Positions 1-64,000 of a DNA stretch of 64,000 nt are shown in pieces. Each line of letters opens with the position of its first letter. The stretch's first letter is position 1. Where the stretch lies: positions 1,674,001-1,738,000 of the forward strand of contig NZ_CP030048.1 of NCBI RefSeq assembly GCF_015291665.1, in the 5' to 3' direction. Source of the stretch: Bradyrhizobium sp. CCBAU 53338. GTDB lineage: Bacteria > Pseudomonadota > Alphaproteobacteria > Rhizobiales > Xanthobacteraceae. A model generated the notes under the pieces. It was not told the origin of the DNA, ran no database searches, and saw only the letters and a program-made list of their open reading frames with translations. Made by a program: the position numbers and the translations under genes.

Positions 1-2
1 AT

Positions 3-842
3 GACCTCTACGACTACACGATCTGGGGCGACGGGCTCGGCTTCTGGGGCTACGGCTTTCAGGACATCTATGCCGGCCTGTTCGGGCCCTATGGCTATGA
101 TGGTTTGTCGGCCTATCTGCCGCCGCGACCGCAGGGACGTCGGCAAGCGCGCGGCGTTGCGCTGGATCAGCTTTGCGGCAGTGATCGCCGCGAGATCGTC
201 GGTCTGCCGATCGACCAGATTGCCGCCGCGGTGCAGCCGACCGACGCGCAGGGTGCAAGCCTCGACGAACTCGGCAATGCCTCGACCGATGCGGCCGGGA
301 TGATCCGCGCTTCCTGTCCGACGCAAGTCGCGGCGACGGCGCCCGGCCGGCTGGCGGCGATGCAGCTGCGCATCGAGGCGATGGAGAAGGCCGTCGATCT
401 CGTTCAACCGGCCCTCGATAAATTCTATGACTCACTCACCGACGAGCAGAAGGCGCGCTTCAATGCGCTGGCCGACGACCAGCGGCGCGCGACGGCTTCG
501 GGCAACGCCGGGGCGTCGCTGGTCCAGAACTGCGGTGCGCCCGCTGCGCTCGACTGGCCCGGCGCCGACATCGAGGCGAGGCTTCGTCCCGACGATACCC
601 AGCGCGCAGCGCTGCAAGTGCTTCAGGATACCAGCGCCAAGGTCGGCGCATCGCTGAAGGCGGCGTGTCAGCCGGGCGACGTAATGACGCCGCCGGCGCG
701 CATGGCCGCGGTCCGCAAGCGGCTCGATGTCATGCTCGACGGCGTCAAGTCGGTTCGCGCGGCGCTGGAGGATTTCTACGGCACGCTGAGCGACGAGCAG
801 AAGGCGCAGTTCGAGGCCATTGGACCGCGTCGAACATCCTGA
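3..842 (+). CDS. LTXXQ/Spy-like periplasmic protein, 5' end missing
   Basis: The frame is open from the window edge, so the start and any signal peptide lie outside; about 279 residues are visible. The first visible part is rich in Gly, Tyr and Trp (for example LGFWGYGFQDIYAGLFGPYG). It is followed by two similar modules of about 95 residues, each with a Cys-containing helix segment and ending in an LTXXQ-type motif: LTDEQKARFNAL near the middle and LSDEQKAQFEAI at the C-terminus. LTXXQ motifs occur in the Spy/CpxP family of periplasmic chaperones and stress proteins. A role in envelope protein protection is inferred from the motif only. An internal ATG near 105 is available, but the upstream residues continue the family-like composition, so I treat the gene as running off the left edge. 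Confidence 0.7.
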   Translation, partial: DLYDYTIWGDGLGFWGYGFQDIYAGLFGPYGYDGLSAYLPPRPQGRRQARGVALDQLCGSDRREIVGLPIDQIAAAVQPTDAQGASLDELGNASTDAAGMIRASCPTQVAATAPGRLAAMQLRIEAMEKAVDLVQPALDKFYDSLTDEQKARFNALADDQRRATASGNAGASLVQNCGAPAALDWPGADIEARLRPDDTQRAALQVLQDTSAKVGASLKAACQPGDVMTPPARMAAVRKRLDVMLDGVKSVRAALEDFYGTLSDEQKAQFEAIGPRRTS

Positions 843-962
843 ATGCGCCCAGCGAAAGATCGTGACGTAAAAATCGTCTCGCCGATCTCGATTGGTCTCT
901 CTATGCTGAGTTGAGCCTGAAGCGCGGCAGATCGGCGGCCGGAAGACCGCGGGTGGTGGGCG

Positions 963-1325
963 ATGAAGTGGTTCGCGAAGCGGAAGGCGGCGGACATCTG
1001 GGATGAAGCGATCGAATGGCCGCTCGGCGACATCGAGGCCGCCGCGCGAATCCGGGCCATCTGTGACGCCGCGGCCCAGAGCGCCGCCGGACGTGCCCGA
1101 AACGACAAGCACGACAGTGCGCGCTATGAGCGTGCGGCAAAAGTCGCGATGGAGATCGCGATGAAGATCTCCGACAGCCTGATGCGCGACGACGCGGTGC
1201 GTCGCATCGTCGATCTCTGCATGATGGCGAACGACCTCAAGACCGCGCAGATCCTGTTCCGCGCGATCCATGCCAGCTGGATCCGCGAAACGGCGCAGCG
1301 GGATCATCCGGCGCTGGTTCAGTAA
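963..1325 (+). CDS. Small conserved-type hypothetical protein
   Basis: A 120-residue soluble protein starting MKWFAKRKAADIWDEA, with a GTGGGCG stretch just before the ATG as a weak ribosome site. It is mostly helical and charged, with no signal peptide, membrane segment or motif that I recognise. A Cys-Met-Met stretch lies in the C-terminal third (VDLCMMANDLKTAQ). It ends 6 bp before the stop of the convergent SulP gene. I do not know its function. Confidence 0.6.
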   Translation: MKWFAKRKAADIWDEAIEWPLGDIEAAARIRAICDAAAQSAAGRARNDKHDSARYERAAKVAMEIAMKISDSLMRDDAVRRIVDLCMMANDLKTAQILFRAIHASWIRETAQRDHPALVQ

Positions 1326-1331
1326 CGGCGG

Positions 1332-2999
1332 TTACTTCGCCAGCCGGTGTACGGCCTCGTCCACGCTGTGGAAGACGTGCTCCTTCGGCAGGACATCGAA
1401 CAATTCGAAGCGCTCGAACGCGTCCTGCGCGCGTACCGATTCCAGCCGAGCCAGCGCGACCGTGATGCCTTGTGCGTTACATACCTTGAAGACCTCGAGC
1501 AGTATCTGCGCGGCCGTGAAGTCGATCTCGACCATGCCGCTTGCTTCCAGAATCAGGAGTTGCGGCGTCGTCGTGCTCAGCACCTTGGTCACGTCGCTGC
1601 GGAAGCCCGGCGCGTTGAGGAAGGACAGCGGTGCTTGCAGCCCGATCACGGCAACGCCCGCGACGCGCTCACCGGTAATGTGCGGATGCGCCGGCCACCA
1701 GATCGTGGTGCCCGGCACGCGCTCGAACTCGACGAGACGTGCGCGCGTCGTGCTCCAGATGCCGTGCAGCAGCGACAGCACGATTCCGAGGAAGGCGCCC
1801 TGCTGGATCGGCAGCACGATGATCAGTGCGGCGGTGGCGACGATCAACAGGAATTCGCTGAAGGACTGGCGGTAGATCGTGACGATCTGCCTGGTGCGGA
1901 TGATCCGCAAGGCGACGAACAGCAGGATGCCGCCGAGTGCCGCGTCAGGCACATGGCGCAGCAGCCCCGTTCCGAACGCGAGCAGCAGCAGCACGATCGC
2001 CGCTGCCGCAAGGCCCGCGAGCTGCGACTGTCCGCCGGTCTCGGCGACGATACCCGTGCGCGGCGGGCTGGCATTGACCGGAAACGCACCGAACAGGCCC
2101 GACAGCACGCTGCCGGCGCCGGCGCCGAGGAAGTCGCGATCGACATCGGCGGGCTTGTCGGGATCGGACGGGAAGGATCGCGTGGTGGCCGCCGTCTGCA
2201 CCATCACCACCACCGTCACCACGAAGGCGAGCGGCACCAGCCGCACCCAGAGCTCGGGTGCAAGCGCGGGGAAGGTCGGTCGCGGCAGCGTGCCCGGCAC
2301 TGTGCCGACGACGCTGACGCCCTTGCTCTCGAGACCGAGTGCGATCGTGGCCAGCGTCGCGGCGACGAGCCCGATCAGCGCGCCCGGAATTTTGGCGCTG
2401 ATCTTCTCGGAGATGAAGACCACAGCGAGTACGCCGAAGCCGATGCAGAACGTGATCGGATTGGTGCGGCCGATCTCGCTCGCGAGCACGCCGATGCGAT
2501 CGAGCGTCGGGCCGCCAGGCGATTCCAGCCCCAGCACGCCCGGCAATTGCGATACGATGATGTGGACGGAGATGCCGGCAAGGAAGCCGACCATCACCGG
2601 CATCGACAAGAGGTTCGCGATGCCGCCGAGCCGAAACGCGCCGCCGGCGAGCATCATCGCACCGACCATCAAGGCGAGCGCGATCGCGAGGCCCTGATAT
2701 TCAGGTGAGCCGGCAGTTGCCACTGCGGCAAGCCCGCCGGCGAAAATCGGCGTGATCGTGGAATCGGCGCCGCAGGACAGGAAGCGGTTGCCGCCGAGCA
2801 GAGCAAAGCCGAGCGAGCCCGCCACGAAGGCGAAGAAGCCGATCTGCGGTGCGAAGCCGCCGAGCCGCGCGGTCGCCATCTGCTCGGGGATCGCAATGGC
2901 CGCGAGGGTCAGCCCCGCCATGAGATCGCCGGGCAGGGCAAAGGACGCGAGCGAGCCGAACAGCGGCCATGAGCCTTTGGTTTGAGCGTCGTTTGGCAT
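1332..2999 (-). CDS. SulP family inorganic anion transporter with STAS domain
   Basis: 555 residues, the normal length for a bacterial SulP/SLC26 carrier. Residues from about 15 to 420 are a run of hydrophobic helices with the family's Gly/Pro-rich core (DLMAGLTLAAIAIPEQMATARLGG near the N-terminus). The last 110 residues form a cytoplasmic STAS domain (PQLLILEASGMVEIDFTAAQ). The family moves sulfate, bicarbonate or other anions across the inner membrane; the substrate cannot be told from sequence. It stands alone, convergent with the small gene before it and on the same strand as the caspase-like gene 150 bp upstream, without clear sign of an operon. Confidence 0.9.
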   Translation of the reverse strand: MPNDAQTKGSWPLFGSLASFALPGDLMAGLTLAAIAIPEQMATARLGGFAPQIGFFAFVAGSLGFALLGGNRFLSCGADSTITPIFAGGLAAVATAGSPEYQGLAIALALMVGAMMLAGGAFRLGGIANLLSMPVMVGFLAGISVHIIVSQLPGVLGLESPGGPTLDRIGVLASEIGRTNPITFCIGFGVLAVVFISEKISAKIPGALIGLVAATLATIALGLESKGVSVVGTVPGTLPRPTFPALAPELWVRLVPLAFVVTVVVMVQTAATTRSFPSDPDKPADVDRDFLGAGAGSVLSGLFGAFPVNASPPRTGIVAETGGQSQLAGLAAAAIVLLLLAFGTGLLRHVPDAALGGILLFVALRIIRTRQIVTIYRQSFSEFLLIVATAALIIVLPIQQGAFLGIVLSLLHGIWSTTRARLVEFERVPGTTIWWPAHPHITGERVAGVAVIGLQAPLSFLNAPGFRSDVTKVLSTTTPQLLILEASGMVEIDFTAAQILLEVFKVCNAQGITVALARLESVRAQDAFERFELFDVLPKEHVFHSVDEAVHRLAK

Positions 3000-3149
3000 C
3001 GATGTCGAATCCCCGAAAGCGCGTGTCGGTCGATCAGACTACAGCATTTCCGCGTTCGAGGGCGGCAGATGATGCCAGAGCTCCGCCATCAACAGAAATG
3101 TCCGCAAGCGACGCTTGCGGACACTGGTCTCTATCGCAGTGCGGCGGTC

Positions 3150-4622
3150 TCAGTATCTGCCGCGATCGTTGTGATAATCGCCGCCACGGCCTCCGCCGCC
3201 CATGCCCATGCCGATGCCAATCCCGATGCCGATGCCTTGCATCACCGCGCCGGGGGGCGGGCCGGGAGGCGGCGCGTGCTCGACGACGACTTCGTCAGGC
3301 GGCGGCCGGCGTTTCGGCGGCGTGTTGACGACCTTGCGCTTGGGCGGTGTGTCGTCGACGCGCTTCTTGATCACGGGCGCAACCGCCGGGTTGATGGGCG
3401 TCGCCGGCGGCGTGGGTGCAGAGCACGGACAGGTCGGCGCCATGGCGACGGCGACCGGCACTGCAGCGGCGGCAACCGGCAGGGCATAATTGCGGTTCTG
3501 AACACGGAGCAGCAGCCGGCGCGCAGTCGCGGCGAGGTCGCTGTTGTCCCAGTTCGCCAGGTAAGCCTCGAAGGAGGCGCGGGTGTTGATCGCCACCGCA
3601 CGGTCCCAGGCCAGCATCTGGCGCCGGCGCTCCAGCACCGAGCGCAGGCGTGGCGTGCGGACGTCCTGCGCGTAAAGCTCGATATAGGCTTGATACGCAG
3701 GGACGGTGTCGTCGGCGATCACGAGATCATAGGCGGTCTTGGCGTCCTTGCCCTGCAGATCCTTGCGCCAGTCCTCGACGCCGCGCGTGGCGCTGGCGAG
3801 CGCCATCGAATTCGCACCCGGAGCAGACGGCTGACCGCCGCTGCCGTCGCCGAAGAATTTGAAGTCGCTCGTCAGCGACGAGCTTTCCCAGGGGATCTGC
3901 CGACCATCGGTGGATTGCGCCACCGCGATGCGGATGCGCTTGAACACTTCCTCGATCGGCAAGTTCGGTTGCTTGGCGACGGTCAGCGCTGCCGTGGTGT
4001 AGGGGCTGTCGGCGCCATTGCCGTCCTCGGCTTCCGCACCGGGCGAGGTCGAGTACGAGATGAAAGAGCCCGGCGCGCCGGCCTTGGTGTCGACGATGGC
4101 CAGCCCGTGGCCCGCACCGCTGAGTGCCGGGAACGGATTGTTACGGCAGGCATCGAGCATGAAGATGCGCGCTCGCGTCGGCAGCGCGCCGAGCGTGTTG
4201 AGCAGATCGTTCAGCCGCACACCCTGCAACGGAATGTCGGCCTCGCGCTTGGGATCGAGATCGACGGGTACGAGATAGTTCTCGCCGTCGATCTGAAGAC
4301 CGTGGCCGGCGTAGAACACCAGCGCGACGGTGTCGGCGCCGCTGGTGCCGACCTTGCCGGCGAAATCCGAGATCGCCTGACGCATCTCGTTCTGCGCGAG
4401 GTTCGGCGCCGCGGTGACGGCGAAGCCGGCATTGCCGAGCAGTTCGGCCATGCCCCTGGCGTCATTGGCGGCGTTGGGCAGTTCCGGCACCGTGCGATAG
4501 GCTGACTGGCCGATCACCAGCGCAAGCCGCGCTTCGGCCGCGGCCTGGGTCGGTGTCATCAACTGGGCGAAGGCAAGGAGGCCGGAGGCAAAGATCAGAT
4601 TGCAAAGGACTGGACGGCGCAT
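3150..4622 (-). CDS. Caspase-like (peptidase C14 family) exported protein
   Basis: 490 residues. An N-terminal signal peptide (cleavage after about residue 29, TQAAAEA) is followed by a caspase/metacaspase p20-type fold: ALVIGQSAY at 34-42, the catalytic His107 in FYAGHG and the catalytic Cys159 in LDACRNNPF, so both dyad residues are present. A helical middle region follows (residues about 240-370). The C-terminal 120 residues are Pro-rich and basic, then end in an odd Gly/Ile/Met tail of GIGIGIGMGMGGGGRGG type. Family members cut after basic residues; the substrate here is unknown. The protein is probably periplasmic or surface exposed. No partner gene is adjacent. Confidence 0.85.
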   Translation of the reverse strand: MRRPVLCNLIFASGLLAFAQLMTPTQAAAEARLALVIGQSAYRTVPELPNAANDARGMAELLGNAGFAVTAAPNLAQNEMRQAISDFAGKVGTSGADTVALVFYAGHGLQIDGENYLVPVDLDPKREADIPLQGVRLNDLLNTLGALPTRARIFMLDACRNNPFPALSGAGHGLAIVDTKAGAPGSFISYSTSPGAEAEDGNGADSPYTTAALTVAKQPNLPIEEVFKRIRIAVAQSTDGRQIPWESSSLTSDFKFFGDGSGGQPSAPGANSMALASATRGVEDWRKDLQGKDAKTAYDLVIADDTVPAYQAYIELYAQDVRTPRLRSVLERRRQMLAWDRAVAINTRASFEAYLANWDNSDLAATARRLLLRVQNRNYALPVAAAAVPVAVAMAPTCPCSAPTPPATPINPAVAPVIKKRVDDTPPKRKVVNTPPKRRPPPDEVVVEHAPPPGPPPGAVMQGIGIGIGIGMGMGGGGRGGDYHNDRGRY

Positions 4623-4707
4623 GGCGTCACCTCCATCGGCAATGGCGCGAGGATGTCACCTTTTCTAGTCGTCTGCCATTGCCCTGTCTGTGCGCTAGCT
4701 CACGCTC

Positions 4708-4797
4708 GAGCATGATCCGGCAAAGTGTGCTGCGGTTTTCCAAAGTTCGTGCCTAAACAACAACCTAAAGCGCGATGACCATTCGTCGTGCTTTAGG
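4708..4797. repeat. Rhizobiales-type intergenic palindromic element
   Basis: The stretch begins GAGCATGATCCGG and contains GCGGTTTTCC, then ends in an inverted repeat at 4764-4797 (CCTAAAGCGCGATGA against TCGTCGTGCTTTAGG, 13 of 15 bases paired). From memory, sequences of this kind are scattered through Bradyrhizobium and related genomes; the copy here is somewhat degenerate in its first half. It fills most of the gap between the caspase-like gene and the LysR gene. Confidence 0.55.
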
Positions 4798-4854
4798 CGT
4801 GCGGCAAAATGGGGCAGGGGCCCTGCCTGAGCCGACGCGTTGCGCCGTGCGATG

Positions 4855-5775
4855 TCAGAATAGTCCGCGGTCCCAGGGTGTAACAGGTGCAAAGCGTGCG
4901 GCGAGGAAATCGATGAAGGCGCGCACCTTCGCCGGCGGCCGTCGATCGGGCAGGTAGACCGCATGCACCGCGGAGGATTGCATCTCCGGCTGGTCGAGCG
5001 GCAGCGCAACCAGCGTGCCGGCGCGCAAGTCATCGGCGACGATGAATGTCGGCTGACGTGCAAGGCCAAGGCCGGCCAGTGTTGCCGCGCGCAGCGCATC
5101 GCCATTGTTGGCACGCAGATTGCCGGAGACTTGAACACGGATCTCGCCGTCCGCGCCGAACAGCCATTCCGCCGCGCTTGCCTGCTGCGAGAGCGTGTAG
5201 CCAAGGCAATTATGTGCGGCGAGGTCGGCCACGCTGCGCGGCGTACCGTGCTTCGCGAGATAGGAAGGCGCGGCGCAGACGACGAGGCGGTTCGGCGCCA
5301 GCTTTCGCGCCACCATGCTGGAGTCGCGTAAGCGTCCGATACGGATGGCGAGGTCCCACCCTTCCTCGGCGAGATCGACGAGGCGATCATTGAGGCCAAG
5401 CTCGATCGTGACCTCAGGATGGCGCTCCGAGAAGTCCGCAATCAGTGGCGCGATCTGGCGCGTGCCGAACACGACGGGCACGTTGACCCGCAACGAACCG
5501 CGCGGCTCGACGCGCTCGCGCGCGACCGCGGCATCGGCCGTCTCCATGTCGGCGAGAATCCGCTCGGAGGATTCAAGATAGAGTCGACCGGCCTCGGTGA
5601 TCGACAGCCGCCGCGTGGTGCGGTGGAACAGTTTGACGCCAAGCCGCAACTCCAGCGAGGCGACGTGCTTGGTCACCATGGTTTGCGACAGCCCCATCGC
5701 CCGGGCGGCGCCGGACAGGCTGCCGTTTGCCGCGACCTTGGCGAAGACTTCCAGGCTGGTCAGGCGGTCAAGCAT
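4855..5775 (-). CDS. LysR family transcriptional regulator
   Basis: 306 residues, typical for the family. The winged helix-turn-helix occupies residues 3-61 (LTSLEVFAKVAANGSLSGAA, then MGLSQTMVTKHVASLELRLG). The remainder is a substrate-binding-like effector domain, of the kind in the CrgA/PecT subgroup (RVNVPVVFGTRQIAPLIADF). It is transcribed divergently from doxX, with 95 bp between the two start codons; this layout suggests it controls doxX and itself. A CTCAC-N9-GTGAG inverted repeat lies at 5780-5798, directly before its start codon. The inducer is unknown. Confidence 0.9.
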   Translation of the reverse strand: MLDRLTSLEVFAKVAANGSLSGAARAMGLSQTMVTKHVASLELRLGVKLFHRTTRRLSITEAGRLYLESSERILADMETADAAVARERVEPRGSLRVNVPVVFGTRQIAPLIADFSERHPEVTIELGLNDRLVDLAEEGWDLAIRIGRLRDSSMVARKLAPNRLVVCAAPSYLAKHGTPRSVADLAAHNCLGYTLSQQASAAEWLFGADGEIRVQVSGNLRANNGDALRAATLAGLGLARQPTFIVADDLRAGTLVALPLDQPEMQSSAVHAVYLPDRRPPAKVRAFIDFLAARFAPVTPWDRGLF

Positions 5776-5779
5776 CTAT

Positions 5780-5798
5780 CTCACTCTAATGGTGTGAG
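5780..5798. promoter_or_regulatory. Possible LysR operator (inverted repeat)
   Basis: CTCAC at 5780-5784 and GTGAG at 5794-5798 form a short inverted repeat with a 9-bp spacer in the gap between the divergent LysR gene and doxX. It sits 5 bp upstream of the LysR start codon, a common place for autoregulation. The arms are short, so this is only a candidate. Confidence 0.3.
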
Positions 5799-5870
5799 GT
5801 ATATTTCCAAAATAGCAGATTATCATTCCCCTGAGAATAGATCATTGATCGGCCAACAATGGAGACCGCT

Positions 5871-6314
5871 ATGATCGATTCCCGTACCGCTCCCTACGCC
5901 GCGCTGGTGCTGCGCGTGACCCTGGGGGCGCTGTTCCTGGCCCATGCCAGCTTGAAACTGTTCGTTTTCACGCCCGCCGGGACTGCAAAGTTCTTCGGCA
6001 GCCTCGGCTTCCCGCCTGAACTCGCCTATCTCGTGATGACTGTGGAAGTTCTCAGCGGTATTGCCCTGATCCTCGGCGTCTGGACCCGCTATGCCGCGCT
6101 GGCCGGCATTCCCGTCCTGCTTGGCGCGATCTTCACGGTGCATGGTGCGGCCGGCTTTTTCTTCACCAACCCGAAGGGTGGCTGGGAATTTCCCGCGTTC
6201 TGGGCGATCGCGCTGGTCGCGCAGGCGCTGCTCGGCGACGGGGCCTTCGCACTGCGGCCCTCGCGCGATGTCGAGGCGGCGAGCGGACAGCTGAGCGTCG
6301 CGCCGTCGCGCTGA
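5871..6314 (+). CDS. DoxX family membrane protein
   Basis: 147 residues from the ATG at 5871, chosen because GGAG sits 6 bp before it; an in-frame ATG at 5859 would add four residues. Four hydrophobic helices and the DoxX pattern (LRVTLGALFLAHASLKLF, then FFGSLGFPPELAYLVMTVEVLSGIALILG) are clear. DoxX proteins are small inner-membrane proteins linked in various bacteria to redox stress or quinone metabolism; the exact role is not known. It is followed by a strong terminator hairpin and is therefore probably a single-gene unit under the divergent LysR regulator. Confidence 0.85.
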   Translation: MIDSRTAPYAALVLRVTLGALFLAHASLKLFVFTPAGTAKFFGSLGFPPELAYLVMTVEVLSGIALILGVWTRYAALAGIPVLLGAIFTVHGAAGFFFTNPKGGWEFPAFWAIALVAQALLGDGAFALRPSRDVEAASGQLSVAPSR

Positions 6315-6336
6315 TCCGCTCTATCGATGAAATGAA

Positions 6337-6369
6337 AGAGCTGCGGGATCTCGGTCCCGCAGCTTTTTG
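6337..6369 (+). terminator. Rho-independent terminator after doxX
   Basis: AGCTGCGGGA at 6339-6348 pairs perfectly with TCCCGCAGCT at 6355-6364 over a 6-nt loop and is followed by a T run (6362-6367). It begins 25 bp after the doxX stop codon. Confidence 0.85.
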
Positions 6370-6650
6370 CTGCGCAGCCATCAATCTGCGTTCGGCATTG
6401 ATCCATACCTGAATTGGATCGATCTGCGTCAATCTTGCATAGCCTTCGCTCGGCCGCGATGCGGCATGATCGAAAACATCGGCAAATATAGGCGTTCCGC
6501 TACGATCTGTGCCGTTGCGCCTGCCGCTCGCGCGCCCGCATCTCCCCGGCCGCAAGCCTTGCCTGCCCCGTCGCTTTGGCCATACAGTCCGCGCAACAGG
6601 CCGTGGCAACGACTGCGGCCAACGAACAATAAATATTGGGGAGAGACACC

Positions 6651-7682
6651 ATGACCATCGTGCCCTTCAGCCGTCGCACGTTCATCAAGTCGTCGACGGC
6701 GGTGACCGCCGGCCTCGTGCTCTCTCCCGCCATCATCGGCCGCGCCGAAGCGGCAACGCTGAAGCTGAAATGCTCCTCCTCGCTGCCGAACGATCCCAAA
6801 TTCGCCAACGGCCGCGTCTACTACGACAACCTCGTGAAGCAGATCAAAGCCAACGGCCTCGGCGAGCAGGTCGAGGTCGCCTTCTTCCCCGATAACCAGC
6901 TCGGTCAGGAAATCGACGTCATCAATTCGGTGAAGCTCGGCGTCATCGACCTCATGGTGTCGGGCTCGTCGATCTCGGCCAATCTCGTGCCGCTGGTCGG
7001 CACCTACGACCTCGGCTTTCTGTTCGCGAGCTTCCCGCAGCAGACCAAGGCGTTCGATGCCGGCGCCGCCAAGCCGATCGAGGACGCCCTGCTCAAGGGC
7101 AGCAACATCCGCATCATCGCCTGGGCCTATAATTTCGGCTCGCGCAGCGTGCTTGCGAAGAAGCCGGTGAAGACGCCGGAGGATCTCGCCGGACTCAAGA
7201 TCCGCACGCTGCCCAATCCCGTCATCACGGAATGCCTGCGCCTGATGGGCGCGGCCGCAACCCCGCTGGCCTTCGGCGAAATCTACACGGCGTTGCAGGC
7301 CGGCGTGCTTGACGGCCTCGAGCACGATCCGCCGACGATTCTCGCCAGCAAGTTCTACGAGACGGCAAAATCCTACGCGCTGACCCAGCACAATTTCTCG
7401 CCGCTTGCGATCTACTTCAGCGACATGACCTTCAACCGCATGGATCCGAAGCTCCGTGAAGGCTTCCTCGACGCGGCGAAGAAGGCCGCGGTCGACACGC
7501 GCGCCCATGGGCTTGCGGTCGAGAAGGAGGCGCTGGCGGCTCTGACCGAGAAGGGCGTGACCGTGGCCGAATGCGACCGCGAGGCGTTCAAGAAGCGCGT
7601 GGCGCCCCAGATCGAGAACTTCATCAAGGCGCGGCCGGAATCCAAGGCCGTCATCGACATCATTCGCTCGACTCAAGCCTGA
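6651..7682 (+). CDS. TRAP transporter substrate-binding protein (DctP type), Tat-exported
   Basis: 343 residues from the ATG at 6651, preceded by GGGGAGAG at 6638-6645. The N-terminus has a twin-arginine motif (SRRTFIK, residues 7-13) and a hydrophobic stretch ending at AEA near residue 34, so export in folded form by Tat is likely. The mature part has the DctP pattern (KCSSSLPNDPKFANGRVYYD, then IRTLPNPVITECLRLMGAAATP and FGEIYTALQAGVLDGLEHD). It should bind a carboxylate or related ligand in the periplasm and deliver it to the fused permease encoded directly downstream (1 bp gap). The ligand is not identifiable. The 336 bp upstream hold the doxX terminator and no other gene. Confidence 0.92.
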   Translation: MTIVPFSRRTFIKSSTAVTAGLVLSPAIIGRAEAATLKLKCSSSLPNDPKFANGRVYYDNLVKQIKANGLGEQVEVAFFPDNQLGQEIDVINSVKLGVIDLMVSGSSISANLVPLVGTYDLGFLFASFPQQTKAFDAGAAKPIEDALLKGSNIRIIAWAYNFGSRSVLAKKPVKTPEDLAGLKIRTLPNPVITECLRLMGAAATPLAFGEIYTALQAGVLDGLEHDPPTILASKFYETAKSYALTQHNFSPLAIYFSDMTFNRMDPKLREGFLDAAKKAAVDTRAHGLAVEKEALAALTEKGVTVAECDREAFKKRVAPQIENFIKARPESKAVIDIIRSTQA

Positions 7683-7683
7683 G

Positions 7684-9573
7684 ATGGCCAAATCCGGGTT
7701 GGCCAGATCCGAGTTGACGGTGTCGGAAGCCGTGGCGCTCTCGGGCGGTCGACACGGGAGCATTGCGCTGCTGCTTCGTTGCAGCGACGCGATCGCGGCC
7801 ATCTTGCTGGCCGCCGATCTCGCGGTCGTGTGCGGCTCCGTGCTGCTGCGCTTCTTCTTCAATGCGCCGGTCGAGTGGTCCGACGACGTCGCGCGCGGCT
7901 TGATGGTCGGATCGGCCTTCTTCGGCGCGGCGAGCGCGCTCGCGCGCGGCGAGAATGTCGGCGTGTCCTTCTTCCGCGATCTGCTGCCGGGGCAACTGCG
8001 TACGCTCGTCGATGCCGCGAGCGCGGTGCTCGTCGTGCTGATCTCCGGCTATGTCGCCTACAACGCGATCAAGCTGGGATCGCTGACATCAGGACAGACC
8101 ACCGGCTCGGGCCTGCCGCTGGAGCTCACCTTCTACCCGATGGGGATCGGCGCGCTGTTCATGACGGTGTTCGCGATCGATCACCTCTGCGCCAGGCCGC
8201 TTCCTGACATTGCAAGGGGGCTCGCTGCGGTCGCCGTCGTGACCGCCCTCTATCTCGCCTGGGATCATCTCTCTCCGTCATCGGTGCCGTCGGCGGGCGC
8301 GCTGATGCTGGTCGGCTTCTTCGCGACGTTGTTCGGCGGTCTGCCGATCGGCTTCGCGCTGGCGCTGGCCGCGCTGATCTTCATCTGGGTCGAGGGGGCG
8401 CTGCCCGGTGTCATCTTCGCCCAGCAGATGGCGCGCGGCATCGACAATTTCGTGCTGCTGGCGATCCCGTTCTTCATCCTGGTCGGCTACCTCATGGAAG
8501 CCAACGGCATGTCGGTGCGATTGATCGAGCTGTTGCAGCGTGCGGTCGGCCGCATGCGCGGCGGCCTGAACGTCGTGATGGTGGCATCGATGGTGCTGTT
8601 CTCCGGCATCTCAGGCTCGAAGATGGCCGATGTCGCGGCCGTCGGCTCCGTGCTGATCCCGGCGGCGCGCCGCTCGAAGCAGAATCCGGGCAGCGCGGTG
8701 GCATTGCTCGCGGCGTCCGCGGTGATGGCGGAAACGATCCCTCCGTGCATCAATCTGATCATCCTGGGCTTCGTCGCAAACCTCTCGATCGGCGGCCTGT
8801 TCATGGCGGGGCTGCTGCCGGCGGCGCTGATGGCGGCGGTGCTGATCGCCTTCTCCATCATCTTCGGCAAGACGCCTGACGACGCCGAGGAGGTCGAGCC
8901 GCAGGTTCCGGTGTCGGGCCTGTGGAGCGGTGCGGTCGCCTCGTTTGGTCTGATCTTCATGATCTTCTTCGGCTTCAAGAGCGGCTTTGCGACGGCCACG
9001 GAAATCTCGGCCTTTGCGGTCGCCTACGCGCTCGTGGTCGGCAGCGTCGTGTTTCGCGAGCTCAGCTTCAGATCGGCCGCGCATAGTTTCGTGCAGGCGG
9101 CGACGCGTGCCGGGCTGGTGCTGTTCATCGTCGCCGCCGCGCAGTCGCTGGCCTTCACGCTGACCTTGCAGCAGGTGCCGCATGCGGTCGGCGACTTCAT
9201 GCTGGGACTTTCCAAGACGAGCGGAACCTGGCTGTTCATCCTGCTCGCCATCGCCGTGCTGATCGTGATGGGCTCGGTGCTGGAGGGCGCGGCCGCGCTG
9301 ATCATCTTCGGGCCGTTGCTGTTGCCGGTCGCGGTGCAGCTCGGCATCGATCCCCTGCATTTCGGCGTCGTGCTTGTCATCGCGATGGGCGTCGGCCTGT
9401 TCGCGCCGCCGCTCGGGCTTGGCCTCTACGGCGCCTGCCTGATCGGCAACGTGCCGATCGAGCAGACGGTGAAGCCGATCCTGGGCTATCTCGGCCTGTT
9501 GTTCCTCTGCCTGCTCGTCATCGCCTTCGTGCCGTGGCTGAGCACCGCGTTGCCGCGCGCATTCGGCTACTGA
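7684..9573 (+). CDS. TRAP transporter fused small/large permease (DctQM)
   Basis: 629 residues. Residues about 25-175 are the small DctQ-type subunit (four helices, with the family-like VEWSDDVARGLMVGSAFFGA). From about 200 onward lies the large DctM-type subunit with some 12 helices (GLPIGFALALAALIFIWVEG, and FSGISGSKMADVAAVGSVLIP in the reentrant region). The protein drives uptake of the DctP ligand using a sodium or proton gradient. It starts 1 bp after the dctP stop and is followed after 12 bp by the dehydrogenase-like gene, so the three probably form one operon. Confidence 0.92.
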   Translation: MAKSGLARSELTVSEAVALSGGRHGSIALLLRCSDAIAAILLAADLAVVCGSVLLRFFFNAPVEWSDDVARGLMVGSAFFGAASALARGENVGVSFFRDLLPGQLRTLVDAASAVLVVLISGYVAYNAIKLGSLTSGQTTGSGLPLELTFYPMGIGALFMTVFAIDHLCARPLPDIARGLAAVAVVTALYLAWDHLSPSSVPSAGALMLVGFFATLFGGLPIGFALALAALIFIWVEGALPGVIFAQQMARGIDNFVLLAIPFFILVGYLMEANGMSVRLIELLQRAVGRMRGGLNVVMVASMVLFSGISGSKMADVAAVGSVLIPAARRSKQNPGSAVALLAASAVMAETIPPCINLIILGFVANLSIGGLFMAGLLPAALMAAVLIAFSIIFGKTPDDAEEVEPQVPVSGLWSGAVASFGLIFMIFFGFKSGFATATEISAFAVAYALVVGSVVFRELSFRSAAHSFVQAATRAGLVLFIVAAAQSLAFTLTLQQVPHAVGDFMLGLSKTSGTWLFILLAIAVLIVMGSVLEGAAALIIFGPLLLPVAVQLGIDPLHFGVVLVIAMGVGLFAPPLGLGLYGACLIGNVPIEQTVKPILGYLGLLFLCLLVIAFVPWLSTALPRAFGY

Positions 9574-9585
9574 GGGAGTGTTGCC

Positions 9586-10563
9586 GTGAAAGTCCTGCTG
9601 GCTCATACGCCGGAGATGCGTCGCAATTATTACGGCGATCGCAGCCTGAATGGCCTGCGTGCGATTGCCGACGTGATCCTGCACGAGGGCGATCAGGCGC
9701 TGGATTCCGCGAGCCTCGTCAGTGCTGCGAAGGACGCCGACATAATTGTCGCCGATCGCATGACCGAAGGCCGCGGCGAGATTTTTGCGCAATTGCCGCG
9801 CCTGCGTGCCTTCGTTCGCTGTGCCGTCGATATCAGGAACGTCGATGTCGATGCCGCCTCGCAAGCCGGCGTGCTGGTGACGCGTGCCGGTCCCGGCTTC
9901 GTGCAGGCAGTCGCCGAGCTCGCGGTCGGCTTCATGGTCGATCTCTCCCGCGGCGTGTCGCGGGCCACCGCCGACTACCAGGCCGGCCGCAAGCCGGAGG
10001 CGCGGATGGGCCGCCAGCTCGCCGGCAGCACGATCGGCATCATCGGCTATGGCAGCATCGGGCGATATCTCGCCGAGATCGCCAAGGTGATGCGTATGGA
10101 AGTGCTGGTCTCCGATCCCTTCGCGACCGTTGCCGACGGCGCCATCAGGCAGGTCACGCTCGATGAGCTCCTGGCCGCATCGGACTACGTCGTCTGCCTC
10201 GCCATCGCCAACGAGCAGACCGAGAAACTGATCGGGGAGGCGGCGCTGGCGCGCATGCGGAAGCAAGCCGTCTTCATCAACCTGTCGCGCGGCAATCTCG
10301 TCGACGAAGCCGCGCTCGCGAAGGCGTTGCTGGAGAACCGCATCGCCGGTGCTGCGATGGATGTCGGCCGCGCACCCGACCAGATGCCGACGCCGGAGCT
10401 GGCAAAGCTGACCAACGTCGTCGCCACGCCGCATGTCGGCGGGCTGACGCCGCAGGCGATCGAATATCAGTCGCTGGAAACCGTGCGGCAGGTCGAGGCG
10501 ATCATCAAGGGCGAGGCCCCGCAGGGCGCCGTCAACGCCGAGCGCTGGACGCGGCGGCCGTGA
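9586..10563 (+). CDS. D-2-hydroxyacid dehydrogenase family protein, catalytic Glu replaced
   Basis: 325 residues from a GTG start at 9586 with GAGGGAG at 9572-9578 as ribosome site. The NAD-binding core has GYGSIG at 154-159. Of the three usual catalytic residues, the Arg is present (R235 in NLSRGNLVDE) and the His is present (H283 in TPHVGG), but the Glu normally found in the DVFxxEP stretch is replaced: the region reads AMDVGRAPDQMP, with Ala263 at the expected position. Such a change would weaken the His-Glu relay, so it may be a slow enzyme, use other chemistry, or act in binding. It is last in the TRAP operon, which suggests that it handles the imported acid. Confidence 0.85.
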   Translation: MKVLLAHTPEMRRNYYGDRSLNGLRAIADVILHEGDQALDSASLVSAAKDADIIVADRMTEGRGEIFAQLPRLRAFVRCAVDIRNVDVDAASQAGVLVTRAGPGFVQAVAELAVGFMVDLSRGVSRATADYQAGRKPEARMGRQLAGSTIGIIGYGSIGRYLAEIAKVMRMEVLVSDPFATVADGAIRQVTLDELLAASDYVVCLAIANEQTEKLIGEAALARMRKQAVFINLSRGNLVDEAALAKALLENRIAGAAMDVGRAPDQMPTPELAKLTNVVATPHVGGLTPQAIEYQSLETVRQVEAIIKGEAPQGAVNAERWTRRP

Positions 10564-10569
10564 ACTGTC

Positions 10570-11736
10570 CTACAGCCGGTCGATCGCCTTGAACGTGCCG
10601 TCCTTCCGGATCACCGTCAAGAACACCTTTGGCGGCGTCTCCATCGCACGCACGCCGACGGTGACGATGCTGCCGCTGATGTCGAAGCGGCCGACCTCGT
10701 TGATGGTGCGCAGCAGGCCCGCGCGGGTCGGGTCAGGTCCGGTCTTTTCCAGCGCGGCTGCCGCGAGGCGGCCGGAGAGATAGCCTTCGAGCGAGACGAA
10801 GTCCGGTGCCAGCGTCGGATCGAACGCGCTCTGTGCAGCCTGGTAGTCGGCGACGAGCCTGATCGAGCGATCCCAGGGAAACGGCACGACCTGCGCGACG
10901 ACGACGCCTTCGCCGTCCGGGCCGAGCTCCTTGGCGAGCGCGGTGGCGCCGACGAAGGAGATGTTGGCGAAGGTCGGATAGACGCCGCTACGGTGCGCGA
11001 GCTTGATGAACTCTGCACTGGGTCCATAGGTCCCGACCATGACGATAGCCTCCGGCTCGGCGCGCTTGATCGTGCGCCAGGCAGCGCCGACCGCGCGGGT
11101 GTTGCGTTCGAAGGTGCCTTCGGCGGCGAGTTCGAGGCCGCGCCTGGCGAGCGCGTTCTTCACACCCGTGAGGCCGTCACGGCCGAAGGAATCGTCCTGG
11201 TAGAAGATGCCGATCCGGGTGAAGTGGCGGTCCTCGACGAGATGCTTGATCAGCGTTTCGGTCTCGGCGCCGTAGCTTGCGCGGATGTTCACGACGTTGG
11301 CGAGTTCGAGGTCGCGCAGGAATTTGGCTCCGCTGAACGGTCCGATGAAAGGGATATCGCGAGCGCTCGTTATCGGAATCGTCGCCATTGCAGTCGGCGT
11401 GCCCACCGCACCGATCAGCGCAAACACCTTGTCGTCGTCGATCAGCCGCAGCGTCTGCGCCACCGAGCGGTCGGGGTCGTAGCCGTCGTCGCGGCTGATC
11501 AATTGCAGCTTGCGCCCGTGGATTCCGCCCTTGGCGTTGATTTCGGTGAACGCCGCGACGATGCCATACCGGAGCCGCTGCCCGAGCGCCGAAGACGGAC
11601 CTTCGAGCGCGGCCGCCTGACCGAACAGGATTGCGTCGTCGCTCACGCCGACCTCGCCGGCTCTGGCCGCGAAGGCGATCGCGGCCAGCAACACGGAGAT
11701 CAGAACGAGGCGTGTCGCCGATCGAAGTCGAGTCAT
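10570..11736 (-). CDS. ABC transporter substrate-binding protein, branched-chain amino acid type
   Basis: 388 residues with a signal peptide (hydrophobic core VLISVLLAAIAFAARA, cleavage near residue 26). The mature part matches the Leu/Ile/Val-binding type-1 periplasmic fold: ILFGQAAALEGPSSALGQ at the start, GGIHGRKLQLISRDDGYDP, and a mid-protein ligand cleft segment (FIGPFSGAKFLRDL). It stands alone without permease or ATPase genes, which is common for these orphan receptors. The ligand is not identifiable. It converges with the dehydrogenase-like gene with 6 bp between their stops. Confidence 0.9.
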   Translation of the reverse strand: MTRLRSATRLVLISVLLAAIAFAARAGEVGVSDDAILFGQAAALEGPSSALGQRLRYGIVAAFTEINAKGGIHGRKLQLISRDDGYDPDRSVAQTLRLIDDDKVFALIGAVGTPTAMATIPITSARDIPFIGPFSGAKFLRDLELANVVNIRASYGAETETLIKHLVEDRHFTRIGIFYQDDSFGRDGLTGVKNALARRGLELAAEGTFERNTRAVGAAWRTIKRAEPEAIVMVGTYGPSAEFIKLAHRSGVYPTFANISFVGATALAKELGPDGEGVVVAQVVPFPWDRSIRLVADYQAAQSAFDPTLAPDFVSLEGYLSGRLAAAALEKTGPDPTRAGLLRTINEVGRFDISGSIVTVGVRAMETPPKVFLTVIRKDGTFKAIDRL

Positions 11737-12023
11737 TTGAAAGTCACGTCGGACGCTGGGAAAGACCTGCGCAATGTAACCCGGCAGGCTGAATCGCGGA
11801 CTAATCTGGAGCGCGATGCGGCCCCCGTAGTACTCCGGGTAAAACCGGCAGTTTAGGCGAGATGTGCGCCTTCACGCCTGCATTTCGTTAACTACCCGGT
11901 GCAATGCGGGAAGGCCGGGTTCCGAAATTGGGCAGTTCTTAACCGCGGTCCTTGTCCGATGGCCATCCCGGCGGCTCAACCAGAAGTTCAGTCCGCCGCG
12001 GAGAGGGGACGACGGCTTCGGAA

Positions 12024-14453
12024 ATGGGCGATCGCGATCAGAATGATCAGGATCGGAAACGTGCGACCGCGCGGCGTCTCGCGACGTTGATCGGGCTCCA
12101 TCGTCCTGCGCTCGTGGCAGCCGGCGTCGGCCTGCTGTTCTCGCTGGCGGGCGCCGCCGCGGTGGCGCGATGGGAAGATCGCGTCAACAAGCTCGAATTC
12201 GAAAACGCGGCCGAGACCGAATCGATCGTCATGCAGAACGGCATGAGCGAATATATCAGCCGGCTCGTAGCATTGCGGACCCTGTTCGAGTCGGCCAACG
12301 ACGAAATCACCCGCAGCGAGTTCGAGACCTTCAGCGCCCGCCTGTTCGAACGCCATCCGGGCATGTTGCGCGTCGCCTGGCTGCCGCTCGTCAACCGCAA
12401 GGAGCGGGCCGAGTACGAGGCCGCCGCGGTCGCCGACGGCATCTCCAGCTACCATATTAAATCGCTTCAGGGCGACAAACTCGCGATTGCTCCCCAGAGC
12501 GACGAATATTTTCCCGTCTTCTACTCGACCCAACCGAAGACCTCGCCCGTCTATGGAATGGACTACGGAAGTGTTCCGGAACGTCGTGTTGCGCTTGAAC
12601 GCGCGCGTGACAATGACCGGATCGTTGCGATCCGCGGACCGCTCTATGCTGTGCGTGAGACGGGCCACCAGCACGACGTGATCGTCTCCGTGCCCGTCTA
12701 TGCCAAAGGCACCTCGCGTGACACGATCGCGGACCGTCGCCGCAACCTCGCGGGCTACGTCGTCGGCGTGTTCGACCTGCCGCTGTTGATGCAGGCCATT
12801 CGCGTGACGACCGGGGCAAACCCTGCGGTGAGCATCAACATCTATCCGCCCTTCACGGGACGGATTGTCAGTCTGGCGGAGACTCTCCCCGACTTTGCAT
12901 CGGCGACCACGGCGCCGCGATCGATGCGCGACGTGGCCCGAGGAAGGCATTGGTCGGGCCATCTCAGGATCGGCGATGCCGACTGGCAGGTCCGCGCAAT
13001 GCCGGCCGCCGGCGGTGCGCTGGAGACGAGTTATGATCGCGCGGGCGCCGTGCTGATCGTCGGCATGCTGCTGACGCTGTCGCTGTCGACCTATCTGATG
13101 CTCGCCAGCCGCAATTCGCGGCGGCTCTCGCTGGCCAACCGGCGCGTGCTGGAGCTGGCGCAAACCGATGTGTTGACCGGATTGCCGAACCGCGCCTTCT
13201 TCCTCTCCCGGCTCGACGATCTGAACGGCCAGCTGGAGGACGGCGGCGGCTGGACCTTCTCGATCCTGATGCTCGATCTCGACCGTTTCAAGAACGTCAA
13301 CGATTCCCTCGGCCATGGCGCCGGCGATGCGCTGTTGCGCCTGGTGGCGCAGCGGCTGAAATCCGCGGTGCGCGCCACCGACGTGCTGGCGCGGCTCGGC
13401 GGCGATGAGTTCGCCGTCATCCAGGAAGGCTGCGAGGATCAGCGCGCTTCATCGACCGAGCTGGCGGCGCGGATCGCCAAGCTGGTCGCCGAACCGTTCC
13501 TGCTGCCGGGACATCGCGTCGAGATCGGTACCAGCATCGGCATTGCGATCGCGCCGGATCACGGCAGCGACCAGGAGCAACTGCTGAAGAAGGCCGACCT
13601 CGCGCTCTATCGTTCGAAATCGGCGGGCCGCAACTGCTTCACCATCTATGACGAGGCGATGTCGGTCGAGCTCGAGGCGCGCAACACGCTGGAAGGCGAT
13701 CTGCGCGATGCCATCGCGCGCTGCCAGCTCGAGGTGCACTATCAGCCGTTCATGGATGTCGGCGCCGGTGTGCGGCGCGGCTTCGAGGCGCTGGTGCGCT
13801 GGCGGCATCCGGTCCGCGGCCTGATCCCGCCGGATCAGTTCATCGCGCTCGCCGAAGAGACCGGGCTGATCGTGCCGCTGGGTGAGTTCGTGCTGCGCCG
13901 CGCCTGCGCCGATGCGGCGGACTGGCCGTCCGACCTGATGGTCGCGGTGAACCTGTCGCCGATCCAGTTCAAGGAAGCCGATCTGTTCGACGTCATCTGC
14001 GCGGCCTTGCGGGATTCCGGCCTGTCGCCGCAACGGCTCGAGATCGAGATCACCGAATCCGTCCTGCTGGAGCGCGGCGCGGAGAACCACGCCTTCATGC
14101 AGCGGCTCAAGAACATCGGCATCGAGCTCGCGCTCGATGATTTCGGCACCGGCTACTCCTCGCTGAGCTATCTCACCGCGTTTCCGTTCGACAAGATCAA
14201 GATCGACAAATCGTTCATCCGCAGCCTCACGCATCAACCGCGCTCCTCCGCCATCATCTCCTCGATCGTGACCCTGGCGCGCGGGCTCGACATGTCGGTC
14301 ACCGCCGAGGGTGTCGAGACTTCGGAGGAGTTCGAGCGGCTGAAGGCGCTCGGCGTCAATTTCGCGCAAGGCTATCTGTTCGGCCGCCCGCAGCCGATCG
14401 ACCAGATCGGGCTCGACGCGCCGGCCGAGGGCTCGCAGCGCGACGCGGCCTGA
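12024..14453 (+). CDS. CHASE-GGDEF-EAL protein (c-di-GMP cyclase/phosphodiesterase)
   Basis: 809 residues from the ATG at 12024; a TTG at 11952 would add 24 residues of poor composition. A transmembrane helix at about 29-48 is followed by a periplasmic CHASE sensor (about 55-300) and a second membrane helix near 335-360. The GGDEF domain holds an intact active site (GGDEF at 459-463), and the EAL domain has EALVRW at 588-593 plus the later DDFGTGYSSLSYL and AEGVET motifs. Both catalytic sets look complete, so the protein may make and break c-di-GMP in response to an external ligand. It precedes an MFS carrier by about 75 bp on the same strand. Confidence 0.92.
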   Translation: MGDRDQNDQDRKRATARRLATLIGLHRPALVAAGVGLLFSLAGAAAVARWEDRVNKLEFENAAETESIVMQNGMSEYISRLVALRTLFESANDEITRSEFETFSARLFERHPGMLRVAWLPLVNRKERAEYEAAAVADGISSYHIKSLQGDKLAIAPQSDEYFPVFYSTQPKTSPVYGMDYGSVPERRVALERARDNDRIVAIRGPLYAVRETGHQHDVIVSVPVYAKGTSRDTIADRRRNLAGYVVGVFDLPLLMQAIRVTTGANPAVSINIYPPFTGRIVSLAETLPDFASATTAPRSMRDVARGRHWSGHLRIGDADWQVRAMPAAGGALETSYDRAGAVLIVGMLLTLSLSTYLMLASRNSRRLSLANRRVLELAQTDVLTGLPNRAFFLSRLDDLNGQLEDGGGWTFSILMLDLDRFKNVNDSLGHGAGDALLRLVAQRLKSAVRATDVLARLGGDEFAVIQEGCEDQRASSTELAARIAKLVAEPFLLPGHRVEIGTSIGIAIAPDHGSDQEQLLKKADLALYRSKSAGRNCFTIYDEAMSVELEARNTLEGDLRDAIARCQLEVHYQPFMDVGAGVRRGFEALVRWRHPVRGLIPPDQFIALAEETGLIVPLGEFVLRRACADAADWPSDLMVAVNLSPIQFKEADLFDVICAALRDSGLSPQRLEIEITESVLLERGAENHAFMQRLKNIGIELALDDFGTGYSSLSYLTAFPFDKIKIDKSFIRSLTHQPRSSAIISSIVTLARGLDMSVTAEGVETSEEFERLKALGVNFAQGYLFGRPQPIDQIGLDAPAEGSQRDAA

Positions 14454-14528
14454 CGCTGCCACGCAACCGGCCTTCGCGAAATTCGCTTGACCGGCGTGCG
14501 CCCAGATGGTCCGAAGGACCGTCCAGGG

Positions 14529-15842
14529 ATGAATAAGAAAATGCGGCTTCGATTCTTCTACGGCTGGGTCGTGGTCGCCGTGACCTTCGTCACCATGGCC
14601 ATCGGCGTCAACGCACGCACCTCGTTCTCGCTGTTCTTTCCGCCGATCCTGTCCGAATTCGGCTGGGAGCGCGGCGTCACCGCGGGCGCCTTCTCATTCG
14701 GTTTCGTGGCGTCCGGGGTGGCGAGCCCCCTGATCGGCCGGCTGATGGATCGCGCCGGGCCGCGCGCGGTGATGGAGCTCGGCGTCGCGCTGATGGCCGG
14801 CGGGCTGCTGCTCGCGCCGTTCACCACCCAGCCCTGGCATCTCTATCTGACGATCGGTGTCATGGTCGGTGCCGGTTCCGTGTGCCTCGGCTATTCCGGC
14901 CAGTCCCTGTTCCTGCCGAACTGGTTCATCCGCAAGCGCGGCTTTGCCATCGGCATCGCCTTTGCCGGCGTCGGCGTCGGTTCGGTGACGCTGCTGCCGT
15001 GGGTGCAGCACATGATCGAGCAGACCGGCTGGCGCACCGCCTGTACCGCGATGGGCCTGATGATCCTGATCGTGCTGGCGCCGATCAATCTGCTGCTGCA
15101 CAAGCGTCCAGAGGACATCGGCCTCCAGCCGGACGGCGACGCTGCGCCGGCGGCGGGTGCCGCGAAGCCGGTTTCCAACGTCGTCGATCCCGTCTGGGCC
15201 GCCACCGACTGGACGCTGAGGCGGGCGGTTGCGACCACGCGCTTCTGGTGGATCGCGCTCGGCTATTTCTGCGGCCTGTACATCTGGTACGCTGTGCAGG
15301 TGCACCAGACCAAATTCCTGCTCGACATCGGCTTCAGCCCTGGTGTCGCGGTATGGGCGCTCGGCGCCGTCAGCCTGCTCGGAATTCCCGGGCAGATTTT
15401 CCTCGGCCATATCTCCGATCGCATCGGTCGGGAAGCAGTCTGGGCGATCAGCTGCGCCGGCTTCGCGATCTGCTTCGTGGCGCTGATCGCGCTGAAATAC
15501 CAGCCGTCGTTCTGGCTGGTCTGGCTGATGGTGTTCACGCAAGGCGCGCTCGGCTACGGCCTCACCTCGATCATGGGCGCAGTCGTGTTCGAGATCTTCC
15601 AGGGCCGCCATCAGGGCAGCATATTCGGCATGATCATGCTTGCGGCGCTGGCGGGCGGGGCGGCCGGCCCCTGGTTGACGGGTCTGCTCTACGATCGCGC
15701 CGGCGACTACACGCTCGCCTTTGCCATCGCCATCGTCGTCAGCGGCCTGTCGGCGCTGTCGGTCTGGCAGGCTTCGCCCGGCAAGGTGCGGGCCGTGGCC
15801 GGCCGGTTGCACAAGCTCCAGGCGGGAACCGGCGCAAGCTAG
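14529..15842 (+). CDS. MFS transporter
   Basis: 437 residues from the ATG at 14529 (a TTG at 14487 would add 14). Twelve hydrophobic helices, the MFS loop motif GRLMDRAG between helices 2 and 3, and a second copy GHISDRIGREAVW between helices 8 and 9. The N-terminal FFYGWVVVAVTF and general pattern resemble the oxalate/formate antiporter and monocarboxylate group, which suggests an organic acid substrate, but this is uncertain. It lies between two GGDEF-EAL genes on the same strand. Confidence 0.88.
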   Translation: MNKKMRLRFFYGWVVVAVTFVTMAIGVNARTSFSLFFPPILSEFGWERGVTAGAFSFGFVASGVASPLIGRLMDRAGPRAVMELGVALMAGGLLLAPFTTQPWHLYLTIGVMVGAGSVCLGYSGQSLFLPNWFIRKRGFAIGIAFAGVGVGSVTLLPWVQHMIEQTGWRTACTAMGLMILIVLAPINLLLHKRPEDIGLQPDGDAAPAAGAAKPVSNVVDPVWAATDWTLRRAVATTRFWWIALGYFCGLYIWYAVQVHQTKFLLDIGFSPGVAVWALGAVSLLGIPGQIFLGHISDRIGREAVWAISCAGFAICFVALIALKYQPSFWLVWLMVFTQGALGYGLTSIMGAVVFEIFQGRHQGSIFGMIMLAALAGGAAGPWLTGLLYDRAGDYTLAFAIAIVVSGLSALSVWQASPGKVRAVAGRLHKLQAGTGAS

Positions 15843-15981
15843 GTTCCTTCTGCACCGGATTACCTTCGTATCCTTCGCGGAATGTTAAGCATGTCGCGGC
15901 TTGGCTGCGTGCGAGCCGGTTGCAAGAACGTCTTGGACACCATCGACGCGTTAACTTGGGACGGATTGCCGCATTTTCTCG

Positions 15982-18585
15982 ATGCTGCCGGGTCCAACGA
16001 TGACTGCTTCCGACTGCCCCGTGACGGACATGCCAGACGTGCTGCGCGCGGCGTTCGAATGCGCCGACGACGGCATCGTCATCGTCGATGGCGCGCATCG
16101 CATCACCCATTTCAACGCCGGCGCTGAGCGGATCTGGAGGCTCGCGCGCGCCGACGTGCTCGGCAGCGATTCGCAAATCCTCTCACTCAAATGCCTTCAG
16201 GCCGATCCAGTCGTTGATTTTCGTGACGAGATCAGCCTGGTGCGGCGCGACAGCAGCCGGATCAAGGTTCTGATTGCACTGTCGTCGGCGACGATCGAGG
16301 GCGTCAGCCATCACATCGTGTTTGCACGCGACGTCACCGCCGAGGCCGAGCGTCGCGTCAGGATCGGGCTGCTCAACGCGGTCTCCGACCAGACCAATCG
16401 CGCGGTGATCATCACCGACGTCGAGCAGAACATCCGTTACGTCAATTCGTCCTTCACGACGCTGTTCGGCTACACCAGCGGCGAAGCCGAGGGGCGGCGC
16501 GCAGGCGAACTGATCGCCGGCTGCCACACCAACCGCACGGCGATTGCGAAGCTGGTCAAGCGGCTGCTCGACGGCGGCCGGCGCGGCGAGGTCGAAACGC
16601 TGGTCTATACCAAGGACGGCGAGGAGATCTGGGTCTCTGCCCGGGTCGACGCCTTCCGCGACAAGAACGGCCGCGTCAAGCACATCTTCGCGTTGCTCGA
16701 GGACATCACCGAGAGCAGGCAATTGCGCTCGCTGCAGCAGCTCATCATGAGCGCGCTCGCCGACGAGGTGCCGATCACCGAGATCGCCGACCGGCTGTGC
16801 CGCCGCGTCGAGCAGATTGCGCCTGACGTCGTCTGCTCGCTGCTCCATGTCGATTCCGCAGGTCTGATCCATCCGCTCGGCGGTCCGAGCCTGCCGGATG
16901 ATTATTCCCGCGCACTGGACGGCATCCCGATCGGCCCCAATGTCGGCTCCTGCGGCACCGCGGCATTCTATGGCGAGCCGGTGCTGGCCGAAGATCTCGA
17001 CACCGATCCGCGCTGGCAGCCCTACAAGGCCATGCCGCTCGAAGTCGGGCTTCACGCCTGCTGGTCGACACCGATCAAGGCCAAGGACGGCCGTGTCATC
17101 GCCACCTTCGCCTTCTACTTCCGTGAGCCGCGCGCACCGAGCAACTGGCACCGGCGCATCGTCGATGCCTGCGTCAACCTCGGCGCCTTCGCGATCGAGC
17201 GCAAGGAGGCGCGTGCCGAGATCGCGCGGCTCGCCTATCACGACATCCTCACCGGCCTGCCGAACCGCGCGCAGCTGCGGCACCTGATCACGACCGCGAT
17301 CGATGCCTGTCCGACCGGCGGGCATGTCGCACTCGCCTTTCTCGACGTCGATCATTTCAAGGACGTCAACGACACGCTCGGCCACGCCGCCGGCGACGAG
17401 CTGCTGATCCAGCTGGCGCAGCGCCTGCGTGAGCAGATCGGTCCCGAGGACATGCTGGGCCGCCTCGGCGGCGACGAATTCGTCATCCTGCTGCCCAGCC
17501 GAAATGCCGAGGGCGCCGAGCGCGTGGCGGCCGGGATTGCCGAGGCGCTGGCTGCGCCCTTGCGGCTCGGATCGAAGCTGATGCCGTTGTCGGCCAGCAT
17601 CGGCATCAGCCTCTATCCCGATCATGCCACCGACATCGACACGTTGATGCAGCAGGCCGACGCCGCCATGTACATGGCCAAGCAGGCCGGACGTTCGACC
17701 CATCGGATGTTCTCTGCCGAGATGAACGGCCTCGCCGAGCAGCGGCTGGCGATGATCGCGGCGCTGCGCCGTGCCATCGCCGACAATGCGCTGAGCCTGA
17801 GCTACCAACCACAGATCCGCAGCGGCGACGGCGCCATCCACGGCGTCGAGGCGCTGGCACGCTGGCACGATGCCGCGCTCGGCGATGTCTCGCCGGCAAG
17901 GTTCATTCCGCTCGCGGAAGAATGCGGCCTGATCGAGCAGATCGGGCTGTGGTCGGTGCGCGAGGCCTGCCGGCAGATGGCGAGCTGGCGCAGCGCAGGA
18001 CTCAACATTCCCTCCGTCTCGGTGAATCTGTCGCCGATCAATTTCCGCAACGTCACGCTGGCCGCGCGGCTCGAGGACATCCTCGCCGAATACCAGCTGC
18101 CGCCGGATGCGCTGATGCTGGAGATCACCGAAGGCACCTTCATGCAGGACGGCGCCGCCGCGCTGGAGACGATGCACGCGATCCGTGCGCTCGGCATTGG
18201 CCTGTCGGTCGACGATTTCGGCACCGGCTATTCCAGCCTCAGCCGCCTCGCGCATCTGCCGATCCGCGAGCTGAAGATCGACCGCAGTTTCATGCGCGAC
18301 ATCGAGAAGGATGCCGGCGCGCTGGCGATCGCCACCGCCGTGGTGCGCGTAGGCCAGGGCCTCGGCATGACCGTCGTCGCCGAAGGCGTCGAGACCGAGG
18401 GCCAGCGCAAGATGCTGGCCGAGCTCGGCTGCGACGTCGTCCAGGGCTTCCTCTACGCCCCCGCGCTCGCGCCTGTCGCCTTCGAGCGCTGGCTGATCGA
18501 GCATTGCGCCGAGCAGGCGAGGGCGATGCTCGGCCGGCTCGATGTCAGGCCGGTGGATCTTAGTGCGGTGAAGCGATCGGCTTAG
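15982..18585 (+). CDS. PAS-PAS-GAF-GGDEF-EAL protein (c-di-GMP signalling)
   Basis: 867 residues from the ATG at 15982; an ATG at 16000 is an equal choice. There is no signal peptide or membrane segment, so it is cytosolic. Order: a PAS domain at about 15-120 (AFECADDGIVIVDGAHRITHF), a second PAS with PAC at about 130-250 (IITDVEQNIRYVNSSFTTLF), a GAF domain at about 260-410 (GPNVGSCGTAAFYGEPVL), GGDEF at 496-500 and EAL at 623-625. Both catalytic motifs are intact. The order recalls the DosP-like oxygen or redox sensing group, but whether a heme is bound cannot be judged. It probably adjusts c-di-GMP in response to an internal signal. Confidence 0.92.
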   Translation: MLPGPTMTASDCPVTDMPDVLRAAFECADDGIVIVDGAHRITHFNAGAERIWRLARADVLGSDSQILSLKCLQADPVVDFRDEISLVRRDSSRIKVLIALSSATIEGVSHHIVFARDVTAEAERRVRIGLLNAVSDQTNRAVIITDVEQNIRYVNSSFTTLFGYTSGEAEGRRAGELIAGCHTNRTAIAKLVKRLLDGGRRGEVETLVYTKDGEEIWVSARVDAFRDKNGRVKHIFALLEDITESRQLRSLQQLIMSALADEVPITEIADRLCRRVEQIAPDVVCSLLHVDSAGLIHPLGGPSLPDDYSRALDGIPIGPNVGSCGTAAFYGEPVLAEDLDTDPRWQPYKAMPLEVGLHACWSTPIKAKDGRVIATFAFYFREPRAPSNWHRRIVDACVNLGAFAIERKEARAEIARLAYHDILTGLPNRAQLRHLITTAIDACPTGGHVALAFLDVDHFKDVNDTLGHAAGDELLIQLAQRLREQIGPEDMLGRLGGDEFVILLPSRNAEGAERVAAGIAEALAAPLRLGSKLMPLSASIGISLYPDHATDIDTLMQQADAAMYMAKQAGRSTHRMFSAEMNGLAEQRLAMIAALRRAIADNALSLSYQPQIRSGDGAIHGVEALARWHDAALGDVSPARFIPLAEECGLIEQIGLWSVREACRQMASWRSAGLNIPSVSVNLSPINFRNVTLAARLEDILAEYQLPPDALMLEITEGTFMQDGAAALETMHAIRALGIGLSVDDFGTGYSSLSRLAHLPIRELKIDRSFMRDIEKDAGALAIATAVVRVGQGLGMTVVAEGVETEGQRKMLAELGCDVVQGFLYAPALAPVAFERWLIEHCAEQARAMLGRLDVRPVDLSAVKRSA

Positions 18586-18600
18586 GCGACCACTTTCTTT

Positions 18601-19221
18601 TCATGAGCTAAAGTCCGTCGCCAATCCCGTCCTGCGCCGCAAATCCGTGATCGCGCGCAAGAAGCTGTCGGCCGGCGTGGTCTCAGGGTCGATCAGGCGG
18701 TGAAGGCGGAAGCCGTCGTCCAGCGCCAGCACGACGGAGGCCATCCAGGGCGGGTTCAGCGTCTCGCCCTTGGCGCCGTCCTTCAATGTCGCCTCGATGA
18801 TGTCGGCGATCAGCTTGCGTCGCGCCCGCAGGCGCTTGGCGAGTTCGGGCCGGCGCTTCTCGGCGCGTGCGACGAACAGGATCATCTCGATATGCAGGAG
18901 GGGCGAGCGGGCGAGGGGATCCTGCCGGCCGAGATCCATCGTCTTCAAGGCTGCGATGAAGTCGTCCAGATTTTTGTGCCGCGCCAGGATCTCCATGTTG
19001 CGCCGGATCGATCGCTCGACATGGTCCTCGAGCATGGCAAAGATCAGTTCGTCCTTGCTCCCGAAATTCGAATAGAACGCGCCGCGGGTGAAGCCCGCCT
19101 CCGCCGCGATCGCCTCGATGCTGGCGCCGCCGATGCCGTCCTGTTCGAACACGCGTGCGGCCGCCTCGAACAGCGCCTCGCGCGTGTCGTCCCTGGTCGG
19201 TCTGGTTCTTACCCTTGACAT
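18601..19221 (-). CDS. TetR family transcriptional regulator
   Basis: 206 residues. The N-terminal helix-turn-helix is clear (AARVFEQDGIGGASIEAIAAEAGFTRGAFYSNFGSKDEL, residues about 20-58). The C-terminal ligand domain is of the common TetR type. It is divergent from the P450 gene, and a strong palindrome lies between them, 22 bp upstream of its start codon. This arrangement points to a repressor of itself and the P450 that is released by the P450 substrate or a related compound. Confidence 0.9.
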   Translation of the reverse strand: MSRVRTRPTRDDTREALFEAAARVFEQDGIGGASIEAIAAEAGFTRGAFYSNFGSKDELIFAMLEDHVERSIRRNMEILARHKNLDDFIAALKTMDLGRQDPLARSPLLHIEMILFVARAEKRRPELAKRLRARRKLIADIIEATLKDGAKGETLNPPWMASVVLALDDGFRLHRLIDPETTPADSFLRAITDLRRRTGLATDFSS

Positions 19222-19243
19222 CGAGCCATTTTAGGGCAGAATG

Positions 19244-19271
19244 CAACTCGATACAACAATGTATCGAGTTG
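19244..19271. promoter_or_regulatory. TetR operator between regulator and P450
   Basis: A perfect inverted repeat: CAACTCGATACA at 19244-19255 pairs with TGTATCGAGTTG at 19260-19271 around a 4-bp centre. Twelve-base arms with a GATACA...TGTATC core are typical in size and form for TetR operators. It lies in the only gap between the divergent TetR and P450 genes. Confidence 0.75.
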
Positions 19272-19351
19272 ATAATTCACAGGGATGGTTACGCCGGGCT
19301 TCGGGGCAGGCCTCGCGTATCGTGTCATGCGGCAACCGATGTGAGGTCACC

Positions 19352-20581
19352 GTGAACGAGCAAGTGCAACCCGCAGGCGGACCGCTGTTCAACCCGCTGT
19401 CGCCGGACTTCATCCGCGACCCCTATCCGCATTACGAACGGCTCCGTACGATCGATCCGATTCATGTGACGCCGTTCGGCCAGTTCGTCGCCAGCCGCCA
19501 CGCCGACGTCAGCCTGGTGATGCGCGACAAGCGCTTCGGCAAGGATTTCGTCGAGCGCTCCAAGCGCCGCTACAGCCCCGAGATCATGAACGAGCCGGTG
19601 TTCCGCAGCATGAGCCATTGGATGCTGCAATCCGATCCGCCCGATCACACCCGCCTGCGTGGCCTCGTCGTGAAGGCCTTCACCGCCCGCCGCGTCGAGG
19701 ACATGCGGCCGCGCATCCAGGAGATCGTCGACCAGGCGATCGATGCCGTGATCGACCGCGGCCACATGGACCTGATCGAGGATTTCGCCTTCCGCCTGCC
19801 TGTCACCGTCATCTGCGAGATGCTCGGCATTCCCGAGGATCATCGCGAGGTCTTCTACAAGAGCTCGCGCGACGGCGGGCGGCTGCTCGATCCGGTGCCG
19901 CTCTCGCCCGAGGAGATCGCCAAGGGCAACGCCGGCAACATGATGGCGCAGATGTATTTCCAGCAGCTGTTCGAGCTGCGCCGCCGCAATCCCGGCGACG
20001 ACCTCATCACCCAGTTGGTGCAGGCCGAGGAAGACGGCAACAAGCTCACCAACGAGGAGCTGACCGCCAACATCATCCTCTTGTTCGGCGCCGGCCACGA
20101 GACCACCGTCAACCTGATCGGCAACGGCCTCCTGGCGCTCCATCGCAATCCGGACCAGCTCGCGCTGTTGAAGGCGCAGCCGGACCTGATCACCAACGCG
20201 ATCGAGGAGTTCCTGCGCTACGATTCCTCGGTGCAGATGACCGGGCGTGTCGCGCTGGAGCAGATCGACGATCTCGGCGGCAAGACCATCCCCAAGGGCG
20301 AGACCGTCCTTTGCCTGCTTGGCTCTGCCAATCATGATCCGGCGGTCTATCCCGACCACCCCGACAGGCTCGACATTACCAGGCCGAACGTTCGGCCGTT
20401 GTCGTTCGGGGGCGGCATCCATTTCTGCCTGGGTGCCCAATTGGCGCGGATCGAGGCCGAGGTCGCCATCGCCACGCTGCTGCGGCGGCTGCCGGATTTG
20501 CGCATCGACGACGTCGAAAACCCGGAATGGCGCCCGACCTTCGTGCTGCGGGGCCTGAAGCAGCTTCCGGCCAGCTGGTAG
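19352..20581 (+). CDS. Cytochrome P450
   Basis: 409 residues from the GTG at 19352, chosen for the GAGG 8 bp upstream and because it starts just before the conserved PLFNPLSPDFIRDPYPHYERLR. An upstream in-frame start near 19241 would overlap the operator. The I-helix motif LFGAGHETT, the K-helix EFLR and the heme loop FGGGIHFCLGAQLAR with the ligand Cys359 are all present. Length and motifs fit a soluble class I bacterial P450 of the CYP107/CYP123-like kind that needs separate ferredoxin and reductase, which are not encoded nearby. The substrate is unknown. Control by the divergent TetR regulator is likely. Confidence 0.93.
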   Translation: MNEQVQPAGGPLFNPLSPDFIRDPYPHYERLRTIDPIHVTPFGQFVASRHADVSLVMRDKRFGKDFVERSKRRYSPEIMNEPVFRSMSHWMLQSDPPDHTRLRGLVVKAFTARRVEDMRPRIQEIVDQAIDAVIDRGHMDLIEDFAFRLPVTVICEMLGIPEDHREVFYKSSRDGGRLLDPVPLSPEEIAKGNAGNMMAQMYFQQLFELRRRNPGDDLITQLVQAEEDGNKLTNEELTANIILLFGAGHETTVNLIGNGLLALHRNPDQLALLKAQPDLITNAIEEFLRYDSSVQMTGRVALEQIDDLGGKTIPKGETVLCLLGSANHDPAVYPDHPDRLDITRPNVRPLSFGGGIHFCLGAQLARIEAEVAIATLLRRLPDLRIDDVENPEWRPTFVLRGLKQLPASW

Positions 20582-20726
20582 GCCGGGGGCGCGTTAACCT
20601 CCGTGCGCAACAGTCGCTGTGACTTCGCCACACTTCCCCCTATATAAGGGGCAGTTCCGGCGCGCCTGAAGCTTGGTTTGTCAGCTTGGGTTTGACCCGG
20701 GTGCCGGATTGGCCGAGGGGAGACCC

Positions 20727-23700
20727 GTGCAGACGACGCTGCTCGGATTGGCGATTGCCTTCATCTTAGCGCTGCTGGCCGCGCTGATCGGGCCTTATTT
20801 CATCGACTGGAACCAGTTCAGGCCCCAGTTCGAGGCGGAAGCGACCCGGATCATCGGCGTGCCCGTGCGCGTGGCGGGTGAGCTCGATGCGCGGCTCCTG
20901 CCGGCGCCGACGCTGCGGCTGCGCTCGGTGACCTTCGGCGGCAACAATGATCTCGGCCGGTTGCGCGCCGACAAGCTCGATGTCGAGTTCAGCCTGAGCT
21001 CGCTGATGCGGGGCGAGTGGCGCGCCACGGAGCTCTCGGTCGGCGGCATGGCGGTGGATCTCGGTCTCGACGCCAAGGGCAAGGTCGACCTGCCGTCCAC
21101 CGCGAGCGGCACCTTCAATCTCGCGTCCCTCGCCATCGAGCGGCTCAACCTGAGCGGCCGTATCGCGCTTCACGACGCCGCCAGCCGCTCGACGCTCGAG
21201 CTCAACGACATCGTCTTCTCCGGCGATGTCCGCTCGCTCGCAGGCTCGGTGCGGGGCGACGGCAACTTCACCGCCAACGGGGTGCGCTATCCGTTCCGCG
21301 TCTCCTCCGGCCCCAGCCCAGACGGCAGCGCCACCCGCGTGCACCTCAACATCGATCCCGGCGAGCGCGCCGTCCTCGCCGATCTGGAAGGTGTCCTCGC
21401 CTTTGACAACCGCCAGCCGAAATTCGACGGCGCGCTGACGCTGGCCGTGCCGCCGACGAAGAAGCCGGGCGAGGCGGGGCCAACGCCGTGGAAGGTCGCC
21501 GCGAAACTCAAGGCCGATCCGGCCGGCGCCAAGTTCGACCAGATCGACGCGAGCTTTGGCCCCGAGGACTCCGCGTTGAAAGTCGGCGGCGTCGGCGACC
21601 TCAGGTTCGGCGCCTCGCCGCTGCTCCGCGCGGTGCTGTCGGCGCGGCAGGTCGATGCCGACAAGCTTGCCGGCCGCGACGATGCCGAACCGTTGCGCAT
21701 CCTGCCGGCCCTGCGCGCAGGCCTTGCCGCAATCCCGCAGGCGCCGATCCCGGCGCAGATCGAGTTCAACTCCGACCAGATCATGCTGGGCGGCCGTCCG
21801 CTCCAGAACATCACGACCGAGCTTCAGACCGATGGCCGCTCCTGGACGTTCCGGCGGCTCGATCTGCGCGCACCCGGCATGACGCAGCTCTCGCTCAACG
21901 GCGCCACGCCCGGCGCCGACAGCTTTAGCGGCCGCCTCAGCGTCGAATCGTCCGATCCCGATACGCTGGTGGCCTGGCTGCAGGGGCGCAACGAAGTTGT
22001 CAGGCGTAGCACGCGGCCGCTGCGCCTTGCCGGCGAGGTGACGATCGAGGCGAACCATCTCGCCATCGACAGGCTGAAAGCCGACATCGAAGGCGGCACC
22101 GTCGAGGGCCGCATTGCCTTCGTGCAAACAGGCGCCAGCAAAGGCTCGCGGATCGATGCCGACCTGAAGGCGGATCGTCTCGACCTCGACGCCGCCGCGA
22201 GCTTTGTTCGCGCGCTCGCAGGTCCCCAGGGCGAATGGCCGGAGGACGCAAAACTCTCGCTCGACATCGGCCGGGCGATATCGGCCGGCCAGGAACTGCG
22301 CCCGTTCGCGGCGAAGCTCGGCTACGGTCCGACCTCGCTGTCGCTGGAGCAATTGCGGTTCGGCCAGGCCAACGGCGTGACCACGGAGGCAAGCGGCAGC
22401 TTTGACCGCACCAAAGCCACCGGCAGATTGGCCCTGAAATCCTCCGCGAATTCGCTGCGCGATCTCACCGCGCTGCTCGAGCCGATCGCCCCTGCGGTGC
22501 GTGCCCGACTCGATGCCATCCCGGCATTGTCGGGCGCGACGCACCTGAAGCTCGACCTCAGCCTCGACAAGAATGCCGAACATGCCGATCGCAGCGATGC
22601 CCGCGCCGTGTTCGACCTCGATGCGCCGCAGCTCAAGGCCACCGCGACCCTCGCCGCGCAGACGCCCGTGGCGGCGGTCAACGGCATCGACGTCGAGAAA
22701 TTGCGCAACAGCGACTTCACGCTGGAGTCGAAAGTCTCGGCGCCGCAGGCCGCCGTTCTGACGGCGCTGCTCGGCCTCGATCGCATCGTCGCTGCGGGCG
22801 AAGGTGCCTCGCAGATCGAGGGCAGGCTGAGCGGCTCGTGGCGCAGGCCGCTGCAACTGAACGTCAAGGTCAGCGGCGGCGGGCTCGATGCGGATGCGAA
22901 AGGAAGCATCGAATTGTCGGCGCCGGAGCCGAAGGGCAGCGTGAATCTGCGCGTGCGCAACGCCGATCTGGCGCCGCTGTTCGGGACCGGCCCGGCCGAC
23001 AAATCGGCGCGGAACGTGAGCCTGTCGTCACGCGTCAATCTCTCCGGCAATCGCCTGAGCTTCGACGACCTCGACAGCACGGCATCCGGCTCGCATCTGC
23101 GCGGCCACCTCGCCATGACGCTCGACGCGGAGAAGAGCGTCGATGGCGAAGTCGGGCTCGACACGCTCGATCTGGCGCCGGCGCTCGCGCTTGCCGTCGG
23201 CGCGGCCGGGCGTGACAGCGGCGAGCCGCTGAGTGCCGGGCTCGTCAGCGGCTGGCGCGGCCGCGTCGCGTTCCAGGCCTTGCGCGGCAGCCTGCCCGGC
23301 GGAATCGAGATCCGCCCCTTCAGCGGCATGCTGAGGAGCGACGGCCAGTCGCTCGCGCTCGACGCGCTCAAGGGCAGCCTCGGTGGTGGCGAGATGACGG
23401 CAAGTCTCGATGCGCGCAACGGCCCGAACGGCCTGGCGTTGAACGCGCATCTCGATCTCACCAATGTCGATGCGGCCTCGCTGCGCTATCGCGATCTGGC
23501 GCTGCCCAAGGGGCGCGCCTCGGTGCAGATGACGCTGACGAGCCAGGGCCGCAGCGTCTCGGCACTGACGGGAGCGCTCGCCGGCAACGGCACGGTGACG
23601 CTGGATTCGGCGGAGATCGGCGGCCTCAACCCGCGCGCGTTCGAGATCGCCATCCGCGCCAGCGACGGCGGGCAGGTGAGCGACGATAACCGATTGCGTC

Positions 23701-24356
23701 AGCTCGTCGAGCCGGCATTGTCGGCTCCGATTGCGGTCGCCTCCGCACAGATTCCGTTCACGATCCGCGACGGCCGCCTGCGCGTCGGCGCAACCCCGCT
23801 CGAGGCGAAGAACGCCCGCGCCATCGTCTCCGGTGGCTACGACATTCCCGCCGACCAGGCCGATATCCGCGCCAGCCTGACGCCGATCATGAACGGCCTT
23901 TCCGGCGCCCCGCCGGAGATCCAGCTGTTTGCGGCGGGTCCCCCCGACAAGCTCAGCCGCACCGTCGATCTCACGCCGCTGTCGTCCTGGCTTGCGGTGC
24001 GCACGATCGATCGCGAGACGCGCCGGCTGGATGCGATCGAGCGCGGCGAGCCGCCGCCGGCGACGGCCGCGCTGCCAACGCTGGTCTCGCCCGAGCCCGC
24101 AGCTGAGCCGCCGTTGACCGACGTGCCGATGCCCGGCCGCGATCCCCGCCGCGCGCCACCGAAGGCGAAGGTTGAACCCAAGGTCGCACCAATGCCGAAG
24201 CCGCCACTTGCGGCGCCCGCCGGGCCAAGCGTGCCGCTGGCACGCCAGCAGGTCGCACCCTTACCGCCGCCGATCGAGGTGCGTCCCGCTGCGGTCCCGC
24301 CGCCCCCAAAGCCCCGGCCGAAGCCGCCAATGGTGCTGACGCCGCAGAATCCGTAG
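20727..24356 (+). CDS. AsmA family envelope protein
   Basis: 1209 residues from a GTG at 20727 preceded by GAGGGGAG (20715-20722). An N-terminal membrane anchor (LLGLAIAFILALLAALIGPYFIDW) is followed by the AsmA pattern FRPQFEAEATRIIGVPVRVAGELDARLLPAPTLRL. The long middle is rich in beta strands and repeats the DLDAKG-type phrases of this family. AsmA-like proteins bridge inner and outer membrane and are linked to phospholipid transport and outer membrane assembly. The last 110 residues are Pro/Ala/Lys-rich, a tail that is probably disordered. A CCCCTATATAAGGGG stretch at 20637-20651 could supply the -10 region. Confidence 0.88.
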   Translation: MQTTLLGLAIAFILALLAALIGPYFIDWNQFRPQFEAEATRIIGVPVRVAGELDARLLPAPTLRLRSVTFGGNNDLGRLRADKLDVEFSLSSLMRGEWRATELSVGGMAVDLGLDAKGKVDLPSTASGTFNLASLAIERLNLSGRIALHDAASRSTLELNDIVFSGDVRSLAGSVRGDGNFTANGVRYPFRVSSGPSPDGSATRVHLNIDPGERAVLADLEGVLAFDNRQPKFDGALTLAVPPTKKPGEAGPTPWKVAAKLKADPAGAKFDQIDASFGPEDSALKVGGVGDLRFGASPLLRAVLSARQVDADKLAGRDDAEPLRILPALRAGLAAIPQAPIPAQIEFNSDQIMLGGRPLQNITTELQTDGRSWTFRRLDLRAPGMTQLSLNGATPGADSFSGRLSVESSDPDTLVAWLQGRNEVVRRSTRPLRLAGEVTIEANHLAIDRLKADIEGGTVEGRIAFVQTGASKGSRIDADLKADRLDLDAAASFVRALAGPQGEWPEDAKLSLDIGRAISAGQELRPFAAKLGYGPTSLSLEQLRFGQANGVTTEASGSFDRTKATGRLALKSSANSLRDLTALLEPIAPAVRARLDAIPALSGATHLKLDLSLDKNAEHADRSDARAVFDLDAPQLKATATLAAQTPVAAVNGIDVEKLRNSDFTLESKVSAPQAAVLTALLGLDRIVAAGEGASQIEGRLSGSWRRPLQLNVKVSGGGLDADAKGSIELSAPEPKGSVNLRVRNADLAPLFGTGPADKSARNVSLSSRVNLSGNRLSFDDLDSTASGSHLRGHLAMTLDAEKSVDGEVGLDTLDLAPALALAVGAAGRDSGEPLSAGLVSGWRGRVAFQALRGSLPGGIEIRPFSGMLRSDGQSLALDALKGSLGGGEMTASLDARNGPNGLALNAHLDLTNVDAASLRYRDLALPKGRASVQMTLTSQGRSVSALTGALAGNGTVTLDSAEIGGLNPRAFEIAIRASDGGQVSDDNRLRQLVEPALSAPIAVASAQIPFTIRDGRLRVGATPLEAKNARAIVSGGYDIPADQADIRASLTPIMNGLSGAPPEIQLFAAGPPDKLSRTVDLTPLSSWLAVRTIDRETRRLDAIERGEPPPATAALPTLVSPEPAAEPPLTDVPMPGRDPRRAPPKAKVEPKVAPMPKPPLAAPAGPSVPLARQQVAPLPPPIEVRPAAVPPPPKPRPKPPMVLTPQNP

Positions 24357-24361
24357 ACCAT

Positions 24362-24455
24362 TTCCGTCATGCCCGGGCTTGTCCCGGGCATCCACGTTCT
24401 TGGGTGCCGTGCTGCGAGGCGTGGATGACCGGAACAAGGCCGGCCACGACGACTG
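24362..24455. repeat. Bradyrhizobium-type long intergenic palindrome
   Basis: About 94 bp with imperfect dyad symmetry. It opens with TTCCGTCATGCCCGGGCTTG and TCCCGGGCATCCACG, and closes with CGTGGATGACCGG and GGCCGGCCACGACG. Elements with these two ends are, from memory, common in Bradyrhizobium intergenic regions. It begins 5 bp after the AsmA-like stop codon and could fold into a long hairpin in the transcript. Confidence 0.6.
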
Positions 24456-24661
24456 GGGATGCATCCGCGCGTCAAACGCAGGTCTTGCGCGCCGGTTACC
24501 ACATTCGCTCGCATTTGAATGAATTCTTGTCGGCAAAACTGACGTGACGGTTTTACTGGATTCTCGCGTTTGATCTCTAGCGTTGGTCCCAGAGGAATTC
24601 GGAGTCCTGCCCGCAAGAGCAGGACGGCGCCGAAGAACTTCCAAGAACTGGGGTGATCGAG

Positions 24662-25786
24662 ATGGACGGGGCGAAGACGCTTCTACAGGACCTGGACGAC
24701 GCAATCGCGCGCGGCACCGACGAGAGCCGGGCGAAGGCGTTGTGGCATGCGACGGATCTTCTGATCACCGGGCGCTACGTCGACGACGACATCAGCACGT
24801 TCGGCGAGGTCATCGGCCGGCTTGCCGACGAGATCGAAGTCGCCGCGCGGGCGCAACTCTCCGAATTGATGGCCGGCTGTGATCATGCTCCGCTCAACGT
24901 CATCGAGAAGCTCGCGCTGGACGACGAGATCGAGGTCGCAGGCCCCGTGCTGCGCGACTCCAATCGCATCGACGAGAAGGTGCTGGTCGAAAGCGCCATG
25001 ACCAAGGGCCAGGCGCATCTGCTCGCGATCTCGCAGCGCGAGGCGATCGGCGAAGCCGTGACCGATGTGCTCGTCAAGCGTGGCAACCAGGAGGTCGTGA
25101 CCTCGGTCGCCAGGAACGAAGGTGCGCGCTTCTCGGGCTCGGGCCTGCTGCACATGGTGCGGCGCGCCGAGGGCGACTCGATCCTCGCCGAGCAGCTTGG
25201 CTTGCGCAAGGACGTGCCGCGCCACATCTTCCAGCAACTCATCTCCAAGGCGTCGGAAGACGTCCGCCGCCGGCTCGAGACCGAGCGTCCCGAGATGATG
25301 TCGCAGATCCAGAGCTCGGTGACCGAGGTCACCGGCGATCTGCAGTCCAAGTTCGGCCCGTCCTCGCGCAGCTATTTCGTCGCCAAGCGCGTGGTGACGA
25401 CGCAGTACCGGCAGGGCAACCTCAACCAGGTCTCGATCTCGAACTATGCGCGCCAGCACCGCTTCGACGAGGTGCAGATCGGCCTGTCGCTGCTGTCGTC
25501 GCTCCCGGTCGACGTGATCGAGCGGGCGCTGATGGACCGCAACCGCGAGATGATCCTGGTGCTGTGCAAGGCGCTCGATTTCACCTGGGACACGACGATG
25601 TCGCTGTTGTTCCTCGGCGCCAAGGATCATCTGATCACGGCGCGTGAGCTCCATGACAACGAGCGCGATTTCGGCCGACTCAAGATCGAGACATCGCGCA
25701 GCATTCTGAAATTCTACCAGTCGCGCAAGAACAGCGTCGGCGCCGATCCCGCGACGGGTCGTCAGCCCGAACTCCAGGTTCACTGA
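24662..25786 (+). CDS. DUF2336 domain protein
   Basis: 374 residues from the ATG at 24662; a GTG at 24653 is also possible. The all-helical pattern (LLQDLDDAIARGTDESRAKAL, then APLNVIEKLALDDEIEVAGPVLRDS and DERVLVESAMTKGQAHLLAI-type segments) is that of DUF2336 proteins, which occur in many alphaproteobacteria and have no settled function. No signal peptide or membrane segment is seen. A small hypothetical gene follows after 25 bp and may be cotranscribed. Confidence 0.85.
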   Translation: MDGAKTLLQDLDDAIARGTDESRAKALWHATDLLITGRYVDDDISTFGEVIGRLADEIEVAARAQLSELMAGCDHAPLNVIEKLALDDEIEVAGPVLRDSNRIDEKVLVESAMTKGQAHLLAISQREAIGEAVTDVLVKRGNQEVVTSVARNEGARFSGSGLLHMVRRAEGDSILAEQLGLRKDVPRHIFQQLISKASEDVRRRLETERPEMMSQIQSSVTEVTGDLQSKFGPSSRSYFVAKRVVTTQYRQGNLNQVSISNYARQHRFDEVQIGLSLLSSLPVDVIERALMDRNREMILVLCKALDFTWDTTMSLLFLGAKDHLITARELHDNERDFGRLKIETSRSILKFYQSRKNSVGADPATGRQPELQVH

Positions 25787-25811
25787 ACGGGACATCGAGG
25801 GAGTATTTGCA

Positions 25812-26057
25812 ATGTTGCCTCAATTCGGTACCGCAGTCCGCAAGAACAAGAGCCTCGCCAGGAACGTCACCGCCGAGATCGGCGGTGCGGCTCCCGAGAA
25901 GGCCACGGTCGACGCCGCATGGCTCGTGCTGGAAGCAGCCAACGACCTCGGCGACCACGCCGCGATCGAAGCCTGCCGCCGCGTCATCGATGCCGAGCTG
26001 AACGGCACGGTGCCGGGCAGCGCGGATACCGATCTCGTGGTTGGGTATTTCCGGTAA
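25812..26057 (+). CDS. Small hypothetical protein downstream of DUF2336 gene
   Basis: 81 residues (MLPQFGTAVRKNKSLARNVT at the start), with GAGGGAG at 25798-25804 as ribosome site. The N-terminus is basic, the rest forms a likely helical pair (AAWLVLEAANDLGDHAAIEACRRVIDAEL). No known motif. Its close spacing to the DUF2336 gene suggests one transcript. Confidence 0.65.
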   Translation: MLPQFGTAVRKNKSLARNVTAEIGGAAPEKATVDAAWLVLEAANDLGDHAAIEACRRVIDAELNGTVPGSADTDLVVGYFR

Positions 26058-26417
26058 AGAGACTGAAGCCGTAGGACTTCTGACGCCGCCGGTTTCGTCG
26101 CGCCGACCGGCAGCGCGTCCCAATGCCCCACCTCTACCTTTGCGCTTATTTCAGACATGATGTAGCCTCCGCTTGCGGTCGCCGAAAGGCGGTCGCGGGC
26201 AATGGGGTTCGGAGCGGTCGCTATGGGCGGCGTGGCTTCCTTGTTGGCGATCTGGCGCAAGCGCGCAGGCGCTCCGAGCGTCGTTTTCTACATGACATTT
26301 TCTGGAAGGCCTCCGGTGCTGCACGTGGCGCATCGGTAGCGCACGATTGCTGATTGCCAGGTAGCGACGGCATTGATGCCGTCATGATTGAGAGCTTCAC
26401 AACGATTGGAGCTGATT
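26058..26417. other. Intergenic region without convincing gene
   Basis: About 360 bp between the small hypothetical and the diheme cytochrome. The minus strand has a start codon at 26158 with a good GGAGG ribosome site, opening a frame that begins MSEISAKVEVGHWDALPVG but runs antisense into the gene at 25812-26057, where its composition turns poor. No tRNA, repeat or strong promoter was seen. Confidence 0.4.
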
Positions 26418-28046
26418 ATGAAATTTGATGTGCGCGTAATATTGATTTCCTTCGCGGCCCTGTTTGGCGTCATCATTTTTGCTGCGGCCGAAGACAAGCC
26501 TCCGTCGGACAACCCCGTGCATCTGCGGCAGGGCTGGACGGCCGACACGGCCGATCGCTGGCATTTCATCTCTCAGGGAACAGCGATCTTCCCCTATGAA
26601 TGGTTTCTCGCGCTCGAGCAGCCGGGCCAGCAGCCCGGGCAAACCGAACTGATCAGCGCGCCGGAGAATTTGCAGCGGCTCGGCTTCCTCGCCGAGCCTG
26701 CAAACCCGACCAGCAATCCCGATGGACTTCCCGTCGGGCTCTACAAGACGCAGGTCGATTTCCCCGATGGCAAGCACGCGTGCTGGAGGGGCAGCTGGCT
26801 CGGATTGGGCTGTGCGGGTTGTCACACCGGGCAAGTCAATTATCGCGGCCAGCAGATCCGCATCGAGGGCGGACCGTCCCATATCGATATCGGCGGCCTG
26901 ACTGGCCAGCTTTCCGCCGCGCTTGCCAAGCTCGGGGATCCGCAGGTCGCCGCGCGGTTCATGGCGCGCGTGAAGCTTCCGGTTCCCGTCGTGACCGCGG
27001 GATTGGGATGCTTCGCTCAGCTTCCTTCGTTTCCGACCTCGCCCGGGACCCCGGATACGATCGGCGGGGCGGGGAGATTGGACGCGCATGGGGCAGGCCT
27101 GAACCAGCTTCTTGCCGGCCCCCTGAACGAGCCCAGGAATTATGCGCCGCTGACCGCGCCGGTGAGATATCCGGTGCTGTGGGATACGCCGCGCTTCAGC
27201 TGGGTGTTGTACAACGCGTCCATTCGCCAGCCGCTGACGCGTAACCTGATCGAGGCGCTCGGCGTCCAGGCGCCCATCAAGCATGACCCCACGATGCTCA
27301 CGCTCAACGTGACCCATGCGGTCGAGATGGAGAATGTGGTCTGGGGACAGCGGGCGCTGATGGATTTGCGTTCGCCGCGCTGGCCCGATGCGATCCTCGG
27401 GGCACCCGATCTCAAGCTCGCCGCGCTCGGTCAGGCGCTGTATGCGAAGACATGCGCCAATTGCCATGCAGTTGCGCCGCCGGCCGCGGCCCCGGGGGCC
27501 TGCGACGAGATCCAGATCCCGGTGTTCGACCTCACGCAGATCGGCACCGATCCCGAGCAGGCGAAGACGTTCGCGAACCGCAGGGTCACGTTGTCGAAGA
27601 TCAGAGGGCCGGACGATATCGCCAACTATGACGCCGCCAGGATCGTCACGGGTAACGTCGCGGAGCAATGGATCGCCAAATCCAACGACAATGCGGCAGC
27701 TGCGGCTGCGATCAATTGCGGGCGTCCAAACGAGTACCGGGGACTGCTCCAGTATCGCGCAAGGCCCCTTAACGGCGTCTGGGCGATGGCGCCCTATCTG
27801 CACAACGGCTCCGTTCCGTCGCTCCATGATCTCCTGCTGCCGCCGGAGCAGCGGCCCAAGACATTCTTTGTCGGCAATTGGGAGTTCGATCCGGTCAACG
27901 TCGGATATGCGATGGCGAGCGAGAGCCCCACCGCGTTCAAATTCGACACCACCTTGCTCGGCAATTCGAACGCCGGACACGCCTATGGAACGGATTTGAA
28001 CGAGGACGACCGGAGGGCGTTGATCGAATATCTCAAGACGCTGTGA
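26418..28046 (+). CDS. Diheme c-type cytochrome, MauG/RoxA-like
   Basis: 542 residues from the ATG at 26418. A signal peptide (VILISFAALFGVIIFAAA) is followed by two heme-binding motifs: CAGCH at 132-136 and CANCH at 346-350. The C-terminal MAPYLHNGSVPSLHDLLLPPEQRP is characteristic of the large diheme group that includes di-heme cytochrome c peroxidase-like proteins and the rubber oxygenases RoxA and RoxB. It should act in the periplasm as a peroxidase or oxygenase. The substrate is unknown. It converges with the methyltransferase gene with 20 bp between stops. Confidence 0.85.
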   Translation: MKFDVRVILISFAALFGVIIFAAAEDKPPSDNPVHLRQGWTADTADRWHFISQGTAIFPYEWFLALEQPGQQPGQTELISAPENLQRLGFLAEPANPTSNPDGLPVGLYKTQVDFPDGKHACWRGSWLGLGCAGCHTGQVNYRGQQIRIEGGPSHIDIGGLTGQLSAALAKLGDPQVAARFMARVKLPVPVVTAGLGCFAQLPSFPTSPGTPDTIGGAGRLDAHGAGLNQLLAGPLNEPRNYAPLTAPVRYPVLWDTPRFSWVLYNASIRQPLTRNLIEALGVQAPIKHDPTMLTLNVTHAVEMENVVWGQRALMDLRSPRWPDAILGAPDLKLAALGQALYAKTCANCHAVAPPAAAPGACDEIQIPVFDLTQIGTDPEQAKTFANRRVTLSKIRGPDDIANYDAARIVTGNVAEQWIAKSNDNAAAAAAINCGRPNEYRGLLQYRARPLNGVWAMAPYLHNGSVPSLHDLLLPPEQRPKTFFVGNWEFDPVNVGYAMASESPTAFKFDTTLLGNSNAGHAYGTDLNEDDRRALIEYLKTL

Positions 28047-28066
28047 GCCCGCTGCAGTCCCTGCAG

Positions 28067-28906
28067 TCAGTCCTTGCGACAGGTGAAGCAGTAATAGGGA
28101 CACGTGCCGTCGGCAAAGGATGCATGCAGCTGCGTGCCGGGAATTCCCGCGAATTCGTGCGATACGCCGAGCAGCACCCGCGGCACGATCTCGTCCGCCA
28201 GTGCCGTTCGCCGCGCGCCGTCGAGCTCCAGCGCGCGTGCCACGTTGGCGGTGATGTCGTCCTCGCAGGTGAGGCGCAGGCGCGACTTGGCCAGCGACTC
28301 GCGCGGATACACGTCTTTCGACCGGTCCTCGAAACAGGCCATCAGGAACACGCCGCCCGGCCTGAGCACGCGGTGGACCTCGTCCAGAAAGCGTCCCATG
28401 TCGCCATAATGCTGGGCGCTCTCGACGTTGACCACGACGTCGAACCTCTCGTCCGCGAACGGCAGGCTGAGCGCATTGCCGACCTGGAATGCCAAATTAT
28501 CCTGATCGGCATAGCGCGCCTTGTTGAAGCGGATCGCCGGCTTGCAGATGTCGAGCCCGGTGTAACTGCGCGGATGGAGATAGCGCGCAATGTAGGATGC
28601 GCCGCCGCCGCGACCGCATCCGACCTCCAGCACATCCTTGCCCTCGATCGCAGCTCCCGACACCGTGTGGTGGTAGAGCTGGATCGCATAGCGATCGGGC
28701 TCGTCGACGGCTTGCAGCGCGACCTGCTCGCCGTTCAGCGAGGCATAGCCGTAATTGAGAAATCGGATCGCGGCGTCCTGGTCGAGACTGCTCAGCAGGG
28801 AGTACCAGGCGTTGGTGAAAAGGTGGCGCGCGGCGCGCGAATAAAACAGCTTTACGACGGCCTGATGTATCGGGTTCGCCGCTGTCGGATACGGATCCTG
28901 CTTCAC
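28067..28906 (-). CDS. Class I SAM-dependent methyltransferase
   Basis: 279 residues. Motif I is VLEVGCGRGGG, followed by YTGLDICKPAI (the acidic residue binding the SAM ribose) and the later RFLDEVHRVLRPGGVFLMACFED of methyltransferase family 11/25. The overall pattern resembles small-molecule or lipid O-methyltransferases such as the phthiotriol type. The C-terminus has CPYYCFTCRKD with three Cys residues. Its start is 162 bp from the start of the divergent cyclase gene. Substrate unknown. Confidence 0.85.
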   Translation of the reverse strand: MKQDPYPTAANPIHQAVVKLFYSRAARHLFTNAWYSLLSSLDQDAAIRFLNYGYASLNGEQVALQAVDEPDRYAIQLYHHTVSGAAIEGKDVLEVGCGRGGGASYIARYLHPRSYTGLDICKPAIRFNKARYADQDNLAFQVGNALSLPFADERFDVVVNVESAQHYGDMGRFLDEVHRVLRPGGVFLMACFEDRSKDVYPRESLAKSRLRLTCEDDITANVARALELDGARRTALADEIVPRVLLGVSHEFAGIPGTQLHASFADGTCPYYCFTCRKD

Positions 28907-29067
28907 GGATGAATACTCTCACGCGAAAATGGGGAACGCTTCCACCGGAAAGCATGGGCCAGTGCCTTCGATGCGTCAACAATGGCGACGCTTGCCTGCC
29001 ACGATTGACTTCATTTCGAGGGGGCATATACTTTAGGTTTAGTACAGATAATGCTGGACCCGCGTGG

Positions 29068-32000
29068 ATGACTGGGCAGGTTGCTGCCTGGTTGGAGAAG
29101 GTCGGCCTCCCTCAATACCAGAAGTCCTTTTCTGACCACGGCATTGATTTCGATATTCTTTCCGAGATTACGGATCGCGATCTCGCGACCATGGGCGTCG
29201 TGCTCGGGCACCGGCGCAGGCTGTTGCGTTCGATTGCAGAGCTGGACGTTCCGAAGGCGCGTCTCGTCGCACCCAAAGTGGACGCGGGCGCCGAGCGGCG
29301 GCAGCTCACGATCATGTTCTGCGATCTCGTCGGCTCGACGGCTCTGTCGCAGCAATTCGATCCCGAGGAGATGCGCGAGATCCTGCAGGCCTATCGCGAG
29401 GCGGCGACTGCCGTCATCGCGAGTTACGACGGCATCGTCTCGCGTCTGGTGGGCGACGGCATCCTTTCATATTTCGGCTATCCGTCCGCGCACGAGGACG
29501 ATGCCGAGCGCGCCGTTCGTGCCGGGCTCGAGATCACTGCGGCGGTCCAGGCCATCGACGTGCAGCCGGGCTTGCGGCTGGAGGTGCGGATCGGCATCGC
29601 GACCGGGCTCGTGGTCGTCGGCGATCTCATTGCAAAGGGCGCCTCGAGCCGGCTCGAGGTGATCGGCGAGACGCCCAACCTCGCGGCGCGGATGCAGGCG
29701 TTCGCCGATCCCGGCTCGGTCATCATCGCGGCCTCGACGCGCCGGCTGGTCGGCAATCTGTTTCAGCTCCGCGAGCTCGGCACGCGCGCGATCAAGGGAT
29801 TCAGCGATCCGGTCGAAGTCTGGGCGGTGGATCGTCCATCGCCGCTCGCGAGCCGCTTTGAAGCCTATCGCTGCGCGGGCCTCGCCGGATTCGTCGGCCG
29901 CGAGCACGAGCTCGAGCGCCTCGCCGAGTGCAGGCAGCGGGCCTGGCGCGGCCAGGGGCAGGTCGTGCTGATCTCGGGCGAGCCCGGCATCGGCAAGTCG
30001 CGACTTGCGGAGCATTTCCTCGATGAGCGGATCGGCGCGGAGCCGCACATCCGCCTGCGCTATCAGTGCTCGCCGCATCATCGCGCCAGCGCGCTCTATC
30101 CCGTCATCACGCAGCTCCAGCGCGCCGCGAAGATCAGCGCCGGCGACGGCAACGCGCAGCGGCTGCGCAAGCTCGAAGCGCTGCTCGGGCGCAGCGACCT
30201 GAAGACGCCGACGCTGGTGCCGCTGTTTGCGGATCTGCTGTCGATCGCCACCGGCGGACGCTATCCGCCGCTCGACTGGACGCCGCAGCAACTGCGGCGC
30301 AACACGCTGGCCGCGCTGATCCAGCGCCTGCAGCGCCTGTGCGCCGAGGCACCGGTGATCTGCATCGTCGAGGACCTGCATTGGGCGGACGCGACATCGC
30401 TCGAGCTGCTCGGGCTTGCGGTCAGGCTCGCCGACCAGCTTCGTCTGCTGCTGGTCCTGACGTTCCGCAACGAATTCAAGCTGCCATGGATGGGCCCGGC
30501 GAATTTGACGACCCTGGAGCTCGGACGGCTCAAGGAAACCGACGTCCAGCGCTTGATTGCCGAAGTGATCGGAAGTCGCGCGGTCCCGTCCGAGCTGGTC
30601 AGTCAGATCGCGGCGCGGACCGATGGCATCCCGTTGTTCGTCGAGGAGCTGACGCGCACCGTGCTCGAGATGGGCGTCCTCGAAAAGGGAGCGGGCGGCC
30701 GCTACCGGATCGCCGGCAGCCTGCCGCGCCTGTCGATCCCGACCACACTCCAGGATTCGCTGATGGCACGGCTCGACCGGCTCGGGCCGGCGAAGGAGAT
30801 CGCGCAGATCTGTGCCGTCATCGGCCGCGAATTCTCCGACGGGCTGCTGCGCGAGATCGCCGACAGGGACGACGCCGAGCTCGATGCCCGGCTCGCCCAG
30901 CTCGAAGGCGCCGAGTTGATTTTCCGCAACAGGTCCGCGCCTGAAGGCGTCTATGCTTTCAAGCACGCGCTGGTGCAGGACACCGCCTATGAGAGCCTGC
31001 TCAGGAGCAGCCGGCGGCGCTTGCACGAGCGCATCGCGGTCGTGCTCCAGGAGAAATTCAAGGACATCGCCGCAGCTTCACCTGAGATTGCCGCGCATCA
31101 TCTGACGCAGGCCGGTCTCGTCGAGGACGCCGTTGAGTGGTGGGGCAAGGCCGGCGACCGGTCCCTGCGCAGCTCGGCCTATCCCGAGGCGATCGCGCAT
31201 CTGACCAAGGCCATCGGCCTTGCGGAGGGCCTGAGCGAAAGCCCCGCAGGGCAGAGCCGGCGGCTGCAATTGCAGATCGCCTATGGCAACGCGCTGATCG
31301 CAACGCGCGGCTATGGCGCGCCGGAGACCTCGGTCGCGTTCGCACGCGCGCGCGAGCTCGCCTCCGGGCTCAAGGGCGCCCCCGAACGGTTCGCCGCGAC
31401 TTACGGCCTGTGGGTCGGAAGCCTCGTGCGCAGCGAGCTCGGATCGATGCAGGAGCTGGCGCAGGCGTTCCTCGACGATACCGCCGACCGGCCCGATGCG
31501 CCGGAGGCGGGGATCGCGCACCGTGTTTGCGGCATGACGCGCTGGTTCGAGGGCAATTTCGTCGATGCCAGGCGGCATCTCGAGCAGGCGCTCGCGATCT
31601 ACCGCGACGAGCACGACCGCAATCTCGCGTTCCTCTATGGCCACGACTACGGCATCGCGGCCGCCATCTACCTCGCGCTGGTGCTGTGGCCGCTCGGCGA
31701 AGTCGATCGCGCCGAGCAATTGGCGCAGGAGGCGATCCGCCGTGCCACCGACAGTGGCCATATCGCGACGATGGTCTACGCGCATTTCCACAAGATCGTG
31801 CTCGACGCGGTGCGCGGCAATCCTGAAGGCGCGCGGCCCCATGTCGATGCCGTGATCGAGCTCAGCCGCGAGCACGGACTTCTGCTCTACACGCGGGCCG
31901 GAAAATTCTGGAACGGCTGGATCCGCTGCCGTCTCGGCGAGCCGGCCGCGGGACTCAAGGAGATGGAGGATTCCATCGCGCTGCCGCTGGTCGGCAAGAT

Positions 32001-32451
32001 GGCAACCGGGCTCTACGTGCCCTTGACCTGGACGCTGCTGGCCGAAGCCAAGGCCGGCGAAGGGCAGTTCGACGAGGCGCTCGCGATCCTCGACGAGCAG
32101 CTCGCCGAGGTGGAGCGGACGGGGCAGGAGTGGTTCACGCCGGAGATCCAGCGCTGGCGCGGCGAGCTGCTGCTGCGCAAGGACCCGATCGATATCGTCG
32201 CCGCGGAAGCGGCGTTCACCCGGGCCATCGCGACCGCGCGGGCACAGCAGACTGCGACATACGAGCTGCGCGCCGCGCTCTCGCTGGCGAGACTCTACCA
32301 GGCGAGCGGAACGGATGCGCAGGCGCGGAGCGTGCTCGGTCCGGTGATCGGGACATTCACCAGCGCGAAGGAGTTGCCGGAGATTGTCGAGGCACGGGCG
32401 GCCATGGAGCGTTCCAGCAAGACCAGCCCATGCGCAAATCCATGCGACTGA
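29068..32451 (+). CDS. SAM-domain adenylate cyclase with AAA ATPase and TPR region
   Basis: 1127 residues from the ATG at 29068; a further upstream ATG at 28909 adds poor-quality sequence. Order: a SAM (sterile alpha motif) domain at 1-60 (AAWLEKVGLPQYQKSFSDHG), a class III nucleotide cyclase domain at about 75-250 with both metal-binding Asp residues (D86 in FCDLVGST, D130 in LVGDGI), an AAA-type ATPase at about 272-650 with Walker A GEPGIGKS at 304-311, and a helical TPR-like region to the end. This layout is known in Bradyrhizobium and actinobacterial cyclase/LuxR-type ATPases. It is probably a cytosolic cAMP enzyme regulated by ATP-driven assembly. The last bases overlap the next gene. 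Confidence 0.9.
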   Translation: MTGQVAAWLEKVGLPQYQKSFSDHGIDFDILSEITDRDLATMGVVLGHRRRLLRSIAELDVPKARLVAPKVDAGAERRQLTIMFCDLVGSTALSQQFDPEEMREILQAYREAATAVIASYDGIVSRLVGDGILSYFGYPSAHEDDAERAVRAGLEITAAVQAIDVQPGLRLEVRIGIATGLVVVGDLIAKGASSRLEVIGETPNLAARMQAFADPGSVIIAASTRRLVGNLFQLRELGTRAIKGFSDPVEVWAVDRPSPLASRFEAYRCAGLAGFVGREHELERLAECRQRAWRGQGQVVLISGEPGIGKSRLAEHFLDERIGAEPHIRLRYQCSPHHRASALYPVITQLQRAAKISAGDGNAQRLRKLEALLGRSDLKTPTLVPLFADLLSIATGGRYPPLDWTPQQLRRNTLAALIQRLQRLCAEAPVICIVEDLHWADATSLELLGLAVRLADQLRLLLVLTFRNEFKLPWMGPANLTTLELGRLKETDVQRLIAEVIGSRAVPSELVSQIAARTDGIPLFVEELTRTVLEMGVLEKGAGGRYRIAGSLPRLSIPTTLQDSLMARLDRLGPAKEIAQICAVIGREFSDGLLREIADRDDAELDARLAQLEGAELIFRNRSAPEGVYAFKHALVQDTAYESLLRSSRRRLHERIAVVLQEKFKDIAAASPEIAAHHLTQAGLVEDAVEWWGKAGDRSLRSSAYPEAIAHLTKAIGLAEGLSESPAGQSRRLQLQIAYGNALIATRGYGAPETSVAFARARELASGLKGAPERFAATYGLWVGSLVRSELGSMQELAQAFLDDTADRPDAPEAGIAHRVCGMTRWFEGNFVDARRHLEQALAIYRDEHDRNLAFLYGHDYGIAAAIYLALVLWPLGEVDRAEQLAQEAIRRATDSGHIATMVYAHFHKIVLDAVRGNPEGARPHVDAVIELSREHGLLLYTRAGKFWNGWIRCRLGEPAAGLKEMEDSIALPLVGKMATGLYVPLTWTLLAEAKAGEGQFDEALAILDEQLAEVERTGQEWFTPEIQRWRGELLLRKDPIDIVAAEAAFTRAIATARAQQTATYELRAALSLARLYQASGTDAQARSVLGPVIGTFTSAKELPEIVEARAAMERSSKTSPCANPCD

Positions 32452-32978
32452 AAACATTCTTGTACTTTGCCGATTTCGTGTTCTACCCCCTCGCAAGTGC
32501 CGCGCTGGTCGTGGTCGCGTTGCAGTTGAAAGAGCCGCTGCGCTGGGACGAGGCGGCGATCGGATTTGCCTGCGGGCTATTGCTCTGGAGCCTCGCCGAA
32601 TACGTCATTCACCGTTTCGCCCTGCATGGTCCGGCCTATCTCGCCGCCCTGCACGACATGCACCATTCCGATCCGCGCGCGCTGGTCGGCTCGCCGCTCT
32701 GGCTGAGCCTGGGCTCGATCTGTCTGGGATCGTTGCTGCCGGTATGGCTGCTGGTCGGATTCGGCAGCGCCTGCACCGTCACGGCGGGACTGATGCTGGG
32801 CTACATCTATTTCGGTGCGCTTCACCACATCATCCACCATCTTCCGGTGAAGCGCGGCGGCTATCTCTGGCGGCTGAAGCGCCGTCATGCGCGCCATCAC
32901 TACGGCCAGCGGCCGTGCAATTTCGGCGTGGTCACCAGCATGTGGGACCGCGTGTTCGGAACGTATTGCCCCGAATAG
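32430..32978 (+). CDS. Fatty acid hydroxylase/sterol desaturase family membrane protein
   Basis: 182 residues from the ATG at 32430, overlapping the cyclase gene by 22 bp. Two hydrophobic hairpins carry the diiron histidine clusters of the family: HRFALHG, HDMHHSD, HHIIHH and HARHH. Members hydroxylate or desaturate lipids, carotenoids or sterols at the inner membrane. A similar size is seen for beta-carotene hydroxylase-like proteins. The overlap indicates translational coupling with the cyclase, though a functional link is not obvious. Confidence 0.85.
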   Translation: MRKSMRLKTFLYFADFVFYPLASAALVVVALQLKEPLRWDEAAIGFACGLLLWSLAEYVIHRFALHGPAYLAALHDMHHSDPRALVGSPLWLSLGSICLGSLLPVWLLVGFGSACTVTAGLMLGYIYFGALHHIIHHLPVKRGGYLWRLKRRHARHHYGQRPCNFGVVTSMWDRVFGTYCPE

Positions 32979-33030
32979 CCGGCGGTCGGCGCATGCTTCG
33001 ATGAGTGCGGTTGCCAGCTACGTATTGCGG

Positions 33031-33057
33031 CCACTTCTCCCCGTCGGGGAGAGGTGG
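33031..33057. repeat. Intergenic palindrome after the hydroxylase gene
   Basis: CCACTTCTCCCCG at 33031-33043 is the near-perfect reverse complement of CGGGGAGAGGTGG at 33045-33057 (one T-G pair). It could work as a transcription end for the preceding genes, though no T run follows, or belong to a dispersed repeat family. It lies just outside the left end of the insertion sequence. Confidence 0.55.
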
Positions 33058-33069
33058 AAGCACGGTCCT

Positions 33070-34425
33070 AACCGGCTACATGGGTAACAGAATAGACCGG
33101 CGACATGGGTAACAGGTCAACTGTCGGCAGGGAGGACCCTGCCGATGGGTTGGAAGGAGACCTGTGCCGTGGAAGAGCGGATGCGCTTTATGGTGGCGGT
33201 TGAGAAGGGCGAGGAGTCGTTTGCCGCGATCTGCCGGCGGTTCGATGTAAGCCGCCGGATTGGATACAAGTGGCTGGCGCGCTTCGAAGAGGAAGGGGTT
33301 GCCGGTCTGCTCGACCGTTCGCGAGCGCCGGCGCATCATCCGCAAGCAATTGTCCCGAAGGTCGCGGAGCGCTGCCTCGAGGTGCGTCGGGCACATCCGA
33401 CCTGGGGGCCGAGGAAGGTTCGGGCCTATTTGAAGCGCGCCGCGCCCAAAACGGCTTGGCCGGCGACGAGCACGATCGGGGAGCTGTTCGACCGCGAGGG
33501 GTTGACGGTGAAGCGCAAGCTGCGCCGGCGTAGCCCGCCATCGAGTGCGCCGTTTGCCGGTTGCGAGGCCGCCAACGACGTCTGGTGCATCGACTTCAAG
33601 GGTTGGTTCCTGACCGGCGACGGCAAGCGGTGTGAACCGCTGACGTTGACCGACGCTCATAGCCGCTACCTGTTGCGCTGCCAGGCCCTCTCCCGGACGG
33701 ATACCGACCATGTCTGGCCGGTGCTGGATGCGGCCTTCCGCGAGTTCGGGCTGCCCCGTTACCTGCGGTCGGACAACGGCTCTCCCTTTGCGTCGACCGG
33801 CGCGGGCGGGCTGTCGCAACTGTCGGTGAAACTGATCAAGGCCGGCGTGACGCCGGAACGCATTGCCCCGGGCAAGCCGCAGCAGAACGGCCGTCACGAG
33901 CGCATGCATCTCACTCTGTTGCAGGATGTGGCCAATCCGCCGGCGCACAGCATGCGCGAACAACTGAAGCGACTACGCAGCTTCCAGCGGCTCTACAACG
34001 AAGAACGTCCGCACCAGTCACTCGACGATGCGACGCCGGCCGAGCGCTATCGAGCTTCACCGCGACGCTTCGACGGCATCCTGCGCTCGCCGGAGTATGG
34101 AGATCGGGAGGTGCGCCGGGTTCGGCACAACGGAGAGATCAAACTCGACGGCAAGTTCATCTACATCACCGCAGCTCTGGCGGGTGAGCCGGTCGGCCTG
34201 GCTGAAGCTGAAGATGGCTGGATAGTCAGCTACGGCCCGATCACGCTCGGCACCATCGCTCACCATGCAGACGAACTGCGACGCCCTAAACGCAAAGGCC
34301 GTGGACTTGGGGACAACGCTGCGCGTTGCCCCCAGGGTCCACAGCCCCAACAACAACAGACCTGAACGAAACGAGAATTGTGTTACCCATGTCGTCGGTT
34401 TGATCTGTTACCTATGTCGCCGGTT
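33070..34425 (+). mobile_element. Insertion sequence, IS481-type, complete
   Basis: 1356 bp bounded by inverted repeats of about 45 bp: 33070-33115 against 34380-34425 in reverse complement, 39 of 46 positions the same. Each end contains two direct copies of an ACCGGCGACATGGGTAACAG-type unit, spaced about 26 bp apart, so the four copies may be transposase-binding sites. One intact transposase gene lies between. I could not see a target site duplication next to the ends. The element sits between the hydroxylase gene and a minus-strand small gene and interrupts neither. Confidence 0.8.
33145..34365 (+). CDS. IS481 family transposase
   Basis: 406 residues from the ATG at 33145 with GGGAGG at 33130-33135 upstream. 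The N-terminal helix-turn-helix (ESFAAICRRFDVSRRIGYKWLARFEEEGVAG-type region, residues about 24-55) is followed by an rve-type DDE integrase core: Asp in WCIDFKGWF, Asp in LRSDNGSPFAS and Glu in QQNGRHERMH. The length is normal, and no frameshift is seen, so the element may still be active. The C-terminal 100 residues form a beta-rich extra domain typical for the longer members. Confidence 0.9.
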   Translation: MGWKETCAVEERMRFMVAVEKGEESFAAICRRFDVSRRIGYKWLARFEEEGVAGLLDRSRAPAHHPQAIVPKVAERCLEVRRAHPTWGPRKVRAYLKRAAPKTAWPATSTIGELFDREGLTVKRKLRRRSPPSSAPFAGCEAANDVWCIDFKGWFLTGDGKRCEPLTLTDAHSRYLLRCQALSRTDTDHVWPVLDAAFREFGLPRYLRSDNGSPFASTGAGGLSQLSVKLIKAGVTPERIAPGKPQQNGRHERMHLTLLQDVANPPAHSMREQLKRLRSFQRLYNEERPHQSLDDATPAERYRASPRRFDGILRSPEYGDREVRRVRHNGEIKLDGKFIYITAALAGEPVGLAEAEDGWIVSYGPITLGTIAHHADELRRPKRKGRGLGDNAARCPQGPQPQQQQT

Positions 34426-34436
34426 GCTCAGCACCA

Positions 34437-34799
34437 TCATCCGCAATTCCAGATCGCGCCGATCGGCGTCCGCGTCCAGCACGGACCGAAGCTGCCGCCG
34501 TTGTAGCGGGATCCGCCGAAGCCGGGCCGGCCGAAATAGCGCCACTCGCCGTCGTAGTAGCGGTAATAGCTCGGCACCGGGTCGATATACCAGGGACGCT
34601 GGTTTTCGCGCGCGTAGCGCCGGAAGCCGTTCTTCTGCATGAAGATCGGCTGGCTGTTGCTCAGCGGCTGGCGATAGCCCGGCAGGAAGCCGTAGCCGCG
34701 CCAGGCTTGCCCGTGCTTTTTGTGAATGGACGCCGCAGGTGCGGTGACCGGCAGCAGCGACAAAGTGACAGCAACAAACAGACACAGGAAGCGCGACAT
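34437..34799 (-). CDS. Small exported Tyr/Arg-rich hypothetical protein
   Basis: 120 residues from the ATG whose complement is at 34797-34799; a longer frame begins at 34835. A signal peptide (FLCLFVAVTLSLLPVTAPAAS) is followed by a Tyr-, Arg-, Gly- and Trp-rich mature part ending PCWTRTPIGAIWNCG. Small secreted proteins of this composition are frequent in Bradyrhizobium; the function is unknown. The stop codon lies 11 bp from the right end of the insertion sequence. Confidence 0.7.
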   Translation of the reverse strand: MSRFLCLFVAVTLSLLPVTAPAASIHKKHGQAWRGYGFLPGYRQPLSNSQPIFMQKNGFRRYARENQRPWYIDPVPSYYRYYDGEWRYFGRPGFGGSRYNGGSFGPCWTRTPIGAIWNCG

Positions 34800-34937
34800 G
34801 ATCAGACCATAGACAGCCGATGGCGGGAAAGCCATTCAAATCAGAGTCGGATTCACCTTGCACGCCGGTTCGAACATGGCGGCGTGCCCCGGTGAGGGTT
34901 ACAAGTCGACAAGTGCTGGTTCGATGAAAGGTGCTCC

Positions 34938-35306
34938 ATGGTTGAACGTTCCGACCGTCCCGAAGGTGCTCGGCAATCCGGCTTTGCCGGTGTCACGCGC
35001 AAGATTCTCGAACGTCTTCCATTGCCCGGCAACCAGGAGCTCATGGTCGTCGAGGTCACCTATCCGCCCGGCGGTGTCGCTCCGTTGCATCGGCATCCCG
35101 TCGCGGGCGCGATCTACATCGTCGAAGGCGTTGCCGAGTCGGCCTATGGCAGCGACGAGCCGCGGCAATATCGCGCGGGCGAGACGTTGCAGGATCGGGC
35201 TGATCTCCCGCACACGCACTTTCGCAATTGCGACCCGGATCGCCCGCTCCGCTTTCTGACCATCTACGTCCTCGAACCCGGGCGCTCCTACACGCTGGAG
35301 CCGTGA
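34938..35306 (+). CDS. Cupin domain protein
   Basis: 122 residues. The single cupin barrel shows motif 1 (PPGGVAPLHRHPVAGAIYIVEG, metal-binding His pair) and motif 2 (RADLPHTHFRNCDPDRPLRFL). No signal peptide is evident. It may be an enzyme or a small-molecule sensor; similar small cupins often detoxify or bind organic ligands. The neighbours give no clear hint. Confidence 0.85.
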   Translation: MVERSDRPEGARQSGFAGVTRKILERLPLPGNQELMVVEVTYPPGGVAPLHRHPVAGAIYIVEGVAESAYGSDEPRQYRAGETLQDRADLPHTHFRNCDPDRPLRFLTIYVLEPGRSYTLEP

Positions 35307-35438
35307 GCCGTCGCCCGTTGCCGGCGGAACCGACAGGTTTCATGCGCGCCATCGCGAGAAAGCCAAAAACGCGTGTTGCACTCCGCGCGCACCGGAACAT
35401 TCACGTCGCGTCGGATCGCCGGCCGGCCAAAGGCAAGC

Positions 35439-35804
35439 ATGTCGGAACCGCCGTCGATCCTGATCGTGGAGGACGAATATCCGCTTCAGGGCGTGCTCGA
35501 AAGTGCGCTGGCGGAGGCAGGCTTCGCCTCCGACATCCTCTCGTCCGGCGAGGAGGCGATGACGGTGTTCGTGGCGCGGGGAAAATATCACAAGGCGCTC
35601 GTGACCGATGTCTATCTCGGCGGCACGCTCAACGGCTGGGATCTCGCCCGAAGAATGCGGGAGAAGGATCCGGACCTTCCGGTCGTGTACATCACCGGCG
35701 GCGCCGGCGCGGCATTGTGGAGGTCGGAGGGCGTGCCCAACAGTGTCCTCCTCGAAAAGCCGTTCCATCCCGAACGGCTGGTTGCGGCGCTCATGAAGCT
35801 GTGA
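35439..35804 (+). CDS. Single-domain response regulator receiver protein
   Basis: 121 residues from the ATG at 35439 (MSEPPSILIVEDEYPL). The receiver fold is complete: acidic pair in VEDEY, phospho-acceptor Asp in LVTDVYLGG, Thr in VVYITGG and Lys in LLEKPF. There is no output domain, so it probably passes on phosphate or acts by binding a partner. No histidine kinase is encoded nearby. A possible 27-residue membrane peptide overlaps its stop codon. Confidence 0.88.
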   Translation: MSEPPSILIVEDEYPLQGVLESALAEAGFASDILSSGEEAMTVFVARGKYHKALVTDVYLGGTLNGWDLARRMREKDPDLPVVYITGGAGAALWRSEGVPNSVLLEKPFHPERLVAALMKL

Positions 35805-35884
35805 GCTGCCGCCATGTCGTCGACTATCTCTTCCGGCTTGCGTTCGGCGCCGCGTTCCTGCTGCTGGTGACACGACGGACGTGA
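35801..35884 (+). CDS. Possible 27-residue membrane peptide
   Basis: A GTG at 35801 overlaps the TGA of the receiver gene (GTGA) and opens a frame of 27 residues with one hydrophobic stretch (LFRLAFGAAFLLLV) flanked by basic residues at the end (TRRT). The arrangement suits translational coupling and a tiny inner-membrane peptide, but the ribosome site is weak and such a short frame can arise by chance. Confidence 0.3.
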   Translation: MSCRHVVDYLFRLAFGAAFLLLVTRRT

Positions 35885-35993
35885 GCGGACCCTGTTTCGG
35901 CGGCTCCAGGCCGATATCGACGATCGCCTCCAAGCTCGCGCGGAACGGGCCGCGTCGATCTCGGCCATGGCGAACACGCGCCGGATTTCGTCC

Positions 35994-36158
35994 TCAGGAT
36001 TGCGGCTCGTCGCTCGCGAGAGCGCGAAGGTCGTCGAGAAGCGCGGCCTCTATTTCGCGGATATGCGCCGCCGTCGGCCCGGTCGGGAACTCCTTGGCGA
36101 GCTGGCGGCAGCGCTCGAGACGCTCTTCCAATATCCGCTTGTCCCGGTCCTGGTTCAT
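35994..36158 (-). CDS. Small charged hypothetical protein
   Basis: 54 residues (start MNQDRDKRILEERLERCR, end SDEPQS), missed by longer ORF cut-offs. It is helical, with many Asp, Glu and Arg residues, and has no hydrophobic segment. It lies 36 bp downstream of the stop of the HGNS-repeat regulator on the same strand and could be cotranscribed with it. No family is recognised. Confidence 0.5.
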   Translation of the reverse strand: MNQDRDKRILEERLERCRQLAKEFPTGPTAAHIREIEAALLDDLRALASDEPQS

Positions 36159-36194
36159 GGCTCGAGCATATTCAGTCGATGAGAATGCAACACG

Positions 36195-39100
36195 TCAAAG
36201 CAGGTAGTCATGGGAAGCAGGTACGACCGCATGATGCGAACCGCCATTGCCGTGGCTCGCGGCATGCTCGTCCGGCGCAATGGCGGTCGCCTGGACGATC
36301 ATATCGAGGTCCTTTTGCTGGCCGGGCGGAACGTGCGAATCGAGCAGGTTGTCGAGCTGTTGAGGTTCAACGACCGCGGCGGCGGGTGCCGTCGCCAAAT
36401 TATCGAAGCGGAACACCAGTTCCGGATCTGCTCCGCTGGCCGCGGACGCAGCTTGAGCCGGCTGTGCGGCGTCGACCGCGCCGGTTGCGTCGCTCGGTAC
36501 GACGATCTCGGCTGTATCAGGCGGGCTTGCAGGAGCCGACTGTGCATCGTGACCGGAGTTGCCGTGTTCGGTCGGGTCTGTCGTCGTCACTGCCGCTGAC
36601 GCATCCGCGATGTCCGCAGCCGGATCGTGATGCCCGTTGCCATTGCCGCCGCTATTGCCCGGCGTGGGGTCGGCTTCAGCCGACGCCGTGGCCGCCGCCT
36701 TTGCAGGCCCTGGCTCCGACGCGTGCTGTGAGTTGCCGGGGCCCGCGCTGTCGGCCGTTGCGACGTCCGGATCGACGCTCTGAGTTGCATCTGGTGTGCT
36801 TGCAGAGGCTACCTCTGCATCGTGGCCCGAGTTGCCGTGTTCGGTCGGGTCTGTCGTCGTCACGGCCGCTGACGCACCCGCGACGTCCGCAGCCGGATCG
36901 TGATGCCCGTTGCCATTGCCGCCGCTATTGCCCGGCGTGGGGTCGGCTTCAGCCGACGCCGTGGCCGCCTTTGCAGGCCCCGGCTCCGACGCGTGCTGTG
37001 AATTGCCGGGGCCGGCGCTGTCGGCCGTTGCGACGTCCGGATCGACGCTCTGAATTGCATCTGGTGAGCTTGCAGAGGCTGACTCTGCATCGTGGCCCGA
37101 GTTGCCGTGTTCGGTCGGGTCTGTCGTCGTCACGGCCGCTGACGCATCCGCGATGTCCGCAGCCGGATCGTGATGCCCGTTGCCATTGCCGCCGCTATTG
37201 CCCGGTGCGGGGTCGGCTTCAGCCGACGCCGTGGCCGCCGCCTTTGCAGGTCCCGGCTCCGACGCGTGCTGTGAGTTGCCGGGGCCCGCGCCGTCGGTCG
37301 TTGCGACGTCCTGCCCGACACCGTCGGCTGCTTTCGACGCGTTTGCGGAGGCTGGGTGATCGGAGTTGCCTTGTTCCTTGTCGTGTGCTTCTGCCGCCTG
37401 GGCTGAGCCTTGCTCCGAAGCGTTCTGCGAGTTGCCGTGGCTCGCACTGTCGGCCGTTACGACGCCCGGTTCGACACTGTCGGCCGCGTCCGTCGCGTTT
37501 GCGGAGCCTGAGTGATCGGAATTGCCGTGTTCCTTGTCGTGTGCTTCTGCCGCCTGGGCTGAGCCTTGCGCCGAAGCGTTCTGCGAGTTGCCGTGGCTCG
37601 CGCTGTCGGCCGTTGCGGCATCGGGTTCGGCGCTGTCGGCCGCGTCCGTAGCGTTTACGGAGGCTGAGTGGTCGGAGTTGCCATGCTCCTTTTCGTGTGC
37701 CTGCTGCGAGTTGCCGTGGCTCGCGCTGTCGGCCGTTGCGGCGTCGGGCTCGGCACTGACGGCTGCGTCCGCGACGCTTGCGGAGGCCGAGTGGTCGGAA
37801 TTGCCGTGCTCCTTGTCGTGTGCCTGCTGCGAGTTGCCGTGGCTCGCGTTGTCGGCTGTTGCGGCATCGGCGGTACTGACGGCTGCGTCCGCGACGCTTG
37901 CGGAGGCCGAGTGGTCGGAGTTGCCGTGCTCCTTCTCGTGTGCCTGCTGCGAGTTGCCGTGGCTCGCGCTGTCGGACGTTGCGACGTCCTGCTCGACACT
38001 GTCGGTTGCGTTGGCAGAGTTTGAGTGTCCGGAATTGCCGTGCTCGTTGTCGTGTTCTTCTGAAGCCGCGGCGCGATGCTCGCCGCTGCTGCCCGGTGCG
38101 GAGTCGGCTTCAGTCGCCCCTGTGGCCGTCACCACGCTCGTTTGGACGATCTCGCTCTGGGCCGTCGACGAGACACTCGTGTTCGCATTGGTCGGCTCAC
38201 TCTTCGATGCGGGATTTTCATTTGCCGCAACCGTCACCCGATGAGCATGCACGACTGATGATGGGGGAGCAGACGCGGCAGGCGGGCCATCGCTCTCCTC
38301 CGTTGCATCCGCCGGATCGCCGGTGAAACTGACTGACCTCGCCGAGTTCCCTGAGCCGTCTCCGATCTGCCGGAACAGGAACCTTGAACCGTCGTCGGCC
38401 AGAATGCTCCAGGCGCCTGAAGTCCCGAATGCGCCGTCGCTCGATCCGGCGGTGCCCTGGACATTGTCGGTGCTCAGCGCAGTCTCTTCGGTTGCGATCG
38501 CCGATGGCAACGCTTGTTCGAGCTGCTCCAGTGTGACCGCGATGGAAGCGGCTTCCGGCTGAGCGACGAAATCCGACTCCGCAACGGAAACGATCCCCTG
38601 CAGATGGACTTCCACCAGGCCGCGATCGCCGATATCGAGGCTATGATCGGTCGAATTTACATAGACGATCGTTTCGTTGCTTGCGGCGTCGTAGATCCAG
38701 GCAAGGGTGTGTGGCGGTATCGACTTGCTTGCTGCCGTCATATGCAGCCAGGCGAGCGCTCCGAAAGCCTCGAGACTGATCCTGCTCGATCCGGATGCGA
38801 AATCGAAGGCGGAGGCGGACGAGGTCGAACTGGAATCGCTCGGGGGAGGCTGAACGGCGTTTTCACCAACGTGGCCCTCGATCATTTGATCGCGGCCATA
38901 TGCTTCAGCGCCGGCATCGTGACCAAGGTCCGTTGAGCCAACGGGTTGGAGGTTGTCCCCCACGGCGCCATCGCCGGTTTGGCCCCGAGGTTCTCCAGCG
39001 GCGCTTTCGTGCCCGGTGGTCACACCAGCGGAAGGCTGGTGGGACTCAGGGAAAGCCGGGGCCGGGTCGTCGACATGATGAGAGCCCGCGTCGGTGATCG

Positions 39101-40364
39101 CGGCCAGTTTTGTCGTCGCATTTTCTCCAGCCGGACCCAGGAAACCGTCGATGGACCCTTTGCCCGCCTCGTGCGCCTGTGCGGCAAGATGCGGGTCGTT
39201 CAGCGCGTAGATCAACGCGCCGGTGAGAGCGGCGAAGGTGCCATACCCTCCTTGAAACGACATCGGATTGGAGGGAGGGGGTGGGAGTTGATGGTCCGGG
39301 GGCAGGTCACCAAGCTGCGCGTCGCTGGCACCTCTCGGCAAAAGCGCAGGAAGACTGGGCGTGCTCGATCCTACGGGACCGTGGTCATTCCACGGTTTGG
39401 GGCCTCCAACCTGCTCGGCCGCGCGCAGCGCTTCCATCGCCGTCGCCGCGGTCGTGACTTGGCCCATCTTGGCGAGAAAGTCTCGAAGGGTAGGCGGAGG
39501 CGTCTCGCTGGATTCCCAGGCGATGCGGTGCCGGAGAATGGCCTTCTTCCAGGGCTCATACTCCGTATGCTGGCTCGCGTGGCCGATGCTGCCGTCATTC
39601 GAAAGCCTGTCGTTCGCTCCCGACGCCTTGACCGCTTCCGACGCCTTGAGTTCGTCCTCGATGGCGAACGCCAGGAAGGCCAGCGCGAGGGTGCCGAAGA
39701 CGGAGGTGCGTTGCAACAACGCGATGGTCGCGAGCACGGTCCTGTTGGTGATCTCGAGCTTCTGGAAAATATTGTGAAGGTGGACCTTGACCGTCCCCTG
39801 GGACACGTTGATCTGGCGCGCGATCTCCTTGTTCGACATGCCTTCCGACACCAGTCGGACAATTTGACGTTCCCGTTGCGTCAATTGCCCTAGCAGCTTT
39901 TCAATTTTGCCGACGTCAGCGTCCTTGCCGGCCGGCGAGAGATCGGACCGCTCCAGCGACACGCCGCGCTTCGCCATCAGCCTCAGCGATCGCAGCATCG
40001 TCTCGGGGGAGTCGTACTTCGAGATTGCGCTGCAGGCGCCGGCAGCAATGGCTGCGGCCAGTTCGTGGTCGGTGTCGGATTCGGTAAAGAACACCAGGCG
40101 CGTGGGAAGGTTCTCGGCTTTCACGATCGCCAGGATCTCGGATACCGTCAGATCCGGCAGGGTGTCCGCAACGAGCGCGACGTCGGGTGTCAGATTCCGG
40201 ATGGCTTCGAGGCAGCTCGTCCCGTCGCTGGACGATGCGACCACGTCGAATTCCTGCTGCGCCCCCAATACCGACTTCAGTCCCTGCAGAACGATCGGTT
40301 GTCGGTCTACGATCACGAGCCGGATGCGCTGAAATATCCACTGCTTCGCAGTCACGTCTAACAT
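36195..40364 (-). CDS. LuxR-type regulator with degenerate receiver and HGNS-repeat tail
   Basis: 1389 residues from the ATG at 40364, chosen for GAGG 8 bp upstream; a first in-frame ATG at 40427 lacks a ribosome site. Residues 13-135 form a NarL/FixJ-type receiver, but the acidic pair is VDRQ instead of DD, and an ungapped alignment puts Ala66 where the phospho-acceptor Asp belongs (VALVADTLP); Thr94 and Lys116 remain. Residues 161-219 are an intact LuxR helix-turn-helix (LTQRERQIVRLVSEGMSNKE). A hydrophobic stretch follows at 220-235 (TSVFGTLALAFLAFAI). Next comes a Pro-rich linker, then a beta-type segment at about 520-600 (HTLAWIYDAASNETIVYVNS). The tail at about 769-1310 is made of Asp/His/Asn/Ser-rich repeats around EHGNSxH and SHGNSQ. 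Function unknown; possibly a membrane-tethered regulator with an external sensor, or an adhesin-like fusion. Confidence 0.8.
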   Translation of the reverse strand: MLDVTAKQWIFQRIRLVIVDRQPIVLQGLKSVLGAQQEFDVVASSSDGTSCLEAIRNLTPDVALVADTLPDLTVSEILAIVKAENLPTRLVFFTESDTDHELAAAIAAGACSAISKYDSPETMLRSLRLMAKRGVSLERSDLSPAGKDADVGKIEKLLGQLTQRERQIVRLVSEGMSNKEIARQINVSQGTVKVHLHNIFQKLEITNRTVLATIALLQRTSVFGTLALAFLAFAIEDELKASEAVKASGANDRLSNDGSIGHASQHTEYEPWKKAILRHRIAWESSETPPPTLRDFLAKMGQVTTAATAMEALRAAEQVGGPKPWNDHGPVGSSTPSLPALLPRGASDAQLGDLPPDHQLPPPPSNPMSFQGGYGTFAALTGALIYALNDPHLAAQAHEAGKGSIDGFLGPAGENATTKLAAITDAGSHHVDDPAPAFPESHQPSAGVTTGHESAAGEPRGQTGDGAVGDNLQPVGSTDLGHDAGAEAYGRDQMIEGHVGENAVQPPPSDSSSTSSASAFDFASGSSRISLEAFGALAWLHMTAASKSIPPHTLAWIYDAASNETIVYVNSTDHSLDIGDRGLVEVHLQGIVSVAESDFVAQPEAASIAVTLEQLEQALPSAIATEETALSTDNVQGTAGSSDGAFGTSGAWSILADDGSRFLFRQIGDGSGNSARSVSFTGDPADATEESDGPPAASAPPSSVVHAHRVTVAANENPASKSEPTNANTSVSSTAQSEIVQTSVVTATGATEADSAPGSSGEHRAAASEEHDNEHGNSGHSNSANATDSVEQDVATSDSASHGNSQQAHEKEHGNSDHSASASVADAAVSTADAATADNASHGNSQQAHDKEHGNSDHSASASVADAAVSAEPDAATADSASHGNSQQAHEKEHGNSDHSASVNATDAADSAEPDAATADSASHGNSQNASAQGSAQAAEAHDKEHGNSDHSGSANATDAADSVEPGVVTADSASHGNSQNASEQGSAQAAEAHDKEQGNSDHPASANASKAADGVGQDVATTDGAGPGNSQHASEPGPAKAAATASAEADPAPGNSGGNGNGHHDPAADIADASAAVTTTDPTEHGNSGHDAESASASSPDAIQSVDPDVATADSAGPGNSQHASEPGPAKAATASAEADPTPGNSGGNGNGHHDPAADVAGASAAVTTTDPTEHGNSGHDAEVASASTPDATQSVDPDVATADSAGPGNSQHASEPGPAKAAATASAEADPTPGNSGGNGNGHHDPAADIADASAAVTTTDPTEHGNSGHDAQSAPASPPDTAEIVVPSDATGAVDAAQPAQAASAASGADPELVFRFDNLATAPAAAVVEPQQLDNLLDSHVPPGQQKDLDMIVQATAIAPDEHAASHGNGGSHHAVVPASHDYLL
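36540..38065 (-). repeat. Coding tandem repeats (HGNS family) in the LuxR-type gene
   Basis: Two repeat classes are visible. In 36540-37290 three near-identical units of 273 and 270 bp (anchor GAGTTGCCGTGTTCGGTCGG at 36556, 36829 and 37099) encode 90-91 residues each. In about 37290-38065 shorter units of 40-52 residues recur around ASHGNSQQAHEKEHGNSDHS. The high DNA identity of the long units points to recent duplication. The array is fully in frame in the minus-strand gene. Confidence 0.85.
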
Positions 40365-40464
40365 GGACTGTGCCTCGGCCCGGCGATCTATGTCCTTCGG
40401 CATATGGCCGGGGCCGGGTGGGGGCATTAAAATACAATTAATCGTTGGTAGAAAGAGACTTAGC

Positions 40465-40476
40465 AGGGTTAACCCT
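40465..40476. promoter_or_regulatory. Palindrome between divergent LuxR-type and NTF2-like genes
   Basis: AGGGTTAACCCT is a perfect 12-bp palindrome. It lies about 100 bp upstream of the LuxR-type start at 40364 and 39 bp upstream of the NTF2-like start at 40516. Its size and place fit an operator, possibly for the LuxR-type protein itself. Confidence 0.4.
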
Positions 40477-40515
40477 ACCTAAATCGCGCGTCTCGACGGT
40501 ATACAGGTGTGGAAT

Positions 40516-40842
40516 ATGACCTTTGACCCAATGGCCGTGGCGGTTGACTGGCTGGATGCCTACCGCGCTGGGGATATTGAATCGATTTTGGATATGTATG
40601 CCGATGACGCCGTGGTTCGCTGCGGCTTCGGCTCGGTCAAGACCATCACCGGCCGCGAGGCACTTCGCGCCGATTGGATCGATCGCCTCCGCAAGTATCC
40701 GGCAGGCACGTTGGACGATCTCAATCCCTACCACGACGGAACCATTCTCTCGTACGTCACGAGTTCCGGCGTGGTCAGCGCGCTCTTTGAGTTCGACGCC
40801 GCTGGGCGGATCAAAGAGCTGAACCTGGCTCCGACCCACTAG
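40516..40842 (+). CDS. SnoaL/NTF2-like small protein
   Basis: 108 residues from the ATG at 40516 (a GTG at 40507 is also in frame). The pattern VDWLDAYRAGDIESILDMYADDAVV, followed by a C-terminal beta sheet (VVSALFEFDAAGRIKELNLAP), is that of the SnoaL-like NTF2 fold, used by isomerases, dehydratases and binding proteins. It is divergent from the LuxR-type repeat protein and could be under its control. Confidence 0.8.
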   Translation: MTFDPMAVAVDWLDAYRAGDIESILDMYADDAVVRCGFGSVKTITGREALRADWIDRLRKYPAGTLDDLNPYHDGTILSYVTSSGVVSALFEFDAAGRIKELNLAPTH

Positions 40843-41348
40843 ACCCGCGGCGCGATCCGGGCGCCGCAACCGCGCGCTTGCTGGCCCCGGCAGCGCCAGG
40901 CGCCAACATCTGCTTCGAAATCACTCGCGGACATCGCAGGAACTTCCGGCAACGCGCGGCTTTGTCTGCCGCGCGTCTCGAAACGGGCGTGCCCGAAAGG
41001 ACCGCCGGCGAAGAGGTGCGCGACGCCCATAGCCGGCGGATCCCAAGGGCGGACGCTGCCTCGACGGTCCGGAGTGTCGCGCAAGTTTTGGCGTCGATCC
41101 ATCTGCACCGATGGAGTTGCGGACCGAAGCCGCAGCAAGCGATCGAGCATTGTCACTCGATCTCGAGGATCTGATCCGCGCGATCGAGGCTCGGAGCGTT
41201 TTGGGCTTCCTCCATCGAGGCGCTTCATAGATACCAAGCGGGCACTCTCACGATCCGACGTTCGAGGCGTCCTGCGGGCGTTCGAGAACGTTGCGTGCCC
41301 TGAGCGCGATCAACCACGGACGAGCGCGCCTATCAGGGCGCTGTCCGA
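40843..41348. other. Intergenic region without convincing gene
   Basis: About 500 bp. Several overlapping frames exist on both strands, but none has a good ribosome site and a protein-like composition over its length. The best short frame is plus strand 41111-41230 (begins MELRTEAAASDRALSLDLED, 39 residues), which may be a gene remnant. No tRNA, terminator or clear repeat was found. Confidence 0.4.
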
Positions 41349-41588
41349 TCAAATCCTGGCCTTGGCTACGTATACCCCCGCGACGCATTTGTAGCGATCG
41401 ATGTGCCAATCGTCCCCCCGGTAGATGGGATGAGCAGTCTTCCATCGCGCCAAGCTTGCTTGGCCGCCAAGCATGCAGCTCTGGAAAGTGAGCCTTGAAT
41501 CCAACGCGGAATTTGTGACGACCACCTCAGTGCAGTCCTGGGCAGAAAGATGACAAAGCACAGCAACGACGGTGACGAACATATGCAT
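41349..41588 (-). CDS. Small probable exported protein
   Basis: 79 residues. It begins MHMFVTVVAVLCHLSAQDC, a short hydrophobic start that may act as a signal peptide, followed by TEVVVTNSALDSRLTFQSCMLGGQASLARWKTAHP. The spaced Cys residues and the GQxxxxxW...HP pattern remind me of a family of small secreted proteins common in Bradyrhizobium; this is from memory and no function is known. The ribosome site is weak. Confidence 0.55.
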   Translation of the reverse strand: MHMFVTVVAVLCHLSAQDCTEVVVTNSALDSRLTFQSCMLGGQASLARWKTAHPIYRGDDWHIDRYKCVAGVYVAKARI

Positions 41589-41755
41589 AATCCAAATCTG
41601 TAGTCGGCCAGGCAGTAAATGAAGAGAACATACACTTATCGTTCAGTTGATAATGTAGGCGCGAGTCTGCTTACGGCGGCCGTGACCGTCGTTCGTCAGG
41701 ATACTCAAAGCACCAATCTCATCGATGGCAGATCAGGAGATCGATGTGCCGCAAA

Positions 41756-41770
41756 CCGCCCTGATGGCGG
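41756..41770 (-). terminator. Terminator of the 68-residue ORF
   Basis: CCGCC and GGCGG around a 5-nt loop form a short GC hairpin starting 20 bp past the stop of the minus-strand ORF at 41790. On the minus strand it is followed by TTTGCGG. It is weak but well placed. Confidence 0.4.
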
Positions 41771-41789
41771 CCTCCTTTTCTCTGGGCAA

Positions 41790-41996
41790 TCAAAAGAAGA
41801 AATCTGGAAGATGCGAAACACCGACCGGAGCTATGTGATCAACTTGGTCCAGGACGTGCTGAGGCAGCGTCACCTCGGCCAATGATGTGCCCGATGGGCC
41901 AGTTTGGACTGGTGGCAGTTCCGTTGGGAGGTGAGCCAGTGCTTGGTCCGGCGCGTGGTCAAAGACTTGAGCTGGAAGCGTTGATGGTTTTGCCAT
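41790..41996 (-). CDS. Small Pro/His/Asp-rich hypothetical protein
   Basis: 68 residues from the ATG at 41996, with a good GGAGAG ribosome site 7 nt upstream. The sequence has a loose internal periodicity: PAQVFDHAPDQALAHLP, then LPQHVLDQVDHIAP, ending VSHLPDFFF. There is no signal peptide. Two stem-loops precede it in the presumed leader (42021-42065 and 42084-42116), and a short hairpin follows it. The function is unknown; the repeated DH/HLP pattern suggests metal or protein binding. Confidence 0.5.
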   Translation of the reverse strand: MAKPSTLPAQVFDHAPDQALAHLPTELPPVQTGPSGTSLAEVTLPQHVLDQVDHIAPVGVSHLPDFFF

Positions 41997-42020
41997 TACG
42001 AAACTCTCCAAGGAGGAAGA

Positions 42021-42116
42021 CCCGCCCTCTGGAGGTTTCGTCTTTGCGGGACGTCAGAGGGCGGGCGGCAGAGATATCCGTATGCGTAGCGCCGAAGCGC
42101 CGAAAGAACGCTACGC
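42021..42116 (-). promoter_or_regulatory. Structured leader upstream of the 68-residue ORF
   Basis: Two perfect inverted repeats lie in the 5' region. CCCGCCCTCTG at 42021-42031 pairs with CAGAGGGCGGG at 42055-42065 (23-nt loop), and GCGTAGCG at 42084-42091 pairs with CGCTACGC at 42109-42116. The ribosome site lies directly downstream of the first pair. This could be a cis-acting RNA element or a small RNA; it matches no riboswitch that I recognise. Confidence 0.45.
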
Positions 42117-42134
42117 TTGTCGGGAAAAAGTAGC

Positions 42135-42177
42135 AATTACCCTTTGAAGCCCCTTGATCTCGGGCAAAAGGGTAATT
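42135..42177 (-). terminator. Hairpin, probable minus-strand terminator
   Basis: AATTACCCTTT at 42135-42145 pairs perfectly with AAAGGGTAATT at 42167-42177, with GCCC/GGGC pairing inside the loop. On the minus strand it is followed by GCTACTTTTTCCC. It lies downstream of the Tad-type gene group and upstream of the structured leader, so it may separate the two. Confidence 0.5.
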
Positions 42178-42232
42178 TGATACGGGGCGCCGGGGCTGGG
42201 CATTTGAGCACCAACATCATTTCAACCGGCAG

Positions 42233-42257
42233 GGGGCTGCTGCGAGGTAGCCCCTTT
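42233..42257 (+). terminator. Hairpin with T run, plus strand
   Basis: GGGGCT at 42233-42238 pairs with AGCCCC at 42249-42254, followed by TTTC on the plus strand. No plus-strand gene is recognised just upstream, so it may end an unannotated RNA or belong to the neighbouring bidirectional terminator. Confidence 0.3.
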
Positions 42258-42280
42258 CGATTCAACCGGTGCCGGCTGAA

Positions 42281-42309
42281 AGAGCCCGCCAGCTGAGGCG
42301 GTCTCTTTT
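42281..42309. terminator. Bidirectional terminator after the TadE gene
   Basis: GAGCCCGCC at 42282-42290 pairs with GGCGGTCTC at 42297-42305 (one mismatch) and is followed by TTTT on the plus strand and by TTTC on the minus strand. It begins 34 bp beyond the stop of the minus-strand TadE-like gene and is the likely end of that operon. Confidence 0.6.
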
Positions 42310-42342
42310 CATTGCTGTCGAACAACGCCGCGACAGCCGAAC

Positions 42343-42720
42343 TCAACTCGGAAAGCACGCCTGAGCCGTTAGCGTCACCGGCGACAGATTGAGTATTTGT
42401 GGAAATTGGAACGCGTAACTTGCGCTCACCTGGTTGCCACAGTTCGACGCCGAATAAGCGAATGTCTGCGCCGGAAGGGCGAGTCCGAAGGCTTGCTGCG
42501 CGGCGTAGCCTGTGATGGCGCCGCTGTTCGGACACAGCGATGGATTGACGGTCGCACACCGCGCGGCCATTTCAGTCCCATGTTGAAGGCCGAGTTGAGT
42601 CCAGAAAAGCAATCCAAACTCGATGATGCCAAATAGGAACAGAAAAAAAACGGGGGCGGTCAGTGCAAATTCCAGCGCCGTTGTCGCCCGATTGTCTGCC
42701 CATATCGCTGCGAGCTTCAC
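42343..42720 (-). CDS. TadE-like pseudopilin
   Basis: 125 residues. The N-terminal region NRATTALEFALTAPVFFLFLFGIIEFG is the TadE pattern: an acidic residue five positions into a hydrophobic helix, as in type IVb pseudopilins that are processed at the membrane. The rest is a short extracellular domain with four Cys residues. The start overlaps the upstream stop (ATGA). It is third in a minus-strand group of three Tad-type genes. Confidence 0.85.
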   Translation of the reverse strand: MKLAAIWADNRATTALEFALTAPVFFLFLFGIIEFGLLFWTQLGLQHGTEMAARCATVNPSLCPNSGAITGYAAQQAFGLALPAQTFAYSASNCGNQVSASYAFQFPQILNLSPVTLTAQACFPS

Positions 42721-43235
42721 TGCAGCCTCGTCGTGGATTGGGCATTGTATGTGTACGCGACTGCGATGATCTGGTAGTTGATCAGTGTATAGTAGGTCGC
42801 TTGGGCCGAGACAGTCGCATAAGTACCAGCCTGCGCGCCGCCCGTGCAGACCGTGCCGGCGCTCACAACGCTCACCCCTGTGCCCGTCGGGCAGCCGTAG
42901 AATTTAACCGGTCCGGGTGAAGCCGTAACGGCAGTGGAGTTGGTTGCGCTCGTTACGGCGCTCGAGATGCCGCTCGCGTCAAAGCCGTGAATGATCGCGT
43001 ATTGCGCTCCGGCTTGCGCCGCGTCCTCGACCTGCATCTTGCGAAAGACCGCGAGCCCGATGTCAGTCACTGAAACGACCATGAGCGACAGTATCGGGAT
43101 CATGATCCCGAATTCGATGGCTGCGACGCCTCGCTCATCATGGATGGCAGCGCGCACGCCCCTCGCCAGGGCTTCGAACATGCGACCACGGCTTCCAGGT
43201 GACGATTTCCGAGTTCGCGTCATGGCCGACCTCAT
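42717..43235 (-). CDS. TadE/TadF-like pseudopilin
   Basis: 172 residues from the ATG at 43235, chosen because it overlaps the upstream stop as ATGA; a longer frame starts at 43352. The TadE-type segment HDERGVAAIEFGIMIPILSLMVVSVTDIG lies near residues 30-60, followed by VEDAAQAGAQYAI, also typical. The C-terminal domain is Ser/Thr/Gly-rich. It should be part of, or linked to, a Flp/Tad pilus or a related secreted structure. The core Tad machinery is not in the window. Confidence 0.82.
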   Translation of the reverse strand: MRSAMTRTRKSSPGSRGRMFEALARGVRAAIHDERGVAAIEFGIMIPILSLMVVSVTDIGLAVFRKMQVEDAAQAGAQYAIIHGFDASGISSAVTSATNSTAVTASPGPVKFYGCPTGTGVSVVSAGTVCTGGAQAGTYATVSAQATYYTLINYQIIAVAYTYNAQSTTRLQ

Positions 43236-44539
43236 TCGACGAGTTGGGCAGTTTGCGAGCCGATCGTTGCAGTGCCGCCGAGCGCGGAGCAATCGACCTG
43301 GAGATTCGAGGTGCCGGTGAATGTCAGCGTGTCCGCAATGATCTTGGTGCACGAGGTACTCGTACCGTTGCCGCCGCTGAAACTGAGATTTGCCTTCGGC
43401 AGATAGATGGCTCCCCCGAAGTTCTGCGTGCTGCCTCCGGTGAGGTTGAAAGCGGTTCCGGCCGGCATCTTGCGGTCGCCATAGATGACGATTCCCTGCG
43501 TGGAGCCGCTGGTTGGCGCCGTCAGGTTGATGTTCGCGTTGCTGCCGATCGAAGCGGTTCCCCAGTCACTGCCCGAGCCCGTAAACACCAGGGTCACGCC
43601 AGTGCCGGTAATCGTGGCGTTGCCCGCGACGCTCAAATTGGCGCCGTCGAGGTAATAGATGCCGGGATTGAGGTTCAACGTCGCTCCGGCGTTGACCGTG
43701 ATACTGCCGCTGTAGCAGCCGGGGTCGAGGGAACTGGTCTTCCCGTTGGAATTGACGGTGATCTTGGCGTTGGTGCAACTCGGCTCCGAGGGAGGAAGCA
43801 CGTTCGCATAGGGATCGGCAATCGGTTGAACGTGCGTTTTAACGCCGTTGGTGGTCGTGATGCTGCTGGCCCCGGATACATCGCCGACCACTCCGACCTG
43901 GTTGGCAGAAACGGTCGCGCTGCCAGCAACGTTGAGCGATGGGCTTGCGCCGGAGTTGCTGTAGAGGTTGCACTTGATCAGATTGAGCTGGTTTCCTCCG
44001 CTTACGTTGACGGCTGGGCTCGCGCTCGAATTGAGTGCAAGCACGCAGCCTGTCCCGGAATTGGGGAGGGCAACCGCCCGCGCGGTGATGAGGACGGGAT
44101 CCGAGCCGAACAACGCCGACAGCAGCCGCTGTTGTGGCTGACTCACGACGACCTCGATTGCCTGGAGATTGGACGTATATCTGCCGGCTTTCGGCGGATT
44201 ATTTACCGCAACCGTGACGTTGTTCACCGAATTCGAGTAGCCGTAGTTCGCTGTGACGGCGTCGGCTTCCGCCAATATATCCCCGCCGGCGCTTGCGGCC
44301 GTTGCAGCGCTCACGGCGCCGGAGTCGGCCGCACTTTGCATGTTCTTGTGCTTATAGTACCACCATCCGACCTCGGTTCCGAGGCCGGCCGTGCCGACCA
44401 GAACGGGCATCAGCAGCGCGGAAATAATGACGTAGCTGCCCGACTGATCTCGGACAAATTGCCGGAATATCCCACTGGCGTCGTGGCCTGTGATTTTTCG
44501 GTGGGGCGGCGAAGCGCGCAGTGTTTGTCTGATATCCAT
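43232..44539 (-). CDS. TadG-like protein with beta-repeat domain
   Basis: 435 residues. Residues about 30-75 are the TadG/TadE-type N-terminus (RDQSGSYVIISALLMPVLVGTAGLGTEVGWWYYKHKNMQSAADSGA, segment with hydrophobic helix). Residues about 165-420 are rich in Asn, Ser, Thr, Gly and Val with a repeated short strand pattern (SGGNQLNLI, SVAGNATITGTGVTLVFTG), which suggests a beta-helix-like stalk. TadG proteins are anchored in the inner membrane with a long external part and serve Flp pilus assembly. First gene of the three-gene operon. Confidence 0.82.
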   Translation of the reverse strand: MDIRQTLRASPPHRKITGHDASGIFRQFVRDQSGSYVIISALLMPVLVGTAGLGTEVGWWYYKHKNMQSAADSGAVSAATAASAGGDILAEADAVTANYGYSNSVNNVTVAVNNPPKAGRYTSNLQAIEVVVSQPQQRLLSALFGSDPVLITARAVALPNSGTGCVLALNSSASPAVNVSGGNQLNLIKCNLYSNSGASPSLNVAGSATVSANQVGVVGDVSGASSITTTNGVKTHVQPIADPYANVLPPSEPSCTNAKITVNSNGKTSSLDPGCYSGSITVNAGATLNLNPGIYYLDGANLSVAGNATITGTGVTLVFTGSGSDWGTASIGSNANINLTAPTSGSTQGIVIYGDRKMPAGTAFNLTGGSTQNFGGAIYLPKANLSFSGGNGTSTSCTKIIADTLTFTGTSNLQVDCSALGGTATIGSQTAQLVE

Positions 44540-44727
44540 CTGTCCGACCCGATGCCGCTTGCCATCTTTTCCCGATGTGAGCTTCGCTTGGACCGATTTA
44601 AGGCTACCTCAATGGGCCGGGTAAAATTTTAACGAGGCATGCGAGCAAGCTGGTGGCGGGAATTGGGGTGGACGGGTCAACCCGCGCTCAAATGTTCTCG
44701 TTGGGCCGCTGGTTGCCTGTACGTATC

Positions 44728-44741
44728 TTGACTCAAATCAA
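44728..44741. promoter_or_regulatory. FixK2/FNR-like box
   Basis: TTGACTCAAATCAA matches the FNR/FixK2 pattern TTGAT-N4-ATCAA in 9 of 10 positions. Its centre is 73 bp upstream of the ATG at 44808, leaving a leader of about 33 nt if transcription starts 41 bp downstream of the centre. Confidence 0.55.
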
Positions 44742-44807
44742 TCGTTATCCCGCGCGTTTCGAGATCGATTGCCATGGAAGCGAGTTCATCCCTGACAGGA
44801 GGCGAGG

Positions 44808-45164
44808 ATGCGGGTGTTGGCAATAGCTGCTGTCTTGAGTCTGACGCCGGTTTCGGCTTACGCCGTCCCGGACTGCCGGGTCACCGGCAACCCATCCGTG
44901 TTCGGCGTCGATATGACGGCTTACTTCGCGGTCAGGTCGGGTCAGACGTGCAATTTCCCGATCCGGATTCCGGGAGCGATGCGTAGCTCGGGCGTTTCCC
45001 GCAAGCCTGCGCACGGGACGCTCAGGCAGCTCAACGTCACGACGTTCAGGTATACCGCTGCATCCGGTTACAAGGGCAGCGATGCGTTTGCGATCTATGG
45101 TGAAGGCGAAGGTCCGTACGGCTCAGGCAGGTCGGTCATCTCGGTGAATGCAACGATCGAATAG
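44808..45164 (+). CDS. Small exported protein with Ig-like fold pattern
   Basis: 118 residues with a strong ribosome site (AGGAGGCGAGG at 44798-44808). A signal peptide (MRVLAIAAVLSLTPVSAYA) precedes a mature part with two Cys residues (PDCRVTG, QTCNFPI) and a C-terminal segment VTTFRYTAASGYKGSDAFAI that recalls bacterial Ig-like or cadherin-like repeats. It is probably periplasmic. A FixK2/FNR-like box lies upstream, suggesting low-oxygen control. Function unknown. Confidence 0.75.
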   Translation: MRVLAIAAVLSLTPVSAYAVPDCRVTGNPSVFGVDMTAYFAVRSGQTCNFPIRIPGAMRSSGVSRKPAHGTLRQLNVTTFRYTAASGYKGSDAFAIYGEGEGPYGSGRSVISVNATIE

Positions 45165-45344
45165 GCGGCGGTCCTGATGCCGCGCTTCGACCGACCGACG
45201 ATAACCGGCCTCGGCCGGCTATCCGCACTGGCGCCGTTGACGAGCACATGCAGATCGCCCCGACGCGCAGCAATTCGGGATGCATCCAGTCTCGTCCAGC
45301 GTCGGGAAGCATGACATGCGGCGATCCCCGAGCGCACGCGGGCG

Positions 45345-45358
45345 TTGATCTGGATCAA
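45345..45358. promoter_or_regulatory. FixK2/FNR box, exact palindrome
   Basis: TTGATCTGGATCAA matches TTGAT-N4-ATCAA in all positions and is the form I associate with Bradyrhizobium FixK2 targets. The palindrome extends on both sides (GGCG before, CGCC after) to 22 bp in all. Its centre is 88 bp before the ATG at 45440. Confidence 0.8.
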
Positions 45359-45439
45359 CGCCGTTTTTGAACGCGCGTGGCTTTCTTGCAGGCGACGTAA
45401 TGCGACACCGCCAGGGCAGTATTAGAGACGGAGGCAGAT

Positions 45440-45808
45440 ATGAACGCCGCTCTATTTTCGCTCGCGCTGCTTGCGAGCCCTTCGTTGGTGGAAATCTCGG
45501 ATGGAATTCCGGAGCTCAAGGTCGAAGCCTTGTGCAAGGCGACGACGGAGACGGACAAGGCCATGGGATTGGCGCTCGCGCAGAGCTTTGCCGATTGCAT
45601 GCGGGATGAGACCGCGGCGCAGCAACAACTTGGCACGCTCTGGGCGACGACGAGGCCCGCCGTCCGCAACGCGTGCGAGAGCGAAGCCACCATCGTTGGC
45701 CAAAGCTATGTCGATCTACTCACCTGCATTCAGATGACGGACGTTGCGACTGCGACATCGACGACGCCGGCGCTCAGGGGCGCGAGCAAAAATCGAAACA
45801 GGCAATAG
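45440..45808 (+). CDS. Small exported protein, probable FixK2 target
   Basis: 122 residues with GGAGG at 45430-45434. The start (MNAALFSLALLASPSLVEIS) is a short hydrophobic region that may be a signal peptide. The mature part has four Cys residues spread over the chain (ALCKATTET, ADCMRDET, NACESEA, LTCIQM), a spacing that suggests two disulfides. No family is recognised. The perfect FixK2/FNR box upstream suggests induction at low oxygen. Confidence 0.7.
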   Translation: MNAALFSLALLASPSLVEISDGIPELKVEALCKATTETDKAMGLALAQSFADCMRDETAAQQQLGTLWATTRPAVRNACESEATIVGQSYVDLLTCIQMTDVATATSTTPALRGASKNRNRQ

Positions 45809-46043
45809 AAGCCATTGCTGCACCGACGGCCTGTTGATTCAGTTCGACAACGGTACGATCCCGGAGCGCGACATTCCACCGGCCCTGCCGCCTGTGCGCG
45901 GATGATGATCGGGCGTATGCGAGCCTGCGCGCGGCAACCCGAATTGCCGGGACCGCGGGGCGAGCCGCGATGACGCGCGGCTCGCCCCGTCCGGTATTGA
46001 CGCAGTCCAGTTCAACGGCTTGCGCGCCCTCGTACCGGCGCCC

Positions 46044-46325
46044 TCAATAGCACGGCGGATAGGGGTAATACCCACAAGCCCGGCGATAGCCGTAGGCCCC
46101 GTAGGCAGCAGCTCCCGCCGCCGCCGCGCCGTAATACGCCCGCCGATGGACCCTGCGGTTGACGCCTGCGACGCTCATCGGCGTAAGGGGGCGCCCGACG
46201 CGGGCCTCGGCGGTGTCGACCGACACGGCGACCGTCGCCATCGGCGAGTAGTGAAACGACAGGGGCGCTGCCGTGAACAGCGCAGCGGTGACGAACAGTC
46301 CAATCAGCTTGGCACGTGCACTCAT
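46044..46325 (-). CDS. Small exported Ala/Tyr-rich protein
   Basis: 93 residues from the ATG whose complement is at 46323-46325, with GGGAGAGA 4 nt upstream. A hydrophobic signal segment (LIGLFVTAALFTAAPLSF) is followed by a basic part (VNRRVHRRAYYG) and a Gly/Ala/Tyr tail ending CGYYPYPPCY. Similar small secreted proteins are common in Bradyrhizobium. A FixK2/FNR-like box lies 56 bp upstream. Confidence 0.7.
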   Translation of the reverse strand: MSARAKLIGLFVTAALFTAAPLSFHYSPMATVAVSVDTAEARVGRPLTPMSVAGVNRRVHRRAYYGAAAAGAAAYGAYGYRRACGYYPYPPCY

Positions 46326-46380
46326 GTGCTCTCTCCCATTGCAGGACGACGCAATCGTGACAGGCCGATGAGGGGGACCA

Positions 46381-46394
46381 TTGAGACAAATCAA
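46381..46394. promoter_or_regulatory. FixK2/FNR-like box
   Basis: TTGAGACAAATCAA (minus strand TTGATTTGTCTCAA) matches TTGAT-N4-ATCAA in 9 of 10 positions. Its centre is 62 bp upstream of the minus-strand start at 46325. Confidence 0.5.
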
Positions 46395-46509
46395 TGCTGC
46401 CGAACTTCCAAATGGAGTTCGTGCGCGATCGCGACGTCGCAGGTCACGGGGCTTGCCGTAGGGGCCGGCACAGGATGCAAATGTCAGCGCCCTACCCGGA
46501 TCGCCCATG

Positions 46510-46640
46510 CTGCCATCATGCGCCTGTTTTGCCCGACGGGTCAACGGATTTTCCGAATTTTCGTCCGGCAACCTTCGCGCAGGCGCAAGCCGTTGATTTC
46601 ACGACCCCGTCTACTGTGCATGGGGTTGTTTTCGCAGTTC
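46510..46640. repeat. Possible dispersed intergenic sequence
   Basis: The gap of 330 bp between the small exported gene and feoB holds no convincing gene. Part of it (CCTGTTTTGCCCGACGGGTC near 46530 and ACTGTGCATGGGGTTGTTTT near 46613) reminds me of sequences that recur between genes in Bradyrhizobium genomes. This is from memory and needs a genome search. Confidence 0.35.
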
Positions 46641-46655
46641 TGGTCTCGAGAGAGG

Positions 46656-48527
46656 CTAGCCCGCGCCGAGTGCGACCGCGAAATTGTAGGTCAGCAGGCT
46701 CGCCGCATAGGCCAGCACCAGCATGTAGGCGAAGGTCGCCGCCATCCAGCGCCAGCTGCCGGTCTCGCGCCGGATGACGGCGAGCGTGGAGGCGCATTGC
46801 GGAGCGAAGATGTACCAGGCCAGCATCGACAGCGCGGTGGCGAGCGACCATTTCGTCGCCAGCACCTGGCCGATCTGCTCGGCGGCTTCCTTGCCGCCCT
46901 CGATCGCATAGACGGTGCCGAGTGCAGCGACCGCGACCTCGCGCGCCGCCATGCCCGGGATCAGCGCGACCGCGATCTGCCAGTTGAAGCCGACGGGATG
47001 AAGCAGCGGCTCGATCGCCTTGCCGATGATCGCGGCGAGGCTGAAGTCGATGGCGGGTTCGGTGCTGCCGGCGGGCGGCTGCGGGAACGAAGCCAGGAAC
47101 CAGATCAGCACCATCATCGAGAAGATCGTGGTGCCGGCGCGCTGCAGGAACATCTTGGCGCGGGTGTAGATGCCGATCAGGATCGATTTCAGCCGGGGCA
47201 TCTTGTAGTCCGGCAACTCCAGCATGAACGGCGCCGGCGCATAGTCGCGCAGCATGAAGAATTTGATCAGGAACGAGACGGCCAGCGCGCTGACGATGCC
47301 GGCGGCATAGAGCCCGAACATCACGAGCCCCTGCAGGTTGATGAAGCCCCAGACGTCCCTGGCCGGAATGAAGGCGGAGATGATCAGCGTGTAGACCGGA
47401 ATGCGCGCCGAGCAGGTCATCAGCGGCGCGATCAGGATCGTGGTCAGCCGGTCGCGCTTGTTGTCGATGACGCGCGTCGCCATGATGCCGGGAATGGCGC
47501 AGGCAAAGCTCGACAGCAGCGGAATGAAGGCGCGGCCGTGCAGGCCGGCGCCGCCCATGATGCGGTCCATCAGGAACGCCGCGCGCGCCATGTAGCCGAA
47601 ATCTTCCAGGAGCAGGATGAACAGGAAGATGATGATGATCTGCGGCAGGAACACGATGACGCTGCCGACGCCCGAGATCACGCCGTTCTGAAGGAAGCTC
47701 TGGAGCAGGCCGTCGGGCAGGGTGGCGTGCACGAACTCGCCGAGTGCGTCGAAGCCGGATTGCAGCAGCTCCATCAGCGGCTGCGCCCAGGCGAACACCG
47801 CCTGGAACATCACGAACAGGATCGCCGCGAGCACGATCAGGCCGCCGACCGGGTGCAGCACGATCGCATCGATCCGCGCGGTCCAGGTGTCGGGCCTGGC
47901 AGGCAGGCTGACGCAGTCCGAGATGATGCGGTCGGCCTCGCGCTGGGTCGCGCGCAACTCGGAGACGCTGAGTGCGCGCCAGCTGTTCTCGGCCGGCTCG
48001 GCGGCGAGCTTGGCGGAGATCTCGTCGGTCAGCGCGAGCAGGTCGGCCGTGCCGCCCTTGCGCACCGCGATCGAGGTGACGACGGGTACGCCGAGCTCCT
48101 TGGCGAGCCTGACGACGTCGACGGAGATGCCGCGGCGGCTCGCGATGTCGAACATGTTGAGCACGAGGACCATCGGCCGGCCGGTGCGCTTGAGCTCCAG
48201 CAGCAGGCGGATGGTCAGACGCAGATTGGTGCTGTCGGCGATGCACAGCACGAGGTCAGGCACGATCTCGCCGGAGGCCTTGCCGAGCACGAAGTCGCGG
48301 GTGATCTCCTCGTCCGGGCTGCGGCCGCGCAGCGAGTAGGTGCCGGGCAGGTCGACGACGGAGACCTGGCGCCCCTGCGGGGTGACGAAGAACCCTTCCT
48401 TGCGCTCGACCGTGACGCCCGGATAGTTCGCGACCTTCTGCCGGCTGCCGGTCAGGGCATTGAACAGCGAGGTCTTGCCGCTGTTTGGCGTGCCCACCAG
48501 GGCGAGATGAAGCAGGGGTAATTCCAT
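46656..48527 (-). CDS. feoB: Ferrous iron transport protein B
   Basis: 623 residues. The N-terminal G domain has G1 (GTPNSGKTS, residues 12-20), G3 (DLPGTYSLRG) and G4 (NMFD). It is followed by a helical linker and a membrane part with the two gate repeats (CAIPGIMATRVI and a second around SMMVLIWFLASFPQPP). FeoB takes up Fe(II) across the inner membrane with GTP hydrolysis. The length is slightly below that of E. coli FeoB (773). It follows feoA with 23 bp between and no feoC is seen. Confidence 0.95.
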   Translation of the reverse strand: MELPLLHLALVGTPNSGKTSLFNALTGSRQKVANYPGVTVERKEGFFVTPQGRQVSVVDLPGTYSLRGRSPDEEITRDFVLGKASGEIVPDLVLCIADSTNLRLTIRLLLELKRTGRPMVLVLNMFDIASRRGISVDVVRLAKELGVPVVTSIAVRKGGTADLLALTDEISAKLAAEPAENSWRALSVSELRATQREADRIISDCVSLPARPDTWTARIDAIVLHPVGGLIVLAAILFVMFQAVFAWAQPLMELLQSGFDALGEFVHATLPDGLLQSFLQNGVISGVGSVIVFLPQIIIIFLFILLLEDFGYMARAAFLMDRIMGGAGLHGRAFIPLLSSFACAIPGIMATRVIDNKRDRLTTILIAPLMTCSARIPVYTLIISAFIPARDVWGFINLQGLVMFGLYAAGIVSALAVSFLIKFFMLRDYAPAPFMLELPDYKMPRLKSILIGIYTRAKMFLQRAGTTIFSMMVLIWFLASFPQPPAGSTEPAIDFSLAAIIGKAIEPLLHPVGFNWQIAVALIPGMAAREVAVAALGTVYAIEGGKEAAEQIGQVLATKWSLATALSMLAWYIFAPQCASTLAVIRRETGSWRWMAATFAYMLVLAYAASLLTYNFAVALGAG

Positions 48528-48550
48528 GGATCGAATATCCGGTCGCGCTT

Positions 48551-48826
48551 CTAGGCGACGATGATGGCCATGGCCTCGCGGCGGCGCACCGCGATGGTGA
48601 TGTTGTCGACACGCACGGCGATCGGGTCGCGCCCGACCAGCCCCTCGTGCAGGACCTCGACCCTTGCGCCCTCGACGAAGCCGAGCTCGATCAGCCGGCT
48701 CTCCAGCTCGATGTCCGAGAGAGCCGAGCCTGCGTCCCTGGCAGAGAGGTGCTGAATGACGCCGGTATAGCCGCGCTGGGCCAGGCCCAGCGGCATCTCG
48801 CGGCGCGTGTCATGGATGTCGGTCAT
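48551..48826 (-). CDS. feoA: Ferrous iron transport protein A
   Basis: 91 residues from the ATG at 48826 (a TTG at 48841 is also in frame). The SH3-like FeoA pattern is clear: RLIELGFVEGARVEVLHEGLVGRDPIAVRVDNITIAVRRREA. It is a small cytosolic partner of FeoB. A longer than usual N-terminal part precedes the domain. First gene of feoAB. Confidence 0.92.
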   Translation of the reverse strand: MTDIHDTRREMPLGLAQRGYTGVIQHLSARDAGSALSDIELESRLIELGFVEGARVEVLHEGLVGRDPIAVRVDNITIAVRRREAMAIIVA

Positions 48827-48879
48827 GCCCTGTATTTTCAACGCAGGGCATCGAGGTCAAGCGCGCGTGCCCGCTGAAA

Positions 48880-48908
48880 CTGCACCTTAGAGGGATTTTA
48901 AAGTGCAG
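48880..48908. promoter_or_regulatory. Inverted repeat upstream of feoA
   Basis: CTGCACCTT at 48880-48888 pairs with AAAGTGCAG at 48900-48908 (8 of 9), enclosing AGAGGGATTTT. It lies 54 bp before the feoA start. An iron-responsive operator (Irr or Fur/Mur type) would be expected here; the centre CTTAGAGGGATTTTAAAG is only loosely like the rhizobial iron control element. Confidence 0.35.
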
Positions 48909-48939
48909 ATCACGAAGGCGTGGGCCAAGCGCCCCGGCG

Positions 48940-49194
48940 CTACTGCGCCGGGACCTTCTCCGGCTGGATGGCGGCCATGGCGCGGCTCTTGAAGTAGTCG
49001 AGCACGAACAGGCGGATCGCCGAGGACAGATTGCCCTGCTGGCGGGCGCCGTCGATTTCGCCGACGAGCTCGGACAGCGTCATGTTGCGAAGGCCCGAGA
49101 TCTCCTTCATGCCGTTCCAGAACGCCTCTTCCAGGCTGACGCTGGTCTTGTGGCCGGCGACCACGATCGAGCGCTTCACGACGGGCGACTTCAT
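48940..49194 (-). CDS. Ribbon-helix-helix domain protein
   Basis: 84 residues from the ATG at 49194, with GAGGAG 8 nt upstream. The sequence VVKRSIVVAGHKTSVSLEEAFWNGMKEISGLRNMTLSELVGEID is the pattern of the alphaproteobacterial ribbon-helix-helix domain. It may bind DNA as a dimer. Its start overlaps the stop of the DUF4169 gene (ATGA), so both are made together. Confidence 0.85.
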   Translation of the reverse strand: MKSPVVKRSIVVAGHKTSVSLEEAFWNGMKEISGLRNMTLSELVGEIDGARQQGNLSSAIRLFVLDYFKSRAMAAIQPEKVPAQ

Positions 49195-49379
49195 GGCTGC
49201 TCCTCGCGATCGATCCGATGCTGGTCCAGATGTGCCTTCGCCTGGTCCGCCTGCTTCTCCTCCGCCGATCGCTCGGCCTTCGTGCGGCCGAACTTCGTTC
49301 GGTTGACGTCCGCCTGCTTCGCCGATGCCTCCCGCTCGGCGCGCTTCCTGAAACGATTCAGGTTGATGACGTTCCCCAT
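49191..49379 (-). CDS. DUF4169 family protein
   Basis: 62 residues starting MGNVINLNRFRKRAEREASA, then Lys-, Arg- and Glu-rich to the end. This is the pattern of DUF4169, short charged proteins of alphaproteobacteria without known function that usually sit before a ribbon-helix-helix gene, as here. The start and end overlap with the next gene supports translation coupling. Confidence 0.85.
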   Translation of the reverse strand: MGNVINLNRFRKRAEREASAKQADVNRTKFGRTKAERSAEEKQADQAKAHLDQHRIDREEQP

Positions 49380-49662
49380 GCCGCGTCTCCATCATCCTCT
49401 CCTCTTCAGGCTGGATGAAACTTCCAGAAACAGGGCGCCGCGTTGCGCCCCACAAGACTTGATCGTCATTCGCTCGTCCTCGTCAATCGGCCTCGCGGGC
49501 CATCAAACGATGAATTTCGCCCCGTCAAGGGCGGTGGGGCTTCTTGCGTAGCAGGTGCCCCCGCCGCCACATTGACGGTAATCAAATCCCGTCCCTTAGG
49601 CCTTACAATTTATGGGCTTTGGGGCTCCGTATCATTACGGATGACTATCGGAATTCGGAATT

Positions 49663-51078
49663 TTATCCGGGCCGCGTCATCTTCTCGGGCTGCACCAGGC
49701 GGTCGAATTCGTCGGCGGAGACGAAGCCGAGCCGCAGCGCCTCTTCCTTCAGCGTGGTGCCGTTGGCATGGGCGGTCTTGGCCACCTTGGCGGCGTTGTC
49801 GTAGCCGATCTTGGGCGCGAGTGCGGTCACCAGCATCAGCGAACGCTCCATCAGCTCCTTGATGTGCTTCTGGTCGGCGCGGATGCCGCTGACGCAATGC
49901 TCGGTGAAGGAGCGCGCCGCGTCCGCCATCAGGCGGATCGAGTGCAGCATGTTGTAGGCGAGAACGGGCTTGTAGACGTTCAGCTCGAAATGGCCCTGGC
50001 TCCCGGCGACCGTGATCGCGGTGTGATTGCCGAACACCTGGCAGCACACCATGGTCATCGCCTCGCACTGCGTCGGATTGACCTTGCCCGGCATGATCGA
50101 CGAGCCCGGTTCGTTCTCCGGCAGGATCAGTTCGCCAAGCCCCGAACGCGGGCCAGATCCGAGCAGGCGGATGTCGTTGGCGATCTTGAAGAGGCCCGTG
50201 GCGACGGAGTTGATGGCGCCGTGCGCCGCCACGTAGGCGTCGTTGGAGGCCAGCGCCTCGAATTTATTGGCGGCGCTGCTGAAGGGCAGTTTGGTTATTC
50301 TGGCAACGTGCTTTGCGAATAGCTGCGCAAAGCGCGGTTTGGAATTGAGGCCGGTGCCGACCGCGGTGCCGCCCTGCGCCAGGGGATGGAGATCCTTCAC
50401 CGCGACCTTGAGCCGCGCGATGCCGCTCTCGACCTGCGATGCATAGCCGGAAAATTCCTGACCCAGCGTCAACGGCGTCGCATCCTGGGTGTGGGTGCGG
50501 CCGATCTTGACGATCTTGGCGAACTCCTTCTCCTTCTTGCGCAGCGCGCGGTGCAACTCGCCAAGGGCCGGGACGAGGTCAGCGGTGATGCGGCTTGCGG
50601 CCGCGATATGCATGGCGGTCGGGAACGAGTCATTCGACGACTGGCTCATGTTGACGTGGTCATTGGGATGCACCGGCTTCTTGGCGCCGAGTTCGCCGCC
50701 CAGGAGCTCATTGGCGCGGTTGGCGATGACCTCGTTGAGGTTCATGTTGCTCTGGGTGCCCGAGCCGGTCTGCCACACCACCAGCGGAAAGTGATCGTCG
50801 AGCTTGCCCTCGATCACCTCGTGCGCGGCGCGGATGATCGCGCCGGCGCGGCGCTTGTCGAGCAGGCCGAGTTCGAGGTTCGACTGTGCGGCCGCGAGCT
50901 TGACTGTGCCGAGCGCATGCACGAGCGAGATCGGCATGCGATCGATGCCGATGCGGAAATTCTGCCGCGAGCGTTCGGTCTGCGCCCCCCAATAGCGGTC
51001 GGCGGGGACCTCGATGGGACCGAAGCTGTCGGTCTCGGTGCGGGTTGGGAGGCGGGCGGTTTTCGCAGCTTTGGCCAT
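49663..51078 (-). CDS. fumC: Fumarate hydratase class II
   Basis: 471 residues from the ATG at 51078 ([20 protein letters not shown]); an ATG at 51090 would add four. It belongs to the fumarase/aspartase superfamily: [40 protein letters not shown], and the signature [16 protein letters not shown]. Size and motifs match the oxygen-stable class II fumarase of the TCA cycle, which converts fumarate and malate. The gene follows sspB on the same strand. Confidence 0.95.
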
Positions 51079-51179
51079 GAGCACATCCATTCTGCCGCGG
51101 GAAACTCCGCGCGGCCTCATCATGTGCTCTTCTATATAGGGTGTTTGGCCGGCTGCGACGGTCTCGCGCCCAACCTGGA

Positions 51180-51698
51180 TCATTTCTTGCGGAAACGATC
51201 CAGCCGCACGACCTCGGCGCCGCCCTGGTTCGGCGGGGTCGGCTCTTCCGCGGTCTCTGCCGTCTCGGCGGCCGGGACAGGCGCCGCGATAGCTGATGGG
51301 GCCGGGGCGGCCGGCAAATTCTCACCCGCCAACTCGGTGACGTCGGAGGTGTCGAACTGGAGGCCGAACTTCACGGACGGATCGAGGAAGCTCTTGATGG
51401 CGCTGAACGGCACCACCAGCCGCTCCGGAATGCCGCCGAAGGACAGGCCGACCTCGAAACGATCCTCGAGCACGGTCAGGTCCCAGAACTGGTGCTGGAG
51501 GATGATCGTCATCTCTTCCGGATATTGCGCCAGCAGCCGGCTCGAGAGCTTCACGCCCTCGGCCTTCGATACGAAGGTGATGAAGAAATGATGCTCGCCC
51601 GGCAATCCATGGGCCGCGGCATCGGTCAGTACCTTGCGCAGCACGCCGCGCAGCGCGTCGCGTGCCAGCACATCGTATCGGATATGATCGGTCGCCAT
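51180..51698 (-). CDS. sspB: SspB family ClpXP adaptor
   Basis: 172 residues from the ATG at 51698 ([20 protein letters not shown]). The fold pattern ([25 protein letters not shown]) is that of alphaproteobacterial SspB. The linker is Ala/Pro/Glu-rich, and the tail [11 protein letters not shown] is the ClpX-binding motif. SspB brings ssrA-tagged proteins to ClpXP; the tmRNA gene lies next to it on the same strand, about 140 bp upstream. Confidence 0.92.
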
Positions 51699-51813
51699 GG
51701 TGGTCCTGTCAGTCCAGGAGACGGGCCCTGCCGGTCCGACTCGCCAAGCCGCAATAGTACCGCGCCTCACGGGTCAGCAGGAGTCCCCGCCGGGAAGGAA
51801 ATCAGAGGTAAGT

Positions 51814-51839
51814 GGAGGCTTCTGTTGCCAGGTGCCTCC
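51814..51839 (-). terminator. Hairpin at the 3' end of the tmRNA gene
   Basis: GGAGGC at 51815-51819 onward pairs with GCCTCC at 51834-51839 across a 13-14 nt loop, directly downstream of the tmRNA coding piece on the minus strand. It may end transcription or mark the processing site. Confidence 0.4.
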
Positions 51840-52150
51840 GAACCCCGCCTAACGGAGCTTAACCCGTTAGGACTTTAAGACGGTCTTTCAAACTGCGTTA
51901 CGCAGCCTGAGCAACCGGAGCAAAGTTGTCGTTGGCAACTATTGCAGTAGCCCGATAACGGCGGAACAATACCGGGAAAAAGCACGCCCTTTACGCCCTC
52001 GTCGATCCTATTTCGCCCCCGCCAAAGCCCGCTGTCGGGTGAGCCCGCCGGTGGGCTTTGGTGGAGGCGCCGGGTACCGCCCCCGGGTCCGAATGGTTTA
52101 TTGCGACGACCGTTTATTTCCATAGCCGGCGAACCGGCACCCCCAATATA
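51840..52150 (-). ncRNA. ssrA: tmRNA, circularly permuted (two-piece)
   Basis: Read on the minus strand. The acceptor piece ends in CGGCGCCTCCACCA (CCA encoded) at about 52056-52069. A short intervening hairpin segment follows (AAGCCCACCGGCGGGCT and AGCGGGCTTT). The coding piece then starts GGGGGCGAAATAGGATCGAC, whose first bases pair with CGCCTCC of the acceptor end. The tag reading frame at 51936-51898 encodes ANDNFAPVAQAA and a TAA stop. This order, acceptor before coding piece, is the alphaproteobacterial permuted form. The outer ends are approximate. The RNA rescues stalled ribosomes and tags their products for ClpXP. Confidence 0.93.
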
Positions 52151-52273
52151 GGGGGCAAAGGTTTCAAAAAACAGAGGTTTCGAGCGAAGAGGGCGCGGTT
52201 CCCTTTGGATAGGTCGGGGATGGTCGCAGTCCTGATCTTGGCCGAACGGCGAACTGCGTTCTAAGCTGCTGAC

Positions 52274-52879
52274 ATGTCCACGGATTCAGCACCGGCCGCC
52301 CAAGAGCCGGAAATTCCAGCTACCCGCGCCGCTCCGCCCGGCTTGCTGGCGCTGTTTCTGGCCTTCGCCCGGATGTCCCTGGCCGGTTTCGGCGGGGTCC
52401 TGGTTTTCGCCAGGCACGCCATCGTCGACCAGTACCGCTGGATGACGGCGGACGAGTTCAACGAGACCTTTGCGCTCTGCCATTTCCTGCCCGGGCCCAA
52501 TATCGTCAATCTGTCGATGGTGTTCGGCTCGCGACTGCGCGGCATCGCGGGCGGCGTTGCCGCCTTCACCGGGCTGTTGCTGCCACCGACGCTGATCATG
52601 ACCGTGCTCGCGATCATCTATGCCAGGTTCGGCGACGTGGAGGTGCTGCGTCGCGTTCTCGCAGGCATCTCCTGCGCGGCAGTCGGGCTGCTGATCGCGG
52701 TCGTCTTCCGCATGATGACGCCGCTGCTCAAGCGAATGGAGGTCGTCGTGCTCATCCTGATGCTCGGCGTGTTCATCGCCATCGGCGTTCTTCGCCTGCC
52801 GCTTCAGGCCGTGCTGCTGGTCGCGATCCCGCTCAGCATCGGCGTCACCTTTTTGATGCGGCGGAAGGTAGCAGCATGA
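52274..52879 (+). CDS. Chromate transporter (CHR) subunit, N-type
   Basis: 201 residues with one CHR domain: LLALFLAFARMSLAGFGGVLVFARHAIVDQYRWMTADEFNETFALC, then LPGPNIVNLSMVFGSRLRGIAGG. It has about six membrane helices. The short CHR proteins work as pairs of opposite membrane orientation, and the second half follows with an ATGA overlap. The family exports chromate, or may transport sulfate-like anions. Confidence 0.9.
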   Translation: MSTDSAPAAQEPEIPATRAAPPGLLALFLAFARMSLAGFGGVLVFARHAIVDQYRWMTADEFNETFALCHFLPGPNIVNLSMVFGSRLRGIAGGVAAFTGLLLPPTLIMTVLAIIYARFGDVEVLRRVLAGISCAAVGLLIAVVFRMMTPLLKRMEVVVLILMLGVFIAIGVLRLPLQAVLLVAIPLSIGVTFLMRRKVAA

Positions 52880-53406
52880 GCAGTGAGAACCCGATCTGGG
52901 CGCTGATTTCCACCTTTGGTCTAATGTCGCTGTTCGCGGTCGGCGGTGCGGCGGCGGCGGTGCCCGAGATGCATCGCATCGCCGTCGATGTGCATCACTG
53001 GATGACCGACAAGCAGTTCGCAGATGCCTATGCGATCGCGCAGCTTTCGCCAGGTCCGAACGTCCTGATCGTCACGTTGATCGGCTATGCGGTTGCCGGC
53101 ATTGCCGGCGCGCTGGCGGCGACGCTGGCGATGTGCCTGCCAACGGCGCTGCTTGCCTATTATGTCAGCCGGCTCCTGAACCGACCGAGCCAATCGCGTT
53201 GGCCCGCTCTGATCCAGGCAGCACTGGTTCCGCTCTCGATCGGATTGATGGCGGCCAGTGCCCTGATCCTCGCCCAATCGACAGATCGCAGTATTGCTGC
53301 ACTGCTCCTGACCGCGACGGTTGCTCTGATCGCCTCCGTCTCGCGCGTCAATCCTCTGTGGCTTCTGCTCGCAGGGGGCCTGTTGGGTTTCGCTGGCATT
53401 GTGTGA
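52876..53406 (+). CDS. Chromate transporter (CHR) subunit, C-type
   Basis: 176 residues; it starts inside the stop of the first CHR gene (ATGA). The pattern LISTFGLMSLFAVGGAAAAVPEMHRIAVDVHHWMTDKQFADAYAI and LSPGPNVLIVTLIGYAVAG marks the second CHR half. Together with its partner it forms the heterodimeric short-chain type of chromate transporter. Confidence 0.9.
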   Translation: MSSENPIWALISTFGLMSLFAVGGAAAAVPEMHRIAVDVHHWMTDKQFADAYAIAQLSPGPNVLIVTLIGYAVAGIAGALAATLAMCLPTALLAYYVSRLLNRPSQSRWPALIQAALVPLSIGLMAASALILAQSTDRSIAALLLTATVALIASVSRVNPLWLLLAGGLLGFAGIV

Positions 53407-53500
53407 TGAAAATCGCTAGGCAATGATCCGGGCCGGGGATCAATTTCCAGCCGATTAGAACAACAGTGCTCGTGACTTACGGGTCGCGGAGGAGACATGC

Positions 53501-54265
53501 ATGGCCGATACAATGGGCCACTCGGCGACGACAGCCACCAGAAACACGTCGGTAGCTCTCGGCTTCTGCCTGCTGGCCATCGCGCCGCAGATTTTCGAAT
53601 TCATCTGGTCGATCGGGACGATCTTTGGCTGGGGCGCCGGGCGCGGTCCGGCCACGGTCTTGATCAGCCACGCCACGGCGCTGGTTGCCGGCGCGCCCGG
53701 TGCGCTGTTTGGCGCCATCGGCGGTGAGACCAAGAAGGCGTCGTCGGACGTCTTGCTGGCGCTGATCTATTCCTATCCGCTGTTTGCCGTGGCGATCGTC
53801 ACGCTGTTCATGACGATCAAGTCGGCGCAGGACTACATCGGTGGCGTCATCCTGATGGCGCTCGCACTGTTTGCGCTCTGGGCTTCGAGCGATCTGCAGG
53901 GCATGCGAGGTTTCTCGTTCGGCGCCGGCACCGCGCCGAGGATGTTCGGCGGGCTTCTGGTTGCTCTGTCCGCCGGCATCGCCTTGACTGGCCTTTTGAA
54001 CGAGGGACCGGCGCTTGCACATTATTCATGGCGCGGGCCGCTGTTCGTGATGTGCGCGATCCTGTTCTTTGCGCTGGCGATCCGGCCGCTTGGCCTCGTG
54101 GTCTCGGCGTTCGTGAGCTTCATGATCGCAGCGCTAGGGTCGCATGAGACGCGCTGGGTCGAGGCCGCCATCGTTGGTGCCTGCCTGACTGTCGGATGCG
54201 CGCTTCTCTTCCCCTACGTGCTCGGTCTGCCGATGCCGATGTTCCCGCGCTTCCTGGCTCAGTGA
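53501..54265 (+). CDS. tctB: Tripartite tricarboxylate transporter TctB subunit, N-terminally extended
   Basis: 254 residues with GGAGGAG 6 nt before the ATG. The C-terminal 150 residues are the TctB (DUF1468) domain: QDYIGGVILMALALFALWAS, FSFGAGTAPRMFGGLLVAL, FFALAIRPLGLVVSAFVSFM, and a Pro-rich end. The first 105 residues add two to three hydrophobic segments (VALGFCLLAIAPQIFEFIW) that an ordinary TctB of about 160 residues lacks. It is the small membrane subunit of the Tct uptake system and starts the tctBA pair. Confidence 0.88.
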   Translation: MADTMGHSATTATRNTSVALGFCLLAIAPQIFEFIWSIGTIFGWGAGRGPATVLISHATALVAGAPGALFGAIGGETKKASSDVLLALIYSYPLFAVAIVTLFMTIKSAQDYIGGVILMALALFALWASSDLQGMRGFSFGAGTAPRMFGGLLVALSAGIALTGLLNEGPALAHYSWRGPLFVMCAILFFALAIRPLGLVVSAFVSFMIAALGSHETRWVEAAIVGACLTVGCALLFPYVLGLPMPMFPRFLAQ

Positions 54266-54272
54266 GGCTGTC

Positions 54273-55787
54273 ATGGAGATTTTTGCCAACCTCGCTCACG
54301 GTTTCGTCGTCGCGTTTTCTCCGATCAACCTGCTGATGTGCCTGATCGGCGCGCTCGTCGGCACGCTGGTCGGCGTGCTACCGGGCATCGGCACCATCGC
54401 GACGGTCGCGATGCTGCTGCCGATCACCTTCGGACTGCCCCCGGTCGGCGCGCTGATCATGCTCGCCGGCATCTATTACGGCGCCCAGTATGGCGGCTCG
54501 ACCACCTCGATCCTGGTGAACATTCCAGGCGAAGCGACATCGGTCGTCACCGCCATCGACGGCCATGCGATGGCCAAGCAGGGCCGTGCCGGTCCGGCGC
54601 TGGCGATCGCCGCGATCGGCTCGTTCTTCGCCGGCTGCGTCGCGACCGTTTTGATCGCCGTACTAGGCGCACCGCTCACGAAACTCGCGCTGGCGTTCGG
54701 TCCGGCGGAGTACTTCTCGCTGATGGTGCTCGGCCTGATCTTCGCGGTCGTGCTCGCCAAGGGCTCGGTGCTGAAGGCGATCGCGATGATCGTGTTCGGC
54801 CTGCTGCTGTCGATGGTCGGCTCGGACATCGAGACCGGAGCCTCGCGCATGGCCTTCAACATTCCGGAGCTCGCCGACGGTCTCGGCTTTGCGACGGTGG
54901 CGATGGGCGTGTTCGGCTTTGCCGAGATCATCCGCAATCTCGACGCCGGCGCCGAGATGAATCGCGATCTCGTGCAGCAGAAAATCACCGGCCTGATGCC
55001 GACGAGGAAGGACCTCGTCGACTCGACGCCCGCGATCCTGCGCGGCACCGTGCTTGGATCGATCCTCGGCATTCTGCCGGGCGGCGGCGCCGTCATCGCG
55101 TCGTTCGCGGCCTACACGCTCGAGAAGAAGCTCGCCAAGAACCCGTCGCGGTTCGGCCGCGGCGCGATCGAGGGCGTGGCGGCGCCCGAAAGCGCCAACA
55201 ACGCGGCGGCACAGACCTCCTTCATCCCGCTGCTCACCCTCGGCATCCCGCCTAACGCGGTGATGGCGCTGATGGTCGGCGCGATGACCATTCACGGCAT
55301 CGTGCCGGGCCCGCAGGTGATGCAGAAACAGCCGGATCTGGTCTGGGGCATGATCGCCTCGATGTGGATCGGCAATCTGATGCTGATCATCATCAACCTG
55401 CCGCTGGTCGGCATCTGGGTCCGCCTGCTGCGCGTACCGTACCGGCTGATGTTCCCCTCGATCGTGATCTTCTGCGCGATCGGCATCTACTCGGTGAACA
55501 ACGCGCCGGTCGACGTCATCCTCGCAGGCGTGTTCGGTCTGGTCGGCTACTGGCTGATCAAGCACGATTTCGAGCCGGCGCCGCTGTTGCTCGGCATGGT
55601 GCTCGGACCGCTAATGGAAGAGAACCTGCGCCGCGCACTGCTGATCTCCCGCGGTGATTGGAGCGTGTTCCTGACGCGTCCGTTGTCGGCGGTGCTGCTC
55701 GCGATTGCAGCATTCCTATTGGTGCTGACGCTGCTGCCCATGCTGCGTGCCAAGCGCGACGAGGTGTTCACCGAATCGGAGAACTGA
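54273..55787 (+). CDS. tctA: Tripartite tricarboxylate transporter TctA permease
   Basis: 504 residues, the normal size. Hallmarks are GALVGTLVGVLPGIGTIATVAML near the N-terminus, YYGAQYGGSTTSILVNIPGE, and a second repeat GSILGILPGGGAVIASFAAY with later TSFIPLLTLGIPPNAVMALM. It has about 11 membrane helices and is the large subunit driven by an ion gradient. It begins 7 bp after tctB. Confidence 0.93.
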   Translation: MEIFANLAHGFVVAFSPINLLMCLIGALVGTLVGVLPGIGTIATVAMLLPITFGLPPVGALIMLAGIYYGAQYGGSTTSILVNIPGEATSVVTAIDGHAMAKQGRAGPALAIAAIGSFFAGCVATVLIAVLGAPLTKLALAFGPAEYFSLMVLGLIFAVVLAKGSVLKAIAMIVFGLLLSMVGSDIETGASRMAFNIPELADGLGFATVAMGVFGFAEIIRNLDAGAEMNRDLVQQKITGLMPTRKDLVDSTPAILRGTVLGSILGILPGGGAVIASFAAYTLEKKLAKNPSRFGRGAIEGVAAPESANNAAAQTSFIPLLTLGIPPNAVMALMVGAMTIHGIVPGPQVMQKQPDLVWGMIASMWIGNLMLIIINLPLVGIWVRLLRVPYRLMFPSIVIFCAIGIYSVNNAPVDVILAGVFGLVGYWLIKHDFEPAPLLLGMVLGPLMEENLRRALLISRGDWSVFLTRPLSAVLLAIAAFLLVLTLLPMLRAKRDEVFTESEN

Positions 55788-55874
55788 TCGCGGCGCGTGC
55801 CTGCGTCGGCGTGTCACGCGTCGGCCCGCCGCATTCGGAAGTCCAATCGACTTGCGTGATGTCTTCGTGAAATG

Positions 55875-55903
55875 AAAATGCCGGCCGCGAGGCCGGCATT
55901 TTT
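55875..55903 (+). terminator. Terminator or attenuator between tctA and tctC
   Basis: AAAATGCCGGCC at 55875-55886 pairs perfectly with GGCCGGCATTTT at 55891-55902 around a GCGA loop, followed by further T residues. It may cut transcription so that tctC is controlled or expressed apart from tctBA. Confidence 0.85.
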
Positions 55904-55922
55904 CTTGTGTCGGGAGATCAAG

Positions 55923-56903
55923 ATGACATCCATTCGCGCGCTCACGTGCGCATGTGCCGCCGTGCTCGCATCGCTGTGCGGCTTTGTCGCATCAGGTGAA
56001 GCGCAGACCTATCCGACGCGCAGCATCACCATGATCGTGCCGTTCGCGGCCGGCGGCCCCACCGACGTCGTTGCGCGCATCGTCACCTCGCACATGGCGC
56101 AGACGTTGGGGCAGAGCATCATCATCGAGAACGTGGTCGGCGCCGGTGGCACCACCGCGACCACGCGCGCCGCGCGTGCGGCCAATGACGGCTATACCCT
56201 GATCACCGGTCACATGGGTACGCACGCCGCCTCCGTGCCGCTCTATCCGAAGCTCGCCTATCATCCCGAGAAGGATTTCGAGCCGATTGCGTTGCTCGCA
56301 GGCACGCCGATCCTGATCCTGGCGCGCAAGGATTTTCCGCCGAAGGATCTCAAGGAATTCGTTGCTTACGTGAAGGCCAACGCCGAGAAGGTGAATGCCG
56401 CGCATGCCGGCGTCGGCTCGGTCTCGCATGCCTCGTGCGAATTGTTGCACTCGATTCTCGACGTCAAACCGGTCGGCGTACCCTTCAACGGCACGGGCCC
56501 TGCGATGAACGCGCTGGTGGCGGGCCAGGTCGACTACATGTGCGATCAGATCGTCAATGCGGTGCCGCAGATCAACGCCAACACGATCAAGGCCTATGCG
56601 ATCGCAACGCCGGAGCGCAATCCGTCGCTGCCGAACGTGCCGACCACGGCCGAAGCCGGCCTGCCGACATTCCAGGCCCAGGCCTGGAACGCGATGTTCG
56701 CGCCCAAGGGAACCCCGCCTGCGATCGTGGCGGGCCTGAACGCTGCTGCCGTCAAGGCGCTCGACGACGAGACCGTGAAGAAACGCCTGCTCGACCTCGG
56801 CAGCGTCATCCCGGACCCGGCAGACCGGACGCCGGAGGCGCTGGCCGCCCTCGTCAAATCCGAGATCGCGAAGTGGACCCCGGTGCTCAAGCCGGTAACT
56901 TAA
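55923..56903 (+). CDS. tctC: Bug family tricarboxylate-type substrate-binding protein
   Basis: 326 residues from the ATG at 55923, with GGGAG 8 nt upstream; a longer frame begins inside the terminator at 55872. The signal peptide ends near GEAQTYPTRSITMIVPFAAGGPTDVVARI, the typical Bug start. Later QSIIIENVVGAGGTTATTRAARA and PFNGTGPAMNALVAGQVDYM are family motifs. It captures a carboxylate in the periplasm for the TctAB permease just upstream. The ligand is not known. Confidence 0.92.
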   Translation: MTSIRALTCACAAVLASLCGFVASGEAQTYPTRSITMIVPFAAGGPTDVVARIVTSHMAQTLGQSIIIENVVGAGGTTATTRAARAANDGYTLITGHMGTHAASVPLYPKLAYHPEKDFEPIALLAGTPILILARKDFPPKDLKEFVAYVKANAEKVNAAHAGVGSVSHASCELLHSILDVKPVGVPFNGTGPAMNALVAGQVDYMCDQIVNAVPQINANTIKAYAIATPERNPSLPNVPTTAEAGLPTFQAQAWNAMFAPKGTPPAIVAGLNAAAVKALDDETVKKRLLDLGSVIPDPADRTPEALAALVKSEIAKWTPVLKPVT

Positions 56904-56927
56904 CGAGCACTTTCAAGCCGATAGGCG

Positions 56928-56952
56928 AGGGGCGGACGCAGGTTCCGCCCCT
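56928..56952 (+). terminator. Hairpin after tctC
   Basis: AGGGGCGGA at 56928-56936 pairs with TCCGCCCCT at 56944-56952 over a 7-nt loop. The T run after it is weak (TGTCGTTC). It lies 25 bp past the tctC stop. Confidence 0.5.
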
Positions 56953-56986
56953 TGTCGTTCGCCCCGGGAACACTCACTTTTCGGGG

Positions 56987-56992
56987 TATAAT
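56987..56992 (+). promoter_or_regulatory. Probable -10 element before thyA
   Basis: TATAAT, a perfect -10 hexamer, lies 81 bp before the thyA start codon and 35 bp past the hairpin that ends tctC. No clear -35 element is seen at 17 bp. Confidence 0.4.
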
Positions 56993-57072
56993 TAGTGGAG
57001 GCAGCGAATCGCCGCTGTCGCAGCGCTGGGAGCGTCGTTAAGTTCGCCGCCTCCCCAAAGGCTCATCGGCAC

Positions 57073-57867
57073 ATGCACCAGTATCAGGACCTGCTCGAGC
57101 GGATTCTTTCAGACGGCGCCGAGAAGACGGACCGGACCGGTACCGGCACGCTGTCGGTGTTTGGCCATCAGATGCGCTTCAATCTGTCCGCCGGCTTTCC
57201 GATGCTGACCACCAAGCGGTTGCCGCTCAAGGCGATCGTGCATGAGCTGCTGTGGTTCCTGAAGGGCGACACCAACATCAAATATCTCAGGGACAACGGC
57301 GTCACCATCTGGGACGAGTGGGCGGACGCCAATGGCGATCTCGGCCCGGTCTACGGGCATCAATGGCGCTCCTGGCCCGCACCCGATGGGCGCAGCATCG
57401 ACCAGATCGCCAACGTCGTCGACATGATCAAGCGCAATCCGGACTCGCGTCGCCTGATCGTGTCGGCCTGGAATCCGGCCGAGGTCGACAAGATGGCGCT
57501 ACCGCCGTGCCACTGCCTGTTCCAGTTCTACGTCGCCAACGGCAAGCTGTCGTGTCAGCTCTATCAGCGCTCGGCCGACGTCTTCCTCGGCGTGCCCTTC
57601 AATATCGCTTCCTATGCACTGCTCACCATGATGGTGGCGCAGGTCACCGGGCTGAAGCCTGGCGACTTCGTGCATTCGTTCGGCGATACCCATCTCTATT
57701 CCAACCATCTTGAGCAGGCGCGCCTTCAGCTCACACGCGCGCCGCGCGCGTTGCCGGTGATGCGGATCAATCCTGATGTGAAGGACATCTTCTCCTTCCG
57801 CTACGAGGATTTCGAGCTCGTCGGCTACGATCCGCATCCGCATATCAAGGCGGAAGTCGCGGTCTAG
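57073..57867 (+). CDS. thyA: Thymidylate synthase
   Basis: 264 residues from the ATG at 57073, the same length as the E. coli enzyme, and the catalytic Cys falls at position 146 ([11 protein letters not shown]). Other motifs: [16 protein letters not shown], the dUMP-binding [10 protein letters not shown] and [20 protein letters not shown]. It methylates dUMP to dTMP with methylene-tetrahydrofolate. The folA gene 490 bp downstream restores the folate. It begins the thyA-GNAT-folA group. Confidence 0.96.
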
Positions 57868-57872
57868 AGCCG

Positions 57873-58358
57873 ATGGCGTTGAATATTCACCGCGCGCGTC
57901 CTGGCCAAGCCGGGCTCGTTCTTGATTTCGTCCGCGAACTCGCCGCGTACGAAAAGCTCTCGCATGAGGTCGAGGCGACCGAGGCCGACATCGCGGAGGC
58001 CTTGTTCGGAGGCGATCCCAGGCTGTTTTGTGCGATTGCCGAATGGAACGGCGAGCCGGTCGGCTTCGCGGTGTGGTTCCTGAATTTCTCGACCTTCAGC
58101 GGCCGCCACGGCATCTATCTCGAAGATCTCTATGTGCGGCCCTCGCACCGGGGCAAAGGCCTCGGCAAGGCGCTGCTGGTCTATCTGGCGAAGGAATGCG
58201 TCGACAACGGCTGGTCGCGCCTGCAATGGGCGGTGCTCGACTGGAACGCAACGTCGATCGCGTTCTACAAATCGCTCGGCGCCGCGATGCTGGACGACTG
58301 GACGCTGTGCCGCGTCTCCGGCCCTGCGCTGATCCGACTTGCAGGGAGCCCGTCCTGA
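57873..58358 (+). CDS. GNAT N-acetyltransferase, diamine/thialysine type
   Basis: 161 residues, 5 bp after thyA and overlapping folA (ATGA). The GNAT acetyl-CoA loop is RPSHRGKGLGKALL. The phrases AYEKLSHEVEATE, VGFAVWFLNFSTFSGRHGIYLEDLYV and LDWNATSIAFYKSLGA match the spermidine/thialysine N-acetyltransferase (SSAT2-like) group. It may acetylate a polyamine-like or thialysine-like amine. Its place between thyA and folA is unusual in function but tight in spacing. Confidence 0.88.
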   Translation: MALNIHRARPGQAGLVLDFVRELAAYEKLSHEVEATEADIAEALFGGDPRLFCAIAEWNGEPVGFAVWFLNFSTFSGRHGIYLEDLYVRPSHRGKGLGKALLVYLAKECVDNGWSRLQWAVLDWNATSIAFYKSLGAAMLDDWTLCRVSGPALIRLAGSPS

Positions 58359-58873
58359 TGGAGATCGTGTTCGTCGTCGCGATCGCGGAGAACGGCGTCA
58401 TCGGCGCGGGTAACGCGATCCCGTGGCGATTGAAATCCGACATGGCGCGCTTCAAGGCGCTCACCATCGGCAAGCCCGTGATCATGGGCCGCAAGACTTT
58501 TGAATCCTTGCCCGGGCGCCGGCCGCTGCGTGACCGCACCAACATCGTGATCACGCGCGATCCAGCCTATCGCGCCGCTGGCGCAGTCGTCACGACGTCG
58601 GCGGCGGCCGCTGGCGCAGTTGCGCTTGGTGATGCCCTGCGGCGTTCAGCCGCTGAAATCGCCGTGATCGGCGGTGCCGAAATCTACCGGCAATGGCTCG
58701 ATCGTGCCGACCGCCTCGAGATCACCGAAGTGCATGCGCGGCCCGACGGCGACACGCATTTCGACATCGACAAGGCGCAGTGGGAGGAAACAAGCCGCGT
58801 CCGCCATCCCGCCGGACCGGACGACAGCGCCGACTTCTCCTATGTGACATATCGTCGGCGGCCGTCCCATTAA
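58358..58873 (+). CDS. folA: Dihydrofolate reductase
   Basis: 171 residues, overlapping the GNAT gene stop (ATGA). Motifs: VAIAENGVIGAGNAIPWRLKSDMARFK with the active-site acidic residue, KPVIMGRKTFESLPGRRPLRDRTNIV (NADPH binding), and EIAVIGGAEIYRQWLD. It reduces dihydrofolate from the thymidylate synthase reaction to tetrahydrofolate, which explains its linkage to thyA. Confidence 0.95.
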   Translation: MEIVFVVAIAENGVIGAGNAIPWRLKSDMARFKALTIGKPVIMGRKTFESLPGRRPLRDRTNIVITRDPAYRAAGAVVTTSAAAAGAVALGDALRRSAAEIAVIGGAEIYRQWLDRADRLEITEVHARPDGDTHFDIDKAQWEETSRVRHPAGPDDSADFSYVTYRRRPSH

Positions 58874-58942
58874 CTGCATTCTCCAATGTTTACATTGACT
58901 TTTCCGCCCCCGAGCATAGCTCGTGGGTCGGTCAGGCTTGCG

Positions 58943-58971
58943 TTGTAAGGGCCCTTTCGGTCCCCTATAAA
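58943..58971 (+). promoter_or_regulatory. Candidate promoter of hflK
   Basis: TTGTAA (58943-58948) and TATAAA (58966-58971) are 17 bp apart, an optimal spacing for a housekeeping promoter, 63 bp before the hflK start. It lies between folA and hflK. Confidence 0.45.
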
Positions 58972-59033
58972 GCCGGACCGGACAATGCGGGCCGGCTTAA
59001 GTTCTAGTCCCGGTCTGCCGAGGAGAGCGTCGA

Positions 59034-60170
59034 ATGCCGTGGAAGAATCAGGGCGGTGGCCCTTGGGGCTCGGGTCCGAAGGGACCATGGGGCACAGGCC
59101 CGCAACCGGTCGGGCCGAGGCCGCCGGATCTGGAAGACCTTCTGCGGCGCGGCCAGGACCGGCTCCAGCAGATCATGCCGGGCGGCTATTTCTCCGGCAT
59201 CGGCATCACGCTGATCCTGCTCATCATCGTCGCGCTCTGGCTGCTGTCGGGCTTCTTCCGCGTGCAGTCGGAAGAGCAGGGCGTGGTGCTGCGCTTCGGC
59301 AAGCATGTGCGCACCGTCGACCCCGGCCTGAATTATCACCTGCCCTATCCGATCGAGACCGTGCTGCTGCCGAAGGCACTGCGCGTGTCCACCATTTCCA
59401 TCGGCATGACGCTGATCGACGATCCGGCCCGCCGCGGCCGCTCGATCCGTGACGTGCCGGAGGAGAGCCTGATGCTGACCGGCGACGAGAACATCGTCGA
59501 CGTCGATTTCACCGTGCTGTGGCGCATCAAGCCCAACGGCGTCGGCGACTTCCTGTTCAACATCCAGAATCCCGAAGGCACCGTGAAGGCGGTCGCCGAG
59601 AGCGCGATGCGCGAGGTGATCGGCCGCTCCGACATCCAGCCGATCCTGACCGGCGCGAGGACGCAGACCGAGACCACCGTGCAGGATCTGATGCAGAAGA
59701 CGCTCGACGGCTACGGCGCCGGCATCCAGATCACCCAGGTGCAGATGCAGAAGGTCGATCCGCCGGCGCAGGTGATCGACGCGTTCCGCGACGTGCAGGC
59801 GGCGCGCGCCAATCTCGAGCAGCTGTCAAACGAAGCGCAGACCTATGCCAACAAGGTTGTGCCGGAAGCCCGCGGCCGCGCCGCCAAGATCCAGCAGGAT
59901 GCCGAGGGCTACAAGGAGCAGGCGGTCGCCGAGGCCAAGGGCCAGAGCGCGCGCTTCCTGAAAGTGTACGAGGAATACAAGAAGGCACCTGACGTGACGC
60001 GTGAACGGATCTACCTGGAGACGATGGAGCGCTTGCTCGGCGGCGCGGACAAGCTGATCTACGATCCAGGCGCCTCGGGCCAGGGCGTCGTGCCCTACCT
60101 GCCGCTCAATGAATTGTCGAACAAGAAGCCTGCGATAACGGGTCAGCTGCCGAGCGGAGGTACCCGATGA
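59034..60170 (+). CDS. hflK: FtsH protease modulator HflK
   Basis: 378 residues. The Gly/Pro/Trp-rich N-terminus (MPWKNQGGGPWGSGPKGPWG) is typical of HflK. A membrane helix at about 60-80 (GITLILLIIVALWLLSGFF) is followed by the SPFH/band 7 domain (VQSEEQGVVLRFGKHVRTVDPGLNYHLPYPI) and a coiled coil. HflK and HflC form a cage around FtsH and regulate membrane protein turnover. The stop overlaps the hflC start (ATGA). Confidence 0.95.
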   Translation: MPWKNQGGGPWGSGPKGPWGTGPQPVGPRPPDLEDLLRRGQDRLQQIMPGGYFSGIGITLILLIIVALWLLSGFFRVQSEEQGVVLRFGKHVRTVDPGLNYHLPYPIETVLLPKALRVSTISIGMTLIDDPARRGRSIRDVPEESLMLTGDENIVDVDFTVLWRIKPNGVGDFLFNIQNPEGTVKAVAESAMREVIGRSDIQPILTGARTQTETTVQDLMQKTLDGYGAGIQITQVQMQKVDPPAQVIDAFRDVQAARANLEQLSNEAQTYANKVVPEARGRAAKIQQDAEGYKEQAVAEAKGQSARFLKVYEEYKKAPDVTRERIYLETMERLLGGADKLIYDPGASGQGVVPYLPLNELSNKKPAITGQLPSGGTR

Positions 60171-61063
60171 GGTCTCCCGTTACTGGCATTGTCGTGCTGC
60201 TCGCGGCGCTTCTGGTCGTGATCGTCGGCTATATGTCGTTGTTCACGGTGCAGCAGACCGAGCAGACCATCGTGCTGCAATTCGGCGCGCCGGTGGAGGT
60301 CGTCACCGAGCCCGGACTGCACTTCAAGGCGCCCTGGAACTCCGTGATCAACATCGACAAGCGGATCCTCGACCTCGAGAACCCGTCTCAGGAGGTCATT
60401 GCCTCAGACCAGAAGCGGCTCGTGGTCGACGCCTTTGCGCGCTACCGCATCAAGGACGCGCTGCGCTTCTATCAGAGCGTCGGCTCGATCCAGGCGGCGA
60501 ACCTCCAACTCACCTCGCTCTTGAATGCGGCGCTGCGCCGCGTGCTCGGCGAAGTCACTTTCATCACGGTGGTGCGTGATGAACGCGAGAAGCTGATGGG
60601 GCGTATCCGCGAGCAGCTCGACCGCGAGGCCGGTGGTTATGGCATCCAGGTCGTCGATGTCCGTATTCGCCGTGCCGACCTGCCGGAGCAGAATAGCCAG
60701 GCTGTCTACGACCGGATGAAGTCCGAGCGCCAGCGCGAAGCGGCTGAGTTTCGAGCGCAGGGCGCCCAGAAGGCGCAGGAAATTCGCTCCAAGGCCGACC
60801 GCGATGTGACGGTCATCATTGCCGACGCGAACTCCCAAGCCGAGCAGACACGTGGTGTGGGTGACGCCGAGCGCAACCGCCTCTTTGCCGAGGCCTATGG
60901 CAAGGATGCTGACTTCTTCGCCTTCTACCGGTCGATGACGGCCTACGAGAACGGGCTGAAGAAGGACGACACCCGCTATTTGCTGCGGCCGGACTCGGAT
61001 TTCTTCCGGTATTTTGGTAACCCGTCAGGGAAGACGGCAGCCGAGACACCGGCGAAACCGTAA
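60167..61063 (+). CDS. hflC: FtsH protease modulator HflC
   Basis: 298 residues. A membrane helix at about 5-25 and the SPFH domain (TVQQTEQTIVLQFGAPVEVVTEPGLHFKAPW) are followed by a coiled coil (SERQREAAEFRAQGAQKAQEIRSKADR). It is the partner of HflK in the FtsH-regulating complex. The start overlaps hflK, so the two are made in balance. Confidence 0.95.
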   Translation: MRSPVTGIVVLLAALLVVIVGYMSLFTVQQTEQTIVLQFGAPVEVVTEPGLHFKAPWNSVINIDKRILDLENPSQEVIASDQKRLVVDAFARYRIKDALRFYQSVGSIQAANLQLTSLLNAALRRVLGEVTFITVVRDEREKLMGRIREQLDREAGGYGIQVVDVRIRRADLPEQNSQAVYDRMKSERQREAAEFRAQGAQKAQEIRSKADRDVTVIIADANSQAEQTRGVGDAERNRLFAEAYGKDADFFAFYRSMTAYENGLKKDDTRYLLRPDSDFFRYFGNPSGKTAAETPAKP

Positions 61064-61070
61064 GCTAGAC

Positions 61071-61095
61071 AAGGGCGGCAGGTTTGGCCGCCCTT
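61071..61095 (+). terminator. Hairpin between hflC and the DUF2065 gene
   Basis: AAGGGCGGC at 61071-61079 pairs perfectly with GCCGCCCTT at 61087-61095 over a 7-nt loop. No T run follows, so it may attenuate or stabilise the transcript rather than end it. Confidence 0.45.
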
Positions 61096-61134
61096 CGTCC
61101 AGACAAGAACAGTACACCGGGAGGTTCCAATCCG

Positions 61135-61341
61135 ATGAGGTCCATTGCGTTCGCCGACTTCCTCATCGGCTTAGGCATCCTGTTTGTGCTGGAAGGCTTG
61201 ATGTTCGCGGCAAGTCCGAACTGGATGCGCAAGGCCATGAAGAGCGCCATCGCCACGCCGGACAATATCCTGCGCGCGGTCGGGATCGGCTCGGCCGTGG
61301 CCGGCCTGATCCTGATCTGGGTGATGCGACGCCCGGTCTAG
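61135..61341 (+). CDS. DUF2065 family small membrane protein
   Basis: 68 residues from the ATG at 61135, with GGGAGG at 61119-61124. Two hydrophobic helices (AFADFLIGLGILFVLEGLMFA and ILRAVGIGSAVAGLILIWVM) enclose a short loop. This is the usual DUF2065 pattern; these genes commonly follow hflC in alphaproteobacteria and may assist the HflKC-FtsH complex. Exact role unknown. Confidence 0.85.
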   Translation: MRSIAFADFLIGLGILFVLEGLMFAASPNWMRKAMKSAIATPDNILRAVGIGSAVAGLILIWVMRRPV

Positions 61342-61484
61342 CCGTCGCGCCAACGCCAAAGTGAAGGCGAGAGGCGGGTTTTCGCCTTATTATCCGGGTC
61401 TTGAGGCTCGTTAAGCTCCGCGCTTGCGCCGTGCCCTCGTTCGAGCGCAGTCTTGAGGCCGAATCCTTTTTCCTGGAGACCACA

Positions 61485-62987
61485 ATGACCGCTGCCACCA
61501 TTGTCCCGACCCGCCTGCGCCAACATGCGCGACTTGGGCTGGCCGCGCTTGCCGTTGGCGCTTTCAGCATGTTCGGCGCGCCGGCGCAGGCGCGCGGACC
61601 GGAAGGCATCGCCGACGTCGCCGAGAAGGTGATCGACGCGGTCGTCAACATCTCGACCTCGCAGACGGTGGAGGCCAAGGGCGGCGGCAGCAACACCATG
61701 CCACAACTGCCGCCGGGCTCGCCCTTCGAAGAGTTCTTCGATGACTTCTTCAAGAATCGAAAGGGTCCCGGCGGAGGCAAGGGCGGTGACAACGGCCCGC
61801 CGCGCAAGACCAACTCGCTCGGGTCCGGCTTCATCATCGACACCTCCGGTATCGTCGTCACCAACAATCACGTCATCGCCGACGCTGACGAGATCAACGT
61901 GATCCTCAACGACGGCACCAAGATCAAGGCCGAGCTGGTCGGCGTCGACAAGAAGACCGACCTCGCCGTCCTGAAGTTCAAGCCGCCGAAGCCGTTGATT
62001 GCGGTGAAGTTCGGCGACTCCGACAAGCTGCGTCTGGGTGACTGGGTGATTGCGATCGGCAACCCCTTCAGCCTCGGCGGCACCGTGACCGCAGGCATCG
62101 TCTCCGCCAAGAACCGCGACATCTCCTCGGGCCCCTATGACAGCTACATCCAGACCGACGCCGCGATCAATCGCGGCAATTCCGGCGGTCCGCTGTTCAA
62201 CCTCGAAGGCGACGTCATCGGGGTCAACACCCTGATCATCTCGCCGTCAGGCGGCTCGATCGGCATCGGCTTTGCCGTACCGTCGAAGACGGTCGCCGGC
62301 GTCGTCGACCAACTCCGCCAGTTCGGCGAATTGCGTCGCGGCTGGCTCGGCGTGCGCATCCAGAGCGTCACCGACGAGATCGCCGAGAGCCTCAACATCA
62401 AGCCGGCGCGCGGCGCGCTGGTGGCCGGCATCGACGACAAGGGCCCGGCCAAGCCCGCCGGCATCGAGCCCGGCGACGTCGTCGTCAAGTTCGACGGCAA
62501 GGACGTCAAGGACCCGAAGGACCTGTCCCGCGTCGTCGCCGACACCGCGGTCGGCAAGGAGGTCGACGTCGTCATCATCCGCAAGGGCGAGGAGCAGACC
62601 AAGAAAGTCACGCTCGGCCGCCTGCAGGATCCGGACAAGGTGCAGGCCGCGGTGAAGACCGACGAGCCGGCGCCGGAGAAGCCGGTGACGCAAAAGGCGC
62701 TCGGCCTCGATCTCGCCGTGCTGAACAAGGATCTGCGCACGCGCTACAAGATCAAGGACAGCGTGAAGGGGGTTGTCGTGACCAATGTCGAGGCCAATTC
62801 GGACGCTGCAGAGAAGCGGCTCTCCGCCGGCGACGTCATCGTCGAGGTCGCGCAGGAAGCGGTCTCCAGCGGCGCCGACGTCCAGAAGCGCGTCGACCAG
62901 ATCAAGAAGGACGGCAAGAAGTCCGCCCTGCTGCTGGTGTCGAACGGCGACGGCGAGCTGCGCTTCGTGGCGCTGAGCGTGCAGTAG
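61485..62987 (+). CDS. Do family serine protease (DegP/HtrA type)
   Basis: 500 residues from the ATG at 61485 (CTGGAG upstream). The signal peptide ends near AQARG (residues 34-38). The trypsin-like domain carries the full triad: His129 in VVTNNHV, Asp159 in KKTDLAVLK and Ser233 in RGNSGGPL. Two PDZ domains follow (about 300-390 and 415-495). A Gly/Phe-rich loop (FEEFFDDFFKNRKGPGGGKG) precedes the protease core. It degrades or refolds damaged proteins in the periplasm. It follows the HflKC group on the same strand; paralogues are expected elsewhere. Confidence 0.94.
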   Translation: MTAATIVPTRLRQHARLGLAALAVGAFSMFGAPAQARGPEGIADVAEKVIDAVVNISTSQTVEAKGGGSNTMPQLPPGSPFEEFFDDFFKNRKGPGGGKGGDNGPPRKTNSLGSGFIIDTSGIVVTNNHVIADADEINVILNDGTKIKAELVGVDKKTDLAVLKFKPPKPLIAVKFGDSDKLRLGDWVIAIGNPFSLGGTVTAGIVSAKNRDISSGPYDSYIQTDAAINRGNSGGPLFNLEGDVIGVNTLIISPSGGSIGIGFAVPSKTVAGVVDQLRQFGELRRGWLGVRIQSVTDEIAESLNIKPARGALVAGIDDKGPAKPAGIEPGDVVVKFDGKDVKDPKDLSRVVADTAVGKEVDVVIIRKGEEQTKKVTLGRLQDPDKVQAAVKTDEPAPEKPVTQKALGLDLAVLNKDLRTRYKIKDSVKGVVVTNVEANSDAAEKRLSAGDVIVEVAQEAVSSGADVQKRVDQIKKDGKKSALLLVSNGDGELRFVALSVQ

Positions 62988-62998
62988 CTTGATCCGTC

Positions 62999-63031
62999 AT
63001 TCCGGGGCGATGCGAAGCATTGCCCCGGAAT
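62999..63031. repeat. Intergenic palindrome (REP-like)
   Basis: ATTCCGGGGC at 62999-63008 and GCCCCGGAAT at 63022-63031 are exact reverse complements, and ATGC/GCAT pair inside. It lies in the gap between the convergent protease and serB genes and may serve both as a transcription end. From memory such CATTCCGGGGC palindromes are dispersed in Bradyrhizobium genomes. Confidence 0.6.
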
Positions 63032-63070
63032 CGCGAGGTTCCACGGTGCGCAATAGCGCACCTGAGCGTG

Positions 63071-63976
63071 TCAGGCCTCCACAAACTCCGAGCGCTTGTA
63101 GCCCTGCGCATAGAGCAGTGCAGTGAGATCGCCGTGGTCGATCCGCGCAGCCGCCGCTGCCGCCACGGCCGGCTTGGCGTGATACGCCACGCCCAGTCCC
63201 GCGGCCTGGATCATCGCCAGATCATTCGCACCGTCGCCGACGACGACCGAGTCGATGTCGTCGAGATCGAACGATTCCATCAGATCCACCAGCGTCGCGA
63301 GCTTGGCGGCGCGGCCCAGGATCGGCTCCTTGACCTCGCCGGTGAACTTGCCGTCGCGCACGACGAGCTCGTTGGCGCGGTTCTCCTGGAAGCCGATCTT
63401 GGCAGCGACGGCGCTGGTGAACAGCGTGAAGCCGCCGGAAACGAGGCAAGTATAGGCGCCGTGGGCGCGCATGGTCGCGACCAATTCGCGGCCACCCGGG
63501 GTCAGCGTGATGCGCTTGGCCAGCACTTCGTCGACGACGCCGGCGGGGAGGTCCTTCAGCAGCGCGACACGCTCGCGCAGCGCCGGCTCGAACTCGATCT
63601 CGCCGCGCATCGCGCGTTCGGTGATGGCGGCGACATGCGCCTTCATCCCGACGAGATCGGCGAGTTCGTCGATGCATTCCTGGCCGATCATGGTGGAATC
63701 CATGTCGGCCAGAAAAAGCTTCTTGCGCCTGAAGCCAACAGGCTGCACGACGATGTCGATGGGCAGGTCGCCGCGCAGCTCGCGGAGCCGCTGTTCGATG
63801 GCGTGACGGTCGCCTTCGAGGTTACTGTCGGCGCCGAAGGGAATGTCGACTGCAACCCCGTCGAACAGCCAGTGCGCAGGCACGGCCTGCGGCAACACGG
63901 CGCGGGCGCCGTCGACGATGGTGGAGTCGAGGGCGGGATTATTGGGATTGCAGATCAGCGTGGCGACGAGGGACAT
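63071..63976 (-). CDS. serB: Phosphoserine phosphatase
   Basis: 301 residues. The HAD motif I is DMDST (Asp91 and Asp93, LFLADMDSTMIGQEC), motif II lies in YTCLVSGGFTLFTS, and motif III in VVVGDGANDLAMIQAAGLGVAY. The N-terminal 80 residues form the ACT-like extra domain usual in SerB. It makes serine from phosphoserine. The start codon lies 24 bp from the right window edge. Confidence 0.94.
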   Translation of the reverse strand: MSLVATLICNPNNPALDSTIVDGARAVLPQAVPAHWLFDGVAVDIPFGADSNLEGDRHAIEQRLRELRGDLPIDIVVQPVGFRRKKLFLADMDSTMIGQECIDELADLVGMKAHVAAITERAMRGEIEFEPALRERVALLKDLPAGVVDEVLAKRITLTPGGRELVATMRAHGAYTCLVSGGFTLFTSAVAAKIGFQENRANELVVRDGKFTGEVKEPILGRAAKLATLVDLMESFDLDDIDSVVVGDGANDLAMIQAAGLGVAYHAKPAVAAAAAARIDHGDLTALLYAQGYKRSEFVEA

Positions 63977-64000
63977 TTGAGGTTTTCGTGAGCGAGGGGC

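Follow-up and report, generated by a model that had tools for sequence, protein, structure and literature searches.

The gene considered here occupies positions 36195..40364 of the minus strand, stop codon included, in the window, that is, the whole stretch of 64,000 nucleotides of Bradyrhizobium DNA that was analysed. Its product of 1389 residues combines a receiver, a LuxR-type helix-turn-helix (HTH) and a tail of adhesin origin. The minus-strand reading frame is open from 36195 to 40427; the 1389-residue protein corresponds to a start at the ATG at 40364, and translation could also begin in frame at the ATGs of 40403 and 40427. The NarL-type receiver spans residues 17–125 (39990..40316, minus strand; Pfam PF00072, Response_reg, E 3.7e-10), and the LuxR/GerE HTH spans residues 160–215 (39720..39887, minus strand; PF00196, GerE, E 6e-20), both above cut-off. 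The receiver aligns without gaps to NarL (1a04). Ala66 stands at what we take to be the acceptor Asp, Asp20–Arg21 at the presumed acidic pair, and Lys116 opposite the presumed conserved Lys of NarL. The initial annotation had described this gapless alignment, the Ala and Asp-Arg substitutions and an intact HTH from the letters alone, and the profile search it proposed finds both domains.

Conservation was computed after reduction of the 120 listed homologues to the 78 that are distinct at 95%. Asp20 and Lys116 are kept in all 78, position 21 is Arg in 59 and Pro in 16, and position 66 is Ala in 77. Outside this set, position 66 is Asp in one deep-branching fusion (L074) and Ser in another (L091). 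The HTH shows almost no variation, its recognition part included. Pfam, the NarL alignment, the predicted structure and fold matches all assign the protein, by its receiver fold and its GerE HTH, to the NarL/FixJ family, and regulators of this type (NarL, VraR, LiaR, FixJ), which have the same domain order, are the best sequence and fold matches. The window protein differs from them in lacking the acceptor Asp and the second acidic residue, and in carrying about 1170 extra residues of adhesin origin. Because of Ala66 and the Asp20–Arg21 pair it is only an atypical relative of the family.

The union of these parts is real. Both PF00196 and PF00072 are found in all 120 homologues listed, of 299 database matches, and the orthologues among them are full length. 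Of 99 loci found, 80 were kept for comparison, and in 53 of these the receiver-HTH and tail segment lie in a single frame; receiver-HTH fusions occur, likewise in one frame, in 14 of 40 sampled genomes of the genus. These counts effectively rule out two genes joined by assembly or annotation, the counter-case that the initial annotation had considered. The C-terminal motif is missing from 12 of the 120 listed proteins, several of which carry the label partial or seem truncated or frame-shifted, as an artefact would predict; set against the single-frame fusions, such an origin for the whole class has a negligible probability. The degenerate receiver, intact HTH and surface-protein-like tail are confirmed as one protein by Pfam, alignment and relatives. 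No receiver-HTH/adhesin fusion appears in the titles and opening parts of abstracts of the literature searched, and the available text of PMC3034196 and PMC8277102 yielded background only.

The surface-protein character of the tail, also proposed from the letters, can be extended to a parentage. In the related fusion P0213, a receiver and HTH (residues 1–210) precede cadherin and RTX repeats. Residues 216–1582 of P0213 match residues 90–1405 of the FecR-RTX adhesin P0174 at 61% identity over 1385 columns. The match begins at the hydrophobic stretch and runs to the final residue, so that the N-terminal module is the sole part that differs. Five more RTX-type fusions have the HTH. The window protein is 51% identical to P0213 over residues 11–336, a region that includes the linker at residues 237–336 (39357..39656, minus strand), and again 51% identical over 521–693 (BLASTP). 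Within the latter lies a beta-type segment, residues 521–600 (38565..38804, minus strand), which BLASTP and alignment show to be homologous to the final part of Peptidase_M10_C in RTX adhesins. The Pfam search of this segment in the window protein itself stayed below threshold, precomputed PF08548 matches occur in three of the 120 listed fusions (P0017, P0024, P0035), and the M10_C-like profile alone found no significant relative among solved structures; the whole adhesin P0174 matches serralysins across its M10_C-like part. By these comparisons the source of the tail and of its hydrophobic stretch is a cadherin/RTX adhesin of the type associated with type I secretion (T1SS), an origin that offers a possible route out of the cell.

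The class to which the window protein belongs has lost the cadherin and RTX repeats. GGxGxD, the RTX motif, does not occur in the window protein, and RTX repeats are present in the relatives P0213, P0163 and P0166. The tail of the window protein carries an acidic xGNS repeat region at residues 775–1270 (36555..38042, minus strand), with 19 repeats starting between 775 and 1267 and a net charge of –79 across 735–1300. AlphaFold gives a mean pLDDT of 45.8, with only a weak beta core at 550–590 past the HTH. Tail length and repeats differ among homologues, and the C-terminal end is constant. This C-terminal element (residues 1315–1389; 36198..36422, minus strand) has a counterpart in the adhesins and ends in HDYLL, a protease-type motif of an acidic residue followed by hydrophobic ones. 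A T1SS-type ending of one acidic and three hydrophobic residues closes 108 of the 120 listed fusions and is also found in 59 of 61 further proteins; among background ORF ends the figure is 10 of 4342. Across 46 loci the last five codons show differences of 0.17, 0.08 and 0.36 by codon position, compared with 0.29, 0.43 and 0.33 in the preceding three codons, values that point to purifying selection on the end. For AprA-type proteases, an ending of Asp and three hydrophobic residues is described in the available text of PMC2642768, which also reports that in one lipase the motif could do without its acidic residue.

The genome encodes two PrtD-type T1SS transporters above cut-off, each with an HlyD gene, the nearest PrtD gene lying more than 1 Mb from the fusion. 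By eye, no T1SS gene was seen in the window, and BLAST with both PrtD-type proteins of the genome (1e-30) found none beside the fusion when the 80 loci were searched together with as much as 10 kb of flanking sequence. The 38 distinct fusion genomes, many of them drafts, combine 14 and 27 from two samples, with three in both; in six of them a PrtD-type match (E <= 1e-150) lies within 30 kb of the fusion. It is upstream on the same strand in G005, G018 (= G197) and G191 at 12.9 kb, in G210 at 17.8 kb and in G189 at 27.4 kb, and on the opposite strand in G019, 13.4 kb away. These six may represent one inherited block. PrtD-type transporters are present in all 40 sampled genomes of the genus and fusions in 14, so T1SS presence is not specific to the fusion. 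The absence of linkage is no bar to T1SS use, since substrate genes of PrsDE are scattered across a Rhizobium genome according to the available text of PMC9298526.

Directly after the HTH lies a hydrophobic stretch, residues 222–236 (39657..39701, minus strand), conserved among the fusion homologues. Its best 19-residue Kyte–Doolittle mean has a median of 1.60 and a maximum of 1.81, with 59 of 120 homologues at or above 1.6. Six membrane proteins of the window score 1.96–2.99 and four soluble ones 1.04–1.75, so that the hydropathy is borderline. A second, weaker stretch, residues 372–388 (39201..39251, minus strand), has a median of 1.01 and reaches 1.6 in none of 120. By eye, an AxA-ADP sequence resembling a signal-peptidase site follows the first stretch in the adhesins and RTX-bearing fusions, and protein P0158 begins with the stretch. 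The T1SS-type adhesins without a regulator have the stretch too; it therefore did not arise to tether the regulator.

Upstream, a partly conserved intergenic region with the palindrome GGGTTAACCC (40428..40506; 37 of 39 sequences aligned, two dropped for length) separates the fusion from a divergent SnoaL-like gene (40507..40842, plus strand; PF12680). This gene lies beside the fusion in 38 of 53 fusion loci. Clustering of neighbouring ORFs groups it in 37 loci and yields no second neighbour that is as widely kept: the next real-looking groups reach 8–10 loci. Twelve of the 53 loci have less than 7 kb upstream or less than 5 kb downstream of the gene.

The domain exchange and its conservation, the kept C-terminus and the T1SS genes of the genome are read directly from the sequences; DNA binding, T1SS engagement, stalling and target genes are the steps that we infer. 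In a T1SS-type cadherin/RTX adhesin, a NarL-family regulator would have replaced the FecR-like module at the N-terminus, most simply in a single event. The first third of the protein would be a cytosolic DNA-binding unit active without phosphorylation, and the remainder a T1SS passenger, in the window class without cadherin/RTX repeats and with HGNS repeats and the C-terminal signal kept. A PrtD/PrsD-type T1SS would engage the C-terminus and thread the acidic tail outward, C-terminus first, while the folded receiver-HTH, unable to pass, would stay inside. On this model DNA binding would signal whether export has engaged, or what state the exposed tail is in, and the targets would probably be the divergent SnoaL-like gene and the fusion gene itself. 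That the protein is a cytosolic, phosphorylation-independent regulator whose tail is engaged by a T1SS, coupling transcription to export, has roughly even chances in our view. More tentatively, a single polypeptide might span both membranes, its tail in the T1SS channel and its DNA-binding head in the cytosol, transcription being set by the degree of export. There is a precedent for stalling in the available text of PMC4648471, where eGFP folded at the N-terminus of HlyA halts the T1SS: the C-terminus has emerged from the cell, and the eGFP remains in the cytosol. There the stalled substrate blocks its own transporter, a cost that the stalling model would have to explain.

Alternatively, the protein is an ordinary cytosolic orphan regulator whose tail is a remnant passenger that has ceased to be exported and whose C-terminus is kept for another reason; if functional, the tail would be a disordered acidic region affecting solubility, oligomerisation or targets. 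We hold this possible rather than probable. The loss of RTX and cadherin repeats in the window class, the absence of confident structure in the tail, the near-invariant HTH and the lack of a linked T1SS within 1 Mb would all suit it, but the C-terminal motif is common to the adhesins and has been kept, constant while length and repeats vary. The initial annotation suggested a membrane-tethered one-component regulator whose external repeats may sense metal, surface or matrix. In this reading the stretch would serve as a signal anchor of the Sec type, leaving the tail periplasmic or outside. The short hydrophobic stretch it relied on exists and is conserved, and both the signal-peptidase-like AxA-ADP and the start of P0158 speak for the idea, yet the borderline hydropathy and short core, the helix modelled there at low confidence and the presence of the stretch in regulator-less adhesins do not, and a Sec-type route has no need of a T1SS-type C-terminus. 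A membrane anchor is thus weakly supported, and the tethered arrangement is unlikely. Very unlikely is export of the whole protein, its HTH binding extracellular DNA of the biofilm matrix: the T1SS-type C-terminus and the secreted nature of the parental adhesins are compatible with it, but fast folding should hinder passage (PMC4648471, available text), there is partial conservation of the intergenic region and the divergent gene, and the near-invariant recognition part would exceed the need of unspecific binding.

Several known systems share single elements with the window protein. The FecR-VCBS/cadherin-RTX adhesins of Bradyrhizobium (P0123 of the same genome, P0174 and P0165) have the hydrophobic stretch, M10_C-like segment, C-terminal element and final motif in common with it; the window class differs in having the receiver-HTH in place of the FecR-like module and in having lost the cadherin/RTX repeats. 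VpsT, which is among the sequence and fold matches, and CsgD are atypical pseudo-receiver regulators that likewise join a LuxR HTH to a receiver-like domain without standard phosphorylation, and are not known to carry an adhesin passenger or T1SS-type C-terminus. ToxR and CadC are membrane-tethered one-component regulators with a clear single transmembrane helix and a Sec route. The likeness to the window protein lies in a DNA-binding head that sits in the cytosol and a remainder that may lie across the membrane; the HTH class differs, and the window protein has a borderline stretch and a T1SS-type end. With FlgM, an anti-sigma factor that leaves by the flagellar export route, the proposed mechanism shares the idea that a regulator's export reports secretion status; FlgM itself is not known as a DNA-binding, T1SS-like protein. 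In LapA-type adhesins an N-terminal retention module holds the adhesin at the cell surface, a folded module that leaves last; here that module would be a regulator. The window protein has the receiver-HTH where a retention module would stand, and NCBIfam finds none in P0123, P0174 or P0165.

The conserved fusion of regulator and adhesin with an apparent export signal hints at a link between this regulator and protein secretion. The series from unfused regulator, through regulator with a full RTX adhesin (P0213), to the reduced tail of the window protein makes the exchange, and what followed from it, testable step by step. If a T1SS engages the tail, a gene switch would have been made from a secretion substrate, and the cell would read its own adhesin export with a single protein; even if export has been lost, a secreted adhesin would have been turned into part of a regulator.

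The fusion gene (36195-40364, reverse strand) is an open reading frame encoding 1389 residues, and its N-terminal half is an orphan NarL-type regulator. Pfam places a receiver at residues 17-125 (E 3.7e-10) and a LuxR/GerE helix-turn-helix (HTH) at residues 160-215 (E 6e-20). The degenerate receiver and the intact HTH proposed by the initial annotation are both borne out. On alignment with NarL, A66 occupies the acceptor Asp site and D20-R21 the acidic pair. Among 78 homologues distinct at 95%, taken from the listed matches (best 120 of 299), position 66 is Ala in 77, position 21 is Arg in 59 and Pro in 16, and the HTH is nearly invariant. AlphaFold confidence is limited to the receiver and HTH. 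Foldseek ranks VraR, LiaR, ChrA, StyR and FixJ first, with NarL within the top 15. Activity of such a half should not depend on phosphorylation.

The tail resembles adhesins of the type I secretion system (T1SS). Apart from the fusion gene itself, the best match in the same genome is P0123, a protein of 1587 residues encoded 54 kb away. It carries cadherin-like repeats, RTX repeats and Peptidase_M10_C (Pfam) and VCBS repeats (NCBIfam), and ends in HDLLV. Its start is similar to those of P0137 and the adhesin P0174, where PF04773 (FecR) falls just under cut-off. A database search with the post-RTX part of P0123 returned 67 proteins. Four of these (P0166, P0167, P0168 and P0173) have receiver and HTH; a fifth, P0163, has the HTH and begins past the receiver. 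All five share the hydrophobic stretch, cadherin-like sequence, M10_C and the tail end HDLIV. RTX repeats are above cut-off in P0163, P0166 and P0173, under it in P0167, and absent from the domain-search matches reported for P0168. A later search (best 120 of 630 matches listed) yielded P0213, a fusion of 1582 residues with receiver, GerE, cadherin, RTX and M10_C each above cut-off. From the hydrophobic stretch through the last residue, P0213 (216-1582) aligns with P0174 (90-1405) at 61% over 1385 columns; upstream of this shared part P0213 is a regulator and P0174 is FecR-like. Two blocks of the window's protein, residues 11-336 and 521-693, align with P0213 at 51% each. By these alignments an adhesin supplied the hydrophobic stretch, the linker, the beta-type segment and the end of the tail, a conclusion that does not extend to the HGNS repeats, and the tail counts as a passenger of the T1SS type. 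The surface-protein character first attributed to it is thus upheld. The hydrophobic stretch had also been read as possibly tethering the regulator to the membrane. Tethering is conceivable, but the hydropathy of the stretch is borderline and adhesins that have no regulator share it. In the database adhesins P0155 and P0158, which lack the FecR-like module, the stretch with its AxA-ADP end is N-terminal or nearly so and resembles a Sec signal peptide.

The C-terminus is conserved. In 108 of the 120 listed fusions the protein closes with an acidic residue followed by three hydrophobic residues (DLLI in 88); the other 12 end differently, several being labelled partial. The same ending closes 59 of 61 further proteins from the P0123 post-RTX search, against a background of 10 in 4342 other complete ORFs of the loci, real or not. 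Codons were compared in 46 of 47 complete genes, those with the motif (Thr also permitted). Pairwise differences by codon position are 0.17/0.08/0.36 in the last five codons and 0.29/0.43/0.33 in the three preceding them, the pattern that selection on the protein end would be expected to produce. Asp plus three hydrophobic residues is described for AprA-type proteases in a passage of PMC2642768, which also reports the acidic residue of such a motif as dispensable in one lipase. Two PrtD-type transporters, each with an HlyD gene, score above cut-off in the window's own genome. The presence of such a transporter is necessary and not specific, because each of the 40 genus genomes encodes at least one.

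The receiver-HTH tree (37 rows) recovers the window's class as a single group (100/99) and joins it to the RTX-type fusions at 86/88, under the tool's star level; RTX-type fusions on their own reach 41/34, and the unfused relatives stand apart as a group of their own (92/84). The M10_C tree (28 rows, 86 columns) places the FecR-RTX adhesins P0165 and P0174 together with both fusion classes (99/96). P0213, found afterwards, is outside both trees. The simplest reading would be a single fusion followed by repeat loss. Unfused NarL-type relatives (222-275 aa) lie near eight fusion loci, about 3 kb upstream in L042, L044, L045, L053, L060, L069 and L085 and on the other side in L068. They have Asp at the acceptor site in 8/8 and Asp-Arg at the acidic pair in 7/8, which makes the pair older than the fusion. 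The acceptor site is Asp in one, Glu in four and Gly in one of six RTX-type fusions, and Gly in P0213. Deep members of the window's class have Asp in L074, Ser in L091, and Ala in L085, L102 and L113. Acceptor loss accompanies the fused state, though not in all members.

The M10_C-like segment occurs in 18 of 40 genus genomes, with receiver-HTH ahead of it in 14 of 25 matches (14 genomes). Of 149 genomes in a family sample, five match; four belong to the window's genus, and in the fifth (G152) the 902 residues read contain no HTH, the N-terminus lying beyond them. Scanning genomes yielded 99 relatives, of which 80 loci were retained: 53 with the fusion, 24 with FecR-like starts and three with neither. 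The fusion thus recurs in other genomes. The fusion loci L075, L082 and L113 come from metagenome bins labelled Beijerinckiaceae, Alphaproteobacteria and Hyphomicrobiales; the remaining fusion loci are from Bradyrhizobium, L072 from a Bradyrhizobium bin. A divergent SnoaL-like gene adjoins 38 of the 53. Between it and the fusion gene, 40428-40506 holds the palindrome GGGTTAACCC and AT-rich conserved blocks, a candidate binding site. A single-domain receiver gene (PF00072; 35442-35804, forward) is convergent and just downstream of the fusion gene, and TadE/TadG-type pilus genes (42343-44539, reverse) lie upstream; none of these turned up in the 53 fusion loci. About 1.8 kb separate the fusion gene from a transposase-like ORF (by eye; 33145-34365, forward), and the genes on this side are not kept in those loci either. 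Long forward ORFs opposite the repeat tail (36179-37651; 490 aa and others) are probably a by-product of the GC-rich repeats.

Of 38 distinct fusion genomes, six have PrtD-type transporters within 30 kb of the fusion. The upstream set in G005 comprises HlyD, an ABC transporter and an Ig-like/RTX protein, and that in G018 is similar by eye. In G019 (L135, 6797-10490 and 16478-19685), a C39-peptidase ABC transporter with HlyD precedes the fusion gene by about 2 kb, and a PrtD-type/HlyD pair lies still farther upstream. The regulator occupies the end that would exit last, the site of the FecR-like module in adhesins, and may be stalled in the T1SS or titrated by export. This is plausible because, in the account of PMC4648471, the T1SS carries substrates unfolded and folded eGFP ahead of HlyA arrests export, leaving the C-terminus outside while eGFP remains cytosolic. 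Against export coupling, the window's protein has lost its RTX repeats, no linked T1SS was found at the window's fusion, and a blocked transporter is a cost; export coupling is the favoured reading for this protein, at about even odds. The component parts of the fusion are already known, and no such regulator-adhesin fusion was found in the published literature searched. A trans-envelope state, if demonstrated, would be categorically new.
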